From: Kaistella haifensis DSM 19056
GTDB lineage: Bacteria; Bacteroidota; Bacteroidia; Flavobacteriales; Weeksellaceae
DNA length: 64,000 bases
Direction of reading: 5' to 3'
Assembly (NCBI RefSeq): GCF_000735695.2
Contig: NZ_JASZ02000004.1
Coordinates: forward strand, 1-64,000
Part shown: positions 1 through 64,000 of the stretch, in pieces
Layout of the letters: each line of letters opens with the position of its first letter
Numbering within the stretch: position 1 is the first letter of the stretch
Program-made: the position numbers and the translations under genes
Notes under the pieces: model-generated
What the model saw: the letters and a program-made list of their open reading frames with translations, nothing else
What the model was told of the DNA's origin: nothing
Database searches by the model: none

Positions 1-1049
<1,049 letters not shown>

Positions 1050-1457
1050 ATTAAGGAAGATTTCAGAGAGGAATTACAAAAATATATTTCCGGAATAATT
1101 GGAAATAAAAAACACCACCTAATTTCTATCTATGCCAATCCGGATCATATTCACATCTTCTTAAGTTTAAAAGATTTATCTTCCTCCATTTCTCAGCTGG
1201 TAAAAGAAATAAAAGTTTCCTCAACAAATTTCATCAATGAAAAAAAATTCTTGGATACTCCATTTTATTGGCAAGAAGGTTATGGATGTTTTTCATATTC
1301 TAAAAGTCAAAGAGACAGTGTAGTAAATTATATTCAAAATCAGAAACAACATCATGCAAAGAAAAGTTTCAGAGAAGAGTATATAGAATTTTTGACAAAA
1401 TTTGAAGTGAATTTTGATGAAAAATATGTGTTTGAATTTTATGATAACCCCGGTTAA
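1050..1457 (+). pseudogene. IS200/RAYT-type Y1 transposase, N-terminally truncated
   Basis: Remnant of a single-strand HUH transposase of the IS200 or REP-associated type. It keeps the metal-binding His pair in NPDHIHIFLSLK and the probable nucleophile Tyr in VVNYIQNQKQHH. It ends in the usual KKSFREEYIEFL...EKYVFEF tail. Full relatives are about 150 residues; here roughly the first 15-25 residues have been replaced by the end of the neighbouring IS. A GTG at 1026 inside that IS keeps the frame open, so a hybrid protein of 143 residues is possible, but it is probably inactive. REP-like palindromes follow immediately downstream. Confidence 0.8.
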
Positions 1458-1465
1458 AAGACATA

Positions 1466-1534
1466 GCGTTCCTACGGAACGCCCTTTCACTAACTGATCT
1501 AACCTACTACACACATTCGGTTCCTCCGGAACCG
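1466..1534. repeat. Two REP-like palindromes
   Basis: Two perfect short palindromes lie downstream of the Y1 transposase remnant: GCGTTCCTACGGAACGC at 1466-1482 and CGGTTCCTCCGGAACCG at 1518-1534. Both have 7-bp arms around a 3-base loop and share the core GTTCC-N3-GGAAC. Their sequence similarity and their place beside a Y1 transposase suggest they are its recognition hairpins (inference). Confidence 0.65.
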
Positions 1535-1612
1535 CTCACTCTTTTGTCAAAAAACCAATCGACACAAAGCAACACGTTCAGTTTCTAACGAAAGCTTTTA
1601 TAAACTTCCACT

Positions 1613-3601
1613 TTAAGCCTTCAAAGCAGCAATTTCATCTCGCAATTTCGCAGCTTTGATGAAATCTAGATTTTTGGCGGCAGCTTCCATTGCTTTTTGC
1701 TTTTCTTCGATCATTTCTGTGACGTCTTTTCCATAGTTTGCTTTCTCTTCTGCAACTTGTTTTAAGATTTCTTTCTGGGTGTATTTCGGATCCGGGAAAT
1801 CTTTGGATCTTCCGACTAGAATTTCAGAAATTTTCTTGTTCAGTGCCATCGGAACAACACCATTTCTTTCGTTGTACGCCATCTGCTTTTCCCGACGATA
1901 ATTGGTTTCATCAATCGCTTTTTGCATTGAACCGGTAATCTTATCTGCGTACAAAATCGCTTTTCCGTTGACGTTTCTTGCAGCTCTACCAATGGTTTGA
2001 ATTAGGGAACGGCGAGAACGAAGCATCCCTTCTTTATCTGCATCGAGTATCGCAACCAGCGAAACTTCCGGCAAATCAAGACCTTCTCTCAACAAATTGA
2101 CGCCGACCAAAACATCAAACAAACCGACACGCAAATCCTGCATAATCTGAATTCTTTCCAAAGTTTCCACATCGGAGTGGATATAACGAGTCCGAATACC
2201 GAATTTCGTAAAATATTTGGTGAGTTCTTCCGCCATTTTTTTTGTTAAAGTCGTTACCAAAACCCGTTCATCAACTTCGGTTCTTTTTTGAATTTCTTCA
2301 ATCAAATCATCAATTTGGTTCATAGAAGGACGAACTTCAATCACAGGATCTAAAAGTCCTGTCGGTCGGATGATTTGCTCCACATATTCGCCGCCGGTTT
2401 TTTCCAATTCATAATCTGCGGGAGTTGCAGAAACATAAATCACCTGATTCTGCATCGCTTCGAATTCTTCAAACTTTAAAGGTCGGTTGTCCATCGCTGC
2501 CGGAAGTCGGAAACCATGCTCTACTAAAACTTCTTTTCTGCTTCTATCACCTCCGTACATCGCATGAACTTGCGGAATTGTTACGTGACTTTCATCAATG
2601 ACCATCAAAAAATCTTTCGGAAAATAATCTAAAAGACAGAATGGTCTGGATCCAGGTAATCTTCGGTCGAAATAGCGTGAATAATTTTCAATTCCGCTAC
2701 AATAACCAAGTTCTTTCATCATTTCCAGATCGAGTTCGGTTCTTTCCTGAAGCCTTTTTGCTTCAAAGGGTTTCCCTATTTCATTGAAAAATTCAACTTG
2801 CTTGAGCATATCGTCCTGAATTTCACGGATCGCGTTGTTTTGTGTTTCTTTAGAAGTGACAAATAAATTGGCGGGATAAATATTCATCTCATCAAACTCA
2901 GCCATGACATTTCCGGAAAGAGGATCGAAACTTTGGATTCTTTCAATTTCGTCTCCGAAAAACTGAATCCTCACTGCATTATCCGCATAGGCCGGATATA
3001 CATCAATCACATCACCTTTCACACGAAACGTACCTCTCGTAAACTCTCCCAATGTTCTAGAATACAATGCGTTTACTAATTTATGAAGAAAAGCCGTTCT
3101 GGTAATTTTTCCATTTTTTTCAACTTCAATTAAAGACTTGTTGAACTCCGTTGGATTTCCAATACCATAAATACAAGAAACCGATGCGACGATCAACACA
3201 TCTCTTCTCCCCGACAGCAAACTTGCGGAAGCTGAAAGTCTCAGTTTTTCCACTTCTTCGTTAATGGAAAGATCTTTTTCTATATAGGTGTTCGTAGAAG
3301 CAATAAATGCTTCCGGCTGGTAATAATCGTAATAACTCACGAAATATTCTACGGCATTTTCAGGGAAAAATTCTTTAAATTCCATGAAAAGCTGCGCTGC
3401 CAAAGTTTTGTTGTGTGCCAAAACGATGGTTGGTTTCTGAACGTTTTGTACCACATTGGCCACGGTAAAAGTTTTCCCGGAGCCGGTAACGCCCAAAAGC
3501 GTTTGATATTTATCCCCACCTTCAATAGCTTTCACCAATTTTTCAATGGCTTGAGGTTGATCTCCGGTTGGTTTATATTCTGATTGAAGTTTGAATTGCA
3601 T
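1613..3601 (-). CDS. uvrB: UvrB, excinuclease ABC subunit B
   Basis: Damage-recognition helicase of nucleotide excision repair. It receives DNA from UvrA, verifies the lesion with its beta-hairpin and recruits UvrC. Walker A GVTGSGKT is at about residues 37-44, and the beta-hairpin region VSYYDYYQPEAF is near residue 90. A Walker B-like VIDESH lies near residue 335. The helicase C-terminal domain carries GVNLLREGLDLPEVSLV and QTIGRAARN. The protein ends with a UVR motif (FIKAAKLRDEIAAL) that binds UvrC. Length 662 is normal. It stands alone, with a ~100-base gap to the upstream orphan gene. Confidence 0.98.
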   Translation of the reverse strand: MQFKLQSEYKPTGDQPQAIEKLVKAIEGGDKYQTLLGVTGSGKTFTVANVVQNVQKPTIVLAHNKTLAAQLFMEFKEFFPENAVEYFVSYYDYYQPEAFIASTNTYIEKDLSINEEVEKLRLSASASLLSGRRDVLIVASVSCIYGIGNPTEFNKSLIEVEKNGKITRTAFLHKLVNALYSRTLGEFTRGTFRVKGDVIDVYPAYADNAVRIQFFGDEIERIQSFDPLSGNVMAEFDEMNIYPANLFVTSKETQNNAIREIQDDMLKQVEFFNEIGKPFEAKRLQERTELDLEMMKELGYCSGIENYSRYFDRRLPGSRPFCLLDYFPKDFLMVIDESHVTIPQVHAMYGGDRSRKEVLVEHGFRLPAAMDNRPLKFEEFEAMQNQVIYVSATPADYELEKTGGEYVEQIIRPTGLLDPVIEVRPSMNQIDDLIEEIQKRTEVDERVLVTTLTKKMAEELTKYFTKFGIRTRYIHSDVETLERIQIMQDLRVGLFDVLVGVNLLREGLDLPEVSLVAILDADKEGMLRSRRSLIQTIGRAARNVNGKAILYADKITGSMQKAIDETNYRREKQMAYNERNGVVPMALNKKISEILVGRSKDFPDPKYTQKEILKQVAEEKANYGKDVTEMIEEKQKAMEAAAKNLDFIKAAKLRDEIAALKA

Positions 3602-3704
3602 ATGTTTTAAATCCCGAATTCACTGATGTTTGGTTAAATAAAAATATTCAAATAATAAAATGTACGTGATTGGGTGTACAAAAATACGAAAAAGAAAAAT
3701 TGCG

Positions 3705-4124
3705 TTATTTCAATTTCTGAATGCTATTCAAAAGAAATTCTAGATTAGAAGGCGAGCTTTTTTCTCCAGACTTTATTGCGATGGTTATTTTTCTGTCATC
3801 AATGATCGTGTCCCTATAAATGAAATTATTTTTCTTTATTTTATTATTTAGTAGAAGATAGTAATCGGTTTCAATGGTGGAAGAAGTTCCAAAAAGAATA
3901 ATATTTTTAAATTCCAAATTTCTTTTCAACTGAAACTTTCTGAACTCTTTTTTACTGTTTGCAACTTTGAAAGCACCAAAGGAAGTAAACTTTATATTTA
4001 AAGAATCGTTGCTTATACACACATAGCCTCCACAACTTTGCGTGCTATTATATTTTGAAAATTTACTAAATGAATTGCATGAACACAATAAAATTAAAAC
4101 AATGATTATTAAAATGCTTTTCAT
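3705..4124 (-). CDS. Putative lipoprotein of unknown function
   Basis: I do not recognise this 139-residue protein. The N-terminus MKSILIIIVLILLCSC is a short hydrophobic signal ending in a lipobox-like LCSC, so export and lipid anchoring are likely. The rest is rich in Lys, Ser and Asn with no obvious motif. Its start overlaps the stop of the upstream GLPGLI gene by four bases, so the two are probably co-transcribed and may act together in the envelope. Confidence 0.65.
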   Translation of the reverse strand: MKSILIIIVLILLCSCNSFSKFSKYNSTQSCGGYVCISNDSLNIKFTSFGAFKVANSKKEFRKFQLKRNLEFKNIILFGTSSTIETDYYLLLNNKIKKNNFIYRDTIIDDRKITIAIKSGEKSSPSNLEFLLNSIQKLK

Positions 4125-4942
4125 TTTGGATAAGTTATTTTATGGTTAAGTTCAACAGGATTATTGTTTTCACGAATTTTTTTCTGTTCCCTTTCATTCA
4201 TTTCTTTAAAGTTCGGAGTGAATTCTCTTCCGTTTTCATCCTGCCATTTTATAATTTGCATAGAACCACCTGTATTTTTACCATTTATTTCTCTGGTAGG
4301 ATCTGAAAAATAATCCAGCGCTAATTTTTCATATTGCTTCCAACTAATTGGAAGCGCTTTATCTTTATCATATAATTTACCATCACTATTTTTAATCTGA
4401 ACCAATGAAAAATGATAATCATTATTATCATCGTAAATTTCTAATATTAATCCTGGTAAAGATTGGAACACATAAGGACCGTCCGAAATTGGAATTTCAT
4501 TTGTAAACCATGCTGTCCAGTTCCTCCCCCCATAAATAACTTTTGCTTTTTGAGTTTTCATCTGCAGGATTTCTCTTGTTTCTTCTTCGATTTTCCAATT
4601 CAGTTCTTCTTCAATCTTGATTGTAAAAAGATTTTTAAAATTATGGATAAATTTATGGGTATGACCTGATTTCAAATCTTTATCTACGCTTAAAAAATCT
4701 TTAAAAGACGTCGTGGTAAATGAACGTCTCCTTGTGGCATGAAAAGTTGAATCTGACTTCTTCTCTTCTATCGTTCTAAATATTGATTTTCCGTTTAGAA
4801 CATCTAATACAAATCTTTCCTTTGCAATGCTGTCCTTAGTGAGGCTGGGCCTAAATTCGAGTTCGTATATAAAACTTTTATTCTGTGAAAAAACAAATCC
4901 GAAGGTAAAAATAACAACAAAAAATAAAATCTTTTTCAACAT
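4121..4942 (-). CDS. GLPGLI family secreted protein
   Basis: Member of the Bacteroidetes GLPGLI family, whose function is unknown. The defining motif appears as SLPGLILEIYDD in the second half, preceded by the usual WTAWFTNEIPISDGPYVF. I place the start at the ATG at 4942 rather than at 5011, because the protein then begins MLKKILFFVVIFTFGFVFSQ, a clean signal peptide; the extra 23 residues upstream are basic and not hydrophobic. Length is about 273. It is divergent from the sugar dehydrogenase lipoprotein at 5030 and overlaps the downstream lipoprotein gene by four bases. Confidence 0.85.
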   Translation of the reverse strand: MLKKILFFVVIFTFGFVFSQNKSFIYELEFRPSLTKDSIAKERFVLDVLNGKSIFRTIEEKKSDSTFHATRRRSFTTTSFKDFLSVDKDLKSGHTHKFIHNFKNLFTIKIEEELNWKIEEETREILQMKTQKAKVIYGGRNWTAWFTNEIPISDGPYVFQSLPGLILEIYDDNNDYHFSLVQIKNSDGKLYDKDKALPISWKQYEKLALDYFSDPTREINGKNTGGSMQIIKWQDENGREFTPNFKEMNEREQKKIRENNNPVELNHKITYPK

Positions 4943-5029
4943 TTGCTTAGCGTATTTATTACCAAAGATAGTAATTTCTCGGCGTAATTTTTGTTTCTTA
5001 ACCTTTACCAAACCGCCAAAATTCTCATT

Positions 5030-6265
5030 ATGAAAACATTGTCAATAAAAACTCTGCCTCTTGTGGGACTGCTGCTAGTGCTTTCCTGCACCGGAAATTC
5101 CAAAACCGCAAATCAGCAGAATGAAGTCGCTCTGGAAAACGGAAAACTGCCAAATCCTGAAACTTACGATAAAAACTCTCCGGAATATCAACCCGCCTTT
5201 GCCGGACAAACACGAATTGAAGGTTTAAAAACCAAAACTCCCTACCAAGTTGATGTAATTAATTCAGATTTAAGAAATCCATGGGGAATTATAAATTTAC
5301 CTGACGGTAGATTTTTAATTACTTCAAAATCTGGATACTTCAATATTGTTTCTGCGGACGGAAAAACGATTTCGAAAGTGGAAGGTTTACCAAAAGTTGA
5401 TGCCAAAGGTCAAGGAGGATTATTAGATGTCGCTTTGGATCCCGATTTCCAAAATAATAGAATGATTTTCTGGAGTTTTTCGGAACCTTATTCTGGAGGT
5501 AATCATACCGCGGTCGCAAAAGGAAAACTTTCTGCAGACGAGAAAAAAATTGAAAATCCAACGGTAATTTTCCGGGCAACGCCAACTTATGATGGTGATA
5601 AACATTATGGAAGTCGCCTTGAGTTTGATAAAGATGGCTACCTTTTCGTTAGTACGGGAGAGCGTTCCGATCTGGAAACCCGACCGTATGCACAGAAACA
5701 AGATTCTTATTTGGGTAAAATTTTAAAAATTACCAAAGACGGAAAACCCGCACCTGGAAATCCAAACCTTGCAGGCTGGAAACCCGAAATCTATTCTACA
5801 GGTCACCGAAATCCTCAGGGAATGGCGATTGATGAAAAAGGACAGATTTGGGAAGCTGAAATGGGTCCAAGAGGCGGTGATGAAATCAATTTAATTCAAC
5901 CCGGCAAAAATTACGGCTGGGGCGATGTAACATACGGAACCGAGTACAGTGGTAAAAAAATCAACAACGGGACCACAAAAAAAGAAGGTACAGAACAGCC
6001 AGTTTATTATTGGGATCCATCAATTTCGATGAGTGGAATCGCTTTCTACACCGGCAATATTGACGAATGGAAAAACAATTTGATGATTGGTTGCCTTAGT
6101 GGACAAAAAATTATTCGGTTGGTGATTAAAGACAATAAAGTGGTTGGTGAGGAATGGCTATTGGAGGATAAAAACGATCGAATTCGAGACGTGCTCAACG
6201 GAAACAACGGCAATTTGTATGCAGTTTCGGACAGCGGAAAACTTTACAAAATTTCTAAAAATTAG
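5030..6265 (+). CDS. PQQ-dependent sugar dehydrogenase-like lipoprotein
   Basis: Soluble glucose/sorbosone dehydrogenase (YliI/Asd type) beta-propeller, expected to oxidise aldose sugars with PQQ in the periplasm. The start at 5030 gives MKTLSIKTLPLVGLLLVLSC, a lipoprotein signal; an upstream start at 4991 would bury this signal. Family motifs are RNPWGIINLPDGRFLITSKSG, GGLLDVALDPDF, TGHRNPQGMAID, EMGPRGGDEINLI and NYGWGDV. Length is about 411. No PQQ synthesis genes are in the window, so the cofactor may be taken up. Substrate is not predictable from sequence alone. Confidence 0.9.
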   Translation: MKTLSIKTLPLVGLLLVLSCTGNSKTANQQNEVALENGKLPNPETYDKNSPEYQPAFAGQTRIEGLKTKTPYQVDVINSDLRNPWGIINLPDGRFLITSKSGYFNIVSADGKTISKVEGLPKVDAKGQGGLLDVALDPDFQNNRMIFWSFSEPYSGGNHTAVAKGKLSADEKKIENPTVIFRATPTYDGDKHYGSRLEFDKDGYLFVSTGERSDLETRPYAQKQDSYLGKILKITKDGKPAPGNPNLAGWKPEIYSTGHRNPQGMAIDEKGQIWEAEMGPRGGDEINLIQPGKNYGWGDVTYGTEYSGKKINNGTTKKEGTEQPVYYWDPSISMSGIAFYTGNIDEWKNNLMIGCLSGQKIIRLVIKDNKVVGEEWLLEDKNDRIRDVLNGNNGNLYAVSDSGKLYKISKN

Positions 6266-6270
6266 AAAAA

Positions 6271-6783
6271 CTATTCTTCCAGATAAACCAAATGATTATC
6301 GTGGTCTTCTTCTAAGTTAGTGAGAATTTTTGCAGTTTTTATCTTTTCAAAAAGGCGATCGACGATAAATTTTTTCTCGAAAAATTGTCGGTGAATGCCT
6401 GGAAGCATTTCCATAAAAAGATTCATGCCGACTTGGTTGTTGTGCAAATCCATTTTCTTTTCCAACGGTTCATTAGGAAATAATTCTTCGTGCAAATCCG
6501 TCATTTCTTTACAGAATTTTAAAGCTTTCTGAGGCGAGGAAATTTTGCAGCAATACATCATGATTAACGCTGACCATAATCCATGTCTGAAAGAATTTCC
6601 CACTCCATTAGTAGAGCTACTGTTCGGGAAGAATTTTTGAGCGAGGGTAAAACTTTTTACCGTAGCATAAAATCCTAAAATAGAAAACAGAGGATGTGGA
6701 ACAACTAATTTTAAAAGCATCAAAAGCTTTTGAAAACTCAGCGTTCTTAAAGTATTGAAAAGTATTTTTACAATTTTTCTCAT
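6271..6783 (-). CDS. DUF6973-like protein of unknown function
   Basis: Conserved flavobacterial protein of 170 residues. The core has the pattern NGVGNSFRHGLWSALIMMYC, followed by MTDLHEELFPN and MDLHNNQVGMNLF. These conserved His, Glu and Asn residues resemble the DUF6973 family, whose role is unknown. The N-terminus is basic and moderately hydrophobic, without a clear signal peptide. It is convergent with the sugar dehydrogenase (5-base gap) and lies downstream of accD, separated by a perfect palindrome at 6790-6813. Family assignment is from memory of the motif. Confidence 0.6.
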   Translation of the reverse strand: MRKIVKILFNTLRTLSFQKLLMLLKLVVPHPLFSILGFYATVKSFTLAQKFFPNSSSTNGVGNSFRHGLWSALIMMYCCKISSPQKALKFCKEMTDLHEELFPNEPLEKKMDLHNNQVGMNLFMEMLPGIHRQFFEKKFIVDRLFEKIKTAKILTNLEEDHDNHLVYLEE

Positions 6784-6789
6784 AATAGA

Positions 6790-6813
6790 AATCTCTCCTA
6801 ATTAGGAGAGATT
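6790..6813. terminator. Palindromic hairpin between accD and the DUF6973-like gene
   Basis: Perfect inverted repeat AATCTCTCCT-AATT-AGGAGAGATT. It lies downstream of accD on the minus strand and may end that transcript, though the T-rich tail on that strand is weak (TCTATTATG). Confidence 0.5.
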
Positions 6814-6840
6814 TTCAATGATTTGTTACTTTATTTTTTC

Positions 6841-7689
6841 TTAATGCACCAAAAGATTCACCGTTTTAGAAACTTTTTCTTTGATTTCTGTTCTTTTCAC
6901 GATGAAATCTACAAAACCTTTTTCCTGCAAAAACTCGGAAGTTTGGAAGCCTTCCGGAAGATCTTTTCCGATGGTTTCGCGAATCACTCTTGGCCCTGCA
7001 AAACCGATCAAAGCGCCCGGTTCTGCCATAATAATATCGGCAGTCATTGCAAAAGACGCGGTAATTCCACCAAAAGTAGGATCGCATAAATAAGCGATGT
7101 ACAGCAATCCGGCTTCTGAAAGTTGAGCCAATTTAGCCTGAACTTTCGCCAATTGCATTAAGGAATAAGTTGCTTCTTGCATTCTGGCACCTCCGGATTG
7201 ACAGATTATCATGTAGGGAAGCTTGTGTTCAATACAATAATCTACTGCTCTTCTTATTTTTTCGCCCATTACAGAACCTAAAGAACCTCCGATAAATTCG
7301 AAATCCATGCAGGAAACTACCATTTCGGTTCCGTTAACTTTTCCTACCGCATTTCGAATAGAATCTGTGAGTTTGGTTTTTGCTTTTACTTCTTTCAGAC
7401 GGTCGGTATAAGACTTGGTATCTTTAAAATTAAGCATATCCACACTTTCTACGTCCGCGTCAAGCTCAGTATACTTATTATCATCAAAAAGGATGGAGAA
7501 GAATTCGTTACTTCCAATTCTAACATGAAAACCATCTTCCGGAGAAACGTAATTATTTGCTTTAAGTTCCTCGTGCTCAATTATTTTACCGGTTGGTGTT
7601 TGATGCCAGAGACCTTTCGGCACATCTTTTTTATCCTCGGTGGAAGTAGTAATATTTTTTGTTTTTCTTTTAAACCAGTCGAATGCCAT
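6841..7689 (-). CDS. accD: AccD, acetyl-CoA carboxylase carboxyltransferase subunit beta
   Basis: Carboxyltransferase beta subunit that, with AccA, moves the carboxyl group from biotin on AccB to acetyl-CoA to make malonyl-CoA, the first step of fatty acid synthesis. The crotonase-like fold is visible: [48 protein letters not shown] and [12 protein letters not shown]. Length 282 is normal. Unusually, the N-terminal zinc ribbon is degenerate. Where most AccD have two CPxC-type pairs, this one reads [11 protein letters not shown] and [11 protein letters not shown], with none of the four cysteines. The surrounding sequence is still alignable, so this is substitution rather than deletion. Confidence 0.96.
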
Positions 7690-7782
7690 TTCTTAGAAAA
7701 TTTTGATTTCAGGAGTGCAAATTTATGGTATAAGTTCTAAACTTTCGTGTAATTTGAAACTTATCCTTTAAAATTTGAAAAA

Positions 7783-8853
7783 TTAGTTCAAAGTATTTAC
7801 GTTGTTCAGATCTTCGAAAGCTTGTACCAATCTTTTGCTGAAGGTTTCTTCGCCCTTTCTCAACCAAACTCTAGGATCATAGAATTTCTTGTTTGGCTTT
7901 TCTTCACCTTCTGGGTTTCCGATTTGAGTTTTCAAATACTCCACATTATTAACCATATAATCTCTGATACCTTCGGTATAAGCAAACTGTAGGTCTGTAT
8001 CGATATTCATTTTTACTGCACCATAACTGATGGCCTCTCTGATTTCTTCGACAGTAGAACCTGATCCACCATGGAAAACGAAATTCACAGGTTTTTCGCC
8101 TAATCCGAATTTCTCTTGAACATATTTTTGAGAGTTATCTAAGATTTTCGGTGTCAATTTCACATTACCTGGTTTGTAAACTCCGTGAACGTTTCCGAAC
8201 GCTGCTGCGATGGTAAAATTAGGAGAAATCGCATTTAATCTTTCATAAGCATAAGCAACTTCGTCCGGTTGGGTATATAATTTAGAAGAATCTACACCTG
8301 AATTATCAACACCATCTTCTTCGCCACCTGTTACCCCCAATTCGATTTCCAAGGTCATTCCCATTTTTGCCATTCTTTCGAAATATTTGCAAGAAATATC
8401 AAGGTTTTCTTCGATTGGCTCTTCAGACAAATCAATCATGTGAGAAGAGTATAAAGATTTTCCGGTTTGCGCAAAGAATTCTTCGTTAGCATCCAGCAAT
8501 CCATCAATCCAAGGCAATAATTTTTTAGCACAGTGATCAGTATGAAGAATTACGGTAGCTCCGTATGCTTCAGCCAAAGTGTGGATGTGTTTTGCACCAG
8601 CAATTGCGCCTAAGATAGCCGCTTTTTGTCCATCATTACTTAAGCCTTTTCCTGCATTGAAAGCAGCACCACCATTAGAGAACTGAATAATTACCGGAGA
8701 ATTCAATTTTGCTGCAGTTTCCATAACCGCATTTACGTTACTTGATCCGATAACATTTACCGCCGGAAGCGCAAAGTTATTTACTTTGGCATAATTAAAA
8801 ATGTCTGTAACCAATTGACCTGTGGCAACACCTGCCGGAAAACGTCTGCTCAT
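7783..8853 (-). CDS. fbaA: Class II fructose-bisphosphate aldolase
   Basis: Zinc-dependent aldolase cleaving fructose-1,6-bisphosphate to DHAP and glyceraldehyde-3-phosphate, in glycolysis and gluconeogenesis. Metal and substrate motifs include HTDHC (about residue 100), GVTGGEEDGVDNSG, AAFGNVHGVYKPGN and FHGGSGS, typical of the class IIA subfamily. I choose the ATG at 8853 (MSRRFPAGVATGQL), giving 356 residues. A start at 8895 adds an AT-rich, non-conserved stretch that looks like untranslated leader. Confidence 0.96.
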   Translation of the reverse strand: MSRRFPAGVATGQLVTDIFNYAKVNNFALPAVNVIGSSNVNAVMETAAKLNSPVIIQFSNGGAAFNAGKGLSNDGQKAAILGAIAGAKHIHTLAEAYGATVILHTDHCAKKLLPWIDGLLDANEEFFAQTGKSLYSSHMIDLSEEPIEENLDISCKYFERMAKMGMTLEIELGVTGGEEDGVDNSGVDSSKLYTQPDEVAYAYERLNAISPNFTIAAAFGNVHGVYKPGNVKLTPKILDNSQKYVQEKFGLGEKPVNFVFHGGSGSTVEEIREAISYGAVKMNIDTDLQFAYTEGIRDYMVNNVEYLKTQIGNPEGEEKPNKKFYDPRVWLRKGEETFSKRLVQAFEDLNNVNTLN

Positions 8854-9005
8854 AATAAAATTATTTTTGTAAATTTTGAATAGGTAAAAATACAAAAATA
8901 ATGATGATTATCACGAAAGCTTGGCAATGTATTTTAAATAATGATGTTCATCATTGCAGAATTCATTATCCGAAAAAAAAGGAGTTTTGTTTTGAAAATG
9001 GGGTT

Positions 9006-9872
9006 TTAGTTTCGTTTGTCTTTTCCCCAAAGCAATTTCTGGCGGATGGTTTCGAAGAAACTCAAATTATTCGGAAGAACAAGCAAAATCTGGAAGCGGG
9101 CTTTTTTCAGTACAATCTCCACATTGGTTTCCATGTGAATTAGCCTGGAATCCAGCGATAAGGAATACTGCGGAACGCGGCTTTCAACTTTTAATCGAAT
9201 TTCAACATCGTCATTTAAAATTAATGGACGGACATTCAAATTATGTGGAGCAATCGGTGTGATGACAAAATTTTCGTTATTAGGAGTGATGATTGGCCCA
9301 CCGCAACTCAATGAATAAGCTGTAGAACCGGTTGGTGTAGAAATAATGACTCCATCGCCCCAAAAAACATTTAAAAATTCCCCATTAATATAGGATTCCA
9401 CGGTAATCATGGCGGTAGTTTCCTTACGCGAAATAGTAATATCATTTAGAGCATAGGGAAAAAACATCGATTTGTTGGGCGAAACAACTTCTATAACAGA
9501 TCTTCTGCTGATTTTCACTTCTCCTCTGATGATTTCATCGAGTTCCAGGAAAACTTCTTCTTTGCTGAAACTTGCTAAAAAACCAAGCCGTCCGGTGTTA
9601 ACTCCTACTACCGGAATTTCCAAATCTTGTACAAATAAAATAGAGTTTACGATGGTTCCGTCGCCTCCAAAAGTAAAAAAGAGGTCAACTTTTTTCTCTT
9701 TCAGGTCTTCTTTTCGGGTAAAAGTTTCGAAAATTTTCGAGAATTGCATAGCATTGGCCATTTCATCGTACAACACGGCTTGCACTCCCCGTTTTTCTAA
9801 TTCAGAGACAAATTTACTCAGATACAAAAAGGTATCGAGATCGTTTTTTTGGGAATAGATCGCTGCCTTCAT
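9006..9872 (-). CDS. nadK: NAD kinase
   Basis: Phosphorylates NAD to NADP. The catalytic GGDGT motif is in FFTFGGDGTIVNSI near residue 70. The family NE/D motif corresponds to YALNDITISR, and the C-terminal glycine-rich PTGSTAYSLSCGGPII is present. Length 288 is normal. It lies two bases downstream of the CBS-domain gene on the same strand, so the two form an operon. Confidence 0.96.
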   Translation of the reverse strand: MKAAIYSQKNDLDTFLYLSKFVSELEKRGVQAVLYDEMANAMQFSKIFETFTRKEDLKEKKVDLFFTFGGDGTIVNSILFVQDLEIPVVGVNTGRLGFLASFSKEEVFLELDEIIRGEVKISRRSVIEVVSPNKSMFFPYALNDITISRKETTAMITVESYINGEFLNVFWGDGVIISTPTGSTAYSLSCGGPIITPNNENFVITPIAPHNLNVRPLILNDDVEIRLKVESRVPQYSLSLDSRLIHMETNVEIVLKKARFQILLVLPNNLSFFETIRQKLLWGKDKRN

Positions 9873-9874
9873 TC

Positions 9875-10528
9875 TTAAAATTCCAGGTATTTTTGGAAAA
9901 ATCCGAATCTGTCTTTCAACAAATCTTCTTTTTCATCATCATAATATTTTTGTACAACGGTGTAGCCATAACGCTCGAAAGTCTCATCAATAGAGCTTGG
10001 ATTTTCGGTGCTGATTTTAAGGGTGATCTGTATGAAATCATCACCAATTAAATTGATAAAGCATCCGTAAACTTTGCCATTATTGGATTCCACAATTTTG
10101 CAAATTTCAGTCATCGAATAATGTTTTCCATTTGTTTGAATCGTCAGAATAGCGCCGCTCTCCGAAAAAAGCGGGTATTTCGAAAACTCACAAAAAATAT
10201 CATCGCAGGAAATATATCCTAAATATTTTTCGCTTTTGGAAACAACGGGGACAACATTGGAATTAAATGTATAAAATAGCTTGATGGAATCCAACAAATT
10301 ACCATCATCGAAAATTGCGAATTTTTCATAATGCATCTCCAAACTTGCCAAATTACCTTCCGGACTTTCTTCTAGAAAAGACTGACTGATTGCGCCTTGG
10401 TAAACTCCTTTTTTCTTGACAAAAATGTGTGAATAACCGAATTCTTTCGCCATTTCATTAGCATCTTCTATCAAATCCGTTGAATTGAAAACTGGATAAT
10501 CTTTGGAAATATATTCTTTGATAAACAT
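9875..10528 (-). CDS. CBS-domain protein
   Basis: Protein of 217 residues with an N-terminal pair of CBS domains (about residues 5-120; second copy around NVVPVVSKSEKYLGYISCDDIFCEF), usually a sensor of adenine nucleotides. The C-terminal ~80 residues (AILTIQTNGKHYSMTEICKIVESNNGKVYG) look like an ACT-type regulatory fold, as in AcuB-like proteins. Its immediate partner nadK, two bases downstream, suggests a link with nucleotide or NAD(P) status (inference). Confidence 0.85.
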   Translation of the reverse strand: MFIKEYISKDYPVFNSTDLIEDANEMAKEFGYSHIFVKKKGVYQGAISQSFLEESPEGNLASLEMHYEKFAIFDDGNLLDSIKLFYTFNSNVVPVVSKSEKYLGYISCDDIFCEFSKYPLFSESGAILTIQTNGKHYSMTEICKIVESNNGKVYGCFINLIGDDFIQITLKISTENPSSIDETFERYGYTVVQKYYDDEKEDLLKDRFGFFQKYLEF

Positions 10529-10600
10529 TAGGCTAATTTAGGAAAATATTAAAGACCTGAAGGAATTTATGAAATAATTTAAAAATATTAAAAAAATTTC

Positions 10601-10632
10601 TTGCATGATATGGAAACAATTATATATCTTTG
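10601..10632 (+). promoter_or_regulatory. Bacteroidetes-type promoter with no protein gene downstream
   Basis: TTG at 10601-10603 and TATCTTTG at 10625-10632 with a 21-base spacer match the flavobacterial consensus TTG-N17/23-TAnnTTTG. It points right, into a gap that ends in a terminator; the next gene on that side is on the other strand. Confidence 0.6.
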
Positions 10633-10638
10633 TCGCCT

Positions 10639-10703
10639 TTCATTTTTACTTTTTATTAGATTTATTTCAAACTGCAACGCTCACAAGGCTTTGCGGTTTT
10701 TTT
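10639..10703 (+). ncRNA. Candidate orphan small RNA
   Basis: The predicted transcript begins about seven bases after the -7 box at 10625-10632. It ends at a rho-independent terminator: AACTGCAA (10670-10677) pairs with TTTGCGGTT (10690-10698), followed by a T run to 10703. The product would be about 65 nt, contains no convincing ORF, and its tail overlaps the 3' end of the DMT transporter gene in antisense. I cannot assign it to a known RNA family. Confidence 0.4.
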
Positions 10704-11586
10704 ATTTCTGTTTGGAAGGCATTTGACGGAGAAAAATAAGTCCCGCGAGGATAATTACCGCGCCGAAGACTTGCATAGAGGTCAATTTTTCACCATCCAA
10801 TATCCCCCAAATTATCGCAACGATCGGCATCAACAAAGTAACCGTTGAGGCAAACAATGGTGTAGAAACGCTCAACAATCTATAATTCAGCATCATCGCC
10901 AATCCGGTTCCGAAAACCGATAGCAAACTCACAAATCCGAGTCCCACCAATAGATTATTATCCATTTTTAATTCATTAAAAAAACCAGCAAAAACCAAGG
11001 CAATTAATGATGGAAAAATTAAAACAAACGAAAAAACAAACGCAGATAAAATTTTTGCCGGAATATCGCTAAGTTTCGATTTCACGGTGGTTGTACTAAT
11101 GGCATATAGCAATGTTGCCAATAACAGTAATAGAATAGGAATCAGCTTGAACTCCCCACCTTCGCCTCCTGAAAAAGCAAGAATGCACGCTCCGGAAAAG
11201 CTAATCAACACTCCAATAATTTGTCTTTTGGTGGTTTCAAATTTCCACAAAAGCGCTCCTACAATAATAACGAAAATCGGCATCATCGAATTGATAATTC
11301 CTGCAATACTGCTGCTGACTTCTGTTTCTGCAATCGGGAAAAGAAACATCGGAATAAAATTTCCGGTAATTGCAGCGAGAATCAGCCATTTCAAATTTTT
11401 CTTGGGAAATTTTCGGATATTCTTAATGGCAACCGGAAGCAAAACGAGTCCGGCAATTAATACTCGTAGCGCTCCGACTTCGTAAGGATTAAAATGATCG
11501 AGCGATTTTTTGATTAAAATAAATGATGAACCCCAAATCAAGGAGAGTAAAGCCAATAAAATCCATTTTTCTTTTTCGGGATTCAT
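10702..11586 (-). CDS. EamA/DMT-family transporter
   Basis: Inner-membrane metabolite exporter of the drug/metabolite transporter superfamily, with about ten predicted transmembrane helices in two EamA halves. The N-terminal signature LLALLSLIWGSSFILIKKSL is typical. Substrate cannot be read from sequence. Its start overlaps the stop of aat by four bases, so the two genes are co-transcribed. Confidence 0.92.
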   Translation of the reverse strand: MNPEKEKWILLALLSLIWGSSFILIKKSLDHFNPYEVGALRVLIAGLVLLPVAIKNIRKFPKKNLKWLILAAITGNFIPMFLFPIAETEVSSSIAGIINSMMPIFVIIVGALLWKFETTKRQIIGVLISFSGACILAFSGGEGGEFKLIPILLLLLATLLYAISTTTVKSKLSDIPAKILSAFVFSFVLIFPSLIALVFAGFFNELKMDNNLLVGLGFVSLLSVFGTGLAMMLNYRLLSVSTPLFASTVTLLMPIVAIIWGILDGEKLTSMQVFGAVIILAGLIFLRQMPSKQK

Positions 11587-12227
11587 GAGGTTTGTTTTTG
11601 TAAAATTTTTAAATATTCTTTTTTAGGAATCATTTTGGCCCCCAAACTTTCCAAATGCGCAGAATGTATTTGGCAATCAATAAGTTCTATATTTTCATTA
11701 TTTAAAATAAAATGAATAAAGCCGGCTTTCGAAGCATTGCTTACTTTCGCAAACATACTTTCACCGCAAAAAACGTTTCCGATTTGAACTCCATAAAGTC
11801 CGCCAACCAATTCGTCATTTTGCCACACTTCGATGCTTTTAGCAAAACCATGTCGATGAAGAATACTGTAGGATTCGATAAAACAATCCGAAATCCAAGT
11901 TCCGTCCTGATCTTTTCGGTACGCATTTTTACACGCCAGCATTACCTCTTGAAAACATTGATTTTCAGTGAAAGAAAAAACCCCGTCACGCAAGATTTTC
12001 TTCATCGATTTTGAAACTTTCAATTCTTCAGGAAAGAGAACAAAGCGGGGATCGGGACACCACCATAGAATTTCCTCGCCTTCATTAAACCAAGGAAAAA
12101 GGCCTAGCTGATATGCAAACAGAATTCTTTCCGGTGACAAATCTCCACCAACAGCTAATAAACCATCTGTAGAATTGATCAACGCCGGATCCGGGAAAGA
12201 GATATCATCGGGATCGAGAAGAACCAT
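11583..12227 (-). CDS. aat: Leucyl/phenylalanyl-tRNA--protein transferase
   Basis: N-end rule enzyme that adds Leu or Phe from charged tRNA to proteins with N-terminal Arg or Lys, marking them for ClpS/ClpAP. Diagnostic motifs are DGLLAVGGDLSPERILFAYQLGLFPWFNEGEEILWWCPDPRFVLFP, read in short blocks as GLFPWF and WWCPDPR, then GLYGVQIGNVFCGESMF and IDCQIHSAHLESLGA. Length 214 is normal. It precedes a DMT transporter with a four-base overlap. Confidence 0.95.
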   Translation of the reverse strand: MVLLDPDDISFPDPALINSTDGLLAVGGDLSPERILFAYQLGLFPWFNEGEEILWWCPDPRFVLFPEELKVSKSMKKILRDGVFSFTENQCFQEVMLACKNAYRKDQDGTWISDCFIESYSILHRHGFAKSIEVWQNDELVGGLYGVQIGNVFCGESMFAKVSNASKAGFIHFILNNENIELIDCQIHSAHLESLGAKMIPKKEYLKILQKQTS

Positions 12228-12296
12228 ATTATTTAGGAAAAATTAAATCCCGCCCTTTAAAAAAAGCAGGATTCTATTACAGTGTGTTTTTCGAAA

Positions 12297-12680
12297 TTAA
12301 AATGGCAGATCATCATCTTCTTCTGCGAAAACATCGGTTTTATTTTCAGAAGAAGCACTTCCGCTCTGTTGAGGTCTGGCCTCTACGGGCTCATTAAAAT
12401 TACCACCTTCAACTTTTTCAAGTCTCCAACCGGTAATTGAGTTGAAATATTTCACTTCACCTTGCGGAGAAGTCCATTCTCTTCCTCTGATATTGATGCT
12501 TACCTTCACTTTATCACCTTCTTTGTAGGCATTTAGCAAATCGCATTTATCTTGCAAAAATTCCACATTAATCGGTTGTGGATATTGCTCTTCGGTAAGG
12601 ATTACCATTTCTCTCTTCTGAAAACCGCTTGCAAATGTCTGAATATCAGATATCTTTTTGATTGTTCCTTGTAATTCCAT
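12297..12680 (-). CDS. DUF3127 domain protein
   Basis: Small protein of 127 residues common in Bacteroidetes. The N-terminal ~90 residues (ELQGTIKKISDIQTFASGFQKRE...YFNSITGWRLEKVE) form the DUF3127 domain, predicted to be OB-like. The tail is disordered and acidic, ending in EEDDDLPF, which resembles the acidic C-terminal tip of single-stranded-DNA-binding proteins. A DNA-related role is therefore plausible but unproven. Confidence 0.8.
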   Translation of the reverse strand: MELQGTIKKISDIQTFASGFQKREMVILTEEQYPQPINVEFLQDKCDLLNAYKEGDKVKVSINIRGREWTSPQGEVKYFNSITGWRLEKVEGGNFNEPVEARPQQSGSASSENKTDVFAEEDDDLPF

Positions 12681-12776
12681 AATTGATTGTTAAAGGTGTA
12701 AAAGTAATAAATAAAGAAGAGAAAAAGAAAATAGAAGATCAAAAAAATAAAAAAAAGTAAAAAAATTAAATTTTTC

Positions 12777-12808
12777 TTGTTTTAAAAAATAAAAAGTCAT
12801 TATATTTG
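12777..12808 (+). promoter_or_regulatory. Promoter of the Leu-Gly-Leu tRNA cluster
   Basis: TTG at 12777-12779, 21-base spacer, then TATATTTG at 12801-12808, about 30 bases before the first tRNA. Confidence 0.7.
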
Positions 12809-12837
12809 CACTCACAAAAAAAGAGAAGAAGATATTT

Positions 12838-12919
12838 GCGGATGTGGTGTAATTGGTAGCCACGCCAGACTTAGGATCTGGTGCCGTGAGGCGTGGGGGT
12901 TCGAGTCCCTTCATCCGCA
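12838..12919 (+). tRNA. tRNA-Leu (anticodon TAG)
   Basis: Acceptor stem GCGGATG pairs with CATCCGC. The anticodon loop is CTTAGGA, a long variable arm is present as expected for a class II tRNA, and the T-loop is TTCGAGT. First of three tRNAs read together. Confidence 0.93.
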
Positions 12920-12928
12920 CTTTTTTTT

Positions 12929-13001
<73 letters not shown>

Positions 13002-13010
13002 CATCCACTT

Positions 13011-13094
13011 GCCTTGGTGGTGGAACTGGTAGACACGCAGGACTTAAAATCCTGTATCCGCAAGGATGTACGGGTTCAAGTCCCGTCCGAGGTA
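13011..13094 (+). tRNA. tRNA-Leu (anticodon TAA)
   Basis: Acceptor GCCTTGG pairs with CCGAGGT through G-T wobbles. The anticodon stem CAGGA/TCCTG encloses a loop with TAA, and a long variable arm is present. Last tRNA of the cluster, followed by a terminator. Confidence 0.92.
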
Positions 13095-13097
13095 CAT

Positions 13098-13133
13098 AAA
13101 CGCTGTTAATCTTTATGATTTTCAGCGTTTTTT
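13098..13133 (+). terminator. Terminator of the tRNA cluster
   Basis: AAACGCTG pairs with CAGCGTTT and is followed by a T run, right after tRNA-Leu(TAA). Confidence 0.75.
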
Positions 13134-13198
13134 GTTTTTAAATTAAATGCTTCGGCAAACATTTTGTTGCTTAATTAACATTAAAATCATACAACATT

Positions 13199-13537
13199 AT
13201 GTCAAGTCACAATTTAAAAACACTTTCTCAAGTTCTCGATATTCTTCGTGAAAGAGGAATTACTAGAGAAATACGGATGAATGAAGAAAAACAAATCGTT
13301 CTGGAAGGAACCAATACCACGTACAAACCCGACGATTTGTGTATTATAAAAACCTATCGTTTCGAGGGCGACAGTGATCCTGAGGACAACGCAGTGCTTT
13401 ATGTTTTGCAGGACAAGGATGGTTTACAATCAATCATCATTGATTCGTACGGAGCTGAAACAAATTATGGCGGTGAATTTGATGATTTTATAAGGCAAAT
13501 TCCAGTCGAAGAAAGAGACGATTTTAATATTGATTAA
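13199..13537 (+). CDS. Small conserved flavobacterial protein, function unknown
   Basis: Protein of 112 residues, acidic and soluble, beginning MSSHNLKTLSQVLDILRERGI. Its end has EFDDFIRQIPVEERDDF. It resembles short Bacteroidetes proteins that databases sometimes label phosphoribosylpyrophosphate synthetase, but it is far too short and has no PRPP-binding motif, so I do not support that name. It stands alone between the tRNA cluster and a convergent AsmA-like gene. Confidence 0.7.
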   Translation: MSSHNLKTLSQVLDILRERGITREIRMNEEKQIVLEGTNTTYKPDDLCIIKTYRFEGDSDPEDNAVLYVLQDKDGLQSIIIDSYGAETNYGGEFDDFIRQIPVEERDDFNID

Positions 13538-13545
13538 AAAAAATT

Positions 13546-13567
13546 ATCCGAAATTTATTTTTCGGAT
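13546..13567. terminator. Bidirectional terminator between convergent genes
   Basis: ATCCGAAA pairs with TTTTCGGAT and has an A run before and a T run after, so it can serve both the 112-residue gene and the AsmA-like gene, whose stop codon lies inside it. Confidence 0.65.
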
Positions 13568-16206
13568 TTTTTTCTGAAAACATTCTTGAGCAAGGGTTTT
13601 CCTTTGATATTTTCTTTTACGTTTTGTACTTTTTCCTTCACTTCCTGTTTGGTTTCCTTCAGTTTCTTTTTGTTTTGTTCCAACGCAGTTTTAGTGTTTT
13701 CAACCGTATTTTTCACTTTCTTTTCGGTGACTTCAATATTTTTTCCGATTAGTGTTTTCTTCAAACCCTCTTCGATTCCTTTCCAAAAAAGGTTGAAAAA
13801 TGATTTCGTTTTGTCGCGCGGCACATCATCCACAGGAACCGATTCGGGATATTTTCCCGAATCTGTTCTCACGAAAATATTGGCTACCGCAGAAAGCAAC
13901 TTGTGTTTTTCACCGGTTTCTTTCAATATCGAAACCCGCAAATTTTTATGTTTCATTTTCAAGAGACCATTCAAACCTTTATAATTTCCTTTAAAATCAA
14001 AAATCAAATCAGAGATATATCCAGTAGCGCGGATTTTCAAATAAGGTTCAATAAACGGATTAATTTCAGCAGCCGGCAAATCTGAAATATTCCCGGAAAT
14101 TGCAAAGGCATCATCCATTTTGGCGGTATCGAAACTCCATTTTACATTCATTGGTGAAACATTCATGAATTTGCAATGAATTTCAATCGGAACATTCGTG
14201 GGCTTTCCATTCATTTTTCCAGAATTCAGGTTTTTCACATTCATATTAAAATGATTGAAAGTCAATTTTCCAGGCCCGTCACTTTTTTTGGTGTCTTCCT
14301 CGTATTGCAAAAACGAATTCTTCACTTCCATCTGCTCAATAAACATCGGCATTTTGATACTTCTCAATAATTTGGAATACAGAGGCTTTTCCGAAAGATC
14401 ATCTTTAGGAATCTTACTTCTGAAAATTTCCGCATTCATTCCATTTAAAGTCAGTTGAGAAGCGTTTAAATAAGGATTTGAAGACTCAAAATCCCAATTC
14501 CCATTCATTGTAATTTGATTGACTTTCAAATTGTAAAGATCTTTTTCAGTAGGAATTTTCCTGATAAATTCTGCTCGCGAAAGTGTGGGTATCATTTCGA
14601 AATTGGAAATCTGTGCAGCATTTTTATTCAATTTCAGCAACGAAGCTGAGATACGATAAAATTGCGTTTTGTAATTGAAATTCCTGGTCGAAAATCCATA
14701 ATATCCAACTTTAAAAGGTATTTTACCTTTTATCGTCGATTCGTTCATTTCAAGATTTTTTAAAGTAGCATTTAAATCATTTAACTGTAACGGATTATTT
14801 TGTTTTCCCAGAATAAGATTCGAGTTTTTCAGCTGCACATTTCTTACCATTAATGGGAAAGCAATTCCATCAAAAGTTGGTTTCTTATTTTTAGGATTTT
14901 CAGGAGACTTAATTTTTCCGTTCAGGTTGGAAATCAACACATTATCGACATCTATTTTAAGTTTGTTATCAATAAATTTCCATTTATTAACCTTCAAAAA
15001 AACTTGTTGCGAACTCAAATCCATTAAAGTTTTATCGGATTTTGAAACCGTTGGCTTAACTGAAATACCCCGAAGATTTGCAGATTCCGAATTGAATACT
15101 GCAGCTGCAACTTTCACGTTTTGAGAAGTCGTTATATAATTGATTTTCTGTGCATTAATCTTAAAATCATTATACTCAAACGGAATATTTCCCTTCGCTG
15201 TTTGGTCGTCCATCAGCAACTTATTGATGCTCATATTAAGTTTTTCAGTGGCAAATTTTGGTGTTCCGTCGGGTTTCAAAATCAGGATTTTCGCTTCCTC
15301 CATGATCACATCTTCTAGGTTCACCACATAAGTAAAACTTTTTTCTTTTTCGGCAGGTTTCACATCGGTAGTGTACATCTTGAGATCTGGATTTACAAAA
15401 CGAACCTTATTTAGTGCAATTTTATCATCTTTTAAAATGAAATCTTTAAACTCCATTTCAGAAGTTTTCAAATCGAAAAGATTACGTTTTTTTGGATAAA
15501 ATCGTCTGAAATTAGTGTAAGACAACAAAGGATGCATCGCAAAATTCTTAATGCTGAGTTGGCCAGTTTTGGTGGTAATATTAGTCGCTGTGAACGCATA
15601 AACATTATCGGGACGAAAAAAAACATTGTTCGCATTAATGTCGTACTGATCGAAGATGACGGGCAATTTACCCGCTTTCGGATCATTATTCAGTTTTAAT
15701 TTTTCAAGCTGAAGATTAAGATCTTTTACCGACAAAAATTTTTGCTTATCGTGTCGAAAAATCTCTAAATTACCTTTCCTAATATTGATGTTCTCCAGGA
15801 CAAACGGATTTTTCTTCGTACCTGTATTTTTATCTGACGGTTTTGGAAGATTAATTTTCAAATTAGGATTATTCAATTCAAAATTGTTGGCGCTAAATCT
15901 TTTATTGACAATTACATCATAAATCCCGATTCTGGAAACGGAAAGCGTATCCACGGTTCCCTGAAGTCCTATTACGCCTTGGTTTTGCGGGTTTTTACTA
16001 TTCACAGAAATTCCTGTGGCGAAAATCGCACCCGTTCCTAAATTAACCTCGAGTTTTTGGTAAGAAATTTTGTAATCGGTATTGTTTTTAATGAAATTCG
16101 GAAGTTGATATTTTAACCAAAAATTCATTCCGAAATTGGCGATTAAAATCACAAGGAATATAATTCCCAAAGTAATAGACAAAATTTTCAGGTAAACTTT
16201 CTTCAT
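13555..16206 (-). CDS. AsmA/DUF748-like membrane-anchored protein
   Basis: Protein of 883 residues with one N-terminal membrane helix (about residues 7-28: ILSITLGIIFLVILIANFGMNFW). A very long, repetitive beta-rich region with recurring I-x-N-L-x-K patterns follows. The C-terminal part matches AsmA C-terminal regions (KPLYSKLLRSIKMP...GNYKGLNGLLKMKHKNLRVSIL). The last ~80 residues are Lys/Glu-rich coiled coil (EVKEKVQNVKENIKGK). AsmA-like proteins form bridges that move phospholipids between membranes; that role is inference here. Not in an operon with a close neighbour. Confidence 0.75.
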   Translation of the reverse strand: MKKVYLKILSITLGIIFLVILIANFGMNFWLKYQLPNFIKNNTDYKISYQKLEVNLGTGAIFATGISVNSKNPQNQGVIGLQGTVDTLSVSRIGIYDVIVNKRFSANNFELNNPNLKINLPKPSDKNTGTKKNPFVLENINIRKGNLEIFRHDKQKFLSVKDLNLQLEKLKLNNDPKAGKLPVIFDQYDINANNVFFRPDNVYAFTATNITTKTGQLSIKNFAMHPLLSYTNFRRFYPKKRNLFDLKTSEMEFKDFILKDDKIALNKVRFVNPDLKMYTTDVKPAEKEKSFTYVVNLEDVIMEEAKILILKPDGTPKFATEKLNMSINKLLMDDQTAKGNIPFEYNDFKINAQKINYITTSQNVKVAAAVFNSESANLRGISVKPTVSKSDKTLMDLSSQQVFLKVNKWKFIDNKLKIDVDNVLISNLNGKIKSPENPKNKKPTFDGIAFPLMVRNVQLKNSNLILGKQNNPLQLNDLNATLKNLEMNESTIKGKIPFKVGYYGFSTRNFNYKTQFYRISASLLKLNKNAAQISNFEMIPTLSRAEFIRKIPTEKDLYNLKVNQITMNGNWDFESSNPYLNASQLTLNGMNAEIFRSKIPKDDLSEKPLYSKLLRSIKMPMFIEQMEVKNSFLQYEEDTKKSDGPGKLTFNHFNMNVKNLNSGKMNGKPTNVPIEIHCKFMNVSPMNVKWSFDTAKMDDAFAISGNISDLPAAEINPFIEPYLKIRATGYISDLIFDFKGNYKGLNGLLKMKHKNLRVSILKETGEKHKLLSAVANIFVRTDSGKYPESVPVDDVPRDKTKSFFNLFWKGIEEGLKKTLIGKNIEVTEKKVKNTVENTKTALEQNKKKLKETKQEVKEKVQNVKENIKGKPLLKNVFRKKSEK

Positions 16207-16271
16207 TATGCTGAGGATTAAAATTTTGTGCCAATAAATTTATTTAATGAATAAAAACTATTTCTCCTTAC

Positions 16272-17069
16272 TTATTTGGAAACCTCCAATTCGACCACAT
16301 ATCCTTCGTGACCTCGTACATTGATGAAATTACCGCCTTCAAAACAGAGATATTGACCTTTAATTCCTTTTAAAACACCTTCAAATTCAGGCTTTTTATC
16401 CAAAGTAAAAGAATTGATTTTTTCGGGTGCTTGGTACGGATAATCGAGTCGAGTCATTTCCTGTTCCATCAAATAAAAGCTCTTGAAATCTTCCGGAAAA
16501 TAGTCTTTAATTTTCTCCCGAAAATTCGCCATATCCAAATCATCTTCGAATTCATCTTCAAGCATTTTTCTCCAGTTGGTTTTATCTGCAAGATGTTCTT
16601 TCAAGGCAACTTCGATCATTCCTGCTTCGTATCTATTTTCAGTTTTGGCAATAGGAATCGCAAAAGTCGCTCCTTGATCGATCCACCGGGTCGGAATTTG
16701 GGACTCTCGCGTCACCCCCACTTTCACATCTCCTGTATAAGCCAAATAGACTACATGCGGTTGCAATTGTATGGATTTTTCAACCTCCAAATCCCGTTCT
16801 GCAATTCCAAGATGAGCGGTTGAAAGCTCCGGACGGATAATAGTATCGCTAGCATACGGGCTTTCGAAAAAGCATTTTTTGCAGAAACCCATTCGATAAA
16901 TTTTCTCATCATTTCCGCAGTTTACACATTGGTAACCGATATGTTTTATGCGTAGATTTTTGCCGATCAGCTGGTTCATATTGATCAAATCATCCGAAAG
17001 ATTCAGAAAATATTGAATCGGTTTGCCGTTTTGGGTAATCATTTTTCGAATTTGTCCGGAGAATTGCAT
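16272..17069 (-). CDS. DUF2797 protein with zinc-finger-like cysteines
   Basis: Member of the DUF2797 family, unknown function. A Cys-rich site reads CVNCGNDEKIYRMGFCKKC, a likely zinc site. The family block TGDVKVGVTRESQIPTRWIDQGA resembles a GIY-YIG-like core. I start at the ATG at 17069 (MQFSGQIRKMI), giving 265 residues; an upstream start at 17180 would overlap the divergent epimerase and adds non-conserved sequence. Confidence 0.85.
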   Translation of the reverse strand: MQFSGQIRKMITQNGKPIQYFLNLSDDLINMNQLIGKNLRIKHIGYQCVNCGNDEKIYRMGFCKKCFFESPYASDTIIRPELSTAHLGIAERDLEVEKSIQLQPHVVYLAYTGDVKVGVTRESQIPTRWIDQGATFAIPIAKTENRYEAGMIEVALKEHLADKTNWRKMLEDEFEDDLDMANFREKIKDYFPEDFKSFYLMEQEMTRLDYPYQAPEKINSFTLDKKPEFEGVLKGIKGQYLCFEGGNFINVRGHEGYVVELEVSK

Positions 17070-17135
17070 AATTAAATATTTTCGTAAAAATAATGATTTG
17101 ATTTTAATTAAATTTGTGGGAATTAAAAACCACAA

Positions 17136-18164
17136 ATGAAATATTTGGTCACCGGCGGAAGTGGATTCATAGGATCTCATCTGGTAGAATGTCTATTAAA
17201 AAATGGACATTCTGTCATTAATATTGACAACTTTGATGATTTTTATGACTATAAAATTAAAGTCAAAAATACTTTCGATTCAGTCAACAAAACTTCAGAA
17301 TTTACGTATCGCGACAAGGAACACGACATTCAGAAATTAATTTTTGAAACTTCCAGCAAACATTATCAACTTTATTATCAAGATATTAGAGATCTAGATG
17401 GCCTAAAAAATATCTTCTCGAAACATCAGATCGATATCGTGATTCATTTGGCTGCTTTAGCGGGAATTCGCCCCTCTATCGAAAACCCTCTCGATTATGA
17501 GGAAGTAAACGTTCGCGGAACCATGAATCTTTGGGAATTATGTAAAGAATTTAAAATTGAAAAATTTATATGTGCTTCCAGTTCAAGCGTTTACGGAAAC
17601 AACAGTAGAATTCCATTTACAGAAACTGATAATGTTGACCGGCCTATTTCGCATTATGCTGCAACCAAAAAATGTGGCGAAATCATGGGACATGTCTACC
17701 ATCATTTATATGAAATCGACATGATTCATCTACGTTTTTTCACTGTTTACGGACCTCGGCAACGTCCGGATTTGGCGATTCATAAGTTTGCAAAAATCAT
17801 CCAAGAAAATGGAAAAATCCCTTTTTATGGTGATGGTTCCAGCGCTAGAGATTACACTTATGTTGATGATATCATCGATGGAATCCTGAAATCGATTCAT
17901 TATTTAGAACGAAACAAACCCGTTTATGAAATCATCAATTTAGGTGAAAACGAGGTGATTAATTTGAATGAAATGCTTTCGACTTTAGAGGAAAATCTGG
18001 ACAAAAAAGCCCACAAAAATCACCTACCCTCACAACCTGGCGATATGCCAAAAACCAATGCAGATGTACAAAAAGCTAAAAAATTAATCGGCTATCATCC
18101 TACAATTCGTTTCCAAAATGGCATAAAAAAGTTTGTGGAATGGTTTTTGAGAAACGCTACTTGA
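17136..18164 (+). CDS. NAD-dependent epimerase (UDP-glucuronate 4-epimerase-like)
   Basis: Extended short-chain dehydrogenase acting on nucleotide sugars, for cell-surface polysaccharide. Rossmann motif GGSGFIGSHLVECLL is at the N-terminus and the catalytic Tyr-Lys pair is in HYAATKKCGE. FTVYGPRQRPDLAIHKFAKII and GDGSSARDYTYVDDII are typical of UDP-glucuronate 4-epimerases. Length 342 is normal. There is no polysaccharide gene cluster around it, so the exact substrate is uncertain. Confidence 0.9.
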   Translation: MKYLVTGGSGFIGSHLVECLLKNGHSVINIDNFDDFYDYKIKVKNTFDSVNKTSEFTYRDKEHDIQKLIFETSSKHYQLYYQDIRDLDGLKNIFSKHQIDIVIHLAALAGIRPSIENPLDYEEVNVRGTMNLWELCKEFKIEKFICASSSSVYGNNSRIPFTETDNVDRPISHYAATKKCGEIMGHVYHHLYEIDMIHLRFFTVYGPRQRPDLAIHKFAKIIQENGKIPFYGDGSSARDYTYVDDIIDGILKSIHYLERNKPVYEIINLGENEVINLNEMLSTLEENLDKKAHKNHLPSQPGDMPKTNADVQKAKKLIGYHPTIRFQNGIKKFVEWFLRNAT

Positions 18165-18260
18165 AAAATTTAAAATTAAAAATCTAAGTTTATTGAAAAT
18201 CAGCGGCAAATTCCCTTTTTTATGTCGCCTATTTTTATACTTTTGCAAAAAAATAATTAT

Positions 18261-18482
18261 ATGTATTGGACATTAGAATTAGCTTCTTATTTAAGCGACG
18301 CGCCTTGGCCGATGACTAAAGCGGAACTTATTGATTACGCAATTAGAACAGGTGCACCAATGGAAGTAGTTGAAAATCTTCAAGCGATTGAAGACGAAGG
18401 GGAAATTTATGAATCCATAGAAGAAGTTTGGAGCGATTATCCGACGGATGACGACTTCCTATGGAACGAAGACGAATATTAA
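18261..18482 (+). CDS. DUF2795 small protein
   Basis: Acidic protein of 73 residues matching DUF2795: MYWTLELASYLSDAPWP, then LIDYAIRTGAPMEVVENLQAIEDEGEIYESIEEVW, ending in DDDFLWNEDEY. The ATG at 18261 is preferred over 18222 because family members begin near MYWTLELA. Function unknown. It lies just upstream of secA. Confidence 0.85.
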   Translation: MYWTLELASYLSDAPWPMTKAELIDYAIRTGAPMEVVENLQAIEDEGEIYESIEEVWSDYPTDDDFLWNEDEY

Positions 18483-18597
18483 AAAAAATGCAGTCGGTAG
18501 TCGGCAGCGATTACCAACTTTTCATATTTTAGAAAAATTCTAAAACTAAATTCTTTTAAATGGTCACGCTTTTTCAGCTGGCCGAAAGCAAATACTT

Positions 18598-21500
18598 ATG
18601 GGTTTTATAGACAAAGTTCTTAAGGGTTTCTTGGGCGATAAAAATGCGACCGACCTGAAAGAAGTAAAAAAAGTACTGAATAAAATAAAAGCGGTTGAAC
18701 CAAAAATTCAAGAATTATCTGATGATGTGCTAAGAGGAAAAACAGCGGAATTTAAAGAGAAATTAAAAGCTGCTACCACAAACTTTACCTCTCAGATAGA
18801 ACAAAACAAAGAACAAATTAAGAATTCAACCAATGTTGATGAAAAAGAGGAACTTTTTACCAAAGTAGAACAGCTTAAAAAAGATTCATACCAGGTAGAA
18901 GAGAAGGTCCTCAATGAGATCCTTCCGGAAGCATTTGCATTAATTAAAGAAACAGCCAGAAGATTGGCGCAAAACGGAGAAATCCGCGTTACTGCGACCG
19001 ATTTGGATCGTGAATTGGCGGCAACTAAAGATTTCGTTGAAATACAAGGCGACACTGCTATCTGGAAAAACAAGTGGGATGCTGCCGGAACTGCCGTACA
19101 TTGGGATATGGTACATTACGACGTGCAATTCATTGGTGGTATCGTTCTTCACAGCGGAAAAATTGCCGAGATGGCAACCGGTGAAGGTAAAACTCTAGTA
19201 GGAACTTTACCAATTTACCTCAATGCGTTACCCGAAAGAGGTGTACATGTAGTAACCGTGAACGATTATTTGGCAAAAAGGGACTCCGCTTGGATGGGAC
19301 CACTTTACCAATTCCACGGTTTAACAATCGATTGTATCGATTTGCATCAACCCAATTCGGATGCAAGAAGAAAAGCTTACAACTCCAGTATTACTTACGG
19401 AACCAACAACGAATTCGGATTCGATTACCTTAGAGATAATATGGTAACCAACCCAAATGAGTTAGTACAGCGCGAGCTGAACTTTGCCATTATTGATGAG
19501 GTAGATTCTGTTTTGGTGGATGATGCAAGAACACCATTGATTATTTCCGGACCTGTTCCACAGGGTGACCGACAAGAATTCGATGTTTTAAAACCTTCAG
19601 TAGATAGAATCGTTGAAATTCAGAAAAAAACGGTTTCAGCTATTTTTAATGAAGCTAAAAAATTAATCGCCAACGGAAATACAAAAGAAGGTGGTTTTAA
19701 ATTATTACAAGCCTACAGAGGTTTACCAAAATCCCGACCTTTAATTAAATTCCTGTCTGAAAGCGGAAACAAAGCCCTTCTTCAGAAAACTGAAGGACAA
19801 TACATGGCAGACAACAACCGCGATATGCCGATTGTTGACAAGGATTTATATTTCGTAATCGACGAAAAAAACAACCAAATCGATCTTACTGACCGAGGAG
19901 TAGAATATATGTCAGCCGGTAACGAAGACAAAGATTTCTTTGTACTAAACGATATCGCTACCGAAATTGCTGAGCTTGAAGCTAAAAATTTATCTAAAGA
20001 AGAAGAATTTGAAGCAAAAGAAAAACTTTTCACTGAATTTGCTGTAAAATCTGAAAGAGTTCACACCCTTAGTCAACTTTTGAAAGCCTACACCCTTTTC
20101 GAAAAAGACGATGAATACGTAGTTATCGATGGGGAAGTAAAAATCGTAGACGAGCAAACCGGCCGTATCATGGAAGGTAGAAGATATTCCGACGGATTGC
20201 ACCAAGCAATTGAAGCGAAAGAAAATGTAAAAATTGAAGCCGCTACCCAAACTTTTGCAACCATAACACTTCAGAATTATTTCCGTATGTACAACAAACT
20301 TGCGGGGATGACCGGAACCGCGGAAACTGAAGCAGGGGAACTTTGGGAAATCTACAAACTCGATGTGGTGGTAATTCCTACCAATAGACCAATACAACGC
20401 GAGGACAAACAAGATTTAGTCTTCAAAACAAACCGGGAAAAATACAATGCAGTAATCGAAGAAATCGAAAGATTAACCGCTGCTGGAAGACCAGTGTTGG
20501 TGGGTACAACCTCAGTGGAAATTTCTCAATTACTTTCTAGAGCTCTTCAACTTAGAAAAATAGAACACAACGTATTGAACGCAAAACTGCACGCCAGAGA
20601 AGCAGAAATTGTTGCAATGGCAGGTGGACCAGGCGTTGTAACCATCGCTACCAACATGGCAGGTAGAGGTACAGATATTAAACTACAAGGCGATGTAAAA
20701 GCCAACGGTGGTTTAGCAATCATCGGTACCGAAAGACACGACTCCCGAAGAGTCGACCGCCAGTTACGTGGTAGAGCCGGCCGACAAGGAGATCCGGGTA
20801 GTTCGCAGTTCTATGTTTCTTTGGAAGATAATTTGATGCGTCTTTTCGGTTCGGAAAGAATTGCGAAAATGATGGACAGAATGGGACACAAAGAAGGCGA
20901 GGTAATCCAGCACGGAATGATTTCCAAATCCATCGAAAGAGCACAGAAAAAAGTAGAAGAAAATAACTTCGGAATCAGAAAAAGATTGCTCGAATACGAT
21001 GATGTGATGAACAAGCAGCGTGATGTAATCTATAAAAGAAGAAAAAATGCGCTCTTCGGAGATCACTTGAAATATGACATTTCGAATATGATTTTTGATG
21101 TTGCCCAATCTATTGTTACCAAAACAAAATTAGAAGGCGACTACAAAGATTTTGAGTACGAAATCATCAAAAATTTCACCATGGAAGCTCCCGTTTCTGA
21201 AACGGAATTCAAAAACAAAACCGTTGCGGATATTACCAATGCTGTGTTCAAAGCAGCTTCAGAAGATTACCGCATGAAACTAGAACTTTTGAAAGAAAAA
21301 GCGTTCCCAATCATTGAAAACGTGTACCAAAACCAAGGTTCTATGTTCAAAATGATTCAGGTTCCTTTCACCGACGGAATCAAAACAATGACCATCATTA
21401 CCGATCTGAAAGAAGCTTACGAAACCAAATGCGAATCTCTTATTAATGATTTCGAGAAAAGTATTTCACTCGCTATCATCGATGAAAACTGGAAATTACA

Positions 21501-21669
21501 CTTGCGAGAAATGGATGATCTAAGACGTTCTTCTCAAGGTGCAGTTTACGAACAGAAAGATCCATTGGTAATCTACAAACAAGAATCCTTCTACCTTTTC
21601 AGCGAAATGATTGAAAAAGTAAACAAAGAGATTATTTCTTTCTTGTACAAAGGCGAAATCCCTGCATAA
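18598..21669 (+). CDS. secA: SecA, preprotein translocase ATPase
   Basis: Motor ATPase that pushes unfolded precursors through SecYEG. Walker A is in [14 protein letters not shown], the DEAD-like box in [22 protein letters not shown], and the second ATPase half has [12 protein letters not shown] and [18 protein letters not shown]. The 1023-residue length, longer than E. coli SecA, is usual for Bacteroidetes. The protein stops at FLYKGEIPA, after the helical scaffold, and lacks the Cys-rich zinc tail many SecA proteins use for SecB binding. A strong terminator follows. Confidence 0.98.
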
Positions 21670-21694
21670 AACAGGAAAATAAAATTTAACAAAA

Positions 21695-21724
21695 AAACTT
21701 CTCCAACTTTGGAGAAGTTTTTTT
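21695..21724 (+). terminator. Terminator of secA
   Basis: AAACTTCTCC and GGAGAAGTTT form a 10-bp stem around AACTTT, followed by a T run. Confidence 0.85.
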
Positions 21725-21775
21725 GTTAACGTAATGTGAATTTGTTGTACTTTTAAAGTCTAAATTTTATTTTGA

Positions 21776-22744
21776 ATGGCACTAATAGATTTGTCAAAAC
21801 AGATTGCTTTAGGAATCGATATCGGAGGAACCAACACCAAATATGGCTTTGTGAACCACCGAGGAGAAATCCTGGAAAAAGGCAACATCAGAACCGATGA
21901 ATACGAGAAAGTTGAAGATTTCATCGATGCGTTATACCAAAAAATATCGCCTTTGATGAAGAAACATAGCAACCAAACAAGACTCGACGGAATTGGTGTG
22001 GGTGCTCCCAACGCAAATTATTATACAGGAACCATAGAACAGGCTCCGAACCTCCGCTGGAAGGGCATTATTCCCTTTGCAGAACTCATGACTAAAAAAT
22101 TCGGACTTCCCTGCAAAATGACCAACGATGCCAACGCTGCAGCACTAGGCGAAATGATGTTTGGCGCAGCAAGAGGAATGAAAGATTTCATCATGATGAC
22201 TCTCGGAACAGGCGTTGGAAGCGGAATTGTTTCAGGTGGAAGTTTGATATACGGACACGATGGTTTTGCAGGGGAATTGGGACACACCATCATCAAACCG
22301 GGAGGACGAAAACACTGGAGTACCGGTTCCGAAGGTTCTTTGGAAGCTTATGCATCGGCAACAGGAATTGCGATTACCGCCAAAAAAATGCGTGCAGAAT
22401 TTCCCGATTCTATGCTAAATCAGTATCCTGAAGAAGAAATTAATTCTCTGGTTGTCCATGAATGTGCAAAAAAGGGAGATCCAACTGCCATCGAAGTTTT
22501 CCGGTATACAGGGCAAAAATTAGGGGAAGCATTAGCAAATTTCGTGATGTTTTCTTCACCCGAAGCGATTCTTCTTTTCGGTGGGGTCATCAAAGCGGGA
22601 GATTTTATTTTAAAACCTACCAAACTCCACATGGAGCGAAACCTTTTCCCAATTTTCAGAAATAAGGTTAAATTAGTTTTCAGTGAACTAGACGAAGCTG
22701 ACGCAGCGATACTCGGTGCAAGCGCTTTGGTTTGGGAAAAGTAA
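21776..22744 (+). CDS. ROK-family sugar kinase (glucokinase-like)
   Basis: Cytoplasmic sugar kinase; in this lineage it is the likely glucokinase. The phosphate-binding motif GIDIGGTNTKYGFV is at residues 13-26, the sugar-binding and catalytic region is TNDANAAALGEMMFGAARG, and the second phosphate motif is LGTGVGSGIVSGG. The usual ROK zinc motif (CxCG-x2-GC) is replaced by PGGRKHWSTGSEGSLE, with no cysteines. Length 322 is normal. Single gene with its own terminator. Confidence 0.9.
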   Translation: MALIDLSKQIALGIDIGGTNTKYGFVNHRGEILEKGNIRTDEYEKVEDFIDALYQKISPLMKKHSNQTRLDGIGVGAPNANYYTGTIEQAPNLRWKGIIPFAELMTKKFGLPCKMTNDANAAALGEMMFGAARGMKDFIMMTLGTGVGSGIVSGGSLIYGHDGFAGELGHTIIKPGGRKHWSTGSEGSLEAYASATGIAITAKKMRAEFPDSMLNQYPEEEINSLVVHECAKKGDPTAIEVFRYTGQKLGEALANFVMFSSPEAILLFGGVIKAGDFILKPTKLHMERNLFPIFRNKVKLVFSELDEADAAILGASALVWEK

Positions 22745-22770
22745 CCTAAATCTACATTAAATATAAAAAC

Positions 22771-22799
22771 GAACATCTCAATATTGGGATGTTCTTTTT
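22771..22799 (+). terminator. Terminator of the ROK kinase gene
   Basis: GAACATC pairs with GATGTTC and is followed by CTTTTTA. Confidence 0.75.
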
Positions 22800-22875
22800 A
22801 ATTATGGTTACCAAACCAATTTTTTGAGGTTCCATCGCTCATGGTTTAGGTTGTTTACCGAAAATTTGCGGCTTT

Positions 22876-23106
22876 AAGGCTCAAATTTGGGGTCGGGAGG
22901 CTTATTTTTGGGGTTCCGAACCTCATGTTTGGGGTTCAGAACCTCATTTTTGAGGTTCAGAGGCTCATTTTTGGGGTTCAGAGCCTCATTTTTGGGGCTC
23001 ATTGCCTCATTTTTGGAGTCCAGAGCCTCATTTTTGGGGTTCGAAACCTCAAGTTTGGGGTTCAGAGCCTCATTTTTGGAGCTTGGAGGCTCATCTTTGA
23101 AGTTGC
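22876..23106. repeat. 21-bp tandem repeat array, about 11 units
   Basis: Eleven consecutive units of exactly 21 bases follow the consensus GAGSCTCATTTTTGGGGTTC plus A. Units differ by a few substitutions but no indels. Because 21 is a multiple of three, frames on both strands stay open, so ORFs here are not evidence of coding. Unit heads come as GAACCTC, GAGGCTC or GAGCCTC; GAGGCTC is the reverse complement of GAGCCTC, and the unit at 22939-22959 is itself a hairpin (GAACCTC-ATTTTT-GAGGTTC). It lies between the ROK kinase and msrA, in an otherwise empty 468-base gap. Confidence 0.9.
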
Positions 23107-23212
23107 ATATTTGGAATTTGAACCTGTTGACCTCAATTTGCATCTATCCGCAATTCGTCATTAAACATCATTATGAATTAAAATTTTTATGATAGAAAAG
23201 CGTTATTAAAAA

Positions 23213-23866
23213 ATGAATAAGATTTTAGTATTTTTGATGGGTCTAATGTTGATCTCCTGCAACGGTCAGGAGGCGAAGAAACCTTTAACAAATAAAAAAA
23301 AAATGGATAAACAGAATTTAGAATATATCACCTTCGGTGGCGGCTGTTTTTGGTGTGTAGAAAGTTGTTTCAATATGCTGAAAGGTGTAGATGCAGCAAT
23401 TTCAGGATATTCCGGAGGACATAAAGCGAACCCGACGTATGAAGAGGTTTGCACGGGCGAAACCGGTCATGCTGAAGTGGTACAGATTGCGTACGACCCA
23501 AAAATTATTTCTTACGAACAGCTGATGGATGTTTTCTTTTTCCTACACGATCCTACTCAGCTCAACAGACAGGGAAATGATATCGGAACCCAATACCGGT
23601 CAGTAATTTTCTATAAGGACGAGGCTGAAAAACAGAAAGCTGAAGCTGCGCTAAAGGCATCTGAAGCTTCCGGAAGATGGCAAGGAAATTATGTAACCGA
23701 GCTTGCTCAATTTGAAAAGTTTTGGCCTGCAGAACAGTACCATCAGGGGTATTACAACGCAAACCCTACTCAACCTTATTGCAGCGCAGTTGTAGGACCA
23801 AAAATTGCCAAGTTCAAAAAACATTACGGAGAATTGGGAATGTTGAAATCAGAAGTCACAAATTAA
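23213..23866 (+). CDS. msrA: MsrA, peptide methionine-S-sulfoxide reductase, exported form
   Basis: Reduces methionine-S-sulfoxide in proteins. The catalytic cysteine is in TFGGGCFWCVESCFNML, followed by GYSGGHKANPTYEEVCTGETGHAEVVQIAYDP, seen here as GYSGG and GETGHAEVV. The N-terminus MNKILVFLMGLMLISCNGQ is a lipoprotein signal with lipobox LISC, so the enzyme probably repairs oxidised proteins in the periplasm or at the outer membrane rather than in the cytoplasm. There is no MsrB domain. The IS begins six bases after its stop codon. Confidence 0.95.
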   Translation: MNKILVFLMGLMLISCNGQEAKKPLTNKKKMDKQNLEYITFGGGCFWCVESCFNMLKGVDAAISGYSGGHKANPTYEEVCTGETGHAEVVQIAYDPKIISYEQLMDVFFFLHDPTQLNRQGNDIGTQYRSVIFYKDEAEKQKAEAALKASEASGRWQGNYVTELAQFEKFWPAEQYHQGYYNANPTQPYCSAVVGPKIAKFKKHYGELGMLKSEVTN

Positions 23867-23871
23867 ATAAA

Positions 23872-26267
<2,396 letters not shown>

Positions 26268-26587
26268 AATTACATTTTTTATTAAATGCGAAAATACAGT
26301 TTAAAATATCCCATGTTATTAAGTCAAGGTTATATTTTTATCAACAATTTTTAACAAAAGAGTTCCCTATTGATCATTTAGAAATGAAGGGTGAAAAAAT
26401 TGGTAACCACAAACGCTGCTACAAAAAAATTCTCATTATATTCTTATTAACCTCTTTTCACCTTTGTTTTTCTTTAAAATCGAAAATAGAATAGAAATGA
26501 TTGAAAGAATTATTCAAAATCAGATATTGGAGCCATTGACAGAAAACTTCGCGTGAAATCGCCTTTTTTTGAAGGAACATAATGCCC
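26268..26587. other. Gene-free stretch upstream of the broken receptor
   Basis: About 320 AT-rich bases between the receptor start and the M16 terminator. The only notable item is a short ORF at 26497-26556 whose peptide MIERIIQNQILEPLTENFA resembles the first residues of DUF4143-type AAA ATPases and then stops; it may be a decayed fragment. Otherwise I see nothing. Confidence 0.4.
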
Positions 26588-26623
26588 TAAAAACAACAAA
26601 GGTGAAACCGAAGCTTCACCTTT
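26588..26623 (-). terminator. Terminator of the M16 peptidase gene
   Basis: Read on the minus strand: AAAGGTGAAGC-TTCG-GTTTCACCTTT followed by GTTGTTTTT. Confidence 0.75.
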
Positions 26624-26645
26624 ATTTGAGTATTTAGAAAACAGA

Positions 26646-29561
26646 TTAATATCCGAAAATTTCTTCCAAAGTTACTTCATGGAAAGTTCCCATTTTGTTG
26701 ATGGCCGACATATCCAAGTTCTCTTTTTTGCCGATGATTGCGGTGTTATACTTCATCGGTTTCACTTCGTTATTGTAGAAATTGGTCACATCCGCCAAAG
26801 TCAGTTTTTCAATTTCCGCATACATATCTTTTCTTAAATCATAATCGATTCCCAGTTTTTTAAGGTTCATTTGATTGAAGAAAATGTTCGTTCTGTTGAT
26901 CCTTCCGGAAGCAATTTGTTTCAAGGCTGCATTTTTAGCATTTTCGAATTGAGCAGGAACTTGTGGTAAATTCGCCATCAATTCATCCATTGCGTTCACC
27001 GCTTGCGGAAGTTTGTTTGCTTGCGTTCCGATATAAGTCGTCACATAATCCGGGTGATTCAGCTCACCATTGGCAGCATAAGAAACATACGCAGAATACG
27101 CCAAACTCTTGCTCTCACGAATTTCTTGGAAAACGATAGACGACAATCCTCGACCAAAATATTCATTGAAAACATTGATTTTTCCTAAATTTTTCAAGTT
27201 CACATTGTTCCCCTTTCCTACTTTGCTCATTTCGGTTTGCACCATGTCGTAGTTGGTGAAGAACACTTTGCCTTCAGTAGCCGGTTCCGGGTAGTTTTTC
27301 TTTTCTGGAGCTTTTATGGTTTCCTTTTCTACAAAAGGTTTCGCATATTTTTTGAACGCATTGAAATCATTTCCGTAGAAGAAGATTTCATAAGGCATAT
27401 TCAACAGGTTTTTGATTTTCGCAGTCATTTCTTCAGACTTGATGGATTTCAGTCTTTCCGCAGAAACTACATCCGAAAACCTTGAAACTTTTCCGTATTT
27501 CGCATAGTTAGAAAGTGCAGCCATGATTCTCCCTTTGTCTTTTTTGGCTATTTCACGGCTTTCGAGAATGGTTTTTATGTTTTCTTCGTAAACTTTTTGG
27601 TCAGGTTTTGCGTTTTCCAACCAATTTTTCAACAATTCGATTCCTTTCGGCATGTTTTCTTCCAAACCACTTAAAGAAATAATCAACTGATCGGGAGCAG
27701 TACGGAAATCGTTGGAAATTCCCAATTTGAAGAATTCTTTTTTCAAATCTTCCGCAGAAAGTTTGTTGGTTCCAAGATACTGCAACACCTGAGTCGCCAA
27801 TCCCAATTCCTTGTCGTTATCGCTACCGAATGGGAAAATGAAGTACGTTTGCGCAATATCGTTGTATTTGTTCTTTACAAAACTCGCTTTTTTACCTGCA
27901 ATTTTATCGGTTTTAATAGCTTTGGAATAATCAATAAATTCCGGTTTAATTTCGGAAGATTTTTCGCTAATGATTGATTTTAAGAATGGCGATTGATCTT
28001 CTTTGTTGAGTTTAATTGGCGTAATTCCCGGATTTTCAACTCGAACCAACTTATCGTTTACCCCTTTTTCTTTCTTAATGATTACGTAATTATCCTTGAA
28101 AAACTCATTGGCAAATTTCACCACATCATCTTTGGTAATTTTCTCGTACTCATTAATTTGGTTGAGTTCGCTATCCCAATTTTGATTGTTGATATAGCTT
28201 CCGTACAGTGCAGTTGCCAATCCATCGGCAGTTTCCAGAGATTTCATCTGCTGAATTTTCATATCATTAATGATTGCCGGAATTTGCCAATCCTGAAATT
28301 CTCCTTTTTTGATAAGTTCAATTTGATCGAGCAATAATTTTTTGGCTTCATCTAAAGTTTGTCCTTTTTTCGGAATAATCATCATTGAAAAATTCCCATA
28401 AGTTTTGAATGGAGACGAATAAGCCATCGCACGAAGGGCTTTTTGGCTTTGGTTGATATTTAAATCGATCAAACCGGTTTCTCCGGAATTGGAAAGCAAG
28501 TTGGCTACAATTTCCGCAAGTCTTGCATCTTTAGTTCCGTAAGAATCTGTTCTCCACGCCATTTGCAAACGCTCTGATGAAGGACTTTTCACAGTTCTTT
28601 CCACGATTTTAGTCATAGGATCTTCCGAAACCATTTTCTTCATTGGCAATTCTTTGTATTCGAAAGAACCGAAATATTGATCCACAAGTTTGATGGTTTT
28701 ATCGAAATCCAAATCACCCACCAAAACCATCGCATAATTATTCGGAACATAATAAGTATCAAAATACTTATGAATCGCTAGCATTGAAGGGTTTTTCAAG
28801 TGTTCGGATTTCCCGATGGTGGTTTGCTGCCCATTCGGATGTTTCGGGAACAAAGCGTCCATCAGTTCATAATTTACCAAGCGAGAATCGTTGTCTTGCG
28901 CACGATTATACTCTTCGTAAACAGCCTCTAATTCTGTATGAAACAACCTCAGAACCAATTCAGAGAATCTTTCTTTCTCCACTTTCAACCATTTTTCCAG
29001 TTCGTTGCTGGGAATATTGTTTTTGTAAACTGTTTCGTCGAGCCAAGTGTGCGCATTGGTTCCTGTTGCTCCCAAAGACGAAATTGCTTTATCGTACTCG
29101 TTCGCAATCGCATATTTGCTGGCTTCTTGGGAAACCTCATCAATTTTTTTATAAATTTCCTTTTTCTTCTCAGGATTTTGTTCAGCTTTATGTTGTTCAT
29201 AAAGTGCTGAAATTTGGTCCAAAAGCGGTTTTTCTTTAGCCCAATTCGCGGAAGCCAATTTGGAGGTTCCTTTGAACATCATGTGCTCCAAATAATGCGC
29301 TAAACCGGTATTATCAGAAGGATCGTTGTTACTTCCTGTTCTTACCGGAATATAGGTTTGGATTTTTGGCGCATCAAAATTTTGAGCGAGATAAACTTTT
29401 AAGCCATTTTTTAAGGTATAAACTCGTACTCCACTTTTATCGTTGACTACTGTTTCATAGGTATAGCCGGCTTTGTCGGTCATTTTTTTTGTTTCAAATT
29501 GTTGTGCATTCATCATTGTTAGCGCTCCTATTAATGTTAATGTAGTGAGGATTTTCTTCAT
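26646..29561 (-). CDS. M16 family zinc metallopeptidase, two-domain
   Basis: Pitrilysin/insulinase-type protease, exported: MKKILTTLTLIGALTMMNAQQ is a signal peptide. The inverted zinc motif HxxEH is in LAHYLEHMMFKGTS near residue 90, with the downstream glutamate in ELEAVYEEYNRAQD. Two M16 halves give the usual ~970 residues, and the second half lacks the zinc motif, as expected for the partner domain. It probably degrades peptides in the periplasm. Monocistronic, downstream of aspA on the same strand with a 29-base gap, so possibly read through from it. Confidence 0.93.
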   Translation of the reverse strand: MKKILTTLTLIGALTMMNAQQFETKKMTDKAGYTYETVVNDKSGVRVYTLKNGLKVYLAQNFDAPKIQTYIPVRTGSNNDPSDNTGLAHYLEHMMFKGTSKLASANWAKEKPLLDQISALYEQHKAEQNPEKKKEIYKKIDEVSQEASKYAIANEYDKAISSLGATGTNAHTWLDETVYKNNIPSNELEKWLKVEKERFSELVLRLFHTELEAVYEEYNRAQDNDSRLVNYELMDALFPKHPNGQQTTIGKSEHLKNPSMLAIHKYFDTYYVPNNYAMVLVGDLDFDKTIKLVDQYFGSFEYKELPMKKMVSEDPMTKIVERTVKSPSSERLQMAWRTDSYGTKDARLAEIVANLLSNSGETGLIDLNINQSQKALRAMAYSSPFKTYGNFSMMIIPKKGQTLDEAKKLLLDQIELIKKGEFQDWQIPAIINDMKIQQMKSLETADGLATALYGSYINNQNWDSELNQINEYEKITKDDVVKFANEFFKDNYVIIKKEKGVNDKLVRVENPGITPIKLNKEDQSPFLKSIISEKSSEIKPEFIDYSKAIKTDKIAGKKASFVKNKYNDIAQTYFIFPFGSDNDKELGLATQVLQYLGTNKLSAEDLKKEFFKLGISNDFRTAPDQLIISLSGLEENMPKGIELLKNWLENAKPDQKVYEENIKTILESREIAKKDKGRIMAALSNYAKYGKVSRFSDVVSAERLKSIKSEEMTAKIKNLLNMPYEIFFYGNDFNAFKKYAKPFVEKETIKAPEKKNYPEPATEGKVFFTNYDMVQTEMSKVGKGNNVNLKNLGKINVFNEYFGRGLSSIVFQEIRESKSLAYSAYVSYAANGELNHPDYVTTYIGTQANKLPQAVNAMDELMANLPQVPAQFENAKNAALKQIASGRINRTNIFFNQMNLKKLGIDYDLRKDMYAEIEKLTLADVTNFYNNEVKPMKYNTAIIGKKENLDMSAINKMGTFHEVTLEEIFGY

Positions 29562-29590
29562 ATATAAATTGTTAAAATAGTTGTCTTTAA

Positions 29591-30991
29591 TTAAAACTGA
29601 TGCGGTTTCAGCATGTTTTCCGGATCGAGAATTTCATCTAATTTTTCTTGAGAAAGAAGGCCTTTTTCTAAAACCAGATTGTAAACACTTTTTCCGGTTT
29701 CAAAAGCTTCTTTGGCAATTTCAGTAGAGTTTTTATAACTGATATACGGGTTCAGTGCCGTTACAATTCCGATGCTGTGTTTCACCATATTGAGGCAAAC
29801 TTCTTTGTTAGCGGTAATTCCGGTGATGCATTTTTCTCTTAAAGTATCCAAAGCATTTCCCAAGAAGTTGATACTTTCCATGATGGAATGCGATAAAACC
29901 GGTTCCATCACGTTGAGTTGTAATTGTCCGGCTTCTGCGGCAAAAGTCACTGTCAAATCATTTCCTATTACTTTAAAACACACTTGATTTACCACTTCCG
30001 GGATTACTGGGTTTACTTTTCCGGGCATAATCGACGAACCAGGTTGCATCGGCGGAAGATTGATTTCAAAAAATCCTGCGCGCGGACCCGATGAGAGCAG
30101 TCGTAAATCATTACAAATTTTAGAAAGTTTCACTGCAAGCCTTTTCATCGCAGATGAATAAATTACGTAAGAACCTGTATCCGGTGTAGCTTCCACTAAA
30201 TTTGGCGCGGAAACAATGGGATAACCGGTAATTTGAGAGAGATTTTTTGCGCAAAGATTTGCATAACCAACCGGTGCGTTAATTCCTGTGCCAATCGCCG
30301 TTGCTCCCATATTAATTTCTACAAACAAATTTGCATTGCTGTTGAGTTTAGAAATATCTTCTTCCAAAGTTGCTGCAAAAGCTTCAAATTCCTGTCCTAA
30401 AGTCATCGGAACCGCATCCTGAAGCTGGGTGCGTCCCATTTTTATTACCTTGCTGAATTCCTGTCCTTTTGCTCTGAAAGCAGCAATGGTTTTCTTGAGT
30501 TTTTCTACAAGCTCCTCATTCATCTGAATAAGCGCCATTTTTATTGCAGTTGGATACGCATCATTGGTCGATTGGGAAAGATTGATATGGTCATTTGGTG
30601 AACAAAACTGATAATCCCCTTTTTCTTTTCCTAATTTTTCCAATACACGATTAGCGATTACTTCATTCGCATTCATATTGACCGAAGTTCCGGCTCCACC
30701 CTGAATCATATCGATAGGAAATTGATCATGAAGTTGCCCTTCCATGATTTCATCGCAGGTTTCTGCAATTTTTTTGTAAAGATTTTCTTCCAATAAGCCC
30801 AACTCATAGTTGGTTTTTGCAGCTGCTTTTTTCACCATCGCCAAAGCTTTGATAAAATGAGGATAAGAAGAAAGATACTGCCCTGAGATTTTAAAATTTG
30901 CAATAGCACGCTGAGTCTGAACACCATAGTAAGCATTTTCTGGCACCTGCAAAGTACCTAAAAGATCGCTTTCATTTCTGAAATTTTCCAT
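29591..30991 (-). CDS. aspA: Aspartate ammonia-lyase
   Basis: Reversible deamination of aspartate to fumarate. The fumarase/aspartase signature GSSIMPGKVNPVIPEVVNQ is present, with the substrate-loop partner residues in SPNDHINLSQSTNDAYPTAIK (read as NLSQSTND) and GAGTSVNMNANEVIANR. GRTQLQDAVPMTLGQEF is more typical of aspartases than of fumarases. Length 466 is normal. The M16 peptidase gene follows 29 bases downstream. Confidence 0.95.
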   Translation of the reverse strand: MENFRNESDLLGTLQVPENAYYGVQTQRAIANFKISGQYLSSYPHFIKALAMVKKAAAKTNYELGLLEENLYKKIAETCDEIMEGQLHDQFPIDMIQGGAGTSVNMNANEVIANRVLEKLGKEKGDYQFCSPNDHINLSQSTNDAYPTAIKMALIQMNEELVEKLKKTIAAFRAKGQEFSKVIKMGRTQLQDAVPMTLGQEFEAFAATLEEDISKLNSNANLFVEINMGATAIGTGINAPVGYANLCAKNLSQITGYPIVSAPNLVEATPDTGSYVIYSSAMKRLAVKLSKICNDLRLLSSGPRAGFFEINLPPMQPGSSIMPGKVNPVIPEVVNQVCFKVIGNDLTVTFAAEAGQLQLNVMEPVLSHSIMESINFLGNALDTLREKCITGITANKEVCLNMVKHSIGIVTALNPYISYKNSTEIAKEAFETGKSVYNLVLEKGLLSQEKLDEILDPENMLKPHQF

Positions 30992-31060
30992 AAAAATAAT
31001 ATGATGAAAAGTTAAGGTAAAATGTTGAATTTGAAAAACGGATTTGATTTTTTTCCAGTA

Positions 31061-31086
31061 AAAACGGGCGATAGATTACCGCCCGA
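31061..31086 (-). terminator. Terminator of the amidase gene
   Basis: On the minus strand CGGGCG and CGCCCG enclose GTAATCTAT, followed by TTTTTA. Confidence 0.7.
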
Positions 31087-31112
31087 CAAATTTTGTTTGA
31101 TGATGTTTAAAA

Positions 31113-32147
31113 TTATTTATTCGGATATTTCGAATTTAAAGCCTGCAAAATCGCCCATGTTTCCGCATCCATCACGCCATCAAATTTCCCCGGCCTGAAA
31201 TGGAACTGAAAAGCTTCAATCGTCTTCTTGGTTGCGTCATCTACTGTTCCAGAAGGTTCTAAGCCATAACCTAACGATTTCAGTGCAGTTTGGTACTTAA
31301 AAATAAATTGAGGAGTAGAAAGTTCGGTTACGAAAGTTTCCGGAACAATTTGGTCGGAGAATCTTTGTTTTACTACTTCATCATACCACATTCCTATTTG
31401 GTATTCATCATATAATTTTTTCCATGGAAATTTCGGTCCCGGATCTTGTTTTCTGGTTGGTGCAATATCCGAATGAGCAAGAATATTGGTTGGGGGAATC
31501 ATATAACGATTGGCAATATCTTTAACCAAAGCTGCAACTTTTTTAATTTGCGCATCAGCAAATTCAGGGAAAATTCTATTTCCTGAAGCATCAGTTTTGT
31601 AACCTGGATTTACAATTTCGATTCCTATCGAAGTATCATTAAGCATTTGATCGTTTCTCCATGAGCTTACTCCGGCGTGGTAGGCTCTTTTATTCTCATC
31701 TACCAATTGATAAATTTCGTTGTCGCCTAAATTATTCACCAAATAATGTGCGCTTACTGATTGTTGAGTGAGCACGGTAACCGATTTATCATCATCTAAA
31801 GCGGTATAATGAAGAATAATGTATTTCTGACGAAAATTTTGTGCGACAGCCGGAAAATAAGTATATACCACTTTATATCCCGAAGGATTTGCCGAAACAA
31901 TAGAGCCATAACTAATCGTATTATCGTTTTTGGTAGCGTCGGCGATATTTACTTTATAAAAATAATGCCCATTTTCTCTTTTTAATTCCGAGTGAGCAGC
32001 CGTCGGAGCAGGCTTATTAACCGGTGTTTTTACCGTTGGAACATTTTTTTGTGGTGTTGGTGAATTTTTCTGAATATTTTTTTGAGAAGTGCAAGAAAAA
32101 AGCACCACGCTTAATCCCATGAAATATAATGAATTACGCATTTTCAT
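31113..32147 (-). CDS. N-acetylmuramoyl-L-alanine amidase, lipoprotein
   Basis: Cell-wall amidase of the Amidase_2 (AmiD-like) type that cuts the bond between MurNAc and L-Ala. The signal and lipobox are in MKMRNSLYFMGLSVVLFSC. A Pro/Thr-rich linker runs to about residue 55. The zinc ligands lie in YIILHYTALDDD, AYHAGVSSWR and LAHSDIAPTRKQDPGP. The C-terminus has a peptidoglycan-binding domain (LGYGLEPSGTVDDATKKTIEAFQ...WAILQAL). Expected site is the inner face of the outer membrane, probably in wall recycling. Confidence 0.93.
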   Translation of the reverse strand: MKMRNSLYFMGLSVVLFSCTSQKNIQKNSPTPQKNVPTVKTPVNKPAPTAAHSELKRENGHYFYKVNIADATKNDNTISYGSIVSANPSGYKVVYTYFPAVAQNFRQKYIILHYTALDDDKSVTVLTQQSVSAHYLVNNLGDNEIYQLVDENKRAYHAGVSSWRNDQMLNDTSIGIEIVNPGYKTDASGNRIFPEFADAQIKKVAALVKDIANRYMIPPTNILAHSDIAPTRKQDPGPKFPWKKLYDEYQIGMWYDEVVKQRFSDQIVPETFVTELSTPQFIFKYQTALKSLGYGLEPSGTVDDATKKTIEAFQFHFRPGKFDGVMDAETWAILQALNSKYPNK

Positions 32148-32201
32148 TCTTTTTTAATTGATTTATTTTTCAAAAATACAAAAAAAATATTGCAAAAAGT
32201 T

Positions 32202-32232
32202 TTGGTTAGTATCAAAAACAATCCTATATTTG
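32202..32232 (+). promoter_or_regulatory. Promoter of the Ser-Pro-Arg tRNA cluster
   Basis: TTG at 32202-32204, 20-base spacer, TATATTTG at 32225-32232. It ends in the same TATATTTGCACTC as the promoter of the other tRNA cluster. Confidence 0.7.
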
Positions 32233-32274
32233 CACTCGCAATTACAGAAAAGAAGTTCTTAAAATTATTGCAAA

Positions 32275-32359
32275 GGAGGGTTGCCGGAGTGGTTAACGGA
32301 GCAGTTTGCTAAACTGTCGACCCGAAAGGGTCGCGTGGGTTCGAATCCCACACCCTCCG
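32275..32359 (+). tRNA. tRNA-Ser (anticodon GCT)
   Basis: Acceptor GGAGGGT pairs with ACCCTCC. The anticodon loop is TTGCTAA, and the long variable arm (CGACCCGAAAGGGTCG) is as expected for serine. The discriminator base is G. Confidence 0.94.
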
Positions 32360-32379
32360 CAACCTTTGCACAAATTATT

Positions 32380-32454
32380 CGGGGCGTAGCGTAGTCCGGT
32401 CATCGCGCCTGGTTTGGGACCAGGAGGTCGCAGGTTCGAATCCTGCCGCCCCGA
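32380..32454 (+). tRNA. tRNA-Pro (anticodon TGG)
   Basis: Acceptor CGGGGCG pairs with CGCCCCG, the anticodon stem CCTGG/CCAGG encloses TTTGGGA, and the T-loop is TTCGAAT. Confidence 0.94.
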
Positions 32455-32466
32455 CTTTTTTCTCAC

Positions 32467-32487
32467 AAATTCCTTCGGGAATTTTTT
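32467..32487 (+). terminator. Hairpin between tRNA-Pro and tRNA-Arg
   Basis: AAATTCC-TTCG-GGAATTT followed by TTT. It may end part of the transcript before tRNA-Arg. Confidence 0.55.
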
Positions 32488-32502
32488 ATTTTCTCTTCAT
32501 AT

Positions 32503-32576
32503 GGGTGCGTAGCTCAGCTGGATAGAGCATCTGCCTTCTAAGCAGACGGTCTCAGGTTCGAATCCTGACGCGCTCA
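32503..32576 (+). tRNA. tRNA-Arg (anticodon TCT)
   Basis: Acceptor GGGTGCG pairs with CGCGCTC (with wobbles), the anticodon stem TCTGC/GCAGA encloses CTTCTAA, and the D-loop AGCTCAGCTGGATAGAGC is normal. Confidence 0.94.
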
Positions 32577-32589
32577 CTTATTGAAACCA

Positions 32590-32620
32590 AAGACTTACAA
32601 GAAATTGTAGGTCTTTTTTT
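32590..32620 (+). terminator. Terminator of the second tRNA cluster
   Basis: AAGACTTACAA pairs with TTGTAGGTCTT around GAAA and is followed by a T run. Confidence 0.75.
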
Positions 32621-32669
32621 ATTTCATTAAATCAAGAAACCAAATTCTTTTTTTTGAAAATTCTAATCA

Positions 32670-33068
32670 TCAAATCCCCAAACTCGGAACAAGAAAATAG
32701 GTCATCACAGCACTTGCCAAAATAATGAATAATGTGATGATAATCAGTAGTAATGAATTTGGTTGGTAACTGTCGGAATTAATTTCTCTTTTAGTTTTCT
32801 CAAATGAAATATAGCCCAATACCGCGGTGATGCCACCGAAAATAATCATTGCAAGACCTATTTCTGCGGAATAAGTTTTCGGCAGGACGATTGGATTACC
32901 GCCCAATCCGGCTGAAATCTGGCGAAGGAAAACCGCAAATTTCACTACCACGAAGCCGAAACCCATCAATGCAATTGCCGTTCGAATCCAAGCGAGAAAT
33001 GTACGCTCGTTGGCTAAATGATCTCTTGCAAAATTCGGATTGGGTTTTGGTGGTAGGCGCTCTTCCAT
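32670..33068 (-). CDS. YidH/DUF202 inner-membrane protein
   Basis: Small membrane protein of 132 residues with three predicted helices. The DUF202 signature LANERTFLAWIRTAIALMGFGFVVVKF lies near the N-terminus. The function of the family is not firmly known. Single gene between the second tRNA cluster and the OstA gene. Confidence 0.88.
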   Translation of the reverse strand: MEERLPPKPNPNFARDHLANERTFLAWIRTAIALMGFGFVVVKFAVFLRQISAGLGGNPIVLPKTYSAEIGLAMIIFGGITAVLGYISFEKTKREINSDSYQPNSLLLIIITLFIILASAVMTYFLVPSLGI

Positions 33069-33126
33069 TTTTCTAAGTTTTACACAAATTTAGATTTTTT
33101 TTATTTACCGGATCTGCATAAAAAAA

Positions 33127-33141
33127 CACCGAAAATCAGTG
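33127..33141 (-). terminator. Weak terminator after the OstA gene
   Basis: On the minus strand CACTG-ATTTT-CGGTG followed by a T run. The stem is only 5 bp. Confidence 0.45.
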
Positions 33142-33170
33142 CTTTTTATCTTGTTTTAAAGGCGAAAATA

Positions 33171-34907
33171 CTATTTCCTCACCCTTTTCGGTTTCTTGGC
33201 CTCTTCTTTCTGTTTTGCATCATCTATAGCTTTCTGAGCAGCGTTATATAATGCATCATCGGACTCGTATTTCACTTCTTCGTAGCCGGGCGAGTCGAGG
33301 AAGATATCTTCCCATTTTCTTAGCCGATCTTTGGTATTCCAATTGAAGTCGGGGAAAAAGCGTTTCTCGCGGGAGATTTTACTCATCGGATAAATGTCGG
33401 TATTGGCTCCCACATTGCAAGAAATAATTTGAACTTTGTTTTCTTCAAATTCCGCTTCGATGGTTCCGCAGGTTGATAAGGACACTCCTATTCTTTCAGT
33501 TTCTTTGGTTTTCTCGTTCTGATCATCGGCATAGGTGATTGCTTGGGCATTTCCGATTACTTTAGCCAAATTAACTTTATTTTCTTTGTAGTAAACCGTC
33601 ATCAGCTTCCCTTTCACTTGGTTGAATTCATCTTTTAAATTTAATGAATCGGCTTTACTGATGGCGAAGGCATTTCCCACTACTTTCAATGAATCAATAT
33701 ACTCGTTTTCAGTATCGAAATAGGCCTCAATTTTATCTCCAGTCACTTGTTTTTCGCCGCTCCACGCGATAGGTTTCCCGAAGAGATGCATGATTCCGTC
33801 GGTTTCATTAAAAGTTAAAGAATCTGCGCGAACCTGAATATTGGACTTGAACATTCTTGATTTTTGGTACGCACGGAGGAAACTTTTCTTTTTCAGCGGG
33901 TCGGTTGCGTCAACCTTTTGATAGGCAAGGATCTTTTGTGCGGAAAAATACATGGAATCCTTCTCCAAAATCTTCACTGCATACGGACGATCGGTCATCA
34001 TCGCTGAATCTTTCTTCTCGAAAATCTCACCATAACCGCCTTTCATAAAGCGTCTTTCTTTAGGATCACGCAACGTAACATTGCCTTTTGCCCTACCAAA
34101 ACCTGTAATTTGATTAAAGTACATATCGTCTCCCGTAAGGATTTTACCATTATAGTTAATCCTGGAATTTTTCTTGAGGTACACTTCTTTGGAATTCATG
34201 TTGTACGAACCTCTTTCGGTGTACACTTGATTTGCCGGATTTTGCTTATTAGTAATGGTGGTTGGACCAAAGAAATCCGCAGTATTGGTGTTTTGGTTTT
34301 GTTTTATGTTGGTTCCTTCCACCGTATATTCGGGGTTGTTGATTTTCACATTACCGGTGAAATCGATCATTTTAGAGCTGAGATCGTAGGTAGCGGATTT
34401 GGTGTACATCACATTGCTAGCGTCCGAAATAGTTCCTCCGGTGTTGAAATAGGCTTTATTGGAAATCCTGTCGTAGTAGAGTGTTTCGGTTTTTATGGTC
34501 TGTTTTGGGTCTGTAAGGACTACATTTTTCTTAGCAATTCCTTTTTGGGAGTTACCGTCGTATTCCATTTCTCCCGCTGTAATTACGGATCCGTCGGCAT
34601 TTTGCAGTTTCACATTGCCTATGGCTTTCACAAAATTCTGTTCTTCATAGAAAATTACTTCATCTGCGCTGAGCAAAGAGCCTTGATGTTCGAACTGAAC
34701 ATTGCCTGAAAAATACGGATTTCCATTATACTTTTCTGGAGTTTTCTGAAAGAAATCTGAGTGGATCAGACGCACCTTTTGCCCTTGTGGAGCATTCTGG
34801 GCGCTATTGAAATACGGATCTTTCACCAAAGGATCCTTTGGCGTGGTGGTAATCTGTGAGAAAACATTCCCACTGATTAACATTAACAAAACGAAAAAGT
34901 TCTTCAT
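33171..34907 (-). CDS. OstA-like lipopolysaccharide transport protein
   Basis: Periplasmic protein of 578 residues with a signal peptide (MKNFFVLLMLISGNVFSQ). It has repeated OstA/LptA-type beta-jellyroll units, for example NPYFSGNVQFEHQGSLLSADEVIFYEEQNFVKAIGNVKLQ, seen as SADEVIFYEEQN and AIGNVKL. Later copies read TGDDMYFNQITGFGRAKGNV and RADSLTFNETDGIMHLFG. By analogy with LptA it should help carry LPS to the outer membrane. The C-terminus is Lys-rich. Its ATG overlaps the stop codon of the Fur-family gene, so the two are translationally coupled. Confidence 0.85.
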   Translation of the reverse strand: MKNFFVLLMLISGNVFSQITTTPKDPLVKDPYFNSAQNAPQGQKVRLIHSDFFQKTPEKYNGNPYFSGNVQFEHQGSLLSADEVIFYEEQNFVKAIGNVKLQNADGSVITAGEMEYDGNSQKGIAKKNVVLTDPKQTIKTETLYYDRISNKAYFNTGGTISDASNVMYTKSATYDLSSKMIDFTGNVKINNPEYTVEGTNIKQNQNTNTADFFGPTTITNKQNPANQVYTERGSYNMNSKEVYLKKNSRINYNGKILTGDDMYFNQITGFGRAKGNVTLRDPKERRFMKGGYGEIFEKKDSAMMTDRPYAVKILEKDSMYFSAQKILAYQKVDATDPLKKKSFLRAYQKSRMFKSNIQVRADSLTFNETDGIMHLFGKPIAWSGEKQVTGDKIEAYFDTENEYIDSLKVVGNAFAISKADSLNLKDEFNQVKGKLMTVYYKENKVNLAKVIGNAQAITYADDQNEKTKETERIGVSLSTCGTIEAEFEENKVQIISCNVGANTDIYPMSKISREKRFFPDFNWNTKDRLRKWEDIFLDSPGYEEVKYESDDALYNAAQKAIDDAKQKEEAKKPKRVRK

Positions 34908-35380
34908 TAATCTTTTTTGGTACCGTAGAAATAAAGTGAGTGAGAATCAATAGTTACGCCAAATGCACTTTCAATGGCTTCTTTAATTCCCTGAATTCTC
35001 GGATCACAGAACTCGATAATTTCTTCGATTTCCTTGTCGGAATCTTTCTTGTAAATCACCAAATGATCATGTTGTTTATCAAAATATGATTTTTCGTAAG
35101 ACGAGGAAGTAAGGGTTTTCTCACCAAATTGATGCTTGCGTATAAGACCAGCGTCGAGAAAGATTTCGATGGTGTTATAGATCGTAGCTTTGGAAACGTG
35201 ATACTTTTTCTGCATCATGAGGAGGTAAAGATCGTCCACATTGAAGTGATGCTCCATATTGTATATTTCTTCCAAAATAGTGTATCGTTCGGGCGTATTT
35301 CTAAAACCTTTTTCTAGGAGGTATTGTCTTAAAACCTCTTTTATCGTTGTTATATTAAGTTCTTTCTGTTTAGTGTCCAT
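34907..35380 (-). CDS. Fur-family transcriptional regulator lacking the CxxC zinc site
   Basis: Metal or peroxide-responsive repressor. The winged-helix DNA-binding part is EHHFNVDDLYLLMMQKKYHVSKATIYNTIEIFLDAGLI (motif VSKATIYNTIE). The dimerisation part keeps the regulatory ligands in FDKQHDHLVIY, EFCDPRIQGI and IDSHSLYFYG. The structural CxxC that usually follows HDHL is replaced by IYKKDSD, so the second zinc is absent. Length is 157. It is directly coupled to the OstA gene, so it may control envelope functions or itself. A TAAATTTG box lies at 35396-35403 on the minus strand. Confidence 0.9.
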   Translation of the reverse strand: MDTKQKELNITTIKEVLRQYLLEKGFRNTPERYTILEEIYNMEHHFNVDDLYLLMMQKKYHVSKATIYNTIEIFLDAGLIRKHQFGEKTLTSSSYEKSYFDKQHDHLVIYKKDSDKEIEEIIEFCDPRIQGIKEAIESAFGVTIDSHSLYFYGTKKD

Positions 35381-35442
35381 TGAAAAAATTATCTACAAAT
35401 TTATTGATTTTATTCTAAATGAAAACCGGTGAACCAACCACT

Positions 35443-35470
35443 AAAAAAATTCCCGGCAAGAACCGGGAAA
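35443..35470 (-). terminator. Terminator of kup
   Basis: On the minus strand TCCCGG-TTCTTG-CCGGGA followed by ATTTTTTT. Confidence 0.75.
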
Positions 35471-35476
35471 AATTTG

Positions 35477-37468
35477 TTAAGCGTCGTAATGTTTAAAATT
35501 GACTTGCTGAATTCTTTTGGTAACAATTGTTTGATCCAGCAATGGTGCGGATTCAACAACAACATTGTGTGGCGAAACTCCCCATGCTTTGAAATCGTCA
35601 CTACCGATATATTTCACAAAATGGTAAATACTTAAGGTCAATTTTTCTTTCACCGTTAATAAAGTATCGTTAATATAGGTGTTATCAATAATTACATACT
35701 TCAAATCTGGTGGGATATTGTGGATTCTAAGCGACGGATGACTGCTTCGGGAAGGTATTGTACCTTCTTTCATCATATCCTCTAAAACCTGATCGAAATA
35801 ATCGTTGATTCGTCGATCAATCTTAAAACCAAGTAGGAAATTAATTCGGTAAATCGTACCCGGCATAATTTCATCAATCGTATATTTAAAAGTAAAAGGA
35901 TCTTCCTGATTGATAATATTCAGAATAAAATAATGATCTGCTCGCTTCGGTTGCTTTCGAAGAATGGAATAAATAATCTTGGCTTCGATTTCATCTTCTT
36001 TTTTAGCACGGCTCAGAAAAGCAAGATTTGTCGCATATTTAGGAATTGTTTCATCGAGTTTTAAATCTTTAATGATAGAAACATATTTTTCCAGTTTTAC
36101 GAATTTGATGAATTTAGCTTTAATTAATCTACCGTTATACCAAGCATACATGCAAACCGCAATGAAACCGCCAAGCGCTACTGTAAGCCAACCTCCATCG
36201 AAGAATTTGATGACATTTGCATAAAAGAAACCGAGTTCGATAAATAAATAAACAGTAATAAAACAGATGGCAAAAACCTTGTTCACACGAGTTCTGCTGA
36301 GCCAAAAGAACAGGAGTATCGTCGTCATAATCATCGTGATGGTAATCGTAAGTCCGTATGCTGCTTCCATAGATTCGGAACGCTGAAAATACATTACCAC
36401 GATAAAACACAGCACCATCAGTCCCCAATTGATTCTCGGGATATACATTTGTCCTTTAACTCCGGATGGATAATCAATTTGCTGGTTCGGCCAGAAGGAA
36501 ATCGACATTGCTTCTGAAAACATCGTAAACGAGCCTGTAATTACAGATTGACTGGCAATAATCGCCGCTGCAGTTGCCAAAATAACTCCGGGCAATATGG
36601 CCCAAACCGGCATAATGCCGAACATAGGATTGATTCCTTCCGCTACTTTATGATGATTATCCAGCAACCAAGCTCCTTGACCTAGATAATTCAGGATAAG
36701 CATTGCTTTTACAAAAGCCCAACTCACCCGGATATTTTTAATTCCGCAATGACCAAGATCAGAATAAAGAGCTTCTGCACCGGTAGTACAAAGAAAAACC
36801 GCTCCCATAATGACAATGGCACTAGGTGAATGAGTAATTAAATTATATGCGTAATATGGATTAAATGCTTTGAAGATTTCGATATGATCGAAAATATGCA
36901 TTCCACCGAAAATTCCTAAAACAAGGAACCAAATAACCATCACAGGACCGAAAAACTTCCCGATAGAAGCCGTTCCGAATTGCTGAATAAAAAAAACGAC
37001 CGCCAAAATAATCATCGTGATAGCAACTACAGGGGTGTTTGGACTATAAATTTTCAAACCTTCCACTGCAGACATTACCGTCAAAGAAGGCGTTATAACA
37101 CTATCTGCCACCAATGTGGATGCCCCAATAATCGCCACCACATACAGCCATTTTTTCTTGAGTCTTTTAACTAAAGAATACAAAGAAAGTATTCCACCTT
37201 CTCCTTTGTTATCCGCCCGAAGTGCGATAACTACATATTTAATGGTGGTTTGCAGCGTAAGAGTCCAAATAATACATGAAAGTGCTCCTTCAATATACTC
37301 ATCGAAAGGTAAATTACCACCTTCTTGCCTTGCGTTCACAATTGCTTTCATTACATAAAGCGGTGAGGTACCAATATCTCCGAAAACAATTCCAAGTGAA
37401 ACCAGCACTCCCATTGCGGTGAGTTTTTTCGTGTCAAAATGGTGACCACCTTCTGTTACTTCTGCCAT
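35477..37468 (-). CDS. kup: KUP potassium transporter
   Basis: Inner-membrane K+ uptake protein, probably proton-coupled. The family start is clear: GVLVSLGIVFGDIGTSPLYVMKAI, with GALSCIIWTLTLQTTIKYV and ADNKGEGGILSLYSLV. About 12 membrane helices fill residues 15-450, followed by a ~200-residue cytoplasmic domain. GAVFLCTTGAEALYSDLGHCG is conserved. Length 663 is normal. Single gene. Confidence 0.95.
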   Translation of the reverse strand: MAEVTEGGHHFDTKKLTAMGVLVSLGIVFGDIGTSPLYVMKAIVNARQEGGNLPFDEYIEGALSCIIWTLTLQTTIKYVVIALRADNKGEGGILSLYSLVKRLKKKWLYVVAIIGASTLVADSVITPSLTVMSAVEGLKIYSPNTPVVAITMIILAVVFFIQQFGTASIGKFFGPVMVIWFLVLGIFGGMHIFDHIEIFKAFNPYYAYNLITHSPSAIVIMGAVFLCTTGAEALYSDLGHCGIKNIRVSWAFVKAMLILNYLGQGAWLLDNHHKVAEGINPMFGIMPVWAILPGVILATAAAIIASQSVITGSFTMFSEAMSISFWPNQQIDYPSGVKGQMYIPRINWGLMVLCFIVVMYFQRSESMEAAYGLTITITMIMTTILLFFWLSRTRVNKVFAICFITVYLFIELGFFYANVIKFFDGGWLTVALGGFIAVCMYAWYNGRLIKAKFIKFVKLEKYVSIIKDLKLDETIPKYATNLAFLSRAKKEDEIEAKIIYSILRKQPKRADHYFILNIINQEDPFTFKYTIDEIMPGTIYRINFLLGFKIDRRINDYFDQVLEDMMKEGTIPSRSSHPSLRIHNIPPDLKYVIIDNTYINDTLLTVKEKLTLSIYHFVKYIGSDDFKAWGVSPHNVVVESAPLLDQTIVTKRIQQVNFKHYDA

Positions 37469-37542
37469 TATTCAGTTTTAAATATTGCGTAAATTTAAAT
37501 TAAAAAGTCATTCAGCAATGAATTTTCATACATAATATAAAC

Positions 37543-37569
37543 TTAAAAAACTCCTTTTCAGGAGTTTTA
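37543..37569 (-). terminator. Terminator of the pyruvate dehydrogenase beta gene
   Basis: On the minus strand AAAACTCC-TGAAAA-GGAGTTTT followed by TTAAG. Confidence 0.7.
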
Positions 37570-37572
37570 TTT

Positions 37573-38556
37573 TTAAGCTTTGATGTACAATGCATTTTTT
37601 ATTTCTGCTTTCACTTTTTCAAGTTTCGGGAACCACTCCGCAAATAATGCAGCCGAATAAGGCGCAGGTGCATCTGGTGTTGTAATCCTCTTAATCGGAG
37701 CATCAAGATAGTCAAAAGCTTTCTGCTGAACCATATATGTAATTTCCGAAGAAACAGACGCAAAAGGCCATGCTTCTTCCAAAATCACCATGCGGTTGGT
37801 CTTTTTTACAGAAGCAATTACGGCATCGAAATCTAACGGACGAACTGTTCTAAGATCAATTACTTCCACTGAAATACCTTCTTTCTCCATATCTTCAGCC
37901 GCTTGCATCGCCAGTTTCATAATTTTACCAAAAGAAACCAAAGTTACATCTTTACCTTCTTTTTTGATATCCGCTTTTCCGATCGGTAGATAATATTCTT
38001 CGTCAGGAATTTCCATTTTATCGCCATACATTTGCTCTGATTCCATGAAGATTATCGGATCGTTATCCTGGATTGCAGATTTCAACAGACCTTTTGCATC
38101 GTATGGGTTTGAAGGTACAATAACCTTTAAACCTGGAACATTTGCAAACCAACTTTCTAGAGCTTGGGAGTGTGTTGCTCCTAACTGACCAGCTGATGCG
38201 GTAGGACCACGGAAAACGATTGGGCAATTCCACTGTCCGCCACTCATTTGACGGATTTTAGCAGCATTGTTGATAATTTGATCAATTCCTACTAATGAGA
38301 AATTGAAGGTCATATATTCTACAATTGGGCGATTACCATTCATTGCAGATCCTATCGCAATTCCTGTGAAACCCAACTCGGCAATCGGAGTATCTATCAC
38401 TCTTTTAGGGCCAAATTCATCGAGCATACCTTTTGATGCTTTATAAGCACCGTTATATTCCGCAACCTCTTCACCCATTAAATAAATTGATGAGTCTTTG
38501 CGCATTTCCTCGCTCATTGCTTGTGCAATTACTTCTCTAAAAGTATATTCTGCCAT
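37573..38556 (-). CDS. pdhB: Pyruvate dehydrogenase E1 component, beta subunit
   Basis: Beta subunit of the thiamine-diphosphate E1 enzyme that decarboxylates pyruvate and feeds acetyl groups to E2. Motifs include MGEEVAEYNGAYKASKGM, FGPKRVIDTPIAELGFTGIAIGSA, AGQLGATHSQALESWFANVPGLKVIVPSNPYDAKGLL (seen as ATHSQ and VPSNPYDAKGLL) and VIDLRTVRPLD. I use the ATG at 38556 (MAEYTFREVIAQAM), giving 327 residues; the longer frame from 38694 overlaps the DUF2147 gene and is not conserved. The alpha subunit is not adjacent. Confidence 0.94.
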   Translation of the reverse strand: MAEYTFREVIAQAMSEEMRKDSSIYLMGEEVAEYNGAYKASKGMLDEFGPKRVIDTPIAELGFTGIAIGSAMNGNRPIVEYMTFNFSLVGIDQIINNAAKIRQMSGGQWNCPIVFRGPTASAGQLGATHSQALESWFANVPGLKVIVPSNPYDAKGLLKSAIQDNDPIIFMESEQMYGDKMEIPDEEYYLPIGKADIKKEGKDVTLVSFGKIMKLAMQAAEDMEKEGISVEVIDLRTVRPLDFDAVIASVKKTNRMVILEEAWPFASVSSEITYMVQQKAFDYLDAPIKRITTPDAPAPYSAALFAEWFPKLEKVKAEIKNALYIKA

Positions 38557-38621
38557 AATTTTTGAAAAATTTAGAGTACAAAAGTAAAGTTTTTTTCGCA
38601 AATTTTCGGGCGCAACAGGAC

Positions 38622-38650
38622 AAAAAAAAAGCAACTCTTTCGAATTGCTT
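38622..38650 (-). terminator. Terminator of the DUF2147 gene
   Basis: On the minus strand AAGCAA and TTGCTT flank TTCGAAAGAG, followed by a T run of about nine. Confidence 0.7.
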
Positions 38651-38675
38651 GTTTTTTCTTGTTGTAATGATTCTT

Positions 38676-39095
38676 TTATTTCACTGCGTGCCAAGTTTGG
38701 CTTCTTCCGATCAGTGAAAATCCAATATAACCTCTAACATTCAATTTATCGCCTTCTCTGGTGATATTGCACTTGTACGTTTTTCCTGTTTTAGGATCAG
38801 TGATGGTTCCTCCGGTGAATTCTTTCCCTTCTTTTTTCATACCTCTCACGATTTCCATACCCAAAAGCGGTTTGTTTTTTCTATCGTCTTTACAATCTAC
38901 ACAATTTGGATTAGCAGGTTTTATCAAAAGTTGAGAGATTTTTCCGTAGTATTTACCGTCAGACTTTTTGTAAATCTCTACAATAGATTTTGCTTGTCCA
39001 GTTTCATCATCGATGGTTTTCCATTTTCCTTCGATTTGTGCATAAGATAGTGTTGCGAAAAATAAGGCAACGAAAGCGAAAATTATCTTTTTCAT
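38676..39095 (-). CDS. DUF2147 secreted protein
   Basis: Small exported protein of 139 residues: signal MKKIIFAFVALFFATLSYA, then the DUF2147 domain (IEGKWKTIDDETGQAKSIVEIYKKSDGKYYGKI, and the tail LNVRGYIGFSLIGRSQTWHAV). A CVDC pair is present in NPNCVDCKDD. The fold is lipocalin-like in related structures; its ligand is unknown. Confidence 0.9.
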   Translation of the reverse strand: MKKIIFAFVALFFATLSYAQIEGKWKTIDDETGQAKSIVEIYKKSDGKYYGKISQLLIKPANPNCVDCKDDRKNKPLLGMEIVRGMKKEGKEFTGGTITDPKTGKTYKCNITREGDKLNVRGYIGFSLIGRSQTWHAVK

Positions 39096-39233
39096 AAGAT
39101 TAATTATTTTTAAATTTTTAGTTTGATAAATGTAATTAAAAAAAGTTAAACACCAAATTTTTAATTATTCGCAACATACTAATGATTGTATTTAGGAAAT
39201 TTTAAAAATCTAAACACTTCAAAATTATTTTGA

Positions 39234-41156
39234 TTAATGAAGTTTGCGGTTGATCACCCGATTCATATAATCTTGGTACCATGCCTTACTCTTCATCATT
39301 CCCAAATCGGTTTCCGGATTTTTCACTTTTCCGAGAAGGTTTTTTTCGTACCCCAAATCTTTGATATCATAAATACCCGTAAAATCTTTCCCATCAAACA
39401 AATAAATATAATTGCCAATCATAAACTGCTCTACTCCACTGGAATTTACAATTAAATAATTTTCTTTCTTCTCAGAAACCAAGCTTCTTCCCCAACTTCT
39501 GATTTTCTTATTGTAACCCATCAAATCGGCTAAAGTTGGATAAACATCCATCTGTTGTGCAGGTTCGGTAATTTCACCTGTCAATTGGTATTTCGGATTC
39601 GGGGAGTAAAACAAAATCGGAATAGCGAAACGGTTCATCGCTTTTTCATACTCCGGATAAGCAATCTGGTTGGTATGATCGGCTACCACAACGAAAATTG
39701 TATTTTGATACCAAGGCATTTTTTTTGCCGTTTCGAAGAATTTTTTCAAAGCAAAATCGGTGTAACCAATTGGTTCATGGATTTCCAGCGGACCCTTTTT
39801 GAACTTTCCTTTGTATTTTTCCGGAATTTTAAAAGGATGGTGCGAAGACGCCGAAAACATCGTCGCCATAAACGGAGATTTTTTGGTGTTTAAAGTTTTA
39901 GCAAAATATTGAAAAAAAGGTTCATCCCAAATTCCCCACATTCCATCAAAATCGGCATCATTATTATATTCCGTTTTGCCGTAATAATGCTTAAAACCCA
40001 AAATATTTCCAAAACCGAGAAATCCCATTGATCCATTTGGCGCGCCATGAAAAAACGAAGTATCGTAACCCATTTCATTAGCAACCGAAACAATCGACTG
40101 AATTTTCTGGTTGGAATATGGCGAACTGGTAAAAGCATCTTTCAAACTCGGAATTCCCGCCAAAACAGAACTCATCCCATGGATCGACTGTCTACCATTA
40201 GCGAAAGCGTTCGTGGCAATCAAACTGTGAGTTGCCAAACTATCAAAAAAAGGCGTGTAAGAAACAAAATTCTTAATCCTGGTATTTTTATTAAATGCTC
40301 CGGAATATTCTTTCCCAAAACTTTCAATGATAAAGATAACCACATTGGGTTTAGGTTCCGCATTTTCACGAGGATAAATTTTATAAGGTTGAATATTTTT
40401 CTCAATAAATTCCTCATTTACAAAATGAACTTCCCGGAAATTATTCGTATTCATCGTTCGAAAAAATGAGAAAACACTGTTCAACACTACATTTGCTTGC
40501 AACGGATTTTTCACATGTCGGTTAGCATCCACCAAATTAATCGGTCTTGTGGAATGTTTAAAATCTCCACGAATTCCGCCCACAACAAGCGATGCAACGA
40601 TGCATAAATTCAAAACCCAAAAAACAAAATATTTCCACTTTTTCTCAGGTTTTTGTTCCTCAACTTTCACTTTTTTATAAAGAAAAATCCAGAAAATCAT
40701 CAAAACAATGAACCATAAAATTACGAACGGATGTTCCAAAACCGAAACCATGAACACTTTTCCGATATTATCCTCATGTTTTGCCACATTCAAAGCTGCC
40801 GTGGTAAGCCTCGACTGCGAAAATCGGTAATAAATAAAATCCCCGAAATTCATTCCGTACGCAATTCCGTTGGTAATGAAATAAAGATAAAACAGAAATT
40901 TCTGATAACTTTTTTTCGTGTTAATGACCAGCGGAAGCAAACTGAGCAAAATAAAAGGCGAATTCACATACAAAATCGCTGTGGTATCGAACGCTGTTCC
41001 GTGATAAGAAATACTGAAATAATCGGACACAGAATCAATCGGTATAAGTTTTCGATTGAAAAACCAAAACAGAAAACGCGCAATCTGATAAAAGAAAAAC
41101 GCCAAAAACAATCTATAAAAAAGAGCAAAAACCTCTTGTAATCTTATATCTTTCAT
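39234..41156 (-). CDS. LTA-synthase-like sulfatase-fold membrane protein
   Basis: Inner-membrane protein of 640 residues with about five N-terminal helices (residues 10-175) and a periplasmic alkaline-phosphatase-fold domain. The active region reads KPNVVIFIIESFGKEYSGAF, TPFFDSLATHSLIATNAFANGRQSIHGM (metal Glu and nucleophile Thr/Ser region) and FVVVADHTNQ. Gram-negative relatives transfer phosphoglycerol or phosphoethanolamine to surface glycans or lipids. The acceptor is unknown here. It is divergent from pssA, which makes phosphatidylserine, the precursor of phosphatidylethanolamine. Confidence 0.88.
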   Translation of the reverse strand: MKDIRLQEVFALFYRLFLAFFFYQIARFLFWFFNRKLIPIDSVSDYFSISYHGTAFDTTAILYVNSPFILLSLLPLVINTKKSYQKFLFYLYFITNGIAYGMNFGDFIYYRFSQSRLTTAALNVAKHEDNIGKVFMVSVLEHPFVILWFIVLMIFWIFLYKKVKVEEQKPEKKWKYFVFWVLNLCIVASLVVGGIRGDFKHSTRPINLVDANRHVKNPLQANVVLNSVFSFFRTMNTNNFREVHFVNEEFIEKNIQPYKIYPRENAEPKPNVVIFIIESFGKEYSGAFNKNTRIKNFVSYTPFFDSLATHSLIATNAFANGRQSIHGMSSVLAGIPSLKDAFTSSPYSNQKIQSIVSVANEMGYDTSFFHGAPNGSMGFLGFGNILGFKHYYGKTEYNNDADFDGMWGIWDEPFFQYFAKTLNTKKSPFMATMFSASSHHPFKIPEKYKGKFKKGPLEIHEPIGYTDFALKKFFETAKKMPWYQNTIFVVVADHTNQIAYPEYEKAMNRFAIPILFYSPNPKYQLTGEITEPAQQMDVYPTLADLMGYNKKIRSWGRSLVSEKKENYLIVNSSGVEQFMIGNYIYLFDGKDFTGIYDIKDLGYEKNLLGKVKNPETDLGMMKSKAWYQDYMNRVINRKLH

Positions 41157-41270
41157 TCAAAAATTCTAAAAAAACTGTGCAAAGTTACATTAAATTCACA
41201 TTTCGTTAATAACTAGTTTTTTCAGGAAATTGCAGATGAAAATTTTAATAAAAACCCTATTTTTGCTCCT

Positions 41271-41984
41271 ATGAATTTCATTAAAAACAATCTGGCAAAC
41301 GCCTTCACTTTGGCCAATTTATTTTCCGGAAGCATCGGTGTCATTCAATTGCTTGCCGGCAATTACCAAATCACGGCGATTTGCATTATCGTTTCTTTAA
41401 TCCTCGATTTTTTCGACGGGTTTATTGCGAGAGCGCTGAAATCCAATTCCAATTTGGGTGCGCAACTCGATTCGCTTGCCGATATGGTGAGTTTCGGTTT
41501 GTTGCCGGGAATCGTGATGTACAAAGCATTAGAACCTTTCGGAACTGAGATTTTCGGAATCGAACTTCCTTTTGAAATTAAATATTTCGGGCTTTTCATC
41601 ACTTTATTTTCATGTTTGAGGTTGGCAATTTTCAATTTGGATGAAGAGCAAACGTATTATTTTAAAGGATTGAACACGCCTTCAAATACCATTTTAATTT
41701 TCGGACTTTATTACGCATTTCTCGAAAACGGAAGCTTTCAATTTATCTTTGAAAACCCTTTGTTAATGGTAATATTCACGATAATTTCTTCGTGGATTTT
41801 AGTAAGTCCCATAAAAATGATCTCGATGAAATTCAAATCGATGAAATTAGAAGATAATTATCCGAAAATCGCTTTGTTGATCGGCGCTGTATTGATTTTA
41901 ATTATCTTTAAAACCGTCGGAATTCCATTGGTGATTTTATACTATATTTTGATTTCACTTATTTTTCAAAAACAGTTGAAATAG
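41271..41984 (+). CDS. pssA: CDP-diacylglycerol--serine O-phosphatidyltransferase
   Basis: Integral membrane enzyme making phosphatidylserine, the first step to phosphatidylethanolamine. The CDP-alcohol phosphotransferase motif D-x2-D-G-x2-A-R-x8-G-x3-D-x3-D is complete in DFFDGFIARALKSNSN and GAQLDSLADMVSFG. The N-terminus NLANAFTLANLFSG is typical of PssA. About seven to eight helices, 237 residues. Confidence 0.94.
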   Translation: MNFIKNNLANAFTLANLFSGSIGVIQLLAGNYQITAICIIVSLILDFFDGFIARALKSNSNLGAQLDSLADMVSFGLLPGIVMYKALEPFGTEIFGIELPFEIKYFGLFITLFSCLRLAIFNLDEEQTYYFKGLNTPSNTILIFGLYYAFLENGSFQFIFENPLLMVIFTIISSWILVSPIKMISMKFKSMKLEDNYPKIALLIGAVLILIIFKTVGIPLVILYYILISLIFQKQLK

Positions 41985-42063
41985 GAATTAGATTGTAACA
42001 ATTATTAATGACAAACCAAAATATTTTCAAATTACCAAATTAGTACATTTCCAAATAAAAAAA

Positions 42064-42828
42064 ATGAATTTAAAACTCTATAAACCGCTCTGCATCTTCG
42101 ATCTGGAAACTACCGGAACCAATGTAGCAAAAGACCGAATCGTGGAAATCTGCATCCTGAAAGTGAATCCGGACGCTTCCCGAGAAAGCAAAACCTGGCT
42201 CGTGAATCCCGAAATGCTCATCCCAAAAGAATCAACCGCAGTACACGGAATCACTGATGAAGACGTGAAAAACGCTCCGAAGTTTAAAGAAATCGCTCCG
42301 AAAATTATGGAAATGATCGCAGGTTCCGATTTGGGTGGCTTCAATTCTAACCGATTTGATGTACCGCTTTTGGCTGAAGAACTTCTGAGATCCGGGATCG
42401 ATTTCGATTTAAGCAAATTCAAGTTGGTTGATGCGCAAACGATTTTCCACAAAATGGAACCAAGAAATTTGACGGCAGCTTACAAATTCTACTGTAAAAA
42501 AGAGTTGGAAAACGCCCATTCTGCTGAAGCTGATGTTTTAGCAACTTTCGAAGTATTGGATGCGCAAGTTGCTCACTACGAAGAACTTCCAAACGATATT
42601 GCTGCACTAAGCGAGTTTTCTTTTCACACCAAATTTGCAGATTTAGCGGGAATGATTCATTTTGATGAAGAACATCAAGAGATTTTCGCGTTCGGGAAAT
42701 ACAAAGGACAACGCGTGAAAGACGTTTTCCAAAAAGATTTGGGCTATTACGGATGGATCCAAAGTGCTGATTTTCCGTTATATACTAAGAAAATTTTGAC
42801 AGGAATTCAACTTCGTTCGAAATTTTAA
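42064..42828 (+). CDS. DnaQ-like 3'-5' exonuclease
   Basis: DEDDh exonuclease. Exo I is FDLETTGTN (D-x-E), Exo II is GFNSNRFDVPLL, and Exo III is AHSAEADVLATFEV with the His and Asp. It resembles the proofreading epsilon subunit of DNA polymerase III, but a C-terminal part (FGKYKGQRVKDVFQKDLGYYGWIQ) resembles the DUF3820/putative quorum-sensing-regulated domain often fused to such nucleases. Length 254. Whether it proofreads or processes RNA/DNA elsewhere is open. Confidence 0.92.
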   Translation: MNLKLYKPLCIFDLETTGTNVAKDRIVEICILKVNPDASRESKTWLVNPEMLIPKESTAVHGITDEDVKNAPKFKEIAPKIMEMIAGSDLGGFNSNRFDVPLLAEELLRSGIDFDLSKFKLVDAQTIFHKMEPRNLTAAYKFYCKKELENAHSAEADVLATFEVLDAQVAHYEELPNDIAALSEFSFHTKFADLAGMIHFDEEHQEIFAFGKYKGQRVKDVFQKDLGYYGWIQSADFPLYTKKILTGIQLRSKF

Positions 42829-42890
42829 TTTTTTTTAAGTCACAAAAGATTTATTTAAGGATAAGTTTTTCAAAAGGTAACAATTTAATT

Positions 42891-43499
42891 ATGAAAATAA
42901 TTTGCATCGGCAGAAACTACGCAGAACACGCCAAAGAACTCGGAAATGAAATCCCTGAAAATCCCGTGATTTTCATGAAACCCGACACAGCGGTTTTAAA
43001 GAAAGGTTCGGATTTTTATATCCCGGAATTTTCGGAAGATATTCACTACGAGTTGGAAGTGGTTTTGAAAATTTCAAAAGGCGGAAAATATATTCAGGAA
43101 GAAAAAGCCGGAAATCATTTTGACGAGATTGCTTTGGGAATTGATTTCACTGCAAGAGATTTACAAACCAAACTGAAGGAAAAAGGACTTCCGTGGGAAC
43201 TTGCGAAAGGTTTCGATGGTTCTGCAGTGATTTCGGATTTTTATAAAAAAGAAGATTACGATTTGAAAAACCTTCAATTTTCTTTGCATAAAAATAAAGC
43301 GGAAGTGCAGCATGGCAACACATCATTGATGCTTTTCAGTCCAGGAAAAATCATTGCATTTGTTTCGCAATATTTTACCTTAAAAACCGGAGATCTTATT
43401 TTCACGGGTACTCCAAAGGGTGTTGGAAAAATAGCTGAAAACGATATACTGGAAGCTTATCTTGAAAATAAAAAAATGCTGGATCTCAGAATTCAGTAA
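42891..43499 (+). CDS. Fumarylacetoacetate hydrolase family protein
   Basis: Metal-dependent C-C hydrolase/decarboxylase fold, 202 residues. Family motifs are IGRNYAEHAKELGNEIPENPVIFMKP, EVVLKISKGGKYI, GIDFTARDLQ and LIFTGTPKGVG. The short form resembles YcgM-type oxaloacetate decarboxylases or acylpyruvases. Specificity not assignable. It lies between the exonuclease and UspA genes on the same strand with gaps of 62 and 35 bases, possibly one transcript. Confidence 0.92.
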   Translation: MKIICIGRNYAEHAKELGNEIPENPVIFMKPDTAVLKKGSDFYIPEFSEDIHYELEVVLKISKGGKYIQEEKAGNHFDEIALGIDFTARDLQTKLKEKGLPWELAKGFDGSAVISDFYKKEDYDLKNLQFSLHKNKAEVQHGNTSLMLFSPGKIIAFVSQYFTLKTGDLIFTGTPKGVGKIAENDILEAYLENKKMLDLRIQ

Positions 43500-43534
43500 A
43501 AATTCGTAACTTTATACAACAAAATTTTTAAATT

Positions 43535-43969
43535 ATGATCAATATTATACTACCTGTAGATTTCAGTGATTCTACAGACCAATTGATTGATGGATCAATA
43601 AAATTTGCAAAAGAAATCGGGGGAAAACTTTGTTTAATCCATGTTGCGCCCGCAGATATTGGTTTTGCAATTGGCGATATGGGATTTCAGTATTTTCCGG
43701 AAGTGGAGCAAAATGAGATTAAAGAAGAGCTGCTTCGGTTGAATAATATTCAGCAACGTGTACTTGCGGAAGGTGTCGATTGTGAACATCTATTGAAACA
43801 GGGTATTGCAGGCGATATTATCTTAGAATACGCCAAAGAAAAAAATGCGGCTTATATGGTGATGGGTTCACATGGCAGAAGCGGAATTTATGATGTATTT
43901 GTGGGAAGTCTTACCAAAGAACTTACTCGCCGCTCGCCAATTCCTGTACTGGTAATTCCGATTCATTAA
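43535..43969 (+). CDS. Universal stress protein (UspA family)
   Basis: Single-domain Usp of 144 residues: start INIILPVDFSDSTDQLIDGSIKFA, and the ATP-binding motif G-x2-G-x9-G-S/T in MGSHGRSGIYDVFVGSLTKEL, followed by SPIPVLVIP. The motif indicates an ATP-binding Usp. Ends in a bidirectional terminator. Confidence 0.93.
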   Translation: MINIILPVDFSDSTDQLIDGSIKFAKEIGGKLCLIHVAPADIGFAIGDMGFQYFPEVEQNEIKEELLRLNNIQQRVLAEGVDCEHLLKQGIAGDIILEYAKEKNAAYMVMGSHGRSGIYDVFVGSLTKELTRRSPIPVLVIPIH

Positions 43970-43990
43970 TAATTTTTCTACAAAAAAAAC

Positions 43991-44020
43991 AATCCCGTAA
44001 TTCTGAGAATTACGGGATTT
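43991..44020. terminator. Bidirectional terminator
   Basis: AATCCCGTAATTCT-GA-GAATTACGGGATT, with an A run before and T run after, between convergent UspA and DUF6341 genes. Confidence 0.85.
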
Positions 44021-44042
44021 TTATAAATAATATAAGAATCAA

Positions 44043-44279
44043 TTATTTAGTTTTCTTAGAATGGATTTTTGGATCGTAGTAAGGGTGATGTCCTTCTGTC
44101 GGTGAAAAATATTCTTTGTCTTTGTCACCTCCTAAAGTAGCAACCAAAACATAGCACCAATAGGTAAACAATGCCGAAGCAACGAGAAATAAAACCCAGT
44201 TAAGAACATTACCTGCAACATCAAAAAATCCGAAAGACCATTTGAATGCATCGCTTAAGAAGAGAAAGAAAGACGTCAT
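44043..44279 (-). CDS. DUF6341-like small membrane protein
   Basis: 78-residue protein with one or two helices (LNWVLFLVASALFTYWCYVLVATL) and a charged tail ending in HHPYYDPKIHSKKTK. This short family is sometimes mislabelled uracil phosphoribosyltransferase in flavobacteria; it contains no PRPP motif. It is divergent from the DUF6427 gene, a common pairing in the lineage. Function unknown. Confidence 0.75.
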   Translation of the reverse strand: MTSFFLFLSDAFKWSFGFFDVAGNVLNWVLFLVASALFTYWCYVLVATLGGDKDKEYFSPTEGHHPYYDPKIHSKKTK

Positions 44280-44321
44280 TATTTTCCTTTTTTAAATTAA
44301 CTTTGCACAAAATTAATAAAA

Positions 44322-45224
44322 ATGTTTCGATTACTTTCAAAAGAAAGCAATATTTTTTCAATACCCATTTACATTGTCATTCTTCTTTTAATTGTAATAG
44401 GATTTAACTTCCTTGATTTCAATTCATTAGACATAATTTCTGCAGTGATAACTTTTGCAGGTGTTGCTTTGGGATATTTTTGTTTTAATGCTATTTCACT
44501 GAATTATCAAACGCATTTGCCTTTATTTCTTTATACTGTCTTTATATTTGCGCTATATCCCGGTGATTTGGATATCGGAATTGCGGTTTCACTTTTCACC
44601 AATTCGATTATTCTGCTGTTGCTTACCGATAATGATTTGGCAGTTCGCAAAAACGCAATCATCCTTGTAGGCGCTATTTTAGCTCTGAATTTTATTTTTT
44701 TACCCACCACTTGGCCAATGTTTATTTTTGTGATTTTTCATCTCATTGGGACTTCTGATCGGGTTGGACTTCATATTTTCAAACTGCTGTTTGGGATTTT
44801 GCTCGTTGCAATTTCCTATTTTAGCATTGCGTTATTTCTTGGAATGAATTCTTGGAATGAGGTTTATTTTCCGTTTCAAAATTTTGAACCATCAAAAAAT
44901 ATTAAACAATTACTCTGGCTTTTGCCCGTTGCTTTGATGCTGATTCATTCGGTGATTGATCATTTTAGAAATTTTAATAAAAAAAGTCCGACAAGTAAAT
45001 TTAAATATACTTTTTTATTGATTTACTCTTTGGCACAGCTCATTACCATTATTTTATATATGGGAAATGTGTATGAATATTTACTTTTTCTTGCGCTTCC
45101 GGCTTCCATTATTTTGAGTAGAATGTTGAAGTTTTTACCCAAATATTGGATGAAAGAAACCGGACTTTGGGTCATTATTATCTCTTTGATACTTTTTAAA
45201 ATGACCAATTATTTACAATTTTAA
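44322..45224 (+). CDS. DUF6427 polytopic membrane protein
   Basis: Membrane protein of 300 residues with about nine hydrophobic segments spread over its whole length, starting MFRLLSKESNIFSIPIYIVILLLIVIGFNF. It matches the DUF6427 family of flavobacteria, of unknown function. Thirteen bases separate it from the DUF3109 gene, so the two, and perhaps the MgtC gene, form one operon. Confidence 0.75.
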   Translation: MFRLLSKESNIFSIPIYIVILLLIVIGFNFLDFNSLDIISAVITFAGVALGYFCFNAISLNYQTHLPLFLYTVFIFALYPGDLDIGIAVSLFTNSIILLLLTDNDLAVRKNAIILVGAILALNFIFLPTTWPMFIFVIFHLIGTSDRVGLHIFKLLFGILLVAISYFSIALFLGMNSWNEVYFPFQNFEPSKNIKQLLWLLPVALMLIHSVIDHFRNFNKKSPTSKFKYTFLLIYSLAQLITIILYMGNVYEYLLFLALPASIILSRMLKFLPKYWMKETGLWVIIISLILFKMTNYLQF

Positions 45225-45236
45225 TACTAAAAAAAC

Positions 45237-45821
45237 ATGATACAAATAGGCAATAAACTGATTTCTGAAGATATTTTTGAAGAAGAATTTGTGTGTAACC
45301 TCAGCAAATGCAAAGGCGCGTGTTGCGTTGCAGGCGATGTAGGCGCACCGCTGGAAAAATATGAAACAGAAATCCTCGATAAAATTTTCGATCAAGTGAA
45401 ACCGTATCTTCGTCCGGAAGGTGTGGCTGCGTTAGAAGAACAAGGAACTTGGACCATCGATCCACATGATGGCGATTATGTAACTCCGATGGTGAATGGC
45501 GAGGAATGTGCCTACGTGATTTTCGACGAAAAAGGAATTACCAAATGCGGAATTGAAAAAGCTTACGAAGATGGCGCGGTAGATTGGCAAAAGCCTATTT
45601 CCTGCCACCTCTACCCGATTCGCGTGACCGAATACTCCACCTTTACCGCGATGAATTACCACGAGTGGGAAATCTGCAACGATGCGTGTGTTTTGGGCAA
45701 AGAATTGAAAGTTCCGGTATATAAATTCCTGAAAACGCCGCTGATCCGAAAATACGGCGAAGAATTCTACACCACGCTTTGCGAAGCAGCCGATGAATGG
45801 AAAACGGAATTTGGTTCGTAA
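45237..45821 (+). CDS. DUF3109 Cys-rich protein
   Basis: Cytosolic protein of 194 residues with a conserved Cys pattern: FVCNLSKCKGACCVAGDVGAPL, GEECAYVIF, TKCGIEKAYEDG, ISCHLYPIRV and CNDACVLG. The set resembles YkgJ-type CxxxCxxCC proteins that may bind zinc or an iron-sulfur cluster. Function unproven. It lies between the DUF6427 and MgtC genes, 12 and 24 bases away. Confidence 0.9.
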   Translation: MIQIGNKLISEDIFEEEFVCNLSKCKGACCVAGDVGAPLEKYETEILDKIFDQVKPYLRPEGVAALEEQGTWTIDPHDGDYVTPMVNGEECAYVIFDEKGITKCGIEKAYEDGAVDWQKPISCHLYPIRVTEYSTFTAMNYHEWEICNDACVLGKELKVPVYKFLKTPLIRKYGEEFYTTLCEAADEWKTEFGS

Positions 45822-45845
45822 AAAATTTCTATCTTTAAATAAAAA

Positions 45846-46490
45846 ATGTCGGAACATTTTGAATTTTTAGATATTTACAAAGCAATTATTTCCATTATAG
45901 CAGGGCTCATTTTAGGTTTTGAAAGGGAAATGAAGGACAAATCCGCAGGGTTGAAAACAATCACCATCATTTGTCTGGGTTCTACTCTTTTTTCGATTAT
46001 TTCCTACAAACTCGCCGGTGATGGCGATCCTACCAGAATCGCTTCCTATATCGTGAGCGGAATCGGTTTTCTGGGTGCCGGCGTAATTTTTAAAGAAGGT
46101 TTCACCGTGTACGGACTTACCACAGCGGGCATTATCTGGATTGCCGCCGCGATCGGGATGTCGATTGGATTTGGTGAGGTTTATATTGCTTTTACCTTCC
46201 TTATTTCTGCCATTATCATCATTAATTCGGCACAATATGTTTCGAAAAATTTGCTTCCGCAGCATCACAGTAAACTCCTGAAATTGCAGCTTCCTATAGA
46301 AAAGTTTTCGCGTAAAGATGACATTCTCACGGAAATCAGAAGCATTACGAAAGATGTTTCAGAAATTGCTCTCGAGAAAAAAAACAGCAGTGTTCTGATT
46401 ACACTCGATATCCATATCAAAAATAGAGACATCAGAAAACTGGAATCTTATCTTATAGGAAACAGTGATCTGGAATATTTCAGCTATTAA
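45846..46490 (+). CDS. MgtC/SapB family membrane protein
   Basis: 214-residue protein with four to five N-terminal helices carrying the family motifs IISIIAGLILGFEREMKDKSAGLKT, YIVSGIGFLGAGVIFKEG and GLTTAGIIWIAAAIGMSIGFG, then a soluble ACT-like domain. MgtC proteins modulate Mg2+ starvation responses in other bacteria. Followed by a bidirectional terminator shared with tig. Confidence 0.93.
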   Translation: MSEHFEFLDIYKAIISIIAGLILGFEREMKDKSAGLKTITIICLGSTLFSIISYKLAGDGDPTRIASYIVSGIGFLGAGVIFKEGFTVYGLTTAGIIWIAAAIGMSIGFGEVYIAFTFLISAIIIINSAQYVSKNLLPQHHSKLLKLQLPIEKFSRKDDILTEIRSITKDVSEIALEKKNSSVLITLDIHIKNRDIRKLESYLIGNSDLEYFSY

Positions 46491-46513
46491 AAATCCATCA
46501 TTAATTCATAAAA

Positions 46514-46545
46514 AAAATCCGTTCTGCAAAAACAAAACGGATTTT
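46514..46545. terminator. Bidirectional terminator
   Basis: AAATCCGTT and AACGGATTT arms around a 12-base loop, between the convergent MgtC and trigger factor genes. Confidence 0.75.
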
Positions 46546-46563
46546 ATATTTATTAAAGTAAAA

Positions 46564-47898
46564 TTACTTTTTCAGTTCTTCTAAAAACTCGTCGTGAGAG
46601 ATTTTAGTTTCTTTTTTAGATGCTTTCTCCAGGATTACATCTTTTAGTTTTGCCATTCCTACTTCACTAGAAATCTGACGAACTTGCTCCTGATCTTTCA
46701 ACATTTCTACTGCGTATTTCTGAATTTCTTCATCGCCCAAATGGTGAATTCCGTAGATTGCCAATTGATTTCTTACCAACTGCTCAGCTTGGGCCAAAAC
46801 ATCGCTATAATCTAATTTGATTTCGTTATCGTTCATCAATTTACCTTCCAAAATCTGGTATTTCAATTGATTTTTTTCTGCTTCAAGAATTTCTTTTGCC
46901 TGTTCTTCAGACTGGATATTTTGGTTACTGAACATTAACCATTTTACCAAGAAAGTTTCAGGAAGTTTCACATCTTCTTTCTCGTTGATTTGTTCCAAAA
47001 TCTTGTTCACGAAATGTACATCTGCATTTTGCTGGAAATATTCGTCAAGTTCTGATTTTACTTTTTCTTTAAGTTCGTCTTCAGATTTAATGTTTCCTTC
47101 ACCATATACTTTATCGAATAATTCTTGGTTAAGTTCTGCCAAATTCAATCCGTAGAAATCTTTCACAGTAACTTCTAGTTGGTCGTGGTGCAAATGTTCA
47201 ACTTCATCTTTGCTGAAGCCTAATTCTTTTGCTAAGTCCTCGTTTTTCTGTAAATCTTCTTTAGAAATTTTTACAGATCCATCCATTTTCAAATCTTTTA
47301 CCAATTTGAAAGCTTCCTTCTTCTCAGCATCTATTACCACATTTTTCGGGTGATGGTGGTGCTCTCCTTCTGCATCTTCTTCTACAACTTGGCTGATTTG
47401 CAAAGCAACTTGAGAATCATCAGCGATGTTTTCTTGTACTACTTTTTCTGCAAATCTTTTTTGCATGTTTTCAATGCTTTGGTTGATTTCTTTATCAGAA
47501 GCTTCTACTTTGAAGTGTGGCGCTTCGTATTTTGCCAAATCAATTTTGAAATCTGGTTCGTAACCTACTTCGAAAGCAACGGTAACCTGATCAGCATTGT
47601 GGTTAAGCTCTTCAACCGGTTGTGGAACTGGCTGCCCAACCAATCTTAGATTATTTTCGTTCACATAATTATTAAGCGCTTCAGAAACCTGCTTGTTGAT
47701 TTCCTCAAAAGCGATTCCTGCTTCATATTGTTTTCTTACCATGCTCAATGGCACTTTTCCCTTTCTGAAACCTGGAACTTGTGCATTTTTAGCATAATTG
47801 ATAAGTTGTTTTTCAACTTTATCTTTATAATCTGCTTTATCTAGTGTAACTGTAAGTAACGCGCTTACTTCATCATGGTTTGTCGCTGTAACGTTCAT
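46564..47898 (-). CDS. tig: Trigger factor
   Basis: Ribosome-bound chaperone. The ribosome-binding signature GFRKGKVP (near residue 45, in NAQVPGFRKGKVPLSMVRKQY) is intact. The middle region is a divergent PPIase-like part with a His-rich loop (EGEHHHHPKN) and the C-terminal chaperone arms follow. Length 444 matches the family. The His cluster is an added feature that could bind metal. Confidence 0.95.
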   Translation of the reverse strand: MNVTATNHDEVSALLTVTLDKADYKDKVEKQLINYAKNAQVPGFRKGKVPLSMVRKQYEAGIAFEEINKQVSEALNNYVNENNLRLVGQPVPQPVEELNHNADQVTVAFEVGYEPDFKIDLAKYEAPHFKVEASDKEINQSIENMQKRFAEKVVQENIADDSQVALQISQVVEEDAEGEHHHHPKNVVIDAEKKEAFKLVKDLKMDGSVKISKEDLQKNEDLAKELGFSKDEVEHLHHDQLEVTVKDFYGLNLAELNQELFDKVYGEGNIKSEDELKEKVKSELDEYFQQNADVHFVNKILEQINEKEDVKLPETFLVKWLMFSNQNIQSEEQAKEILEAEKNQLKYQILEGKLMNDNEIKLDYSDVLAQAEQLVRNQLAIYGIHHLGDEEIQKYAVEMLKDQEQVRQISSEVGMAKLKDVILEKASKKETKISHDEFLEELKK

Positions 47899-47980
47899 TG
47901 TTATGTTTTGAAAATTTAGGTTGCAAAAATAGTAAAAATTTATTAAAAGATTCTCGCTAAAAAATCATAAAAAATACTAA

Positions 47981-48013
47981 AAAAAAATCATCTGCAATTA
48001 AGCAAATGATTTA
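47981..48013 (-). terminator. Terminator of the metal-uptake operon
   Basis: On the minus strand AAATCAT-TTGC-TTAATT-GCA-GATGATTT followed by a T run, downstream of the lipoprotein at 48081. Confidence 0.75.
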
Positions 48014-48080
48014 TTTAAGCAAAATACCACAAATACACGCTTACCGAAGATTAATCGCATATTTGTGCATGAAAAATTTT

Positions 48081-48641
48081 TTAATGAAGATTTACCAGTA
48101 CATTCACATCGGTTTCTCCACCGGAAGTTTGACCTTGTTGGTTATCAGCTGTAGGATAATTTTGATTCACAGAATTTGGGGTATGCACCAGTTTGATATT
48201 GGCTTTCCCTGTTGCTAAAACCGAATTAATTTTCCATTCCGTGCTTAAACCTACTTTATTTCCATCAGTTCTTTCCACATCATCCGAAGCTCGGTTTACG
48301 GCAACATCAGAATCAGAGAATTGGAAAGTAATGAAATGCTCATCTTTTTCTGCGGTAATTTCTTCGTTTACACTTTCATAATGATCATCGTGTTTCACCT
48401 GGAAGTCCAATTTCACAGCGTAAGTCGCGCCTTGTTGCAATTGTAAAGATCCATCTGCTACACCTCCGATATAGTTTATTACATGAACATCGGAAGTATT
48501 ATTTTTATTGGTTGCAGTAATTACCAATTTTTCAATTTCTTCGTGTTCATGAATATCTTCGGGGATTTCGTTGCTATTTCTACAAGAAAACAAGATAAAA
48601 GCCGCAAATAAAAGTAAAGTGGTATTATATAAATTTTTCAT
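48081..48641 (-). CDS. His-rich lipoprotein of a metal-uptake operon
   Basis: 186-residue lipoprotein (MKNLYNTTLLLFAAFILFSC). It has acidic and His residues at the mature N-terminus (EIPEDIHEHEEIEKL), KHDDHYESVNEE, and a conserved end SGGETDVNVLV. It resembles flavobacterial proteins annotated as type 1 periplasmic binding fold superfamily, which usually sit beside a TonB receptor. It follows the receptor gene by 56 bases and should be co-transcribed; it may hand metal from the receptor to the periplasm (inference). Confidence 0.75.
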   Translation of the reverse strand: MKNLYNTTLLLFAAFILFSCRNSNEIPEDIHEHEEIEKLVITATNKNNTSDVHVINYIGGVADGSLQLQQGATYAVKLDFQVKHDDHYESVNEEITAEKDEHFITFQFSDSDVAVNRASDDVERTDGNKVGLSTEWKINSVLATGKANIKLVHTPNSVNQNYPTADNQQGQTSGGETDVNVLVNLH

Positions 48642-48697
48642 TTTTTTATTTTTTTAAAGGTTAAAGGTTCTTATTAATGAACTATTCGATTTTTTAT

Positions 48698-51079
48698 TTA
48701 AAATTTAAATTGAACTGTCGCCACGAAATTTCGTCCGGGTTCCGGCATGAAATACCTCAATCTATTGAGATATTCTTTGTAACTGGTATTAAAAATATTG
48801 TTGACTCTGAAATTGATGTTCATATTTTTTAAAACATCAAACCCAAAAGCGGCATTGAAAATTGAATATGAAGCCGGTGTAGAACTGTAATCTATTTCTC
48901 GGGTAACAAAAGTTCCGTTTTCAATGAAATCCACATTTTGGTTTCGGATTGGATATCTTTTCTGCTGAAATACGGTTTCGTTTTCCAACTTTACAAATAG
49001 ATTTCCAGCTTTTTCAGATTTCCATTCCAGGGAATTTCTCCAATTGGTAGGCATCATTAAAATTAATGGTTCTTGATTTCCCAAATCGTCACCGCGCAAA
49101 GTACTGAAGGAAGAATTCAACTTCAACTGATCGGTAAATTTCAATTCCGCATCAGCATCCACTCCGAAAATCCTCGCTCTGTTTTGCTGATAACTCCACA
49201 CCACAAACACCCCTCTGTTGGTAGATTTCACCCCGGTTGGGATCTGGTTAATAAACGAATCCGAGAACATAAGATATGGATTGATTTCGAAAGATAATCC
49301 CATCAAAAAGTCCACTTTTGCGATGGTAGAAAAATTCAGATGGTAGATGCTTTCTTTTTTCATGTTCAAGGCACCTTCTTCCATAATTGCGGCAGAATGG
49401 TGTAGCCCATCCGCAAACAGTTCCGCCGCATTCGGAGCGCGTTCTGCTCGGGAAAAATTCAGTTTGAAATTCCAATTTTTATTCAATAGATAATTGAATC
49501 CCACATTTCCCGAAAAGTTATGATAATCTAAAACAGGATGTGTCAAAACTCGGCTATCGCTTTCTTTTACAAAGAATTCCGGAAAAAGGTTCGCATATTT
49601 TTCCCAAACGGATGCATCGTAATATTTGTAAGCATCGTATCGGTTGAAATCGTATCTCGCACCGGCTTCTGCATTTAGCTGATCATTGATTTGAAATTTG
49701 AAAACAGAAAAAATTCCGGCATCGTAGCGAAAATAATCTGGAATCAAACGCCTTGCTTTAGTAGCCGGATTCGGAAAATTATCTTGCAAACCAACAGAAA
49801 TTCCGCTTTCAATGTTCCATTTTCCTCTCTCCAAAAGATGGGTCAAGCTTGCATTATGAGTAGTTAATCGCAAATCCATCGAAGGAGTTTCGCTCAAATC
49901 ACCTTTCCTGATGTCGTATTCTTTTCTATTATTCAACTGAAAACTATATTGCAAAGAGATCTTCCCGATATTGTAAAACCGTTTGTACGCAGAAATTTTT
50001 GCCAAGTGATGACTTACTTCCTGCTTTGGATTTTCGATATTATAACTGAATTCATCCAAAAAATAAGGCTGCCCCAAATTGATGGCTTTATAAAAATCTT
50101 CCGGGCCGCCAAGATGCGCACCTTTGAAAATTCCAAATTCCTGCTGAATTCCGCTGTAAAAAACATCAAAACCCTGCTTGAAAGAATGATTTCCGAAGGA
50201 AAAATCAAAAGAGCTAACTTCCGCTCCCGTGTTTTGCAAGGTATGATGTGGAATGTATTGATCGCCCAACTTTTTATAGGATCCACCGGACTTTACAAAC
50301 CACTGGTTTTCCCAAGTTTTAGCGACATCTACAGCAACTTCTCCTCCTTTTCCGTTCGATATTCCAGAGAATTTCAATCGTCCTAAAATAGTATCTTTTT
50401 TTGGGGTAATTGCCGGTTCCAAAATCACCACTCCACCCACACTTTCGTTGCCGTATTTCAATGCAGATGCACCTTTTACTACATCAATATGTTCAAACAT
50501 TTTCACATCAACATTCGGTGCATGCTCCACTCCCCACTCCTGTTCCGCCATTTTCACACCATTGTTCATGATCGAAACTCGCGTTCCGTACAGCCCGTGA
50601 ATAACAGGTTTGGAAATATTATTTCCCGTTTTCAAAGCAGTGACACCTGAGATTCCGGCGAGCAGATTACCGAGATTTTCGGTAGAATTCCGGTCGATTT
50701 CTTCTTTGTTTAATGTTTTAATCAAAACAGATCCCTCTTTTTTATGAATGGCGTGAATTTTCACAGTTTCAATTTCGGAGATATGATGTTCCAGATTCAG
50801 AGTAATTTCCAGATCTTTATTCACCGTTATTTTTTCTGTTAATGGTTCGCAATCTGGATGGTTTGCGGTGATGATGTAATTTCCTTTTTTAATGGAACTG
50901 AAACTGAAGTTTCCGTTTGTATCGGAGTTTTCTGTGTAATCACCGATCTTGATTACTGCGTTTTTCAAAGGAACTTTATCATGAAAATCGATGATTTTAC
51001 CTTGAATTTTAAAAGTTTGCTGTGCGCTGAAGAATGTGAATCCAAAAAGGATCAACAAAATATTGAAAGTAAATTTCAT
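48698..51079 (-). CDS. TonB-dependent receptor, ZnuD-like
   Basis: Outer-membrane TonB-dependent transporter of 793 residues. It has signal MKFTFNILLILFGFTFFSAQ, a carboxypeptidase-regulatory-like domain (GKIIDFHDKVPLKNAVIKIGDY), a plug (NLGNLLAGISGVTALKTGNNISKPVIHGLYGTRVSIMNNGVKMAEQEWG, read as KPVIHGLYG and EQEWGVEHAPNVD) and a barrel ending in the typical aromatic ...TVQFKF. HGLYG and WGxEHAP motifs plus many surface His (HHTLQN, GNHSFKQG, LHHSAAIMEE) are typical of zinc receptors like ZnuD. No haem or siderophore genes are near. Operon with flanking His-rich genes. Confidence 0.9.
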   Translation of the reverse strand: MKFTFNILLILFGFTFFSAQQTFKIQGKIIDFHDKVPLKNAVIKIGDYTENSDTNGNFSFSSIKKGNYIITANHPDCEPLTEKITVNKDLEITLNLEHHISEIETVKIHAIHKKEGSVLIKTLNKEEIDRNSTENLGNLLAGISGVTALKTGNNISKPVIHGLYGTRVSIMNNGVKMAEQEWGVEHAPNVDVKMFEHIDVVKGASALKYGNESVGGVVILEPAITPKKDTILGRLKFSGISNGKGGEVAVDVAKTWENQWFVKSGGSYKKLGDQYIPHHTLQNTGAEVSSFDFSFGNHSFKQGFDVFYSGIQQEFGIFKGAHLGGPEDFYKAINLGQPYFLDEFSYNIENPKQEVSHHLAKISAYKRFYNIGKISLQYSFQLNNRKEYDIRKGDLSETPSMDLRLTTHNASLTHLLERGKWNIESGISVGLQDNFPNPATKARRLIPDYFRYDAGIFSVFKFQINDQLNAEAGARYDFNRYDAYKYYDASVWEKYANLFPEFFVKESDSRVLTHPVLDYHNFSGNVGFNYLLNKNWNFKLNFSRAERAPNAAELFADGLHHSAAIMEEGALNMKKESIYHLNFSTIAKVDFLMGLSFEINPYLMFSDSFINQIPTGVKSTNRGVFVVWSYQQNRARIFGVDADAELKFTDQLKLNSSFSTLRGDDLGNQEPLILMMPTNWRNSLEWKSEKAGNLFVKLENETVFQQKRYPIRNQNVDFIENGTFVTREIDYSSTPASYSIFNAAFGFDVLKNMNINFRVNNIFNTSYKEYLNRLRYFMPEPGRNFVATVQFKF

Positions 51080-51169
51080 TTAAATATAAATTTCAAATTA
51101 ATTAAATACGGGAACTTTAAAGATTCAATCATGAACCTTTAACAATACATTTCGCTGCAAATGTGTTAA

Positions 51170-51526
51170 TTAAATGAAATTTGAAGGAGGTCCCCGAAGT
51201 TCGAAGTAACGGATTTCAAGTTTAGAAAACCGCTGTGCATATGCGGAAATTTCTTTTTGAAAATCATCAGTTTGAATAAATGCCAACTGAAAATCTTCAG
51301 GAAGCAAAGAATGGCCATCGTGCAGAAGATGACAGGATAAACAGTCGATGAAATCTGTTGAAAAAGAACTTTTGGAAAATGTTTTTTCAGATTTTTTTAA
51401 GTGATAATCCTTGAAAACTTCGCCACTCCCATGATTATGAAAATTCTGAGAGAACAAAGCCACGAAAAGATAAAACCCTGTAAATACAGTAGCTAAAAAA
51501 CTTCGCAGATGTTCTTTAATCATCAT
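51170..51526 (-). CDS. Small His/Cys-containing membrane-anchored protein
   Basis: 118-residue protein, first gene of the receptor operon. One N-terminal hydrophobic segment (FLATVFTGFYLFVALFSQ) is followed by NFHNHGSGEVF and FIDCLSCHLLHDGHSL, a CxxCH next to further His. This set of ligands suggests metal binding. I do not recognise a named family, though DUF2946-type proteins have a similar plan. CxxCH could also be a haem attachment site, but the size and context favour metal handling. Confidence 0.65.
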   Translation of the reverse strand: MMIKEHLRSFLATVFTGFYLFVALFSQNFHNHGSGEVFKDYHLKKSEKTFSKSSFSTDFIDCLSCHLLHDGHSLLPEDFQLAFIQTDDFQKEISAYAQRFSKLEIRYFELRGPPSNFI

Positions 51527-51530
51527 GTTG

Positions 51531-51563
51531 CAAAACTAATGTTTTTTTACCAAATGTTATCAA
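51531..51563 (-). promoter_or_regulatory. Promoter of the metal-uptake operon
   Basis: On the minus strand TTG (51561-51563), a 22-base spacer, and TAGTTTTG (51531-51538) match the Bacteroidetes consensus. The transcript would start almost at the ATG at 51526, so it may have little or no leader. Any Zur-type operator would be expected here; I cannot identify one with confidence. Confidence 0.45.
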
Positions 51564-51593
51564 GCAAAACTTTATTCTTTAAACTTGTTTTTG

Positions 51594-51601
51594 TAAATTT
51601 G
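51594..51601 (+). promoter_or_regulatory. -7 box upstream of pfkA
   Basis: TAAATTTG fits the TAnnTTTG consensus 18 bases before the ATG; I do not see a good upstream TTG at the usual spacing. Confidence 0.4.
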
Positions 51602-51618
51602 TAAAGAAATTATTATGT

Positions 51619-52605
51619 ATGAACGAAAGCGCAGTAAAAAAGATTGCGGTTCTCACTTCCGGTGGCGACGCACCCGGTATGAATGCCGCTCTAAGAGCAG
51701 TTGTAAGAACTGCTAACCATTATGTTATTGAATGTTTTGGGGTAAGAGAAGGTTATAACGGCCTGATTAATGACGATTTTACGAAAATGGGTCCCCGATC
51801 CGTAAAAAACATCATCGGCGCAGGTGGTACCATTTTGCGTTCCGCCAGATCTTTAGAATTCAAAACTAAAGAAGGCAGACAAAAAGCCTACGACAACTGC
51901 ATAAAACACGGCATCGACGGGCTAGTTTGCATCGGTGGTGACGGTACATTTACTGGAGCAAAAATCTTCAATGAAGAATTTGGCATCAAAGTAATCGGAG
52001 TTCCGGGAACGATCGACAACGATATTTTCGGAACCGACAATACAATCGGCTACGATACTGCCTTGAATACCGCAATGGATGCCATTGATAAAATTCGTGA
52101 TACCGCAACTTCCCACAACCGCGTATTCTTCGTTGAAGTAATGGGTCGCGATGCCGGATTCATTGCATTGAATAGCGGATTAGCAACCGGCGCTGTAGAC
52201 ATTCTAATTCCTGAAAAGAAAGACAGCATTGAAGATCTTTTTGCTACTTTCGAAAGAGCAGAAAAAGCAGGTAAATCATCAAGCATCGTGGTAGTAGCCG
52301 AAGGTGAAAAACTAGGCAGTATTTACGATTTAGCAAAAGCTACAAAAGCAGGTTTCCCTGATTATGATATTCGAGTTGCGATTTTGGGGCATATCCAAAG
52401 AGGTGGTTCACCAAGTTGTGCCGATAGAGTTTTGGCGAGCCGTTTAGGTTTTGGCGCTGTAGTAGGATTAATGAAAGGAAAAACCAATGTGATGGCCGGT
52501 TTGCAATCGAATAATTTGGTCTTCACCCCGTTTGAAGAAGCCATTAAAAAACACAATGAAATCAATCAAGAACTTATGTTGCTATCCGAAATTTTAGCGA
52601 TTTAA
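51619..52605 (+). CDS. pfkA: 6-phosphofructokinase
   Basis: ATP-dependent phosphofructokinase committing fructose-6-phosphate to glycolysis. Motifs are TSGGDAPGMNAALRAVVR, CIGGDGTFTGA, GVPGTIDNDIFGTDNTIGYDTALNT (PGTIDND catalytic loop), and the signature GHIQRGGSPSCADRVLASRLG. The Gly in GGDGT is typical of ATP rather than pyrophosphate users. Length 328 is normal. gapA follows 52 bases downstream, making a glycolytic pair. Confidence 0.97.
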   Translation: MNESAVKKIAVLTSGGDAPGMNAALRAVVRTANHYVIECFGVREGYNGLINDDFTKMGPRSVKNIIGAGGTILRSARSLEFKTKEGRQKAYDNCIKHGIDGLVCIGGDGTFTGAKIFNEEFGIKVIGVPGTIDNDIFGTDNTIGYDTALNTAMDAIDKIRDTATSHNRVFFVEVMGRDAGFIALNSGLATGAVDILIPEKKDSIEDLFATFERAEKAGKSSSIVVVAEGEKLGSIYDLAKATKAGFPDYDIRVAILGHIQRGGSPSCADRVLASRLGFGAVVGLMKGKTNVMAGLQSNNLVFTPFEEAIKKHNEINQELMLLSEILAI

Positions 52606-52612
52606 ATTCTAA

Positions 52613-53662
<1,050 letters not shown>

Positions 53663-53686
53663 TCGGCTTTTTAACTATATGATAAG

Positions 53687-53717
53687 AACCTCCTAAATTT
53701 TTTGGAGGTTTTTTTTT
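53687..53717 (+). terminator. Terminator of gapA
   Basis: AACCTCC and GGAGGTT arms around TAAATTTTTT, then a T run of about nine. Confidence 0.85.
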
Positions 53718-53723
53718 GAGTTG

Positions 53724-53800
53724 GCGCGAGCGAAGCGAGCGACAAAACGGCCGCATTGCCATTGCGAGGAGTGAAGCGCAGCGAAACGACAAAGCAATCT
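53724..53800. repeat. Dispersed-repeat-like sequence
   Basis: Contains GCGCGAGCGAAGCGAGCG (53724-53741) and, at 53759-53800, a stretch beginning CCATTGCGAGGAGTGAAG and ending in CGACAAAGCAATCT. The second half matches a widely scattered bacterial repeat type of the form CATTGCGAGGAG...ACGAAGCAATCT, known in several phyla. It is clearly richer in GC than the surrounding sequence. No coding content. Confidence 0.6.
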
Positions 53801-53874
53801 AAGTAATTTATTAATGTGGCAATACCCTCTCCAACGCCAAAGCAGCAACTCGGGTCGCTACGTCCACTACAATC

Positions 53875-53913
53875 TTTTTTTTGCGCGGCGGCTTCGCCGC
53901 CGCGCAAAAAAAA
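53875..53913. repeat. Perfect 18-bp GC-rich hairpin
   Basis: Arms TTTTTTTTGCGCGGCGGC (53875-53892) and GCCGCCGCGCAAAAAAAA (53896-53913) enclose TTC. The similarity extends outward as AATC before and GGATT after. It is too large and symmetric for an ordinary terminator, and its GC core stands out in this AT-rich genome. It lies between gapA and a small membrane protein gene. Confidence 0.85.
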
Positions 53914-53972
53914 GGATTTTCGTTACCATCGCTATTGCGGATTCTCGGCTTAAAACTTGCAGCGTTTTAAAA

Positions 53973-54395
53973 ATGAAAAATTCCATAAAAATTTCTTTAA
54001 TATTCGTTGGATTACTTCTACAGTTTTTCCTAGGAAATTTTATCGTGAAAGAATTCGTATTTGGTGATTCAAAAGCAACTTTTTTAGAAATTATTTTATA
54101 TCAACTTGTCGTTTTACCTCCATTTTTTCTTGCAGTAATTTTACTACTTGAAAGCAAAAATTTCGGAAGAACAGTTTTCTACTCAATACTATTTTATGGC
54201 TTTGCAGCCACCATCATTCATCTTTTCCATAGAGTTCCTAATTCAGTAGAATATCCATCAGGAAAAATAAGTTTGGGAAGTCATGGTTTTTATGTTACTG
54301 GTGGCGGTGTAGATGCATTTAGTATTATCCCGCATTTTGTTCTGACTTTAGTAATTTTATGGCTGTTAAAAAATTCTTCAAAAAATGCAGATTGA
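53973..54395 (+). CDS. Small polytopic membrane protein, unknown
   Basis: 140 residues with about four hydrophobic segments (ISLIFVGLLLQFFLGNFIV, LVVLPPFFLAVILLL, TVFYSILFYGFAATIIHLF, FVLTLVILWLL). The ATG at 53973 begins MKNSIKISLIF; a longer frame from 53814 runs back through the GC-rich repeat and is not credible. Its last 11 bases overlap the start of the MpaB-like gene, so the two are coupled. I do not recognise a family. Confidence 0.7.
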   Translation: MKNSIKISLIFVGLLLQFFLGNFIVKEFVFGDSKATFLEIILYQLVVLPPFFLAVILLLESKNFGRTVFYSILFYGFAATIIHLFHRVPNSVEYPSGKISLGSHGFYVTGGGVDAFSIIPHFVLTLVILWLLKNSSKNAD

Positions 54396-55590
54396 GCCAA
54401 AATTTAAAGATTCCGAACATTTCAAAACCTTTTGGGCAAAAGGCAACGGAAAACAACTGCTCGATTGGTCAGGCTGGAAACCGACTTTCGAAAATTTTGA
54501 AAAATTCGCGCATCTTTATTATCAAGTCGATGAATTGGGCGACAATGCAGTGAATGACACTTATCTCAAACTCCCCTACAATGAAGCTTCAGCCTCAGTT
54601 CAGCAGTTTTCAAAAAACAAAATTTCGGAAAGCGATGACGCACCAGAAAGTGTAAAAAAATTATTTCTGCAGATGCAGGAAGTTCCCGCTTGGTTTGATG
54701 AAAACTTAGCAAATATCGGTGCCAGATTATGCATAAGAAGCGGAACGAATGCATTGATTATCCTTCGGGATTTTGTGCTGATGGGCGGTTACGACTACGC
54801 TTACCTCAACAAACCCTTAATTTTTACTGGTGCGTTAAAAAAAGGTGCAGTAAAACGCCTGAAAGATACGCTTGAATTCTGGGTTCATGTTACCCGTGAA
54901 GATGCGCTGAAAGTGAATTCTGAAGCCTATCAATTAATTGTAAGAACGCGTTTAATGCATTCTTACGCAAGACTCACTATTAAAAAGAAAATTGTGAACT
55001 GGGATTACGAAAACTGGGGCGAACCCATTAATTCCTGGGACATGATTGCGACTTATACCGGTTTTAGCTTGGTATTCATGCAGGGTTTGAAAAAATTAGG
55101 AGTAAAAATTACAGAGGAAGAGGAACAGGGTGTTTTTCATCTTTGGAAATACATTGGTTATCTTTTGGGAATTCCGCCCGAATTTTTACCCGAAAATAAA
55201 CAGCAAGCCGTTGAACATTTGTATTTATGGAGCTCGACACAAGATAAAGGCGACAAAGATTCCATCCATTTAGCAAAAGCTTTGCTTGATGAAAATTTAG
55301 AAAACACCATTTACAAATATCCGTTTCAAAGAAAATTGTTGCTGAATCTCCATCAAAGCATGAATTGGTTTTTACTCGATAAAGAAATTAATGAACGTTT
55401 GAGCATCCCGAAAGTTTCAGTTTCAGCAATCTTTCCAAAAATAGTCGTTCAAACCAACAAAATTTCACAAAAAATTTTCGATTTAAATAATCCCGAGAAA
55501 TATCAAAAATTAGTCGAAGTAGGAAACAAACAGCAAATGCAGGTTTTACGGGATTATATCAAACACACACCGAAAGATTTTCAGTATTAA
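54385..55590 (+). CDS. MpaB-like oxygenase (DUF2236)
   Basis: 401-residue member of the DUF2236/MpaB family, a helical fold that includes the haem enzyme latex-clearing protein. Conserved region: ALKKGAVKRLKDTLEFWVHVTRED followed by VRTRLMHSYARLTI, where the His is the expected proximal haem ligand. TGFSLVFMQGLKKLGV and YLWSSTQDKGDKDS follow. Substrate unknown; members oxidise polyprenoid or hydrophobic molecules. Overlap with the upstream small membrane protein suggests they act together. Confidence 0.8.
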   Translation: MQIEPKFKDSEHFKTFWAKGNGKQLLDWSGWKPTFENFEKFAHLYYQVDELGDNAVNDTYLKLPYNEASASVQQFSKNKISESDDAPESVKKLFLQMQEVPAWFDENLANIGARLCIRSGTNALIILRDFVLMGGYDYAYLNKPLIFTGALKKGAVKRLKDTLEFWVHVTREDALKVNSEAYQLIVRTRLMHSYARLTIKKKIVNWDYENWGEPINSWDMIATYTGFSLVFMQGLKKLGVKITEEEEQGVFHLWKYIGYLLGIPPEFLPENKQQAVEHLYLWSSTQDKGDKDSIHLAKALLDENLENTIYKYPFQRKLLLNLHQSMNWFLLDKEINERLSIPKVSVSAIFPKIVVQTNKISQKIFDLNNPEKYQKLVEVGNKQQMQVLRDYIKHTPKDFQY

Positions 55591-55597
55591 ATAAAAA

Positions 55598-55623
55598 ACG
55601 GTCTGCAAATTTGCGGACCGTTT
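55598..55623. terminator. Bidirectional terminator
   Basis: AACGGTC and GACCGTT arms with an inner GCAAATTTGC palindrome, between the convergent MpaB and GH13 genes. Confidence 0.75.
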
Positions 55624-55643
55624 CAATTTGTATACTAAGATTG

Positions 55644-58514
55644 CTATTTCACCATCATCTTGGTAACAGCAACTCCTTTGTCAGATTTCAGCTGAATGAG
55701 ATACATTCCTGTTTTCAATCCATTGATCGAAATGGCTTCGTCACCGTTATCCTTTGAAATTTTTACTGTTTTAACCAAAGCTCCGGACAAGTCGTAAATC
55801 GCAACTGTTCCGTTTTTAGCGTTAGTATATCGCAAGTTTGCGGTTCCGTTGGTTACCGGATTCTGGGTTAGGGTTAAAGAAACTGCATTTTTAACGGCAC
55901 CTGTTTCATCCGTTGCCAAAGCAGACGCATTTCCGAAGATTCGGAAGCCTCCCGGTTCAATGGTAATTGGTGCGGTAGTGCTGGAAACAGGAACCGAAGT
56001 ATTATCCATCAAGTTCACCCAACTTCCGGTATAAGGGAAATCAGGAACGATATTCTGCGCGGTCAAAGTAAAGTTAGCCAGAATCACTACGTTCTTCAGT
56101 GCACTTGTAGCATTGTTATTCCAGATAAATATTCTCGGCATCAGATTTCCGGATTCTATTGTAAAAGTTTTGGTATTGAAAACTTCATTGGAAAGTCTCA
56201 GTTCCAACATTTTCGCCCATGTATCGTAAACGGATTTTCTTGCGGCGTCAGTATCATAACCCAATCCAAATGCAGTTGGTTTCGGACTCAGTTTACAGTC
56301 GCCAGGAATCGCGTCGCTTTCAGTGTTTACAGTAACACCATCCTCACAGGTATAGATACTTTTATCAAAACCTAATTCAGCGAACTGCCAAATCATTTTC
56401 GGACCAGGAACAGTAAGGAACACTGCGCCATAAGCTTTCTGTCTCTGCAGTGCGTTGTTCAGATCTCTGGTGTCGTAGCCTGCGGTTGATGCCCCGAAAT
56501 TGATATTTTTATACATGATTCTTTCCTCATCATGACTTTCACCATAACTCATGGCTCTTCTTTCGGAGAACCCATGAGCTTCGAAATCCACTCTGTTAAA
56601 GTTGCTGCTTGCAGCAAATCCCATCGTGTTCTGGTTATAGGCATTTGTATGTTTATCCCACATCATTACACCTTTTCCTTCACCAACACGGTAATTAGCC
56701 CACTGTCCTTCTTCAGAATCCGTTCCGAGATGTTCGAAAATAATATAGGAAGTTGGATCATAACTCCACTGTTTGTCGGCATAACCTCTTAAAATATTCA
56801 CCCTGTCCTGCTGGTAAGCGTTGGTACACGCATCATCACCTGCAGTACAGTTTTGCGTAAATCCTTTCGTTAAATCCCAACGGAATCCGTCAACTTTGTA
56901 TTCTTTAATCCAATGTTCAATAACACGGTCTACATAATATTTTGTTTCAGCTTTTGAATGGTTGAAATCATTAAACACACTATAAGAATGTTTCGCAACC
57001 TGATTGAAATAAGGATTATCAGCAGCAGGATCTCCGAAACCGTCACCATCCGGATCAACCATCCACATTCTTTCGATTGGACTTCTTCCGGTTGCGTGGT
57101 TAAAGGCGATATCTAAAATTACGGCAATTCCGTTTTGGTGGCATAGATCAATAAATTCCTTGAATTTTTCAGGCGTTCCGTACGCTTTATCCAAAGCATA
57201 ATGGAAACCTGTATTATAACCCCAGGAATTATTTCCGTCGAATTCCATTACAGGCATCAATTCAATTGCATTGATTTTCAAAGATTTTAAGTAAGAAATT
57301 TTATCAATTAAAGACTGCCAGGTTTTCTGGGTAGTGAAATCTCTTACAAGAAGTTCGTATACGATAAGATTTTCCTTAGCTGGTTTATTGAAATTGGTTA
57401 CCACCCACGGATAAGCAGGTTTTGCAGTCTGTATCACAGAAACCTCAAAACTCTGTCCTGCCGGATAAGCCGGAAGATTCGGATAAACCATTGCGTTCTG
57501 ATTGATATACGGATCATCGTAAGGCGAAAGAACTAAAGGTGAATAAGGATCCGCTACTTTAATTCCATCCGCAGTTCTGTATTGGAAAGTATAAATTTGT
57601 TGTGGCGTTAATCCTGTAATTTCAATCCAATAAAGATTCGGATTTGTGGTATCTCTTTTCATCAGATAATTTGCGCTTACCGTCCAGTTATTGAAGCTTC
57701 CTATCACATTTACAAAAGCTTTTCCGGGTGCATAAAGCGCTAAACCTACTTTAGTTGGATCAGCCGGATCGTAAGAAATTCCTTGTTTCATATAAGCCGG
57801 AATTGTAGCCGTTTGTACCGGAGTTGCAAGAGAAACAGTGAAAGTTTTAGTAACCACAGTTCCGTCCGAAGCACCGGTTGCAACCACTTCCATATTCGCA
57901 TCCTGAGTTACGGTATACGGAAAATTTAAAGAGGTAGAAGCCGAAGAACTTGTATAAACAGGATTTCCATTGGCTTTCACCACATAATTAGCTGGCTGAG
58001 AGGAATTTCCGGTAATATTAATCACCGTTCCGGAATTCACCACATTGGTACTTCCCGCAACAGGATTGGTTAAATTAAATTGAAATTTACCTACATTCAA
58101 GTTGATATCCTGCGATTGAACAGATCCGTTGATGGTTTTTACCAGAAATCCAATTTTAGAAAGCGGATTTGGGCGGTTTCCGTAGAAAGATTTCACCGTA
58201 TTCATGGTAAATGTGTAAGTTCCCGTAGATCCTGAACTGGAAACATGGGTTAGTTTATTAGCAGCATTCGAGGCTGTCCAAGTTCCGTTGGTTGGGGAAT
58301 CCGCGCTGGTGTTGTTCGAATCAACCGACCACGCCCACAAATAAAGCGCGTGCGAAGTTGCCACTCCAAAATTGGTTTCGTTCAGTGTAAAAGTTACCGT
58401 AATCGATTCGGTTTCGTTGAAAGTCGGCGGATTCACCGAATAGGAAACAGTTTGTTGTGCGATGGCCAAATAAGGCAATAGGAAAGCCATCATCAGCGTA
58501 TAAAAATATTTCAT
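55644..58514 (-). CDS. Secreted GH13 alpha-amylase-like enzyme with T9SS sorting domain
   Basis: Exported glycoside hydrolase of 956 residues acting on alpha-glucans. Signal MKYFYTLMMAFLLPYLAIAQQ. Two beta-sandwich starch-binding or E-set regions fill residues 25-360 (second CBM48-like: VGLALYAPGKAFVNVIGSFNNW). The GH13 barrel has INAIELMPVMEF, VDGFRWDLTKGF (nucleophile Asp), YIIFEHLGTDSEEG (acid Glu) and ESHDEERI (region IV His-Asp). A C-terminal domain (AIYDLSGALVKTVKI...MYLIQLKSDKGVAVTKMMVK, seen as LKSDKGVAVTKMMVK) is a type A sorting signal for type IX secretion, so it is surface-bound or released. Confidence 0.93.
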   Translation of the reverse strand: MKYFYTLMMAFLLPYLAIAQQTVSYSVNPPTFNETESITVTFTLNETNFGVATSHALYLWAWSVDSNNTSADSPTNGTWTASNAANKLTHVSSSGSTGTYTFTMNTVKSFYGNRPNPLSKIGFLVKTINGSVQSQDINLNVGKFQFNLTNPVAGSTNVVNSGTVINITGNSSQPANYVVKANGNPVYTSSSASTSLNFPYTVTQDANMEVVATGASDGTVVTKTFTVSLATPVQTATIPAYMKQGISYDPADPTKVGLALYAPGKAFVNVIGSFNNWTVSANYLMKRDTTNPNLYWIEITGLTPQQIYTFQYRTADGIKVADPYSPLVLSPYDDPYINQNAMVYPNLPAYPAGQSFEVSVIQTAKPAYPWVVTNFNKPAKENLIVYELLVRDFTTQKTWQSLIDKISYLKSLKINAIELMPVMEFDGNNSWGYNTGFHYALDKAYGTPEKFKEFIDLCHQNGIAVILDIAFNHATGRSPIERMWMVDPDGDGFGDPAADNPYFNQVAKHSYSVFNDFNHSKAETKYYVDRVIEHWIKEYKVDGFRWDLTKGFTQNCTAGDDACTNAYQQDRVNILRGYADKQWSYDPTSYIIFEHLGTDSEEGQWANYRVGEGKGVMMWDKHTNAYNQNTMGFAASSNFNRVDFEAHGFSERRAMSYGESHDEERIMYKNINFGASTAGYDTRDLNNALQRQKAYGAVFLTVPGPKMIWQFAELGFDKSIYTCEDGVTVNTESDAIPGDCKLSPKPTAFGLGYDTDAARKSVYDTWAKMLELRLSNEVFNTKTFTIESGNLMPRIFIWNNNATSALKNVVILANFTLTAQNIVPDFPYTGSWVNLMDNTSVPVSSTTAPITIEPGGFRIFGNASALATDETGAVKNAVSLTLTQNPVTNGTANLRYTNAKNGTVAIYDLSGALVKTVKISKDNGDEAISINGLKTGMYLIQLKSDKGVAVTKMMVK

Positions 58515-58681
58515 AGCATTATAAATTTTAATGGATGTAAAATTAAGAAAATGTAACGATAAAAAATCATTCTCTAAAAATTCTCATTGAAAATCCATTA
58601 AAATTTAAATTTTCTAAATGCTCATTAAAGAAATATAAAAAAAATCGCAATACACGATATTATTTTGCACGATAGAAAACT

Positions 58682-59692
58682 TTAGGAAACCAACAAGCTG
58701 CAACCACGAATATCAGAATGATCGATCCTGCCCAAAACCTGAAACTTCGGACTCGAAATTTCATTTTCCGAAGCCGAAAAAGCCGAAAAATCTTCCATAA
58801 TTTTCCCCAAATCTTGCGTCGCAATGAAACTACAAGAATGAATATTCGCCAAATCGATGATATTGATCGCGCCGGTTCTTCCATTTTCCACATAGGAAAA
58901 TGGATCTTCGGTATTTCTAATGAGAATCCGCTTCCAGTTGGGCGTTTCGTAAATATTTTCACCTAAAGAATACGCTTGAGAAAGCAATTCCGTCATGGAA
59001 TATTCCGAAAAAATCCGGTTAGTTCCGAAACCTTTTTGCAAAATTTTCAGCAATTCATCTTTCGTCATTTCTTCTTTTCTGCCTTTCATTCCGCCGGTTT
59101 CGATGATGAATAAATCAGGAAAATCAAGTTGTTGTGAGAACGAATCCAAAAAATCCAACAGCGCAAAAGAAACTCCAAAAAGAATGACTTTCTTATCCTT
59201 TAAATTTTGTAAAAGTTCCAATAATTCTTGATGGTTGTAAAGAAAATATCCATTTTCAGGTTTACCGGATTTTTTCATGAGAAAATCAACCATATAAATC
59301 AATGACGAATGTGGATTTTTGGAATAATTGGGCAATAATCCTAAGAAAATAAAATCTTCGGGCTTTCCGATAAATTTTGCAAAACTGTGATAAATGCTTT
59401 CTTCATACAAAGCAAAATCTGCAATAAAATGCTTGGAACGGTTCATTTGAGTAGTTCCCGAACTTTGAAAATACTGATCCGTAGAAAAATTTCGATCTAA
59501 AACCAAATGATTTTTGAACATTTCAATTGGCAAGAAAGGTATTTCGTGAATATCCTGAATTTCAGTCGAATCTATGTGCAAATAATCGCAAAATTTTCGG
59601 TAAACTTCCACATTTTCATATTGATAACGGAAAGTTTCCAAACATTTTTGTCGAAAATCTGCTTCAGTTTTTATGTTGAAAATATTATTCAA
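58682..59692 (-). CDS. LuxE-like acyl-protein synthetase/acyltransferase
   Basis: 336-residue member of the LuxE family, adenylate-forming enzymes that activate fatty acids. Conserved stretches: FLPIEMFKNHLVLD, FQSSGTTQMNRSKHF (AMP-binding-like loop), IIETGGMKGRKEEM, FSEYSMTELLSQAYS, and the C-terminal VLGRIDHSDIRGCSLLV, where the Cys is the family's likely acyl-carrying residue. No lux genes are near, so it is not for bioluminescence; in Bacteroidetes such genes are linked to surface lipids or glycans. The only in-frame start is a TTG at 59692; an in-frame stop lies just upstream. Confidence 0.85.
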   Translation of the reverse strand: MNNIFNIKTEADFRQKCLETFRYQYENVEVYRKFCDYLHIDSTEIQDIHEIPFLPIEMFKNHLVLDRNFSTDQYFQSSGTTQMNRSKHFIADFALYEESIYHSFAKFIGKPEDFIFLGLLPNYSKNPHSSLIYMVDFLMKKSGKPENGYFLYNHQELLELLQNLKDKKVILFGVSFALLDFLDSFSQQLDFPDLFIIETGGMKGRKEEMTKDELLKILQKGFGTNRIFSEYSMTELLSQAYSLGENIYETPNWKRILIRNTEDPFSYVENGRTGAINIIDLANIHSCSFIATQDLGKIMEDFSAFSASENEISSPKFQVLGRIDHSDIRGCSLLVS

Positions 59693-59707
59693 ATTGTTTT
59701 ATTTTTT

Positions 59708-59886
59708 ATAAACACAATAACACAAAAGGTTCACAATTACTATATTCTGTTTTTATGACACGATGCAAAATGTACTTACTTAAAATTGTATTCCTTTTTT
59801 ATAGTTAATTATCAGCGCTTTTTTTCTAAACACAAAGACACAAAGGTTTCACAATTAAAACTTTCTGTTTTACGACACGACGTAAG
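59708..59886 (+). repeat. Left pair of ~62-bp repeats flanking the GxxExxY gene
   Basis: Two direct copies at 59708-59769 and 59826-59886, about 75% alike. Shared blocks in order: AAACACAA, ACACAAAGG-type, TTCACAATTA, TTCTGTTTT and GACACGA. They match the reverse complement of the right pair at 60360-60502. The pair lies between the LuxE-like start and the end of the GxxExxY gene. Confidence 0.8.
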
Positions 59887-59930
59887 CTTTTTCTGCTAGA
59901 ATTTGATAAAATTGTTTCAAAAGTTCATGA

Positions 59931-60311
59931 TTAAAGTGTTCCGTTGATGACACGCTTTACGCCATTTTTGAAAAGAAAGGTATTGAAATTGATCAATAAA
60001 CCCAATTTACAGCCACTCAGTTTTAGGTAAGTTAATAATTGTGCAAAGTGCAGATTACTAACCTCTTCGCAAGCTTTTATTTCGAGAATTAGTGAATTTT
60101 CCACCATCATATCGACTCTAAATCCGGAATCTAAAACGATTTCTTCATAGTGAAGTGGCATTGGTTTTTGCCTTTCAACAAAAATCCCTTGCTTGGTGAG
60201 TTCATAAAACAAACATTGTTCATAAGCACTTTCCAAAAGACCTGGACCAAGACTTTTATGAACCTTTAAACCTGCATCATAAACTATCCTTGATAATTCG
60301 TTTTCAGTCAT
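59931..60311 (-). CDS. GxxExxY protein (PD-(D/E)XK nuclease-like)
   Basis: 126-residue member of the GxxExxY family. The naming motif is in LGPGLLESAYEQCL. A nuclease-like core follows: the Glu of LLESAY, Asp in FRVDMMVENSL and E-x-K in LILEIKACEEV, the classic PD-(D/E)XK order. The family function is unknown. I start at the ATG at 60311 (MTENELSRIVYDAG); the longer frame begins with TTG at 60326 and is less likely. It stands alone, enclosed by a pair of ~62-bp repeats on each side in opposite orientation. Confidence 0.9.
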   Translation of the reverse strand: MTENELSRIVYDAGLKVHKSLGPGLLESAYEQCLFYELTKQGIFVERQKPMPLHYEEIVLDSGFRVDMMVENSLILEIKACEEVSNLHFAQLLTYLKLSGCKLGLLINFNTFLFKNGVKRVINGTL

Positions 60312-60359
60312 ATTAACTTGTTTCAAAAATTACTCAAAATTCGAAAAAAAATTCACAAA

Positions 60360-60502
60360 CCACTTCGTGTCATAAGATTACACAATATTCCTCGTGAAAT
60401 CTTCGTGTCTTTGTGTTTAAATATAAAACAATTTCATAAACAGCTTAGTGTCATAAAAACACATCATATTCTTCGTGAAACCTTCGTGTCTTTATGTTAA
60501 AA
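60360..60502 (-). repeat. Right pair of ~62-bp repeats flanking the GxxExxY gene
   Basis: Two copies at 60360-60422 and 60441-60502, spaced 81 bases start to start. Read on the minus strand they share AAAGACACGAAG, TTTCACGA, GAATAT and TTATGACAC, in the same order as the left pair. A 60-residue ORF over them translates the same phrase twice and is just the repeat. Confidence 0.82.
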
Positions 60503-60513
60503 TTAAAAATTCA

Positions 60514-61281
60514 TCACTCCCAAATTTTCAATTCAAAATCTTTCTGAAATTCACCATAAGTAAAGTAAGAAATCCAATCGCCAAGATTAACGTATTTTGC
60601 TTCGTTTTCATTCATTTTTAAATCCAAAACCATCGGCAAATGACGATGACCATAGACGAAATAATCAATCTTTTCATTTCGAAGTTTTTCCTTGGAATAG
60701 AGAATTAAAAATTCTTTGTCCTCACCCAAAAATGCTTTGTCTTCTTCACCGGAAATCATCTTATTTTTGGTTGAAAAATAAATGGCTACTTTCATTGCAA
60801 TATCCGGATGAAGCCACTTGAAAGCCCATTGCGCAAGCGGATTGGTAAATAATTTCTTCATCCTTTTATAACCTTTGTCGCCCGGTCCTAAACCGTCGCC
60901 GTGAGCCAAAAGGAATTTTTTTCCATTGATTTCAAAGAATTGTTTTTCGAAAAAAACTGTGCAACCAATTTCTTCTTCAAAATAGTTTTTCATCCACAAA
61001 TCATGATTTCCTACGAACATAAAAAGCTCAATTCCATCATCTTTCAATTCAGCTAATTTGCCCAAAACACGTACATATCCTTTCGGAATAACATGTTTCC
61101 ATTCATGCCAAAAATCGAACAGATCACCCATGAGAAAAAGCACCTGCGCGTCAGATTTTATTTCATCTAACCAACGGATAAATTTCTCTTCGCGGATTTT
61201 GCTTGCCTGTGGAGTTGGAGCTCCAAAATGCTGATCGGAAGCGAAATATATTTTTTTGTTCGGTTCTAATTTTATTTTCAT
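60514..61281 (-). CDS. lpxH: UDP-2,3-diacylglucosamine diphosphatase
   Basis: Metallophosphoesterase that makes lipid X in lipid A synthesis. All five motifs are visible: ASDQHFG (D-x-H), MGDLFDFW, VGNHDLW, LLAHGDGLG and YGHRHLP. Length 255 is normal. LpxH assignment rests on the GDLFDFW motif and size. A short gap separates it from the repeat pair on its 3' side. Confidence 0.9.
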   Translation of the reverse strand: MKIKLEPNKKIYFASDQHFGAPTPQASKIREEKFIRWLDEIKSDAQVLFLMGDLFDFWHEWKHVIPKGYVRVLGKLAELKDDGIELFMFVGNHDLWMKNYFEEEIGCTVFFEKQFFEINGKKFLLAHGDGLGPGDKGYKRMKKLFTNPLAQWAFKWLHPDIAMKVAIYFSTKNKMISGEEDKAFLGEDKEFLILYSKEKLRNEKIDYFVYGHRHLPMVLDLKMNENEAKYVNLGDWISYFTYGEFQKDFELKIWE

Positions 61282-61324
61282 GAATTAATTTCAGGTGCCA
61301 ATTTTAGATTTTTTATCAGAAATA

Positions 61325-61783
61325 CTAAGAAAAGTTTTCTTTATTTTCTTCAGCAAACCATTCTCCGTAGGAATTTTCCGTTTCGTGAAGTTTCAGATAA
61401 GCAAGTTGCACCTCTTTTGGAAGTTTATTTTGAATTTTTTCGGCAATATCGTACAACATATTTTCGCAAGTTGGTTGGTAATTGCAAAAAATTACTTTGT
61501 GACCTTTTCCTTCCAAATCTTGCCCCAATTCTTGGTGCGGAGAATAACCATTAACCAAAACTGCATGATCCCAAACATCGATGATTTCGGAGTTAACGAT
61601 CTTTTTGATATCGCCAAAATCCACTACCATTCCGTTTTTCGGATCGTCTAAATTATTGATCGGTTTTCCTTTTACCGTAACAAAAAGTTTGTAGGAATGC
61701 CCGTGCATGTTTTTGCATTTTCCGTCGTAATTGTACAGAACATGGGCCGTTTCAAAAGTGAAAATTTTGGTAATTCGTATCAT
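61325..61783 (-). CDS. queD: 6-carboxytetrahydropterin synthase (QueD/PTPS family)
   Basis: 152-residue enzyme for the first committed step to queuosine, converting dihydroneopterin triphosphate. Zinc ligands are in FETAHVLYN and NMHGHSYKLF, and the catalytic Cys in DGKCKNMHGH. ...NYQPTCENMLYDIAEKI and KLHETENSYGEW complete the family. I use the ATG at 61783 (MIRITKIFTFETAHV); the longer frame adds 42 non-conserved residues. QueD rather than human-type PTPS follows from the bacterial context. Confidence 0.92.
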   Translation of the reverse strand: MIRITKIFTFETAHVLYNYDGKCKNMHGHSYKLFVTVKGKPINNLDDPKNGMVVDFGDIKKIVNSEIIDVWDHAVLVNGYSPHQELGQDLEGKGHKVIFCNYQPTCENMLYDIAEKIQNKLPKEVQLAYLKLHETENSYGEWFAEENKENFS

Positions 61784-61870
61784 TTTGCAAAGATAAAGAA
61801 AGTTAGAAGATCGCAGGAACGATGAAAAAATTTTATTAAAATGAATTGAACAATTATAAAGTATAAATCT

Positions 61871-61903
61871 AAAAAAAATCCTTCCGCCAAAAAAGCAGAA
61901 GGA
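61871..61903 (-). terminator. Terminator of aceA
   Basis: On the minus strand TCCTTCTGC and GCGGAAGGA flank TTTTTTG, followed by a T run. Confidence 0.75.
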
Positions 61904-61933
61904 CTTCAAAATAACAATTATTAAAGAATATAA

Positions 61934-63220
61934 TTAATGAAACTGCGCCGATTCAGTAGAATCTTTCATTGCGACTACCGAAGAATTCCCAGCAGTGATC
62001 ACGGTTTGCAATGCATCAAAATATCCGGTTCCTACGAAACTTTGGTGTTTTACCGCACGGAAACCTTCTTTCTGCAATGCGAATTCTCTTTCCTGAAGTT
62101 CAGAGTAGCCCGCCATTCCACGTTTTTTGTAAGCTAAAGCCAGTTCAAACATCGATGTATTTAATGCGTGGAAACCTGCCAAAGTGATAAATTGGAATTT
62201 ATAACCCATTTTCGCCAGCTCTTCACGGAAAGTTTCCATTTCTTCCACCGAAAGTTTTGCAGCCCAATTAAATGAAGGTGAACAGTTGTAAGCCAGCATT
62301 TTACCAGGAAATTTAGCATGAATTCCTTCCGCAAATTTTCGGGCATAATCCAAATCCGGATTGGAGGTCTCCATCCAAATCAAATCTGCGTATGGCGCGT
62401 AGGACAAACCTCGATCGATTCCTTGTTCTACTCCATTTTTCACTTCAAAAAAGCCTTCCACAGTACGAGTTCCGGTTACGAATTTCTTGTCGCGATCATC
62501 GATATCCGACGTCAACAAATCCGCGGCATCAGCATCAGTTCTTGCCACCAAAATTGTTGGAACTCCGCATACATCGGCCGCCAAGCGAGCCGCAACCAGT
62601 TTATTAATCGCCTCTTGGGTAGGCACCAAAACCTTTCCTCCGAGATGCCCGCATTTTTTAGCAGATGACAATTGATCTTCGAAATGCACACCCGCTGCTC
62701 CTGCTTCTATCATTTGTTTCATCAATTCAAAAGCATTCAAATTTCCACCGAACCCAGCTTCCGCATCAGCAACAATTGGTACCAAATAATTTTTTCTGTT
62801 TACTTCGTCCACGTCGTTTACCGATTGAATTTGATCCGCTCTGAGCAAAGCATTATTAATTCTTTTCACCACACTCGGCACCGAATTCGCCGGATAAAGA
62901 CTTTGATCAGGATACATTTCGCCGCTCAAGTTTGCATCTGCAGCCACTTGCCAACCGGAAAGATAAATTGCTTCCAAACCGGCATCAACTTCCTGAACCG
63001 CCTGATTTCCGGTAAGTGCGCCCAATGCTGCCACAAAATCCTGATTGTTCAGTTTTTCCCATAATTTTTCAGACATGAGTTTTGCAACGGTATAATCGAG
63101 TTGATATGAACCTCTCAATTTTAGTACTTCTTCTGCAGAATAAGGTCTTTTTACTCCTTTCCATCTTGGGTTTTCCAACCAGTCTTTTTCCAATTTCTGG
63201 ATTTGCTCTTGATTTTTCAT
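61934..63220 (-). CDS. aceA: Isocitrate lyase
   Basis: Splits isocitrate to succinate and glyoxylate, letting cells grow on acetate or fatty acids. The signature [13 protein letters not shown] (KKCGH with catalytic Cys) is intact; metal and substrate motifs include [42 protein letters not shown] (read as ARTDADAA) and YNCSPSFNW. Length 428 is normal. It lies 47 bases downstream of aceB, one operon for the glyoxylate bypass. Confidence 0.97.
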
Positions 63221-63267
63221 AATATTTTGGATTTTATTTTTTGTTGAATTTTTAATGACTCTTAATT

Positions 63268-64000
63268 TTAAATAAACTGATAAGCCTCTAAGGTTAAGAA
63301 TTCTACGAAAGCATCATTTAAAACAATTCCGTTGAAAATTTCAGTGGCTAATTCAAATTTCCCGGAAGCGAACCTTTCTTCCCCGACATATTCTTTAATT
63401 TTTTGAAGTTCTTCAACTTGCCAATTCAGAATCATCTCCGGAAGAAGCGTTCTTCCATCGTCTAATTTGGCTTCGTTTTTCAGCCATTGCCAGATTTGTG
63501 TTCTTGAAATTTCGGCGGTTGCCGCATCTTCCATTAAATTGTAAAGTGCGGCCGCTCCAACACCCATCAACCAAGATTCGATGTAAAGAATTCCTACATT
63601 GATGTTTTTTCGAACACCTTTTTCGGTGATGGTACCTTTTGGAATTTCCAGCAAATCCGCTTCTGAAATCTGATATTCATCGAATTTTTTATCGATTTGA
63701 TTAGGAGAAGGCATATATTCATCAAAAATATCTTTCGGCACTTTCACCAAACCTGGATGTGCAACCCAAGTTCCGTCGTGACCATTTTTCACTTCTCTTT
63801 CTTTATCTGCGCGAACTTTTGCATAAGCAATTTCATTTTCTGCTTCATTATTTTTCACCGGAATTTGTGCTGCCATTCCGCCCATCGCATGAACGTTTCT
63901 TTGATGACAAACTTTGATTACCAACTTTGAATATGCGCTCATAAAAGGAGTAGTCATCGTCACTTGATCGCGATCCGGAACTAGAAATTCTGGTAGATTT
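63268..64000 (-). CDS. aceB: Malate synthase A, C-terminal part (runs off the window)
   Basis: Condenses glyoxylate with acetyl-CoA to malate. The frame is open to the right edge: residues upstream of 63963 read [13 protein letters not shown] and join [35 protein letters not shown], so the apparent start at 63963 is internal. The conserved [13 protein letters not shown] and [12 protein letters not shown] blocks, and [33 protein letters not shown] near the end, identify the A-type enzyme. Operon with aceA. Confidence 0.97.

Follow-up and report, generated by a model that had tools for sequence, protein, structure and literature searches.

A gene for a 126-residue GxxExxY protein, enclosed by two pairs of an inverted repeat, raises the question of whether it forms a minimal selfish cassette, mobile as a whole, or a nuclease accompanied by its own recognition sites, the two possibilities put forward in the original prediction. 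The locus lies in a 64,000-nucleotide stretch of the genome of Kaistella haifensis DSM 19056 (contig NZ_JASZ02000004.1, positions 1 to 64,000), referred to here as the window. The four repeat copies, two per side and in opposite orientation on the two sides, sit where they had been placed, the full arms being somewhat longer than the ~62 bp first noted, about 80 bp each, and the GxxExxY gene is indeed the sole content between them (Table 1). Used as a single-copy query, each of the four arms retrieves the other three and nothing else at E<=1 in the 64-kb window, the weakest cross-match having an E of 0.76 and the left-left and right-right pairs ranging from 4e-4 to 2e-7. Pairwise identity among the arms is 64-79%, with the top values within one side. 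The focal repeat was found only around the focal gene, with no further occurrence beyond chance in its own 2.85-Mb genome. A partial Y1_Tnp (RAYT-type) match is located near the start of the window (1041-1343, plus strand).

Table 1. Features of the GxxExxY locus, in coordinates of the window.
Feature	Position	Strand	Remarks
Left outer arm L1	59702..59780	+	units AACACAATA / ACACAAAAGG / TTCACAA ... TATGACACGA
Left inner arm L2	59819..59897	+	AAACACAAAG ACACAAAGG TTTCACAA ... TTACGACACGACG
Weak partial arm (fifth stub), overlapping the 3' end of the gene	~59919..59971	+	8.5 bits, uncertain
GxxExxY gene (PF13366/TIGR04256), 126 aa, PD-(D/E)XK nuclease fold	59931..60311	-	candidate catalytic residues E27, D67, E77-x-K79
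Right inner arm R1, inverted relative to L1 and L2	60348..60427	-	
Right outer arm R2, inverted	60430..60508	-	orthologue persists alone at the gene-less site of a relative (G014)
LuxE-family ligase gene	58682..59692	-	site marker outside the cassette
LpxH-like metallophosphoesterase gene	60514..61281	-	site marker outside the cassette

Judged by its profile matches, the focal protein is a plain member of the TIGR04256 GxxExxY/PF13366 family (142.3 bits against TIGR04256, cut-off 35, over residues 6-122 of 126; 138.4 bits against PF13366 (PDDEXK_3), cut-off 22, with only PF13366 matched), a family whose name describes a motif and has no function attached to it. The PD-(D/E)XK-type core recognized earlier from the sequence was borne out by the fold of an AlphaFold2 model (pLDDT 95) and by the D...ExK active-site residues: in an alignment of 68 sequences, E77 and K79 are invariant, and E27 and D67 are at least 90% conserved, because of which the enzyme looks catalytically intact. 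Structure comparison identified Cas4 as the closest fold (4ic1, Z 10.2), followed by the Holliday-junction resolvase Hjc (Z about 7), with lambda-type exonucleases and restriction-enzyme folds also resembling the model. Unlike Cas4, however, the GxxExxY protein is much smaller and its alignment contains no conserved cysteines suggestive of an Fe-S cluster, and, in contrast to the Cas4/Hjc group, the focal locus has no CRISPR or recombination neighbours; PADLOC and PHROGs yielded nothing beyond weak Cas4-like or chance matches. None of the known transposase chemistries (DDE, DEDD, HUH, serine or tyrosine recombinase) is indicated for the focal protein by profiles or model, and the profile search gave no match to the HUH/Y1 tyrosine transposase domain PF01797. 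Two other candidate systems were rejected, namely restriction-modification, as no cognate methyltransferase adjoins the nuclease gene, which has the gene for a LuxE-family ligase on one side and that for an LpxH-like phosphoesterase on the other, and Type III toxin-antitoxin (ToxIN), which expects tandem direct RNA repeats upstream only, whereas here the repeats are present on both sides and inverted.

The arrangement is by no means confined to the focal gene. The genome encodes six GxxExxY genes, and inverted arms, identified by eye, are present at all six, with a sequence specific to each (CCACATAG, CTCGCAGAT, GCGCAAAGGCG, CCGCAAAAGAGACAAAAG, CCACAAAAGTCACAAAAG and, for the focal gene, CACAAAGACACRAAG); the CCGCAAAAGAGACAAAAG arms are doubled on both sides, as at the focal gene. 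With a threshold of 14 or more for the inverted-arm alignment score, and with other intervals of the same loci as controls, matching arms were detected at 67 of 95 genes from the genus and the order, compared with 3 of 228 control intervals (Fisher p 2e-42, pseudo-replicated); counted by site, 28 of the 37 sites have at least one arm-bearing member. A further 67 genes were retrieved with a single-protein query from named genomes of many phyla (Bacteroidota, Ignavibacteria, Calditrichota, Marinimicrobia, Desulfobulbaceae, Kiritimatiellae, Patescibacteria and others), and 54% of them are flanked by arms, versus 1.1% of control intervals. When the searched intervals were widened to take in the gene ends, which matters because an arm may be translated as a protein tail, the fractions were 74% for the genus and order and 66% for the many phyla, against 1-2% for controls. 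In Sphingomonas parapaucimobilis (L404, 1483-1911, between fabD and fabG), for instance, the right arm encodes the GxxExxY C-terminal tail ...SSRLRVNQRIGG, and similar tails of database proteins are likely to be encoded by repeats as well. Roughly one quarter to one third of GxxExxY genes have no detectable arms. Repeats thus accompany these genes more often than chance across many phyla, each gene with its own version of the repeat. The original prediction would have been refuted had GxxExxY genes elsewhere never been flanked by the focal repeat and the locus been identical in all relatives; that very repeat is indeed absent from them, but a version of their own takes its place.

The arms themselves consist of tandem units of 8-10 bp sharing a clade-specific word: the best lag is 8-10 in 155 of 206 arms, with values of 33-47% compared with about 13% in shuffled arms. 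In the best-populated arm type, CCGCAAAAG-AnRCAAAAG is followed, after about 20 bp, by TTCAAAAG-TTTGCAAAA, making four words in total, and two inverted arms of this type without the gene constitute a solo element of 127-136 bp, present in at least six congeners; sixteen solo elements carrying the CCGCAAAAG word span this same range of 127-136 bp. Three of the CCGCAAAAG-type solo elements and one of the CATTAAG type were folded as single-stranded DNA and form hairpins with z-scores of -3.4 to -8.7. Within the limited literature covered, no paper on an association of GxxExxY, PF13366, TIGR04256 or PDDEXK_3 with repeat words was found, and, as far as we could find, the flanking arms and solo elements of GxxExxY genes are undescribed; GxxExxY/PF13366 genes are also mentioned in papers on a haptophyte virus genome and Arctic microalgae (PMC12085832, PMC9756366).

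Solo hairpins also occur in head-to-tail arrays, with about seven to eight copies at a spacing of roughly 165-220 bp in one locus (L242; G009:C34:12500-15500) and likewise in two others (L245 and L252), which suggests slippage or local amplification. In Spirosoma fluviale (G069), a CACAGAG-type word occurs 101 times, with many of the copies arranged in compact plus/minus pairs 30-70 bp apart. The ability of the arms to form hairpins, the tandem arrays, which resemble the outcome of slippage or unequal exchange, and a fold near those of Cas4, Hjc and lambda exonuclease would all be compatible with a hairpin or cruciform nuclease that binds or trims the repeats, as Hjc/SbcCD-like housekeeping or in self-regulation at its own arms, while the repeats spread otherwise, for example, by template switching or slippage. 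We regard this as rather unlikely, given that a separate word for each clade is not expected of a generic structure-specific nuclease.

Indeed, in a tree of 95 proteins, each clade is associated with either a single word or a set of related ones. Each clade also corresponds to fixed positions on the chromosome, as 191 locus pairs, distributed over eleven sites occupied in multiple genomes, have homologous flanks on both sides, and GxxExxY copy number ranges from 0 to 11 per genome. Between different sites, arm similarity tracks protein similarity (site-level Mantel rho 0.28, p 0.0002). At the focal LpxH-LuxE site, six congeners have the gene, their proteins being 60-87% identical to one another, and other congeners lack it; one of the gene-less sites (G014) retains the orthologue of arm R2 alone, and another (G013), by reading, a repeat and a gene fragment. 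The words at this site vary by genome (CACAAAG, CACAATG, CACTAAG and CACGGAG), and the left-right arm score averages 19.2 within a locus versus 12.0 across species, that is, the two arms vary in concert between diverged orthologues at a single site. In the same genomes, identity to the focal genome is 60-68% for GxxExxY, 71-76% for LuxE and 80-88% for LpxH. Other occupants of the LpxH-LuxE gap include a RAYT-like Y1_Tnp gene, flanked by inverted palindromes rich in GC (GTCACGCCTTCGGCGTTCC) and found in G025 (L025) instead of the cassette, and, as recognized by eye, a small secreted transthyretin/hydroxyisourate-hydrolase-like ORF in loci devoid of a GxxExxY gene (L034, L039 and L041-L045).

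GxxExxY genes are vertically inherited and often lost, rather than moved. Of 72,556 plasmid records, no more than 8 gave a match, and several of these are large replicons; none of 50,697 phage records matched, and IMG/VR yielded two contigs. In a comparison of two genomes with about 93% DNA identity (G016 and G026), most of the examined solo elements are common to both, and the few that differ do so messily, with no clean empty site among them; clear target-site duplications were found neither in solo elements nor at the sites that differ between the two genomes. The fixed sites, the near-absence from plasmids and phages and the mostly shared solo elements therefore indicate that the gene is not an actively hopping cassette, and the idea of a minimal selfish cassette moving as a unit finds no support. 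The same observations bear on a more conventional scenario, in which the locus is an ordinary IS-like mobile element, with the arms as terminal inverted repeats, the GxxExxY protein as transposase and the solo elements as MITEs. This scenario would account for a gene enclosed by inverted repeats, for gene-less derivatives sharing its ends and for the variable copy number per genome, but we consider it unlikely because the clades stay at fixed syntenic sites without hopping, the few plasmid matches are mostly to large replicons and phage records contain none, arm and word vary inside one site, and no target-site duplication was recognized. Bacterial MITEs of insertion sequences are similar in that short, gene-less inverted-repeat elements share their ends with a gene-bearing form; the GxxExxY system differs from them in having no DDE, DEDD or HUH transposase, in a gene form that does not hop and in arms that hold repeated words in both halves.

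The solo elements are distributed according to the presence of the cognate gene. Among 36 congeners, the CCGCAAAAG word (CCGCAAAAGANRCAAAAG) has a median of 8 copies outside gene loci in genomes with the cognate gene and 0 in those without it (p 2e-4), the reversed-pattern control giving 0 in all 36 genomes; the respective counts are 7 and 0 for ACCATTAAGNNATTAAG, also outside gene loci, and 23 and 6 for ACCACAAARNNCACAAAR, with gene-locus hits included. The p-values for the three words (2e-4 to 3e-3) are indicative, as the 36 genomes share kinship and no phylogenetic correction was applied. Non-cognate clades display weaker associations with solo counts. In other genera, 10 of 12 genomes contain 6-101 copies of the CACAGAGNNNCACARAG word, the reversed pattern occurring 0-4 times in each genome. 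Two congeners are exceptions in that they lack the cognate gene yet carry many solo elements (G033, with 13 copies of CCGCAAAAG, and G012, with 21 hits of CACAAAAG), and perhaps represent recent gene losses. A repeat occurring widely without any GxxExxY gene would, according to the original prediction, have refuted it; gene-less hairpins do exist, but mostly in genomes that hold the cognate gene.

Such a combination of properties is reminiscent of the REPIN-RAYT systems (PMC2817692, PMC3116915, PMC8049555). In both cases, one small gene is located between inverted repeats and co-evolves with them, orthologues hold their position and are inherited vertically, essentially on chromosomes, and cognate hairpin elements lie scattered through the genome, in greater numbers where the gene is present. 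The features listed for RAYTs are flanking inverted REPs, coevolution, faster evolution than neighbouring genes and a fixed position of orthologues, and RAYT presence correlates with the number of cognate REPs (PMC2817692); apart from REPIN-RAYT, no intragenomic sequence population that is stably maintained is described as known in prokaryotes (PMC8049555). The GxxExxY genes display the features listed in PMC2817692, except for the faster rate, which is only glimpsed from the GxxExxY, LuxE and LpxH identities. By contrast, the GxxExxY enzyme is a PD-(D/E)XK nuclease, whereas RAYT is a HUH Y1 transposase; the GxxExxY arms are composed of tandem 8-10 bp words, whereas REPs are short palindromes; a single genome harbours several GxxExxY lineages with a different word for each; and copy numbers are lower, in the tens rather than hundreds. 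Accordingly, the GxxExxY system works like REPIN-RAYT but is not a member of that class, as it has neither the defining enzyme nor the palindromic repeat.

RAYTs are encoded in 30 of the 36 congeners, and one of them occupies the very same intergenic site in G025, as might be the case if the repeats were owned by another enzyme, such as a RAYT, with the GxxExxY genes merely caught between them. Nevertheless, this is highly improbable. The RAYT genes of the genus have inverted repeats at 23 of 30 by the same alignment score, but these flanks are different, classic GC-rich palindromes, and a listed word is present on both sides of only 1 of the 30 RAYTs, inside the palindrome. Moreover, six congeners are devoid of RAYT, including one (G034) with four GxxExxY genes, most of them with arms, and the words follow the GxxExxY tree. 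A RAYT as the owner of the repeats was rejected because its repeats differ and the arms persist in RAYT-less genomes; these are distinct systems that exist in parallel.

We consider it probable that the GxxExxY gene and its arms represent a system of two parts, enzyme and repeats, that resembles REPIN-RAYT in type but has an unrelated enzyme, whereby the nuclease would copy, move or maintain the elements that bear its word. Under this proposal, a chromosomal, vertically inherited PD-(D/E)XK nuclease would recognize a short word recurring every 8-10 bp in the arms; two inverted arms, when single-stranded, can fold into a long hairpin, and the same arms without the gene make up the solo elements of 100-190 bp. 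The nuclease would most likely nick or process the hairpins, resulting in the copying, movement or maintenance of elements carrying its word, and as the word specificity of the protein drifts, the arms and solo elements would drift along. We infer binding and cleavage of the repeats and the copying or spreading of the elements, and the same applies to any benefit for the host. The notion of a nuclease with its own recognition sites gains indirect support from arms occurring above chance, words distributed along the protein phylogeny and solo elements tracking the gene, recognition itself remaining a matter of interpretation. Several observations count against the proposal: neither a clean empty site nor a target-site duplication was found, G033 and G012 hold many solo elements but no cognate gene, a substantial minority of GxxExxY genes show no arms, and the word of the focal gene has no solo copies in its own genome.

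In a broader perspective, it appears about equally balanced whether or not GxxExxY proteins founded a class of their own, made up of domesticated 'repeat-keeping' systems that are bound to the chromosome and very widespread, extending from Bacteroidota to Patescibacteria, in which the nuclease would read a 6-8 bp word along the hairpin arms and propagate or maintain the elements, with the word evolving together with the protein. If so, the clade-specific words would provide a natural series of nuclease-word specificity pairs. The association offers a testable job for the widespread GxxExxY/PDDEXK_3 family, known only by its motif, explains the short repeats that surround GxxExxY genes across phyla, and places a non-homologous second case beside REPIN-RAYT as a way of life.
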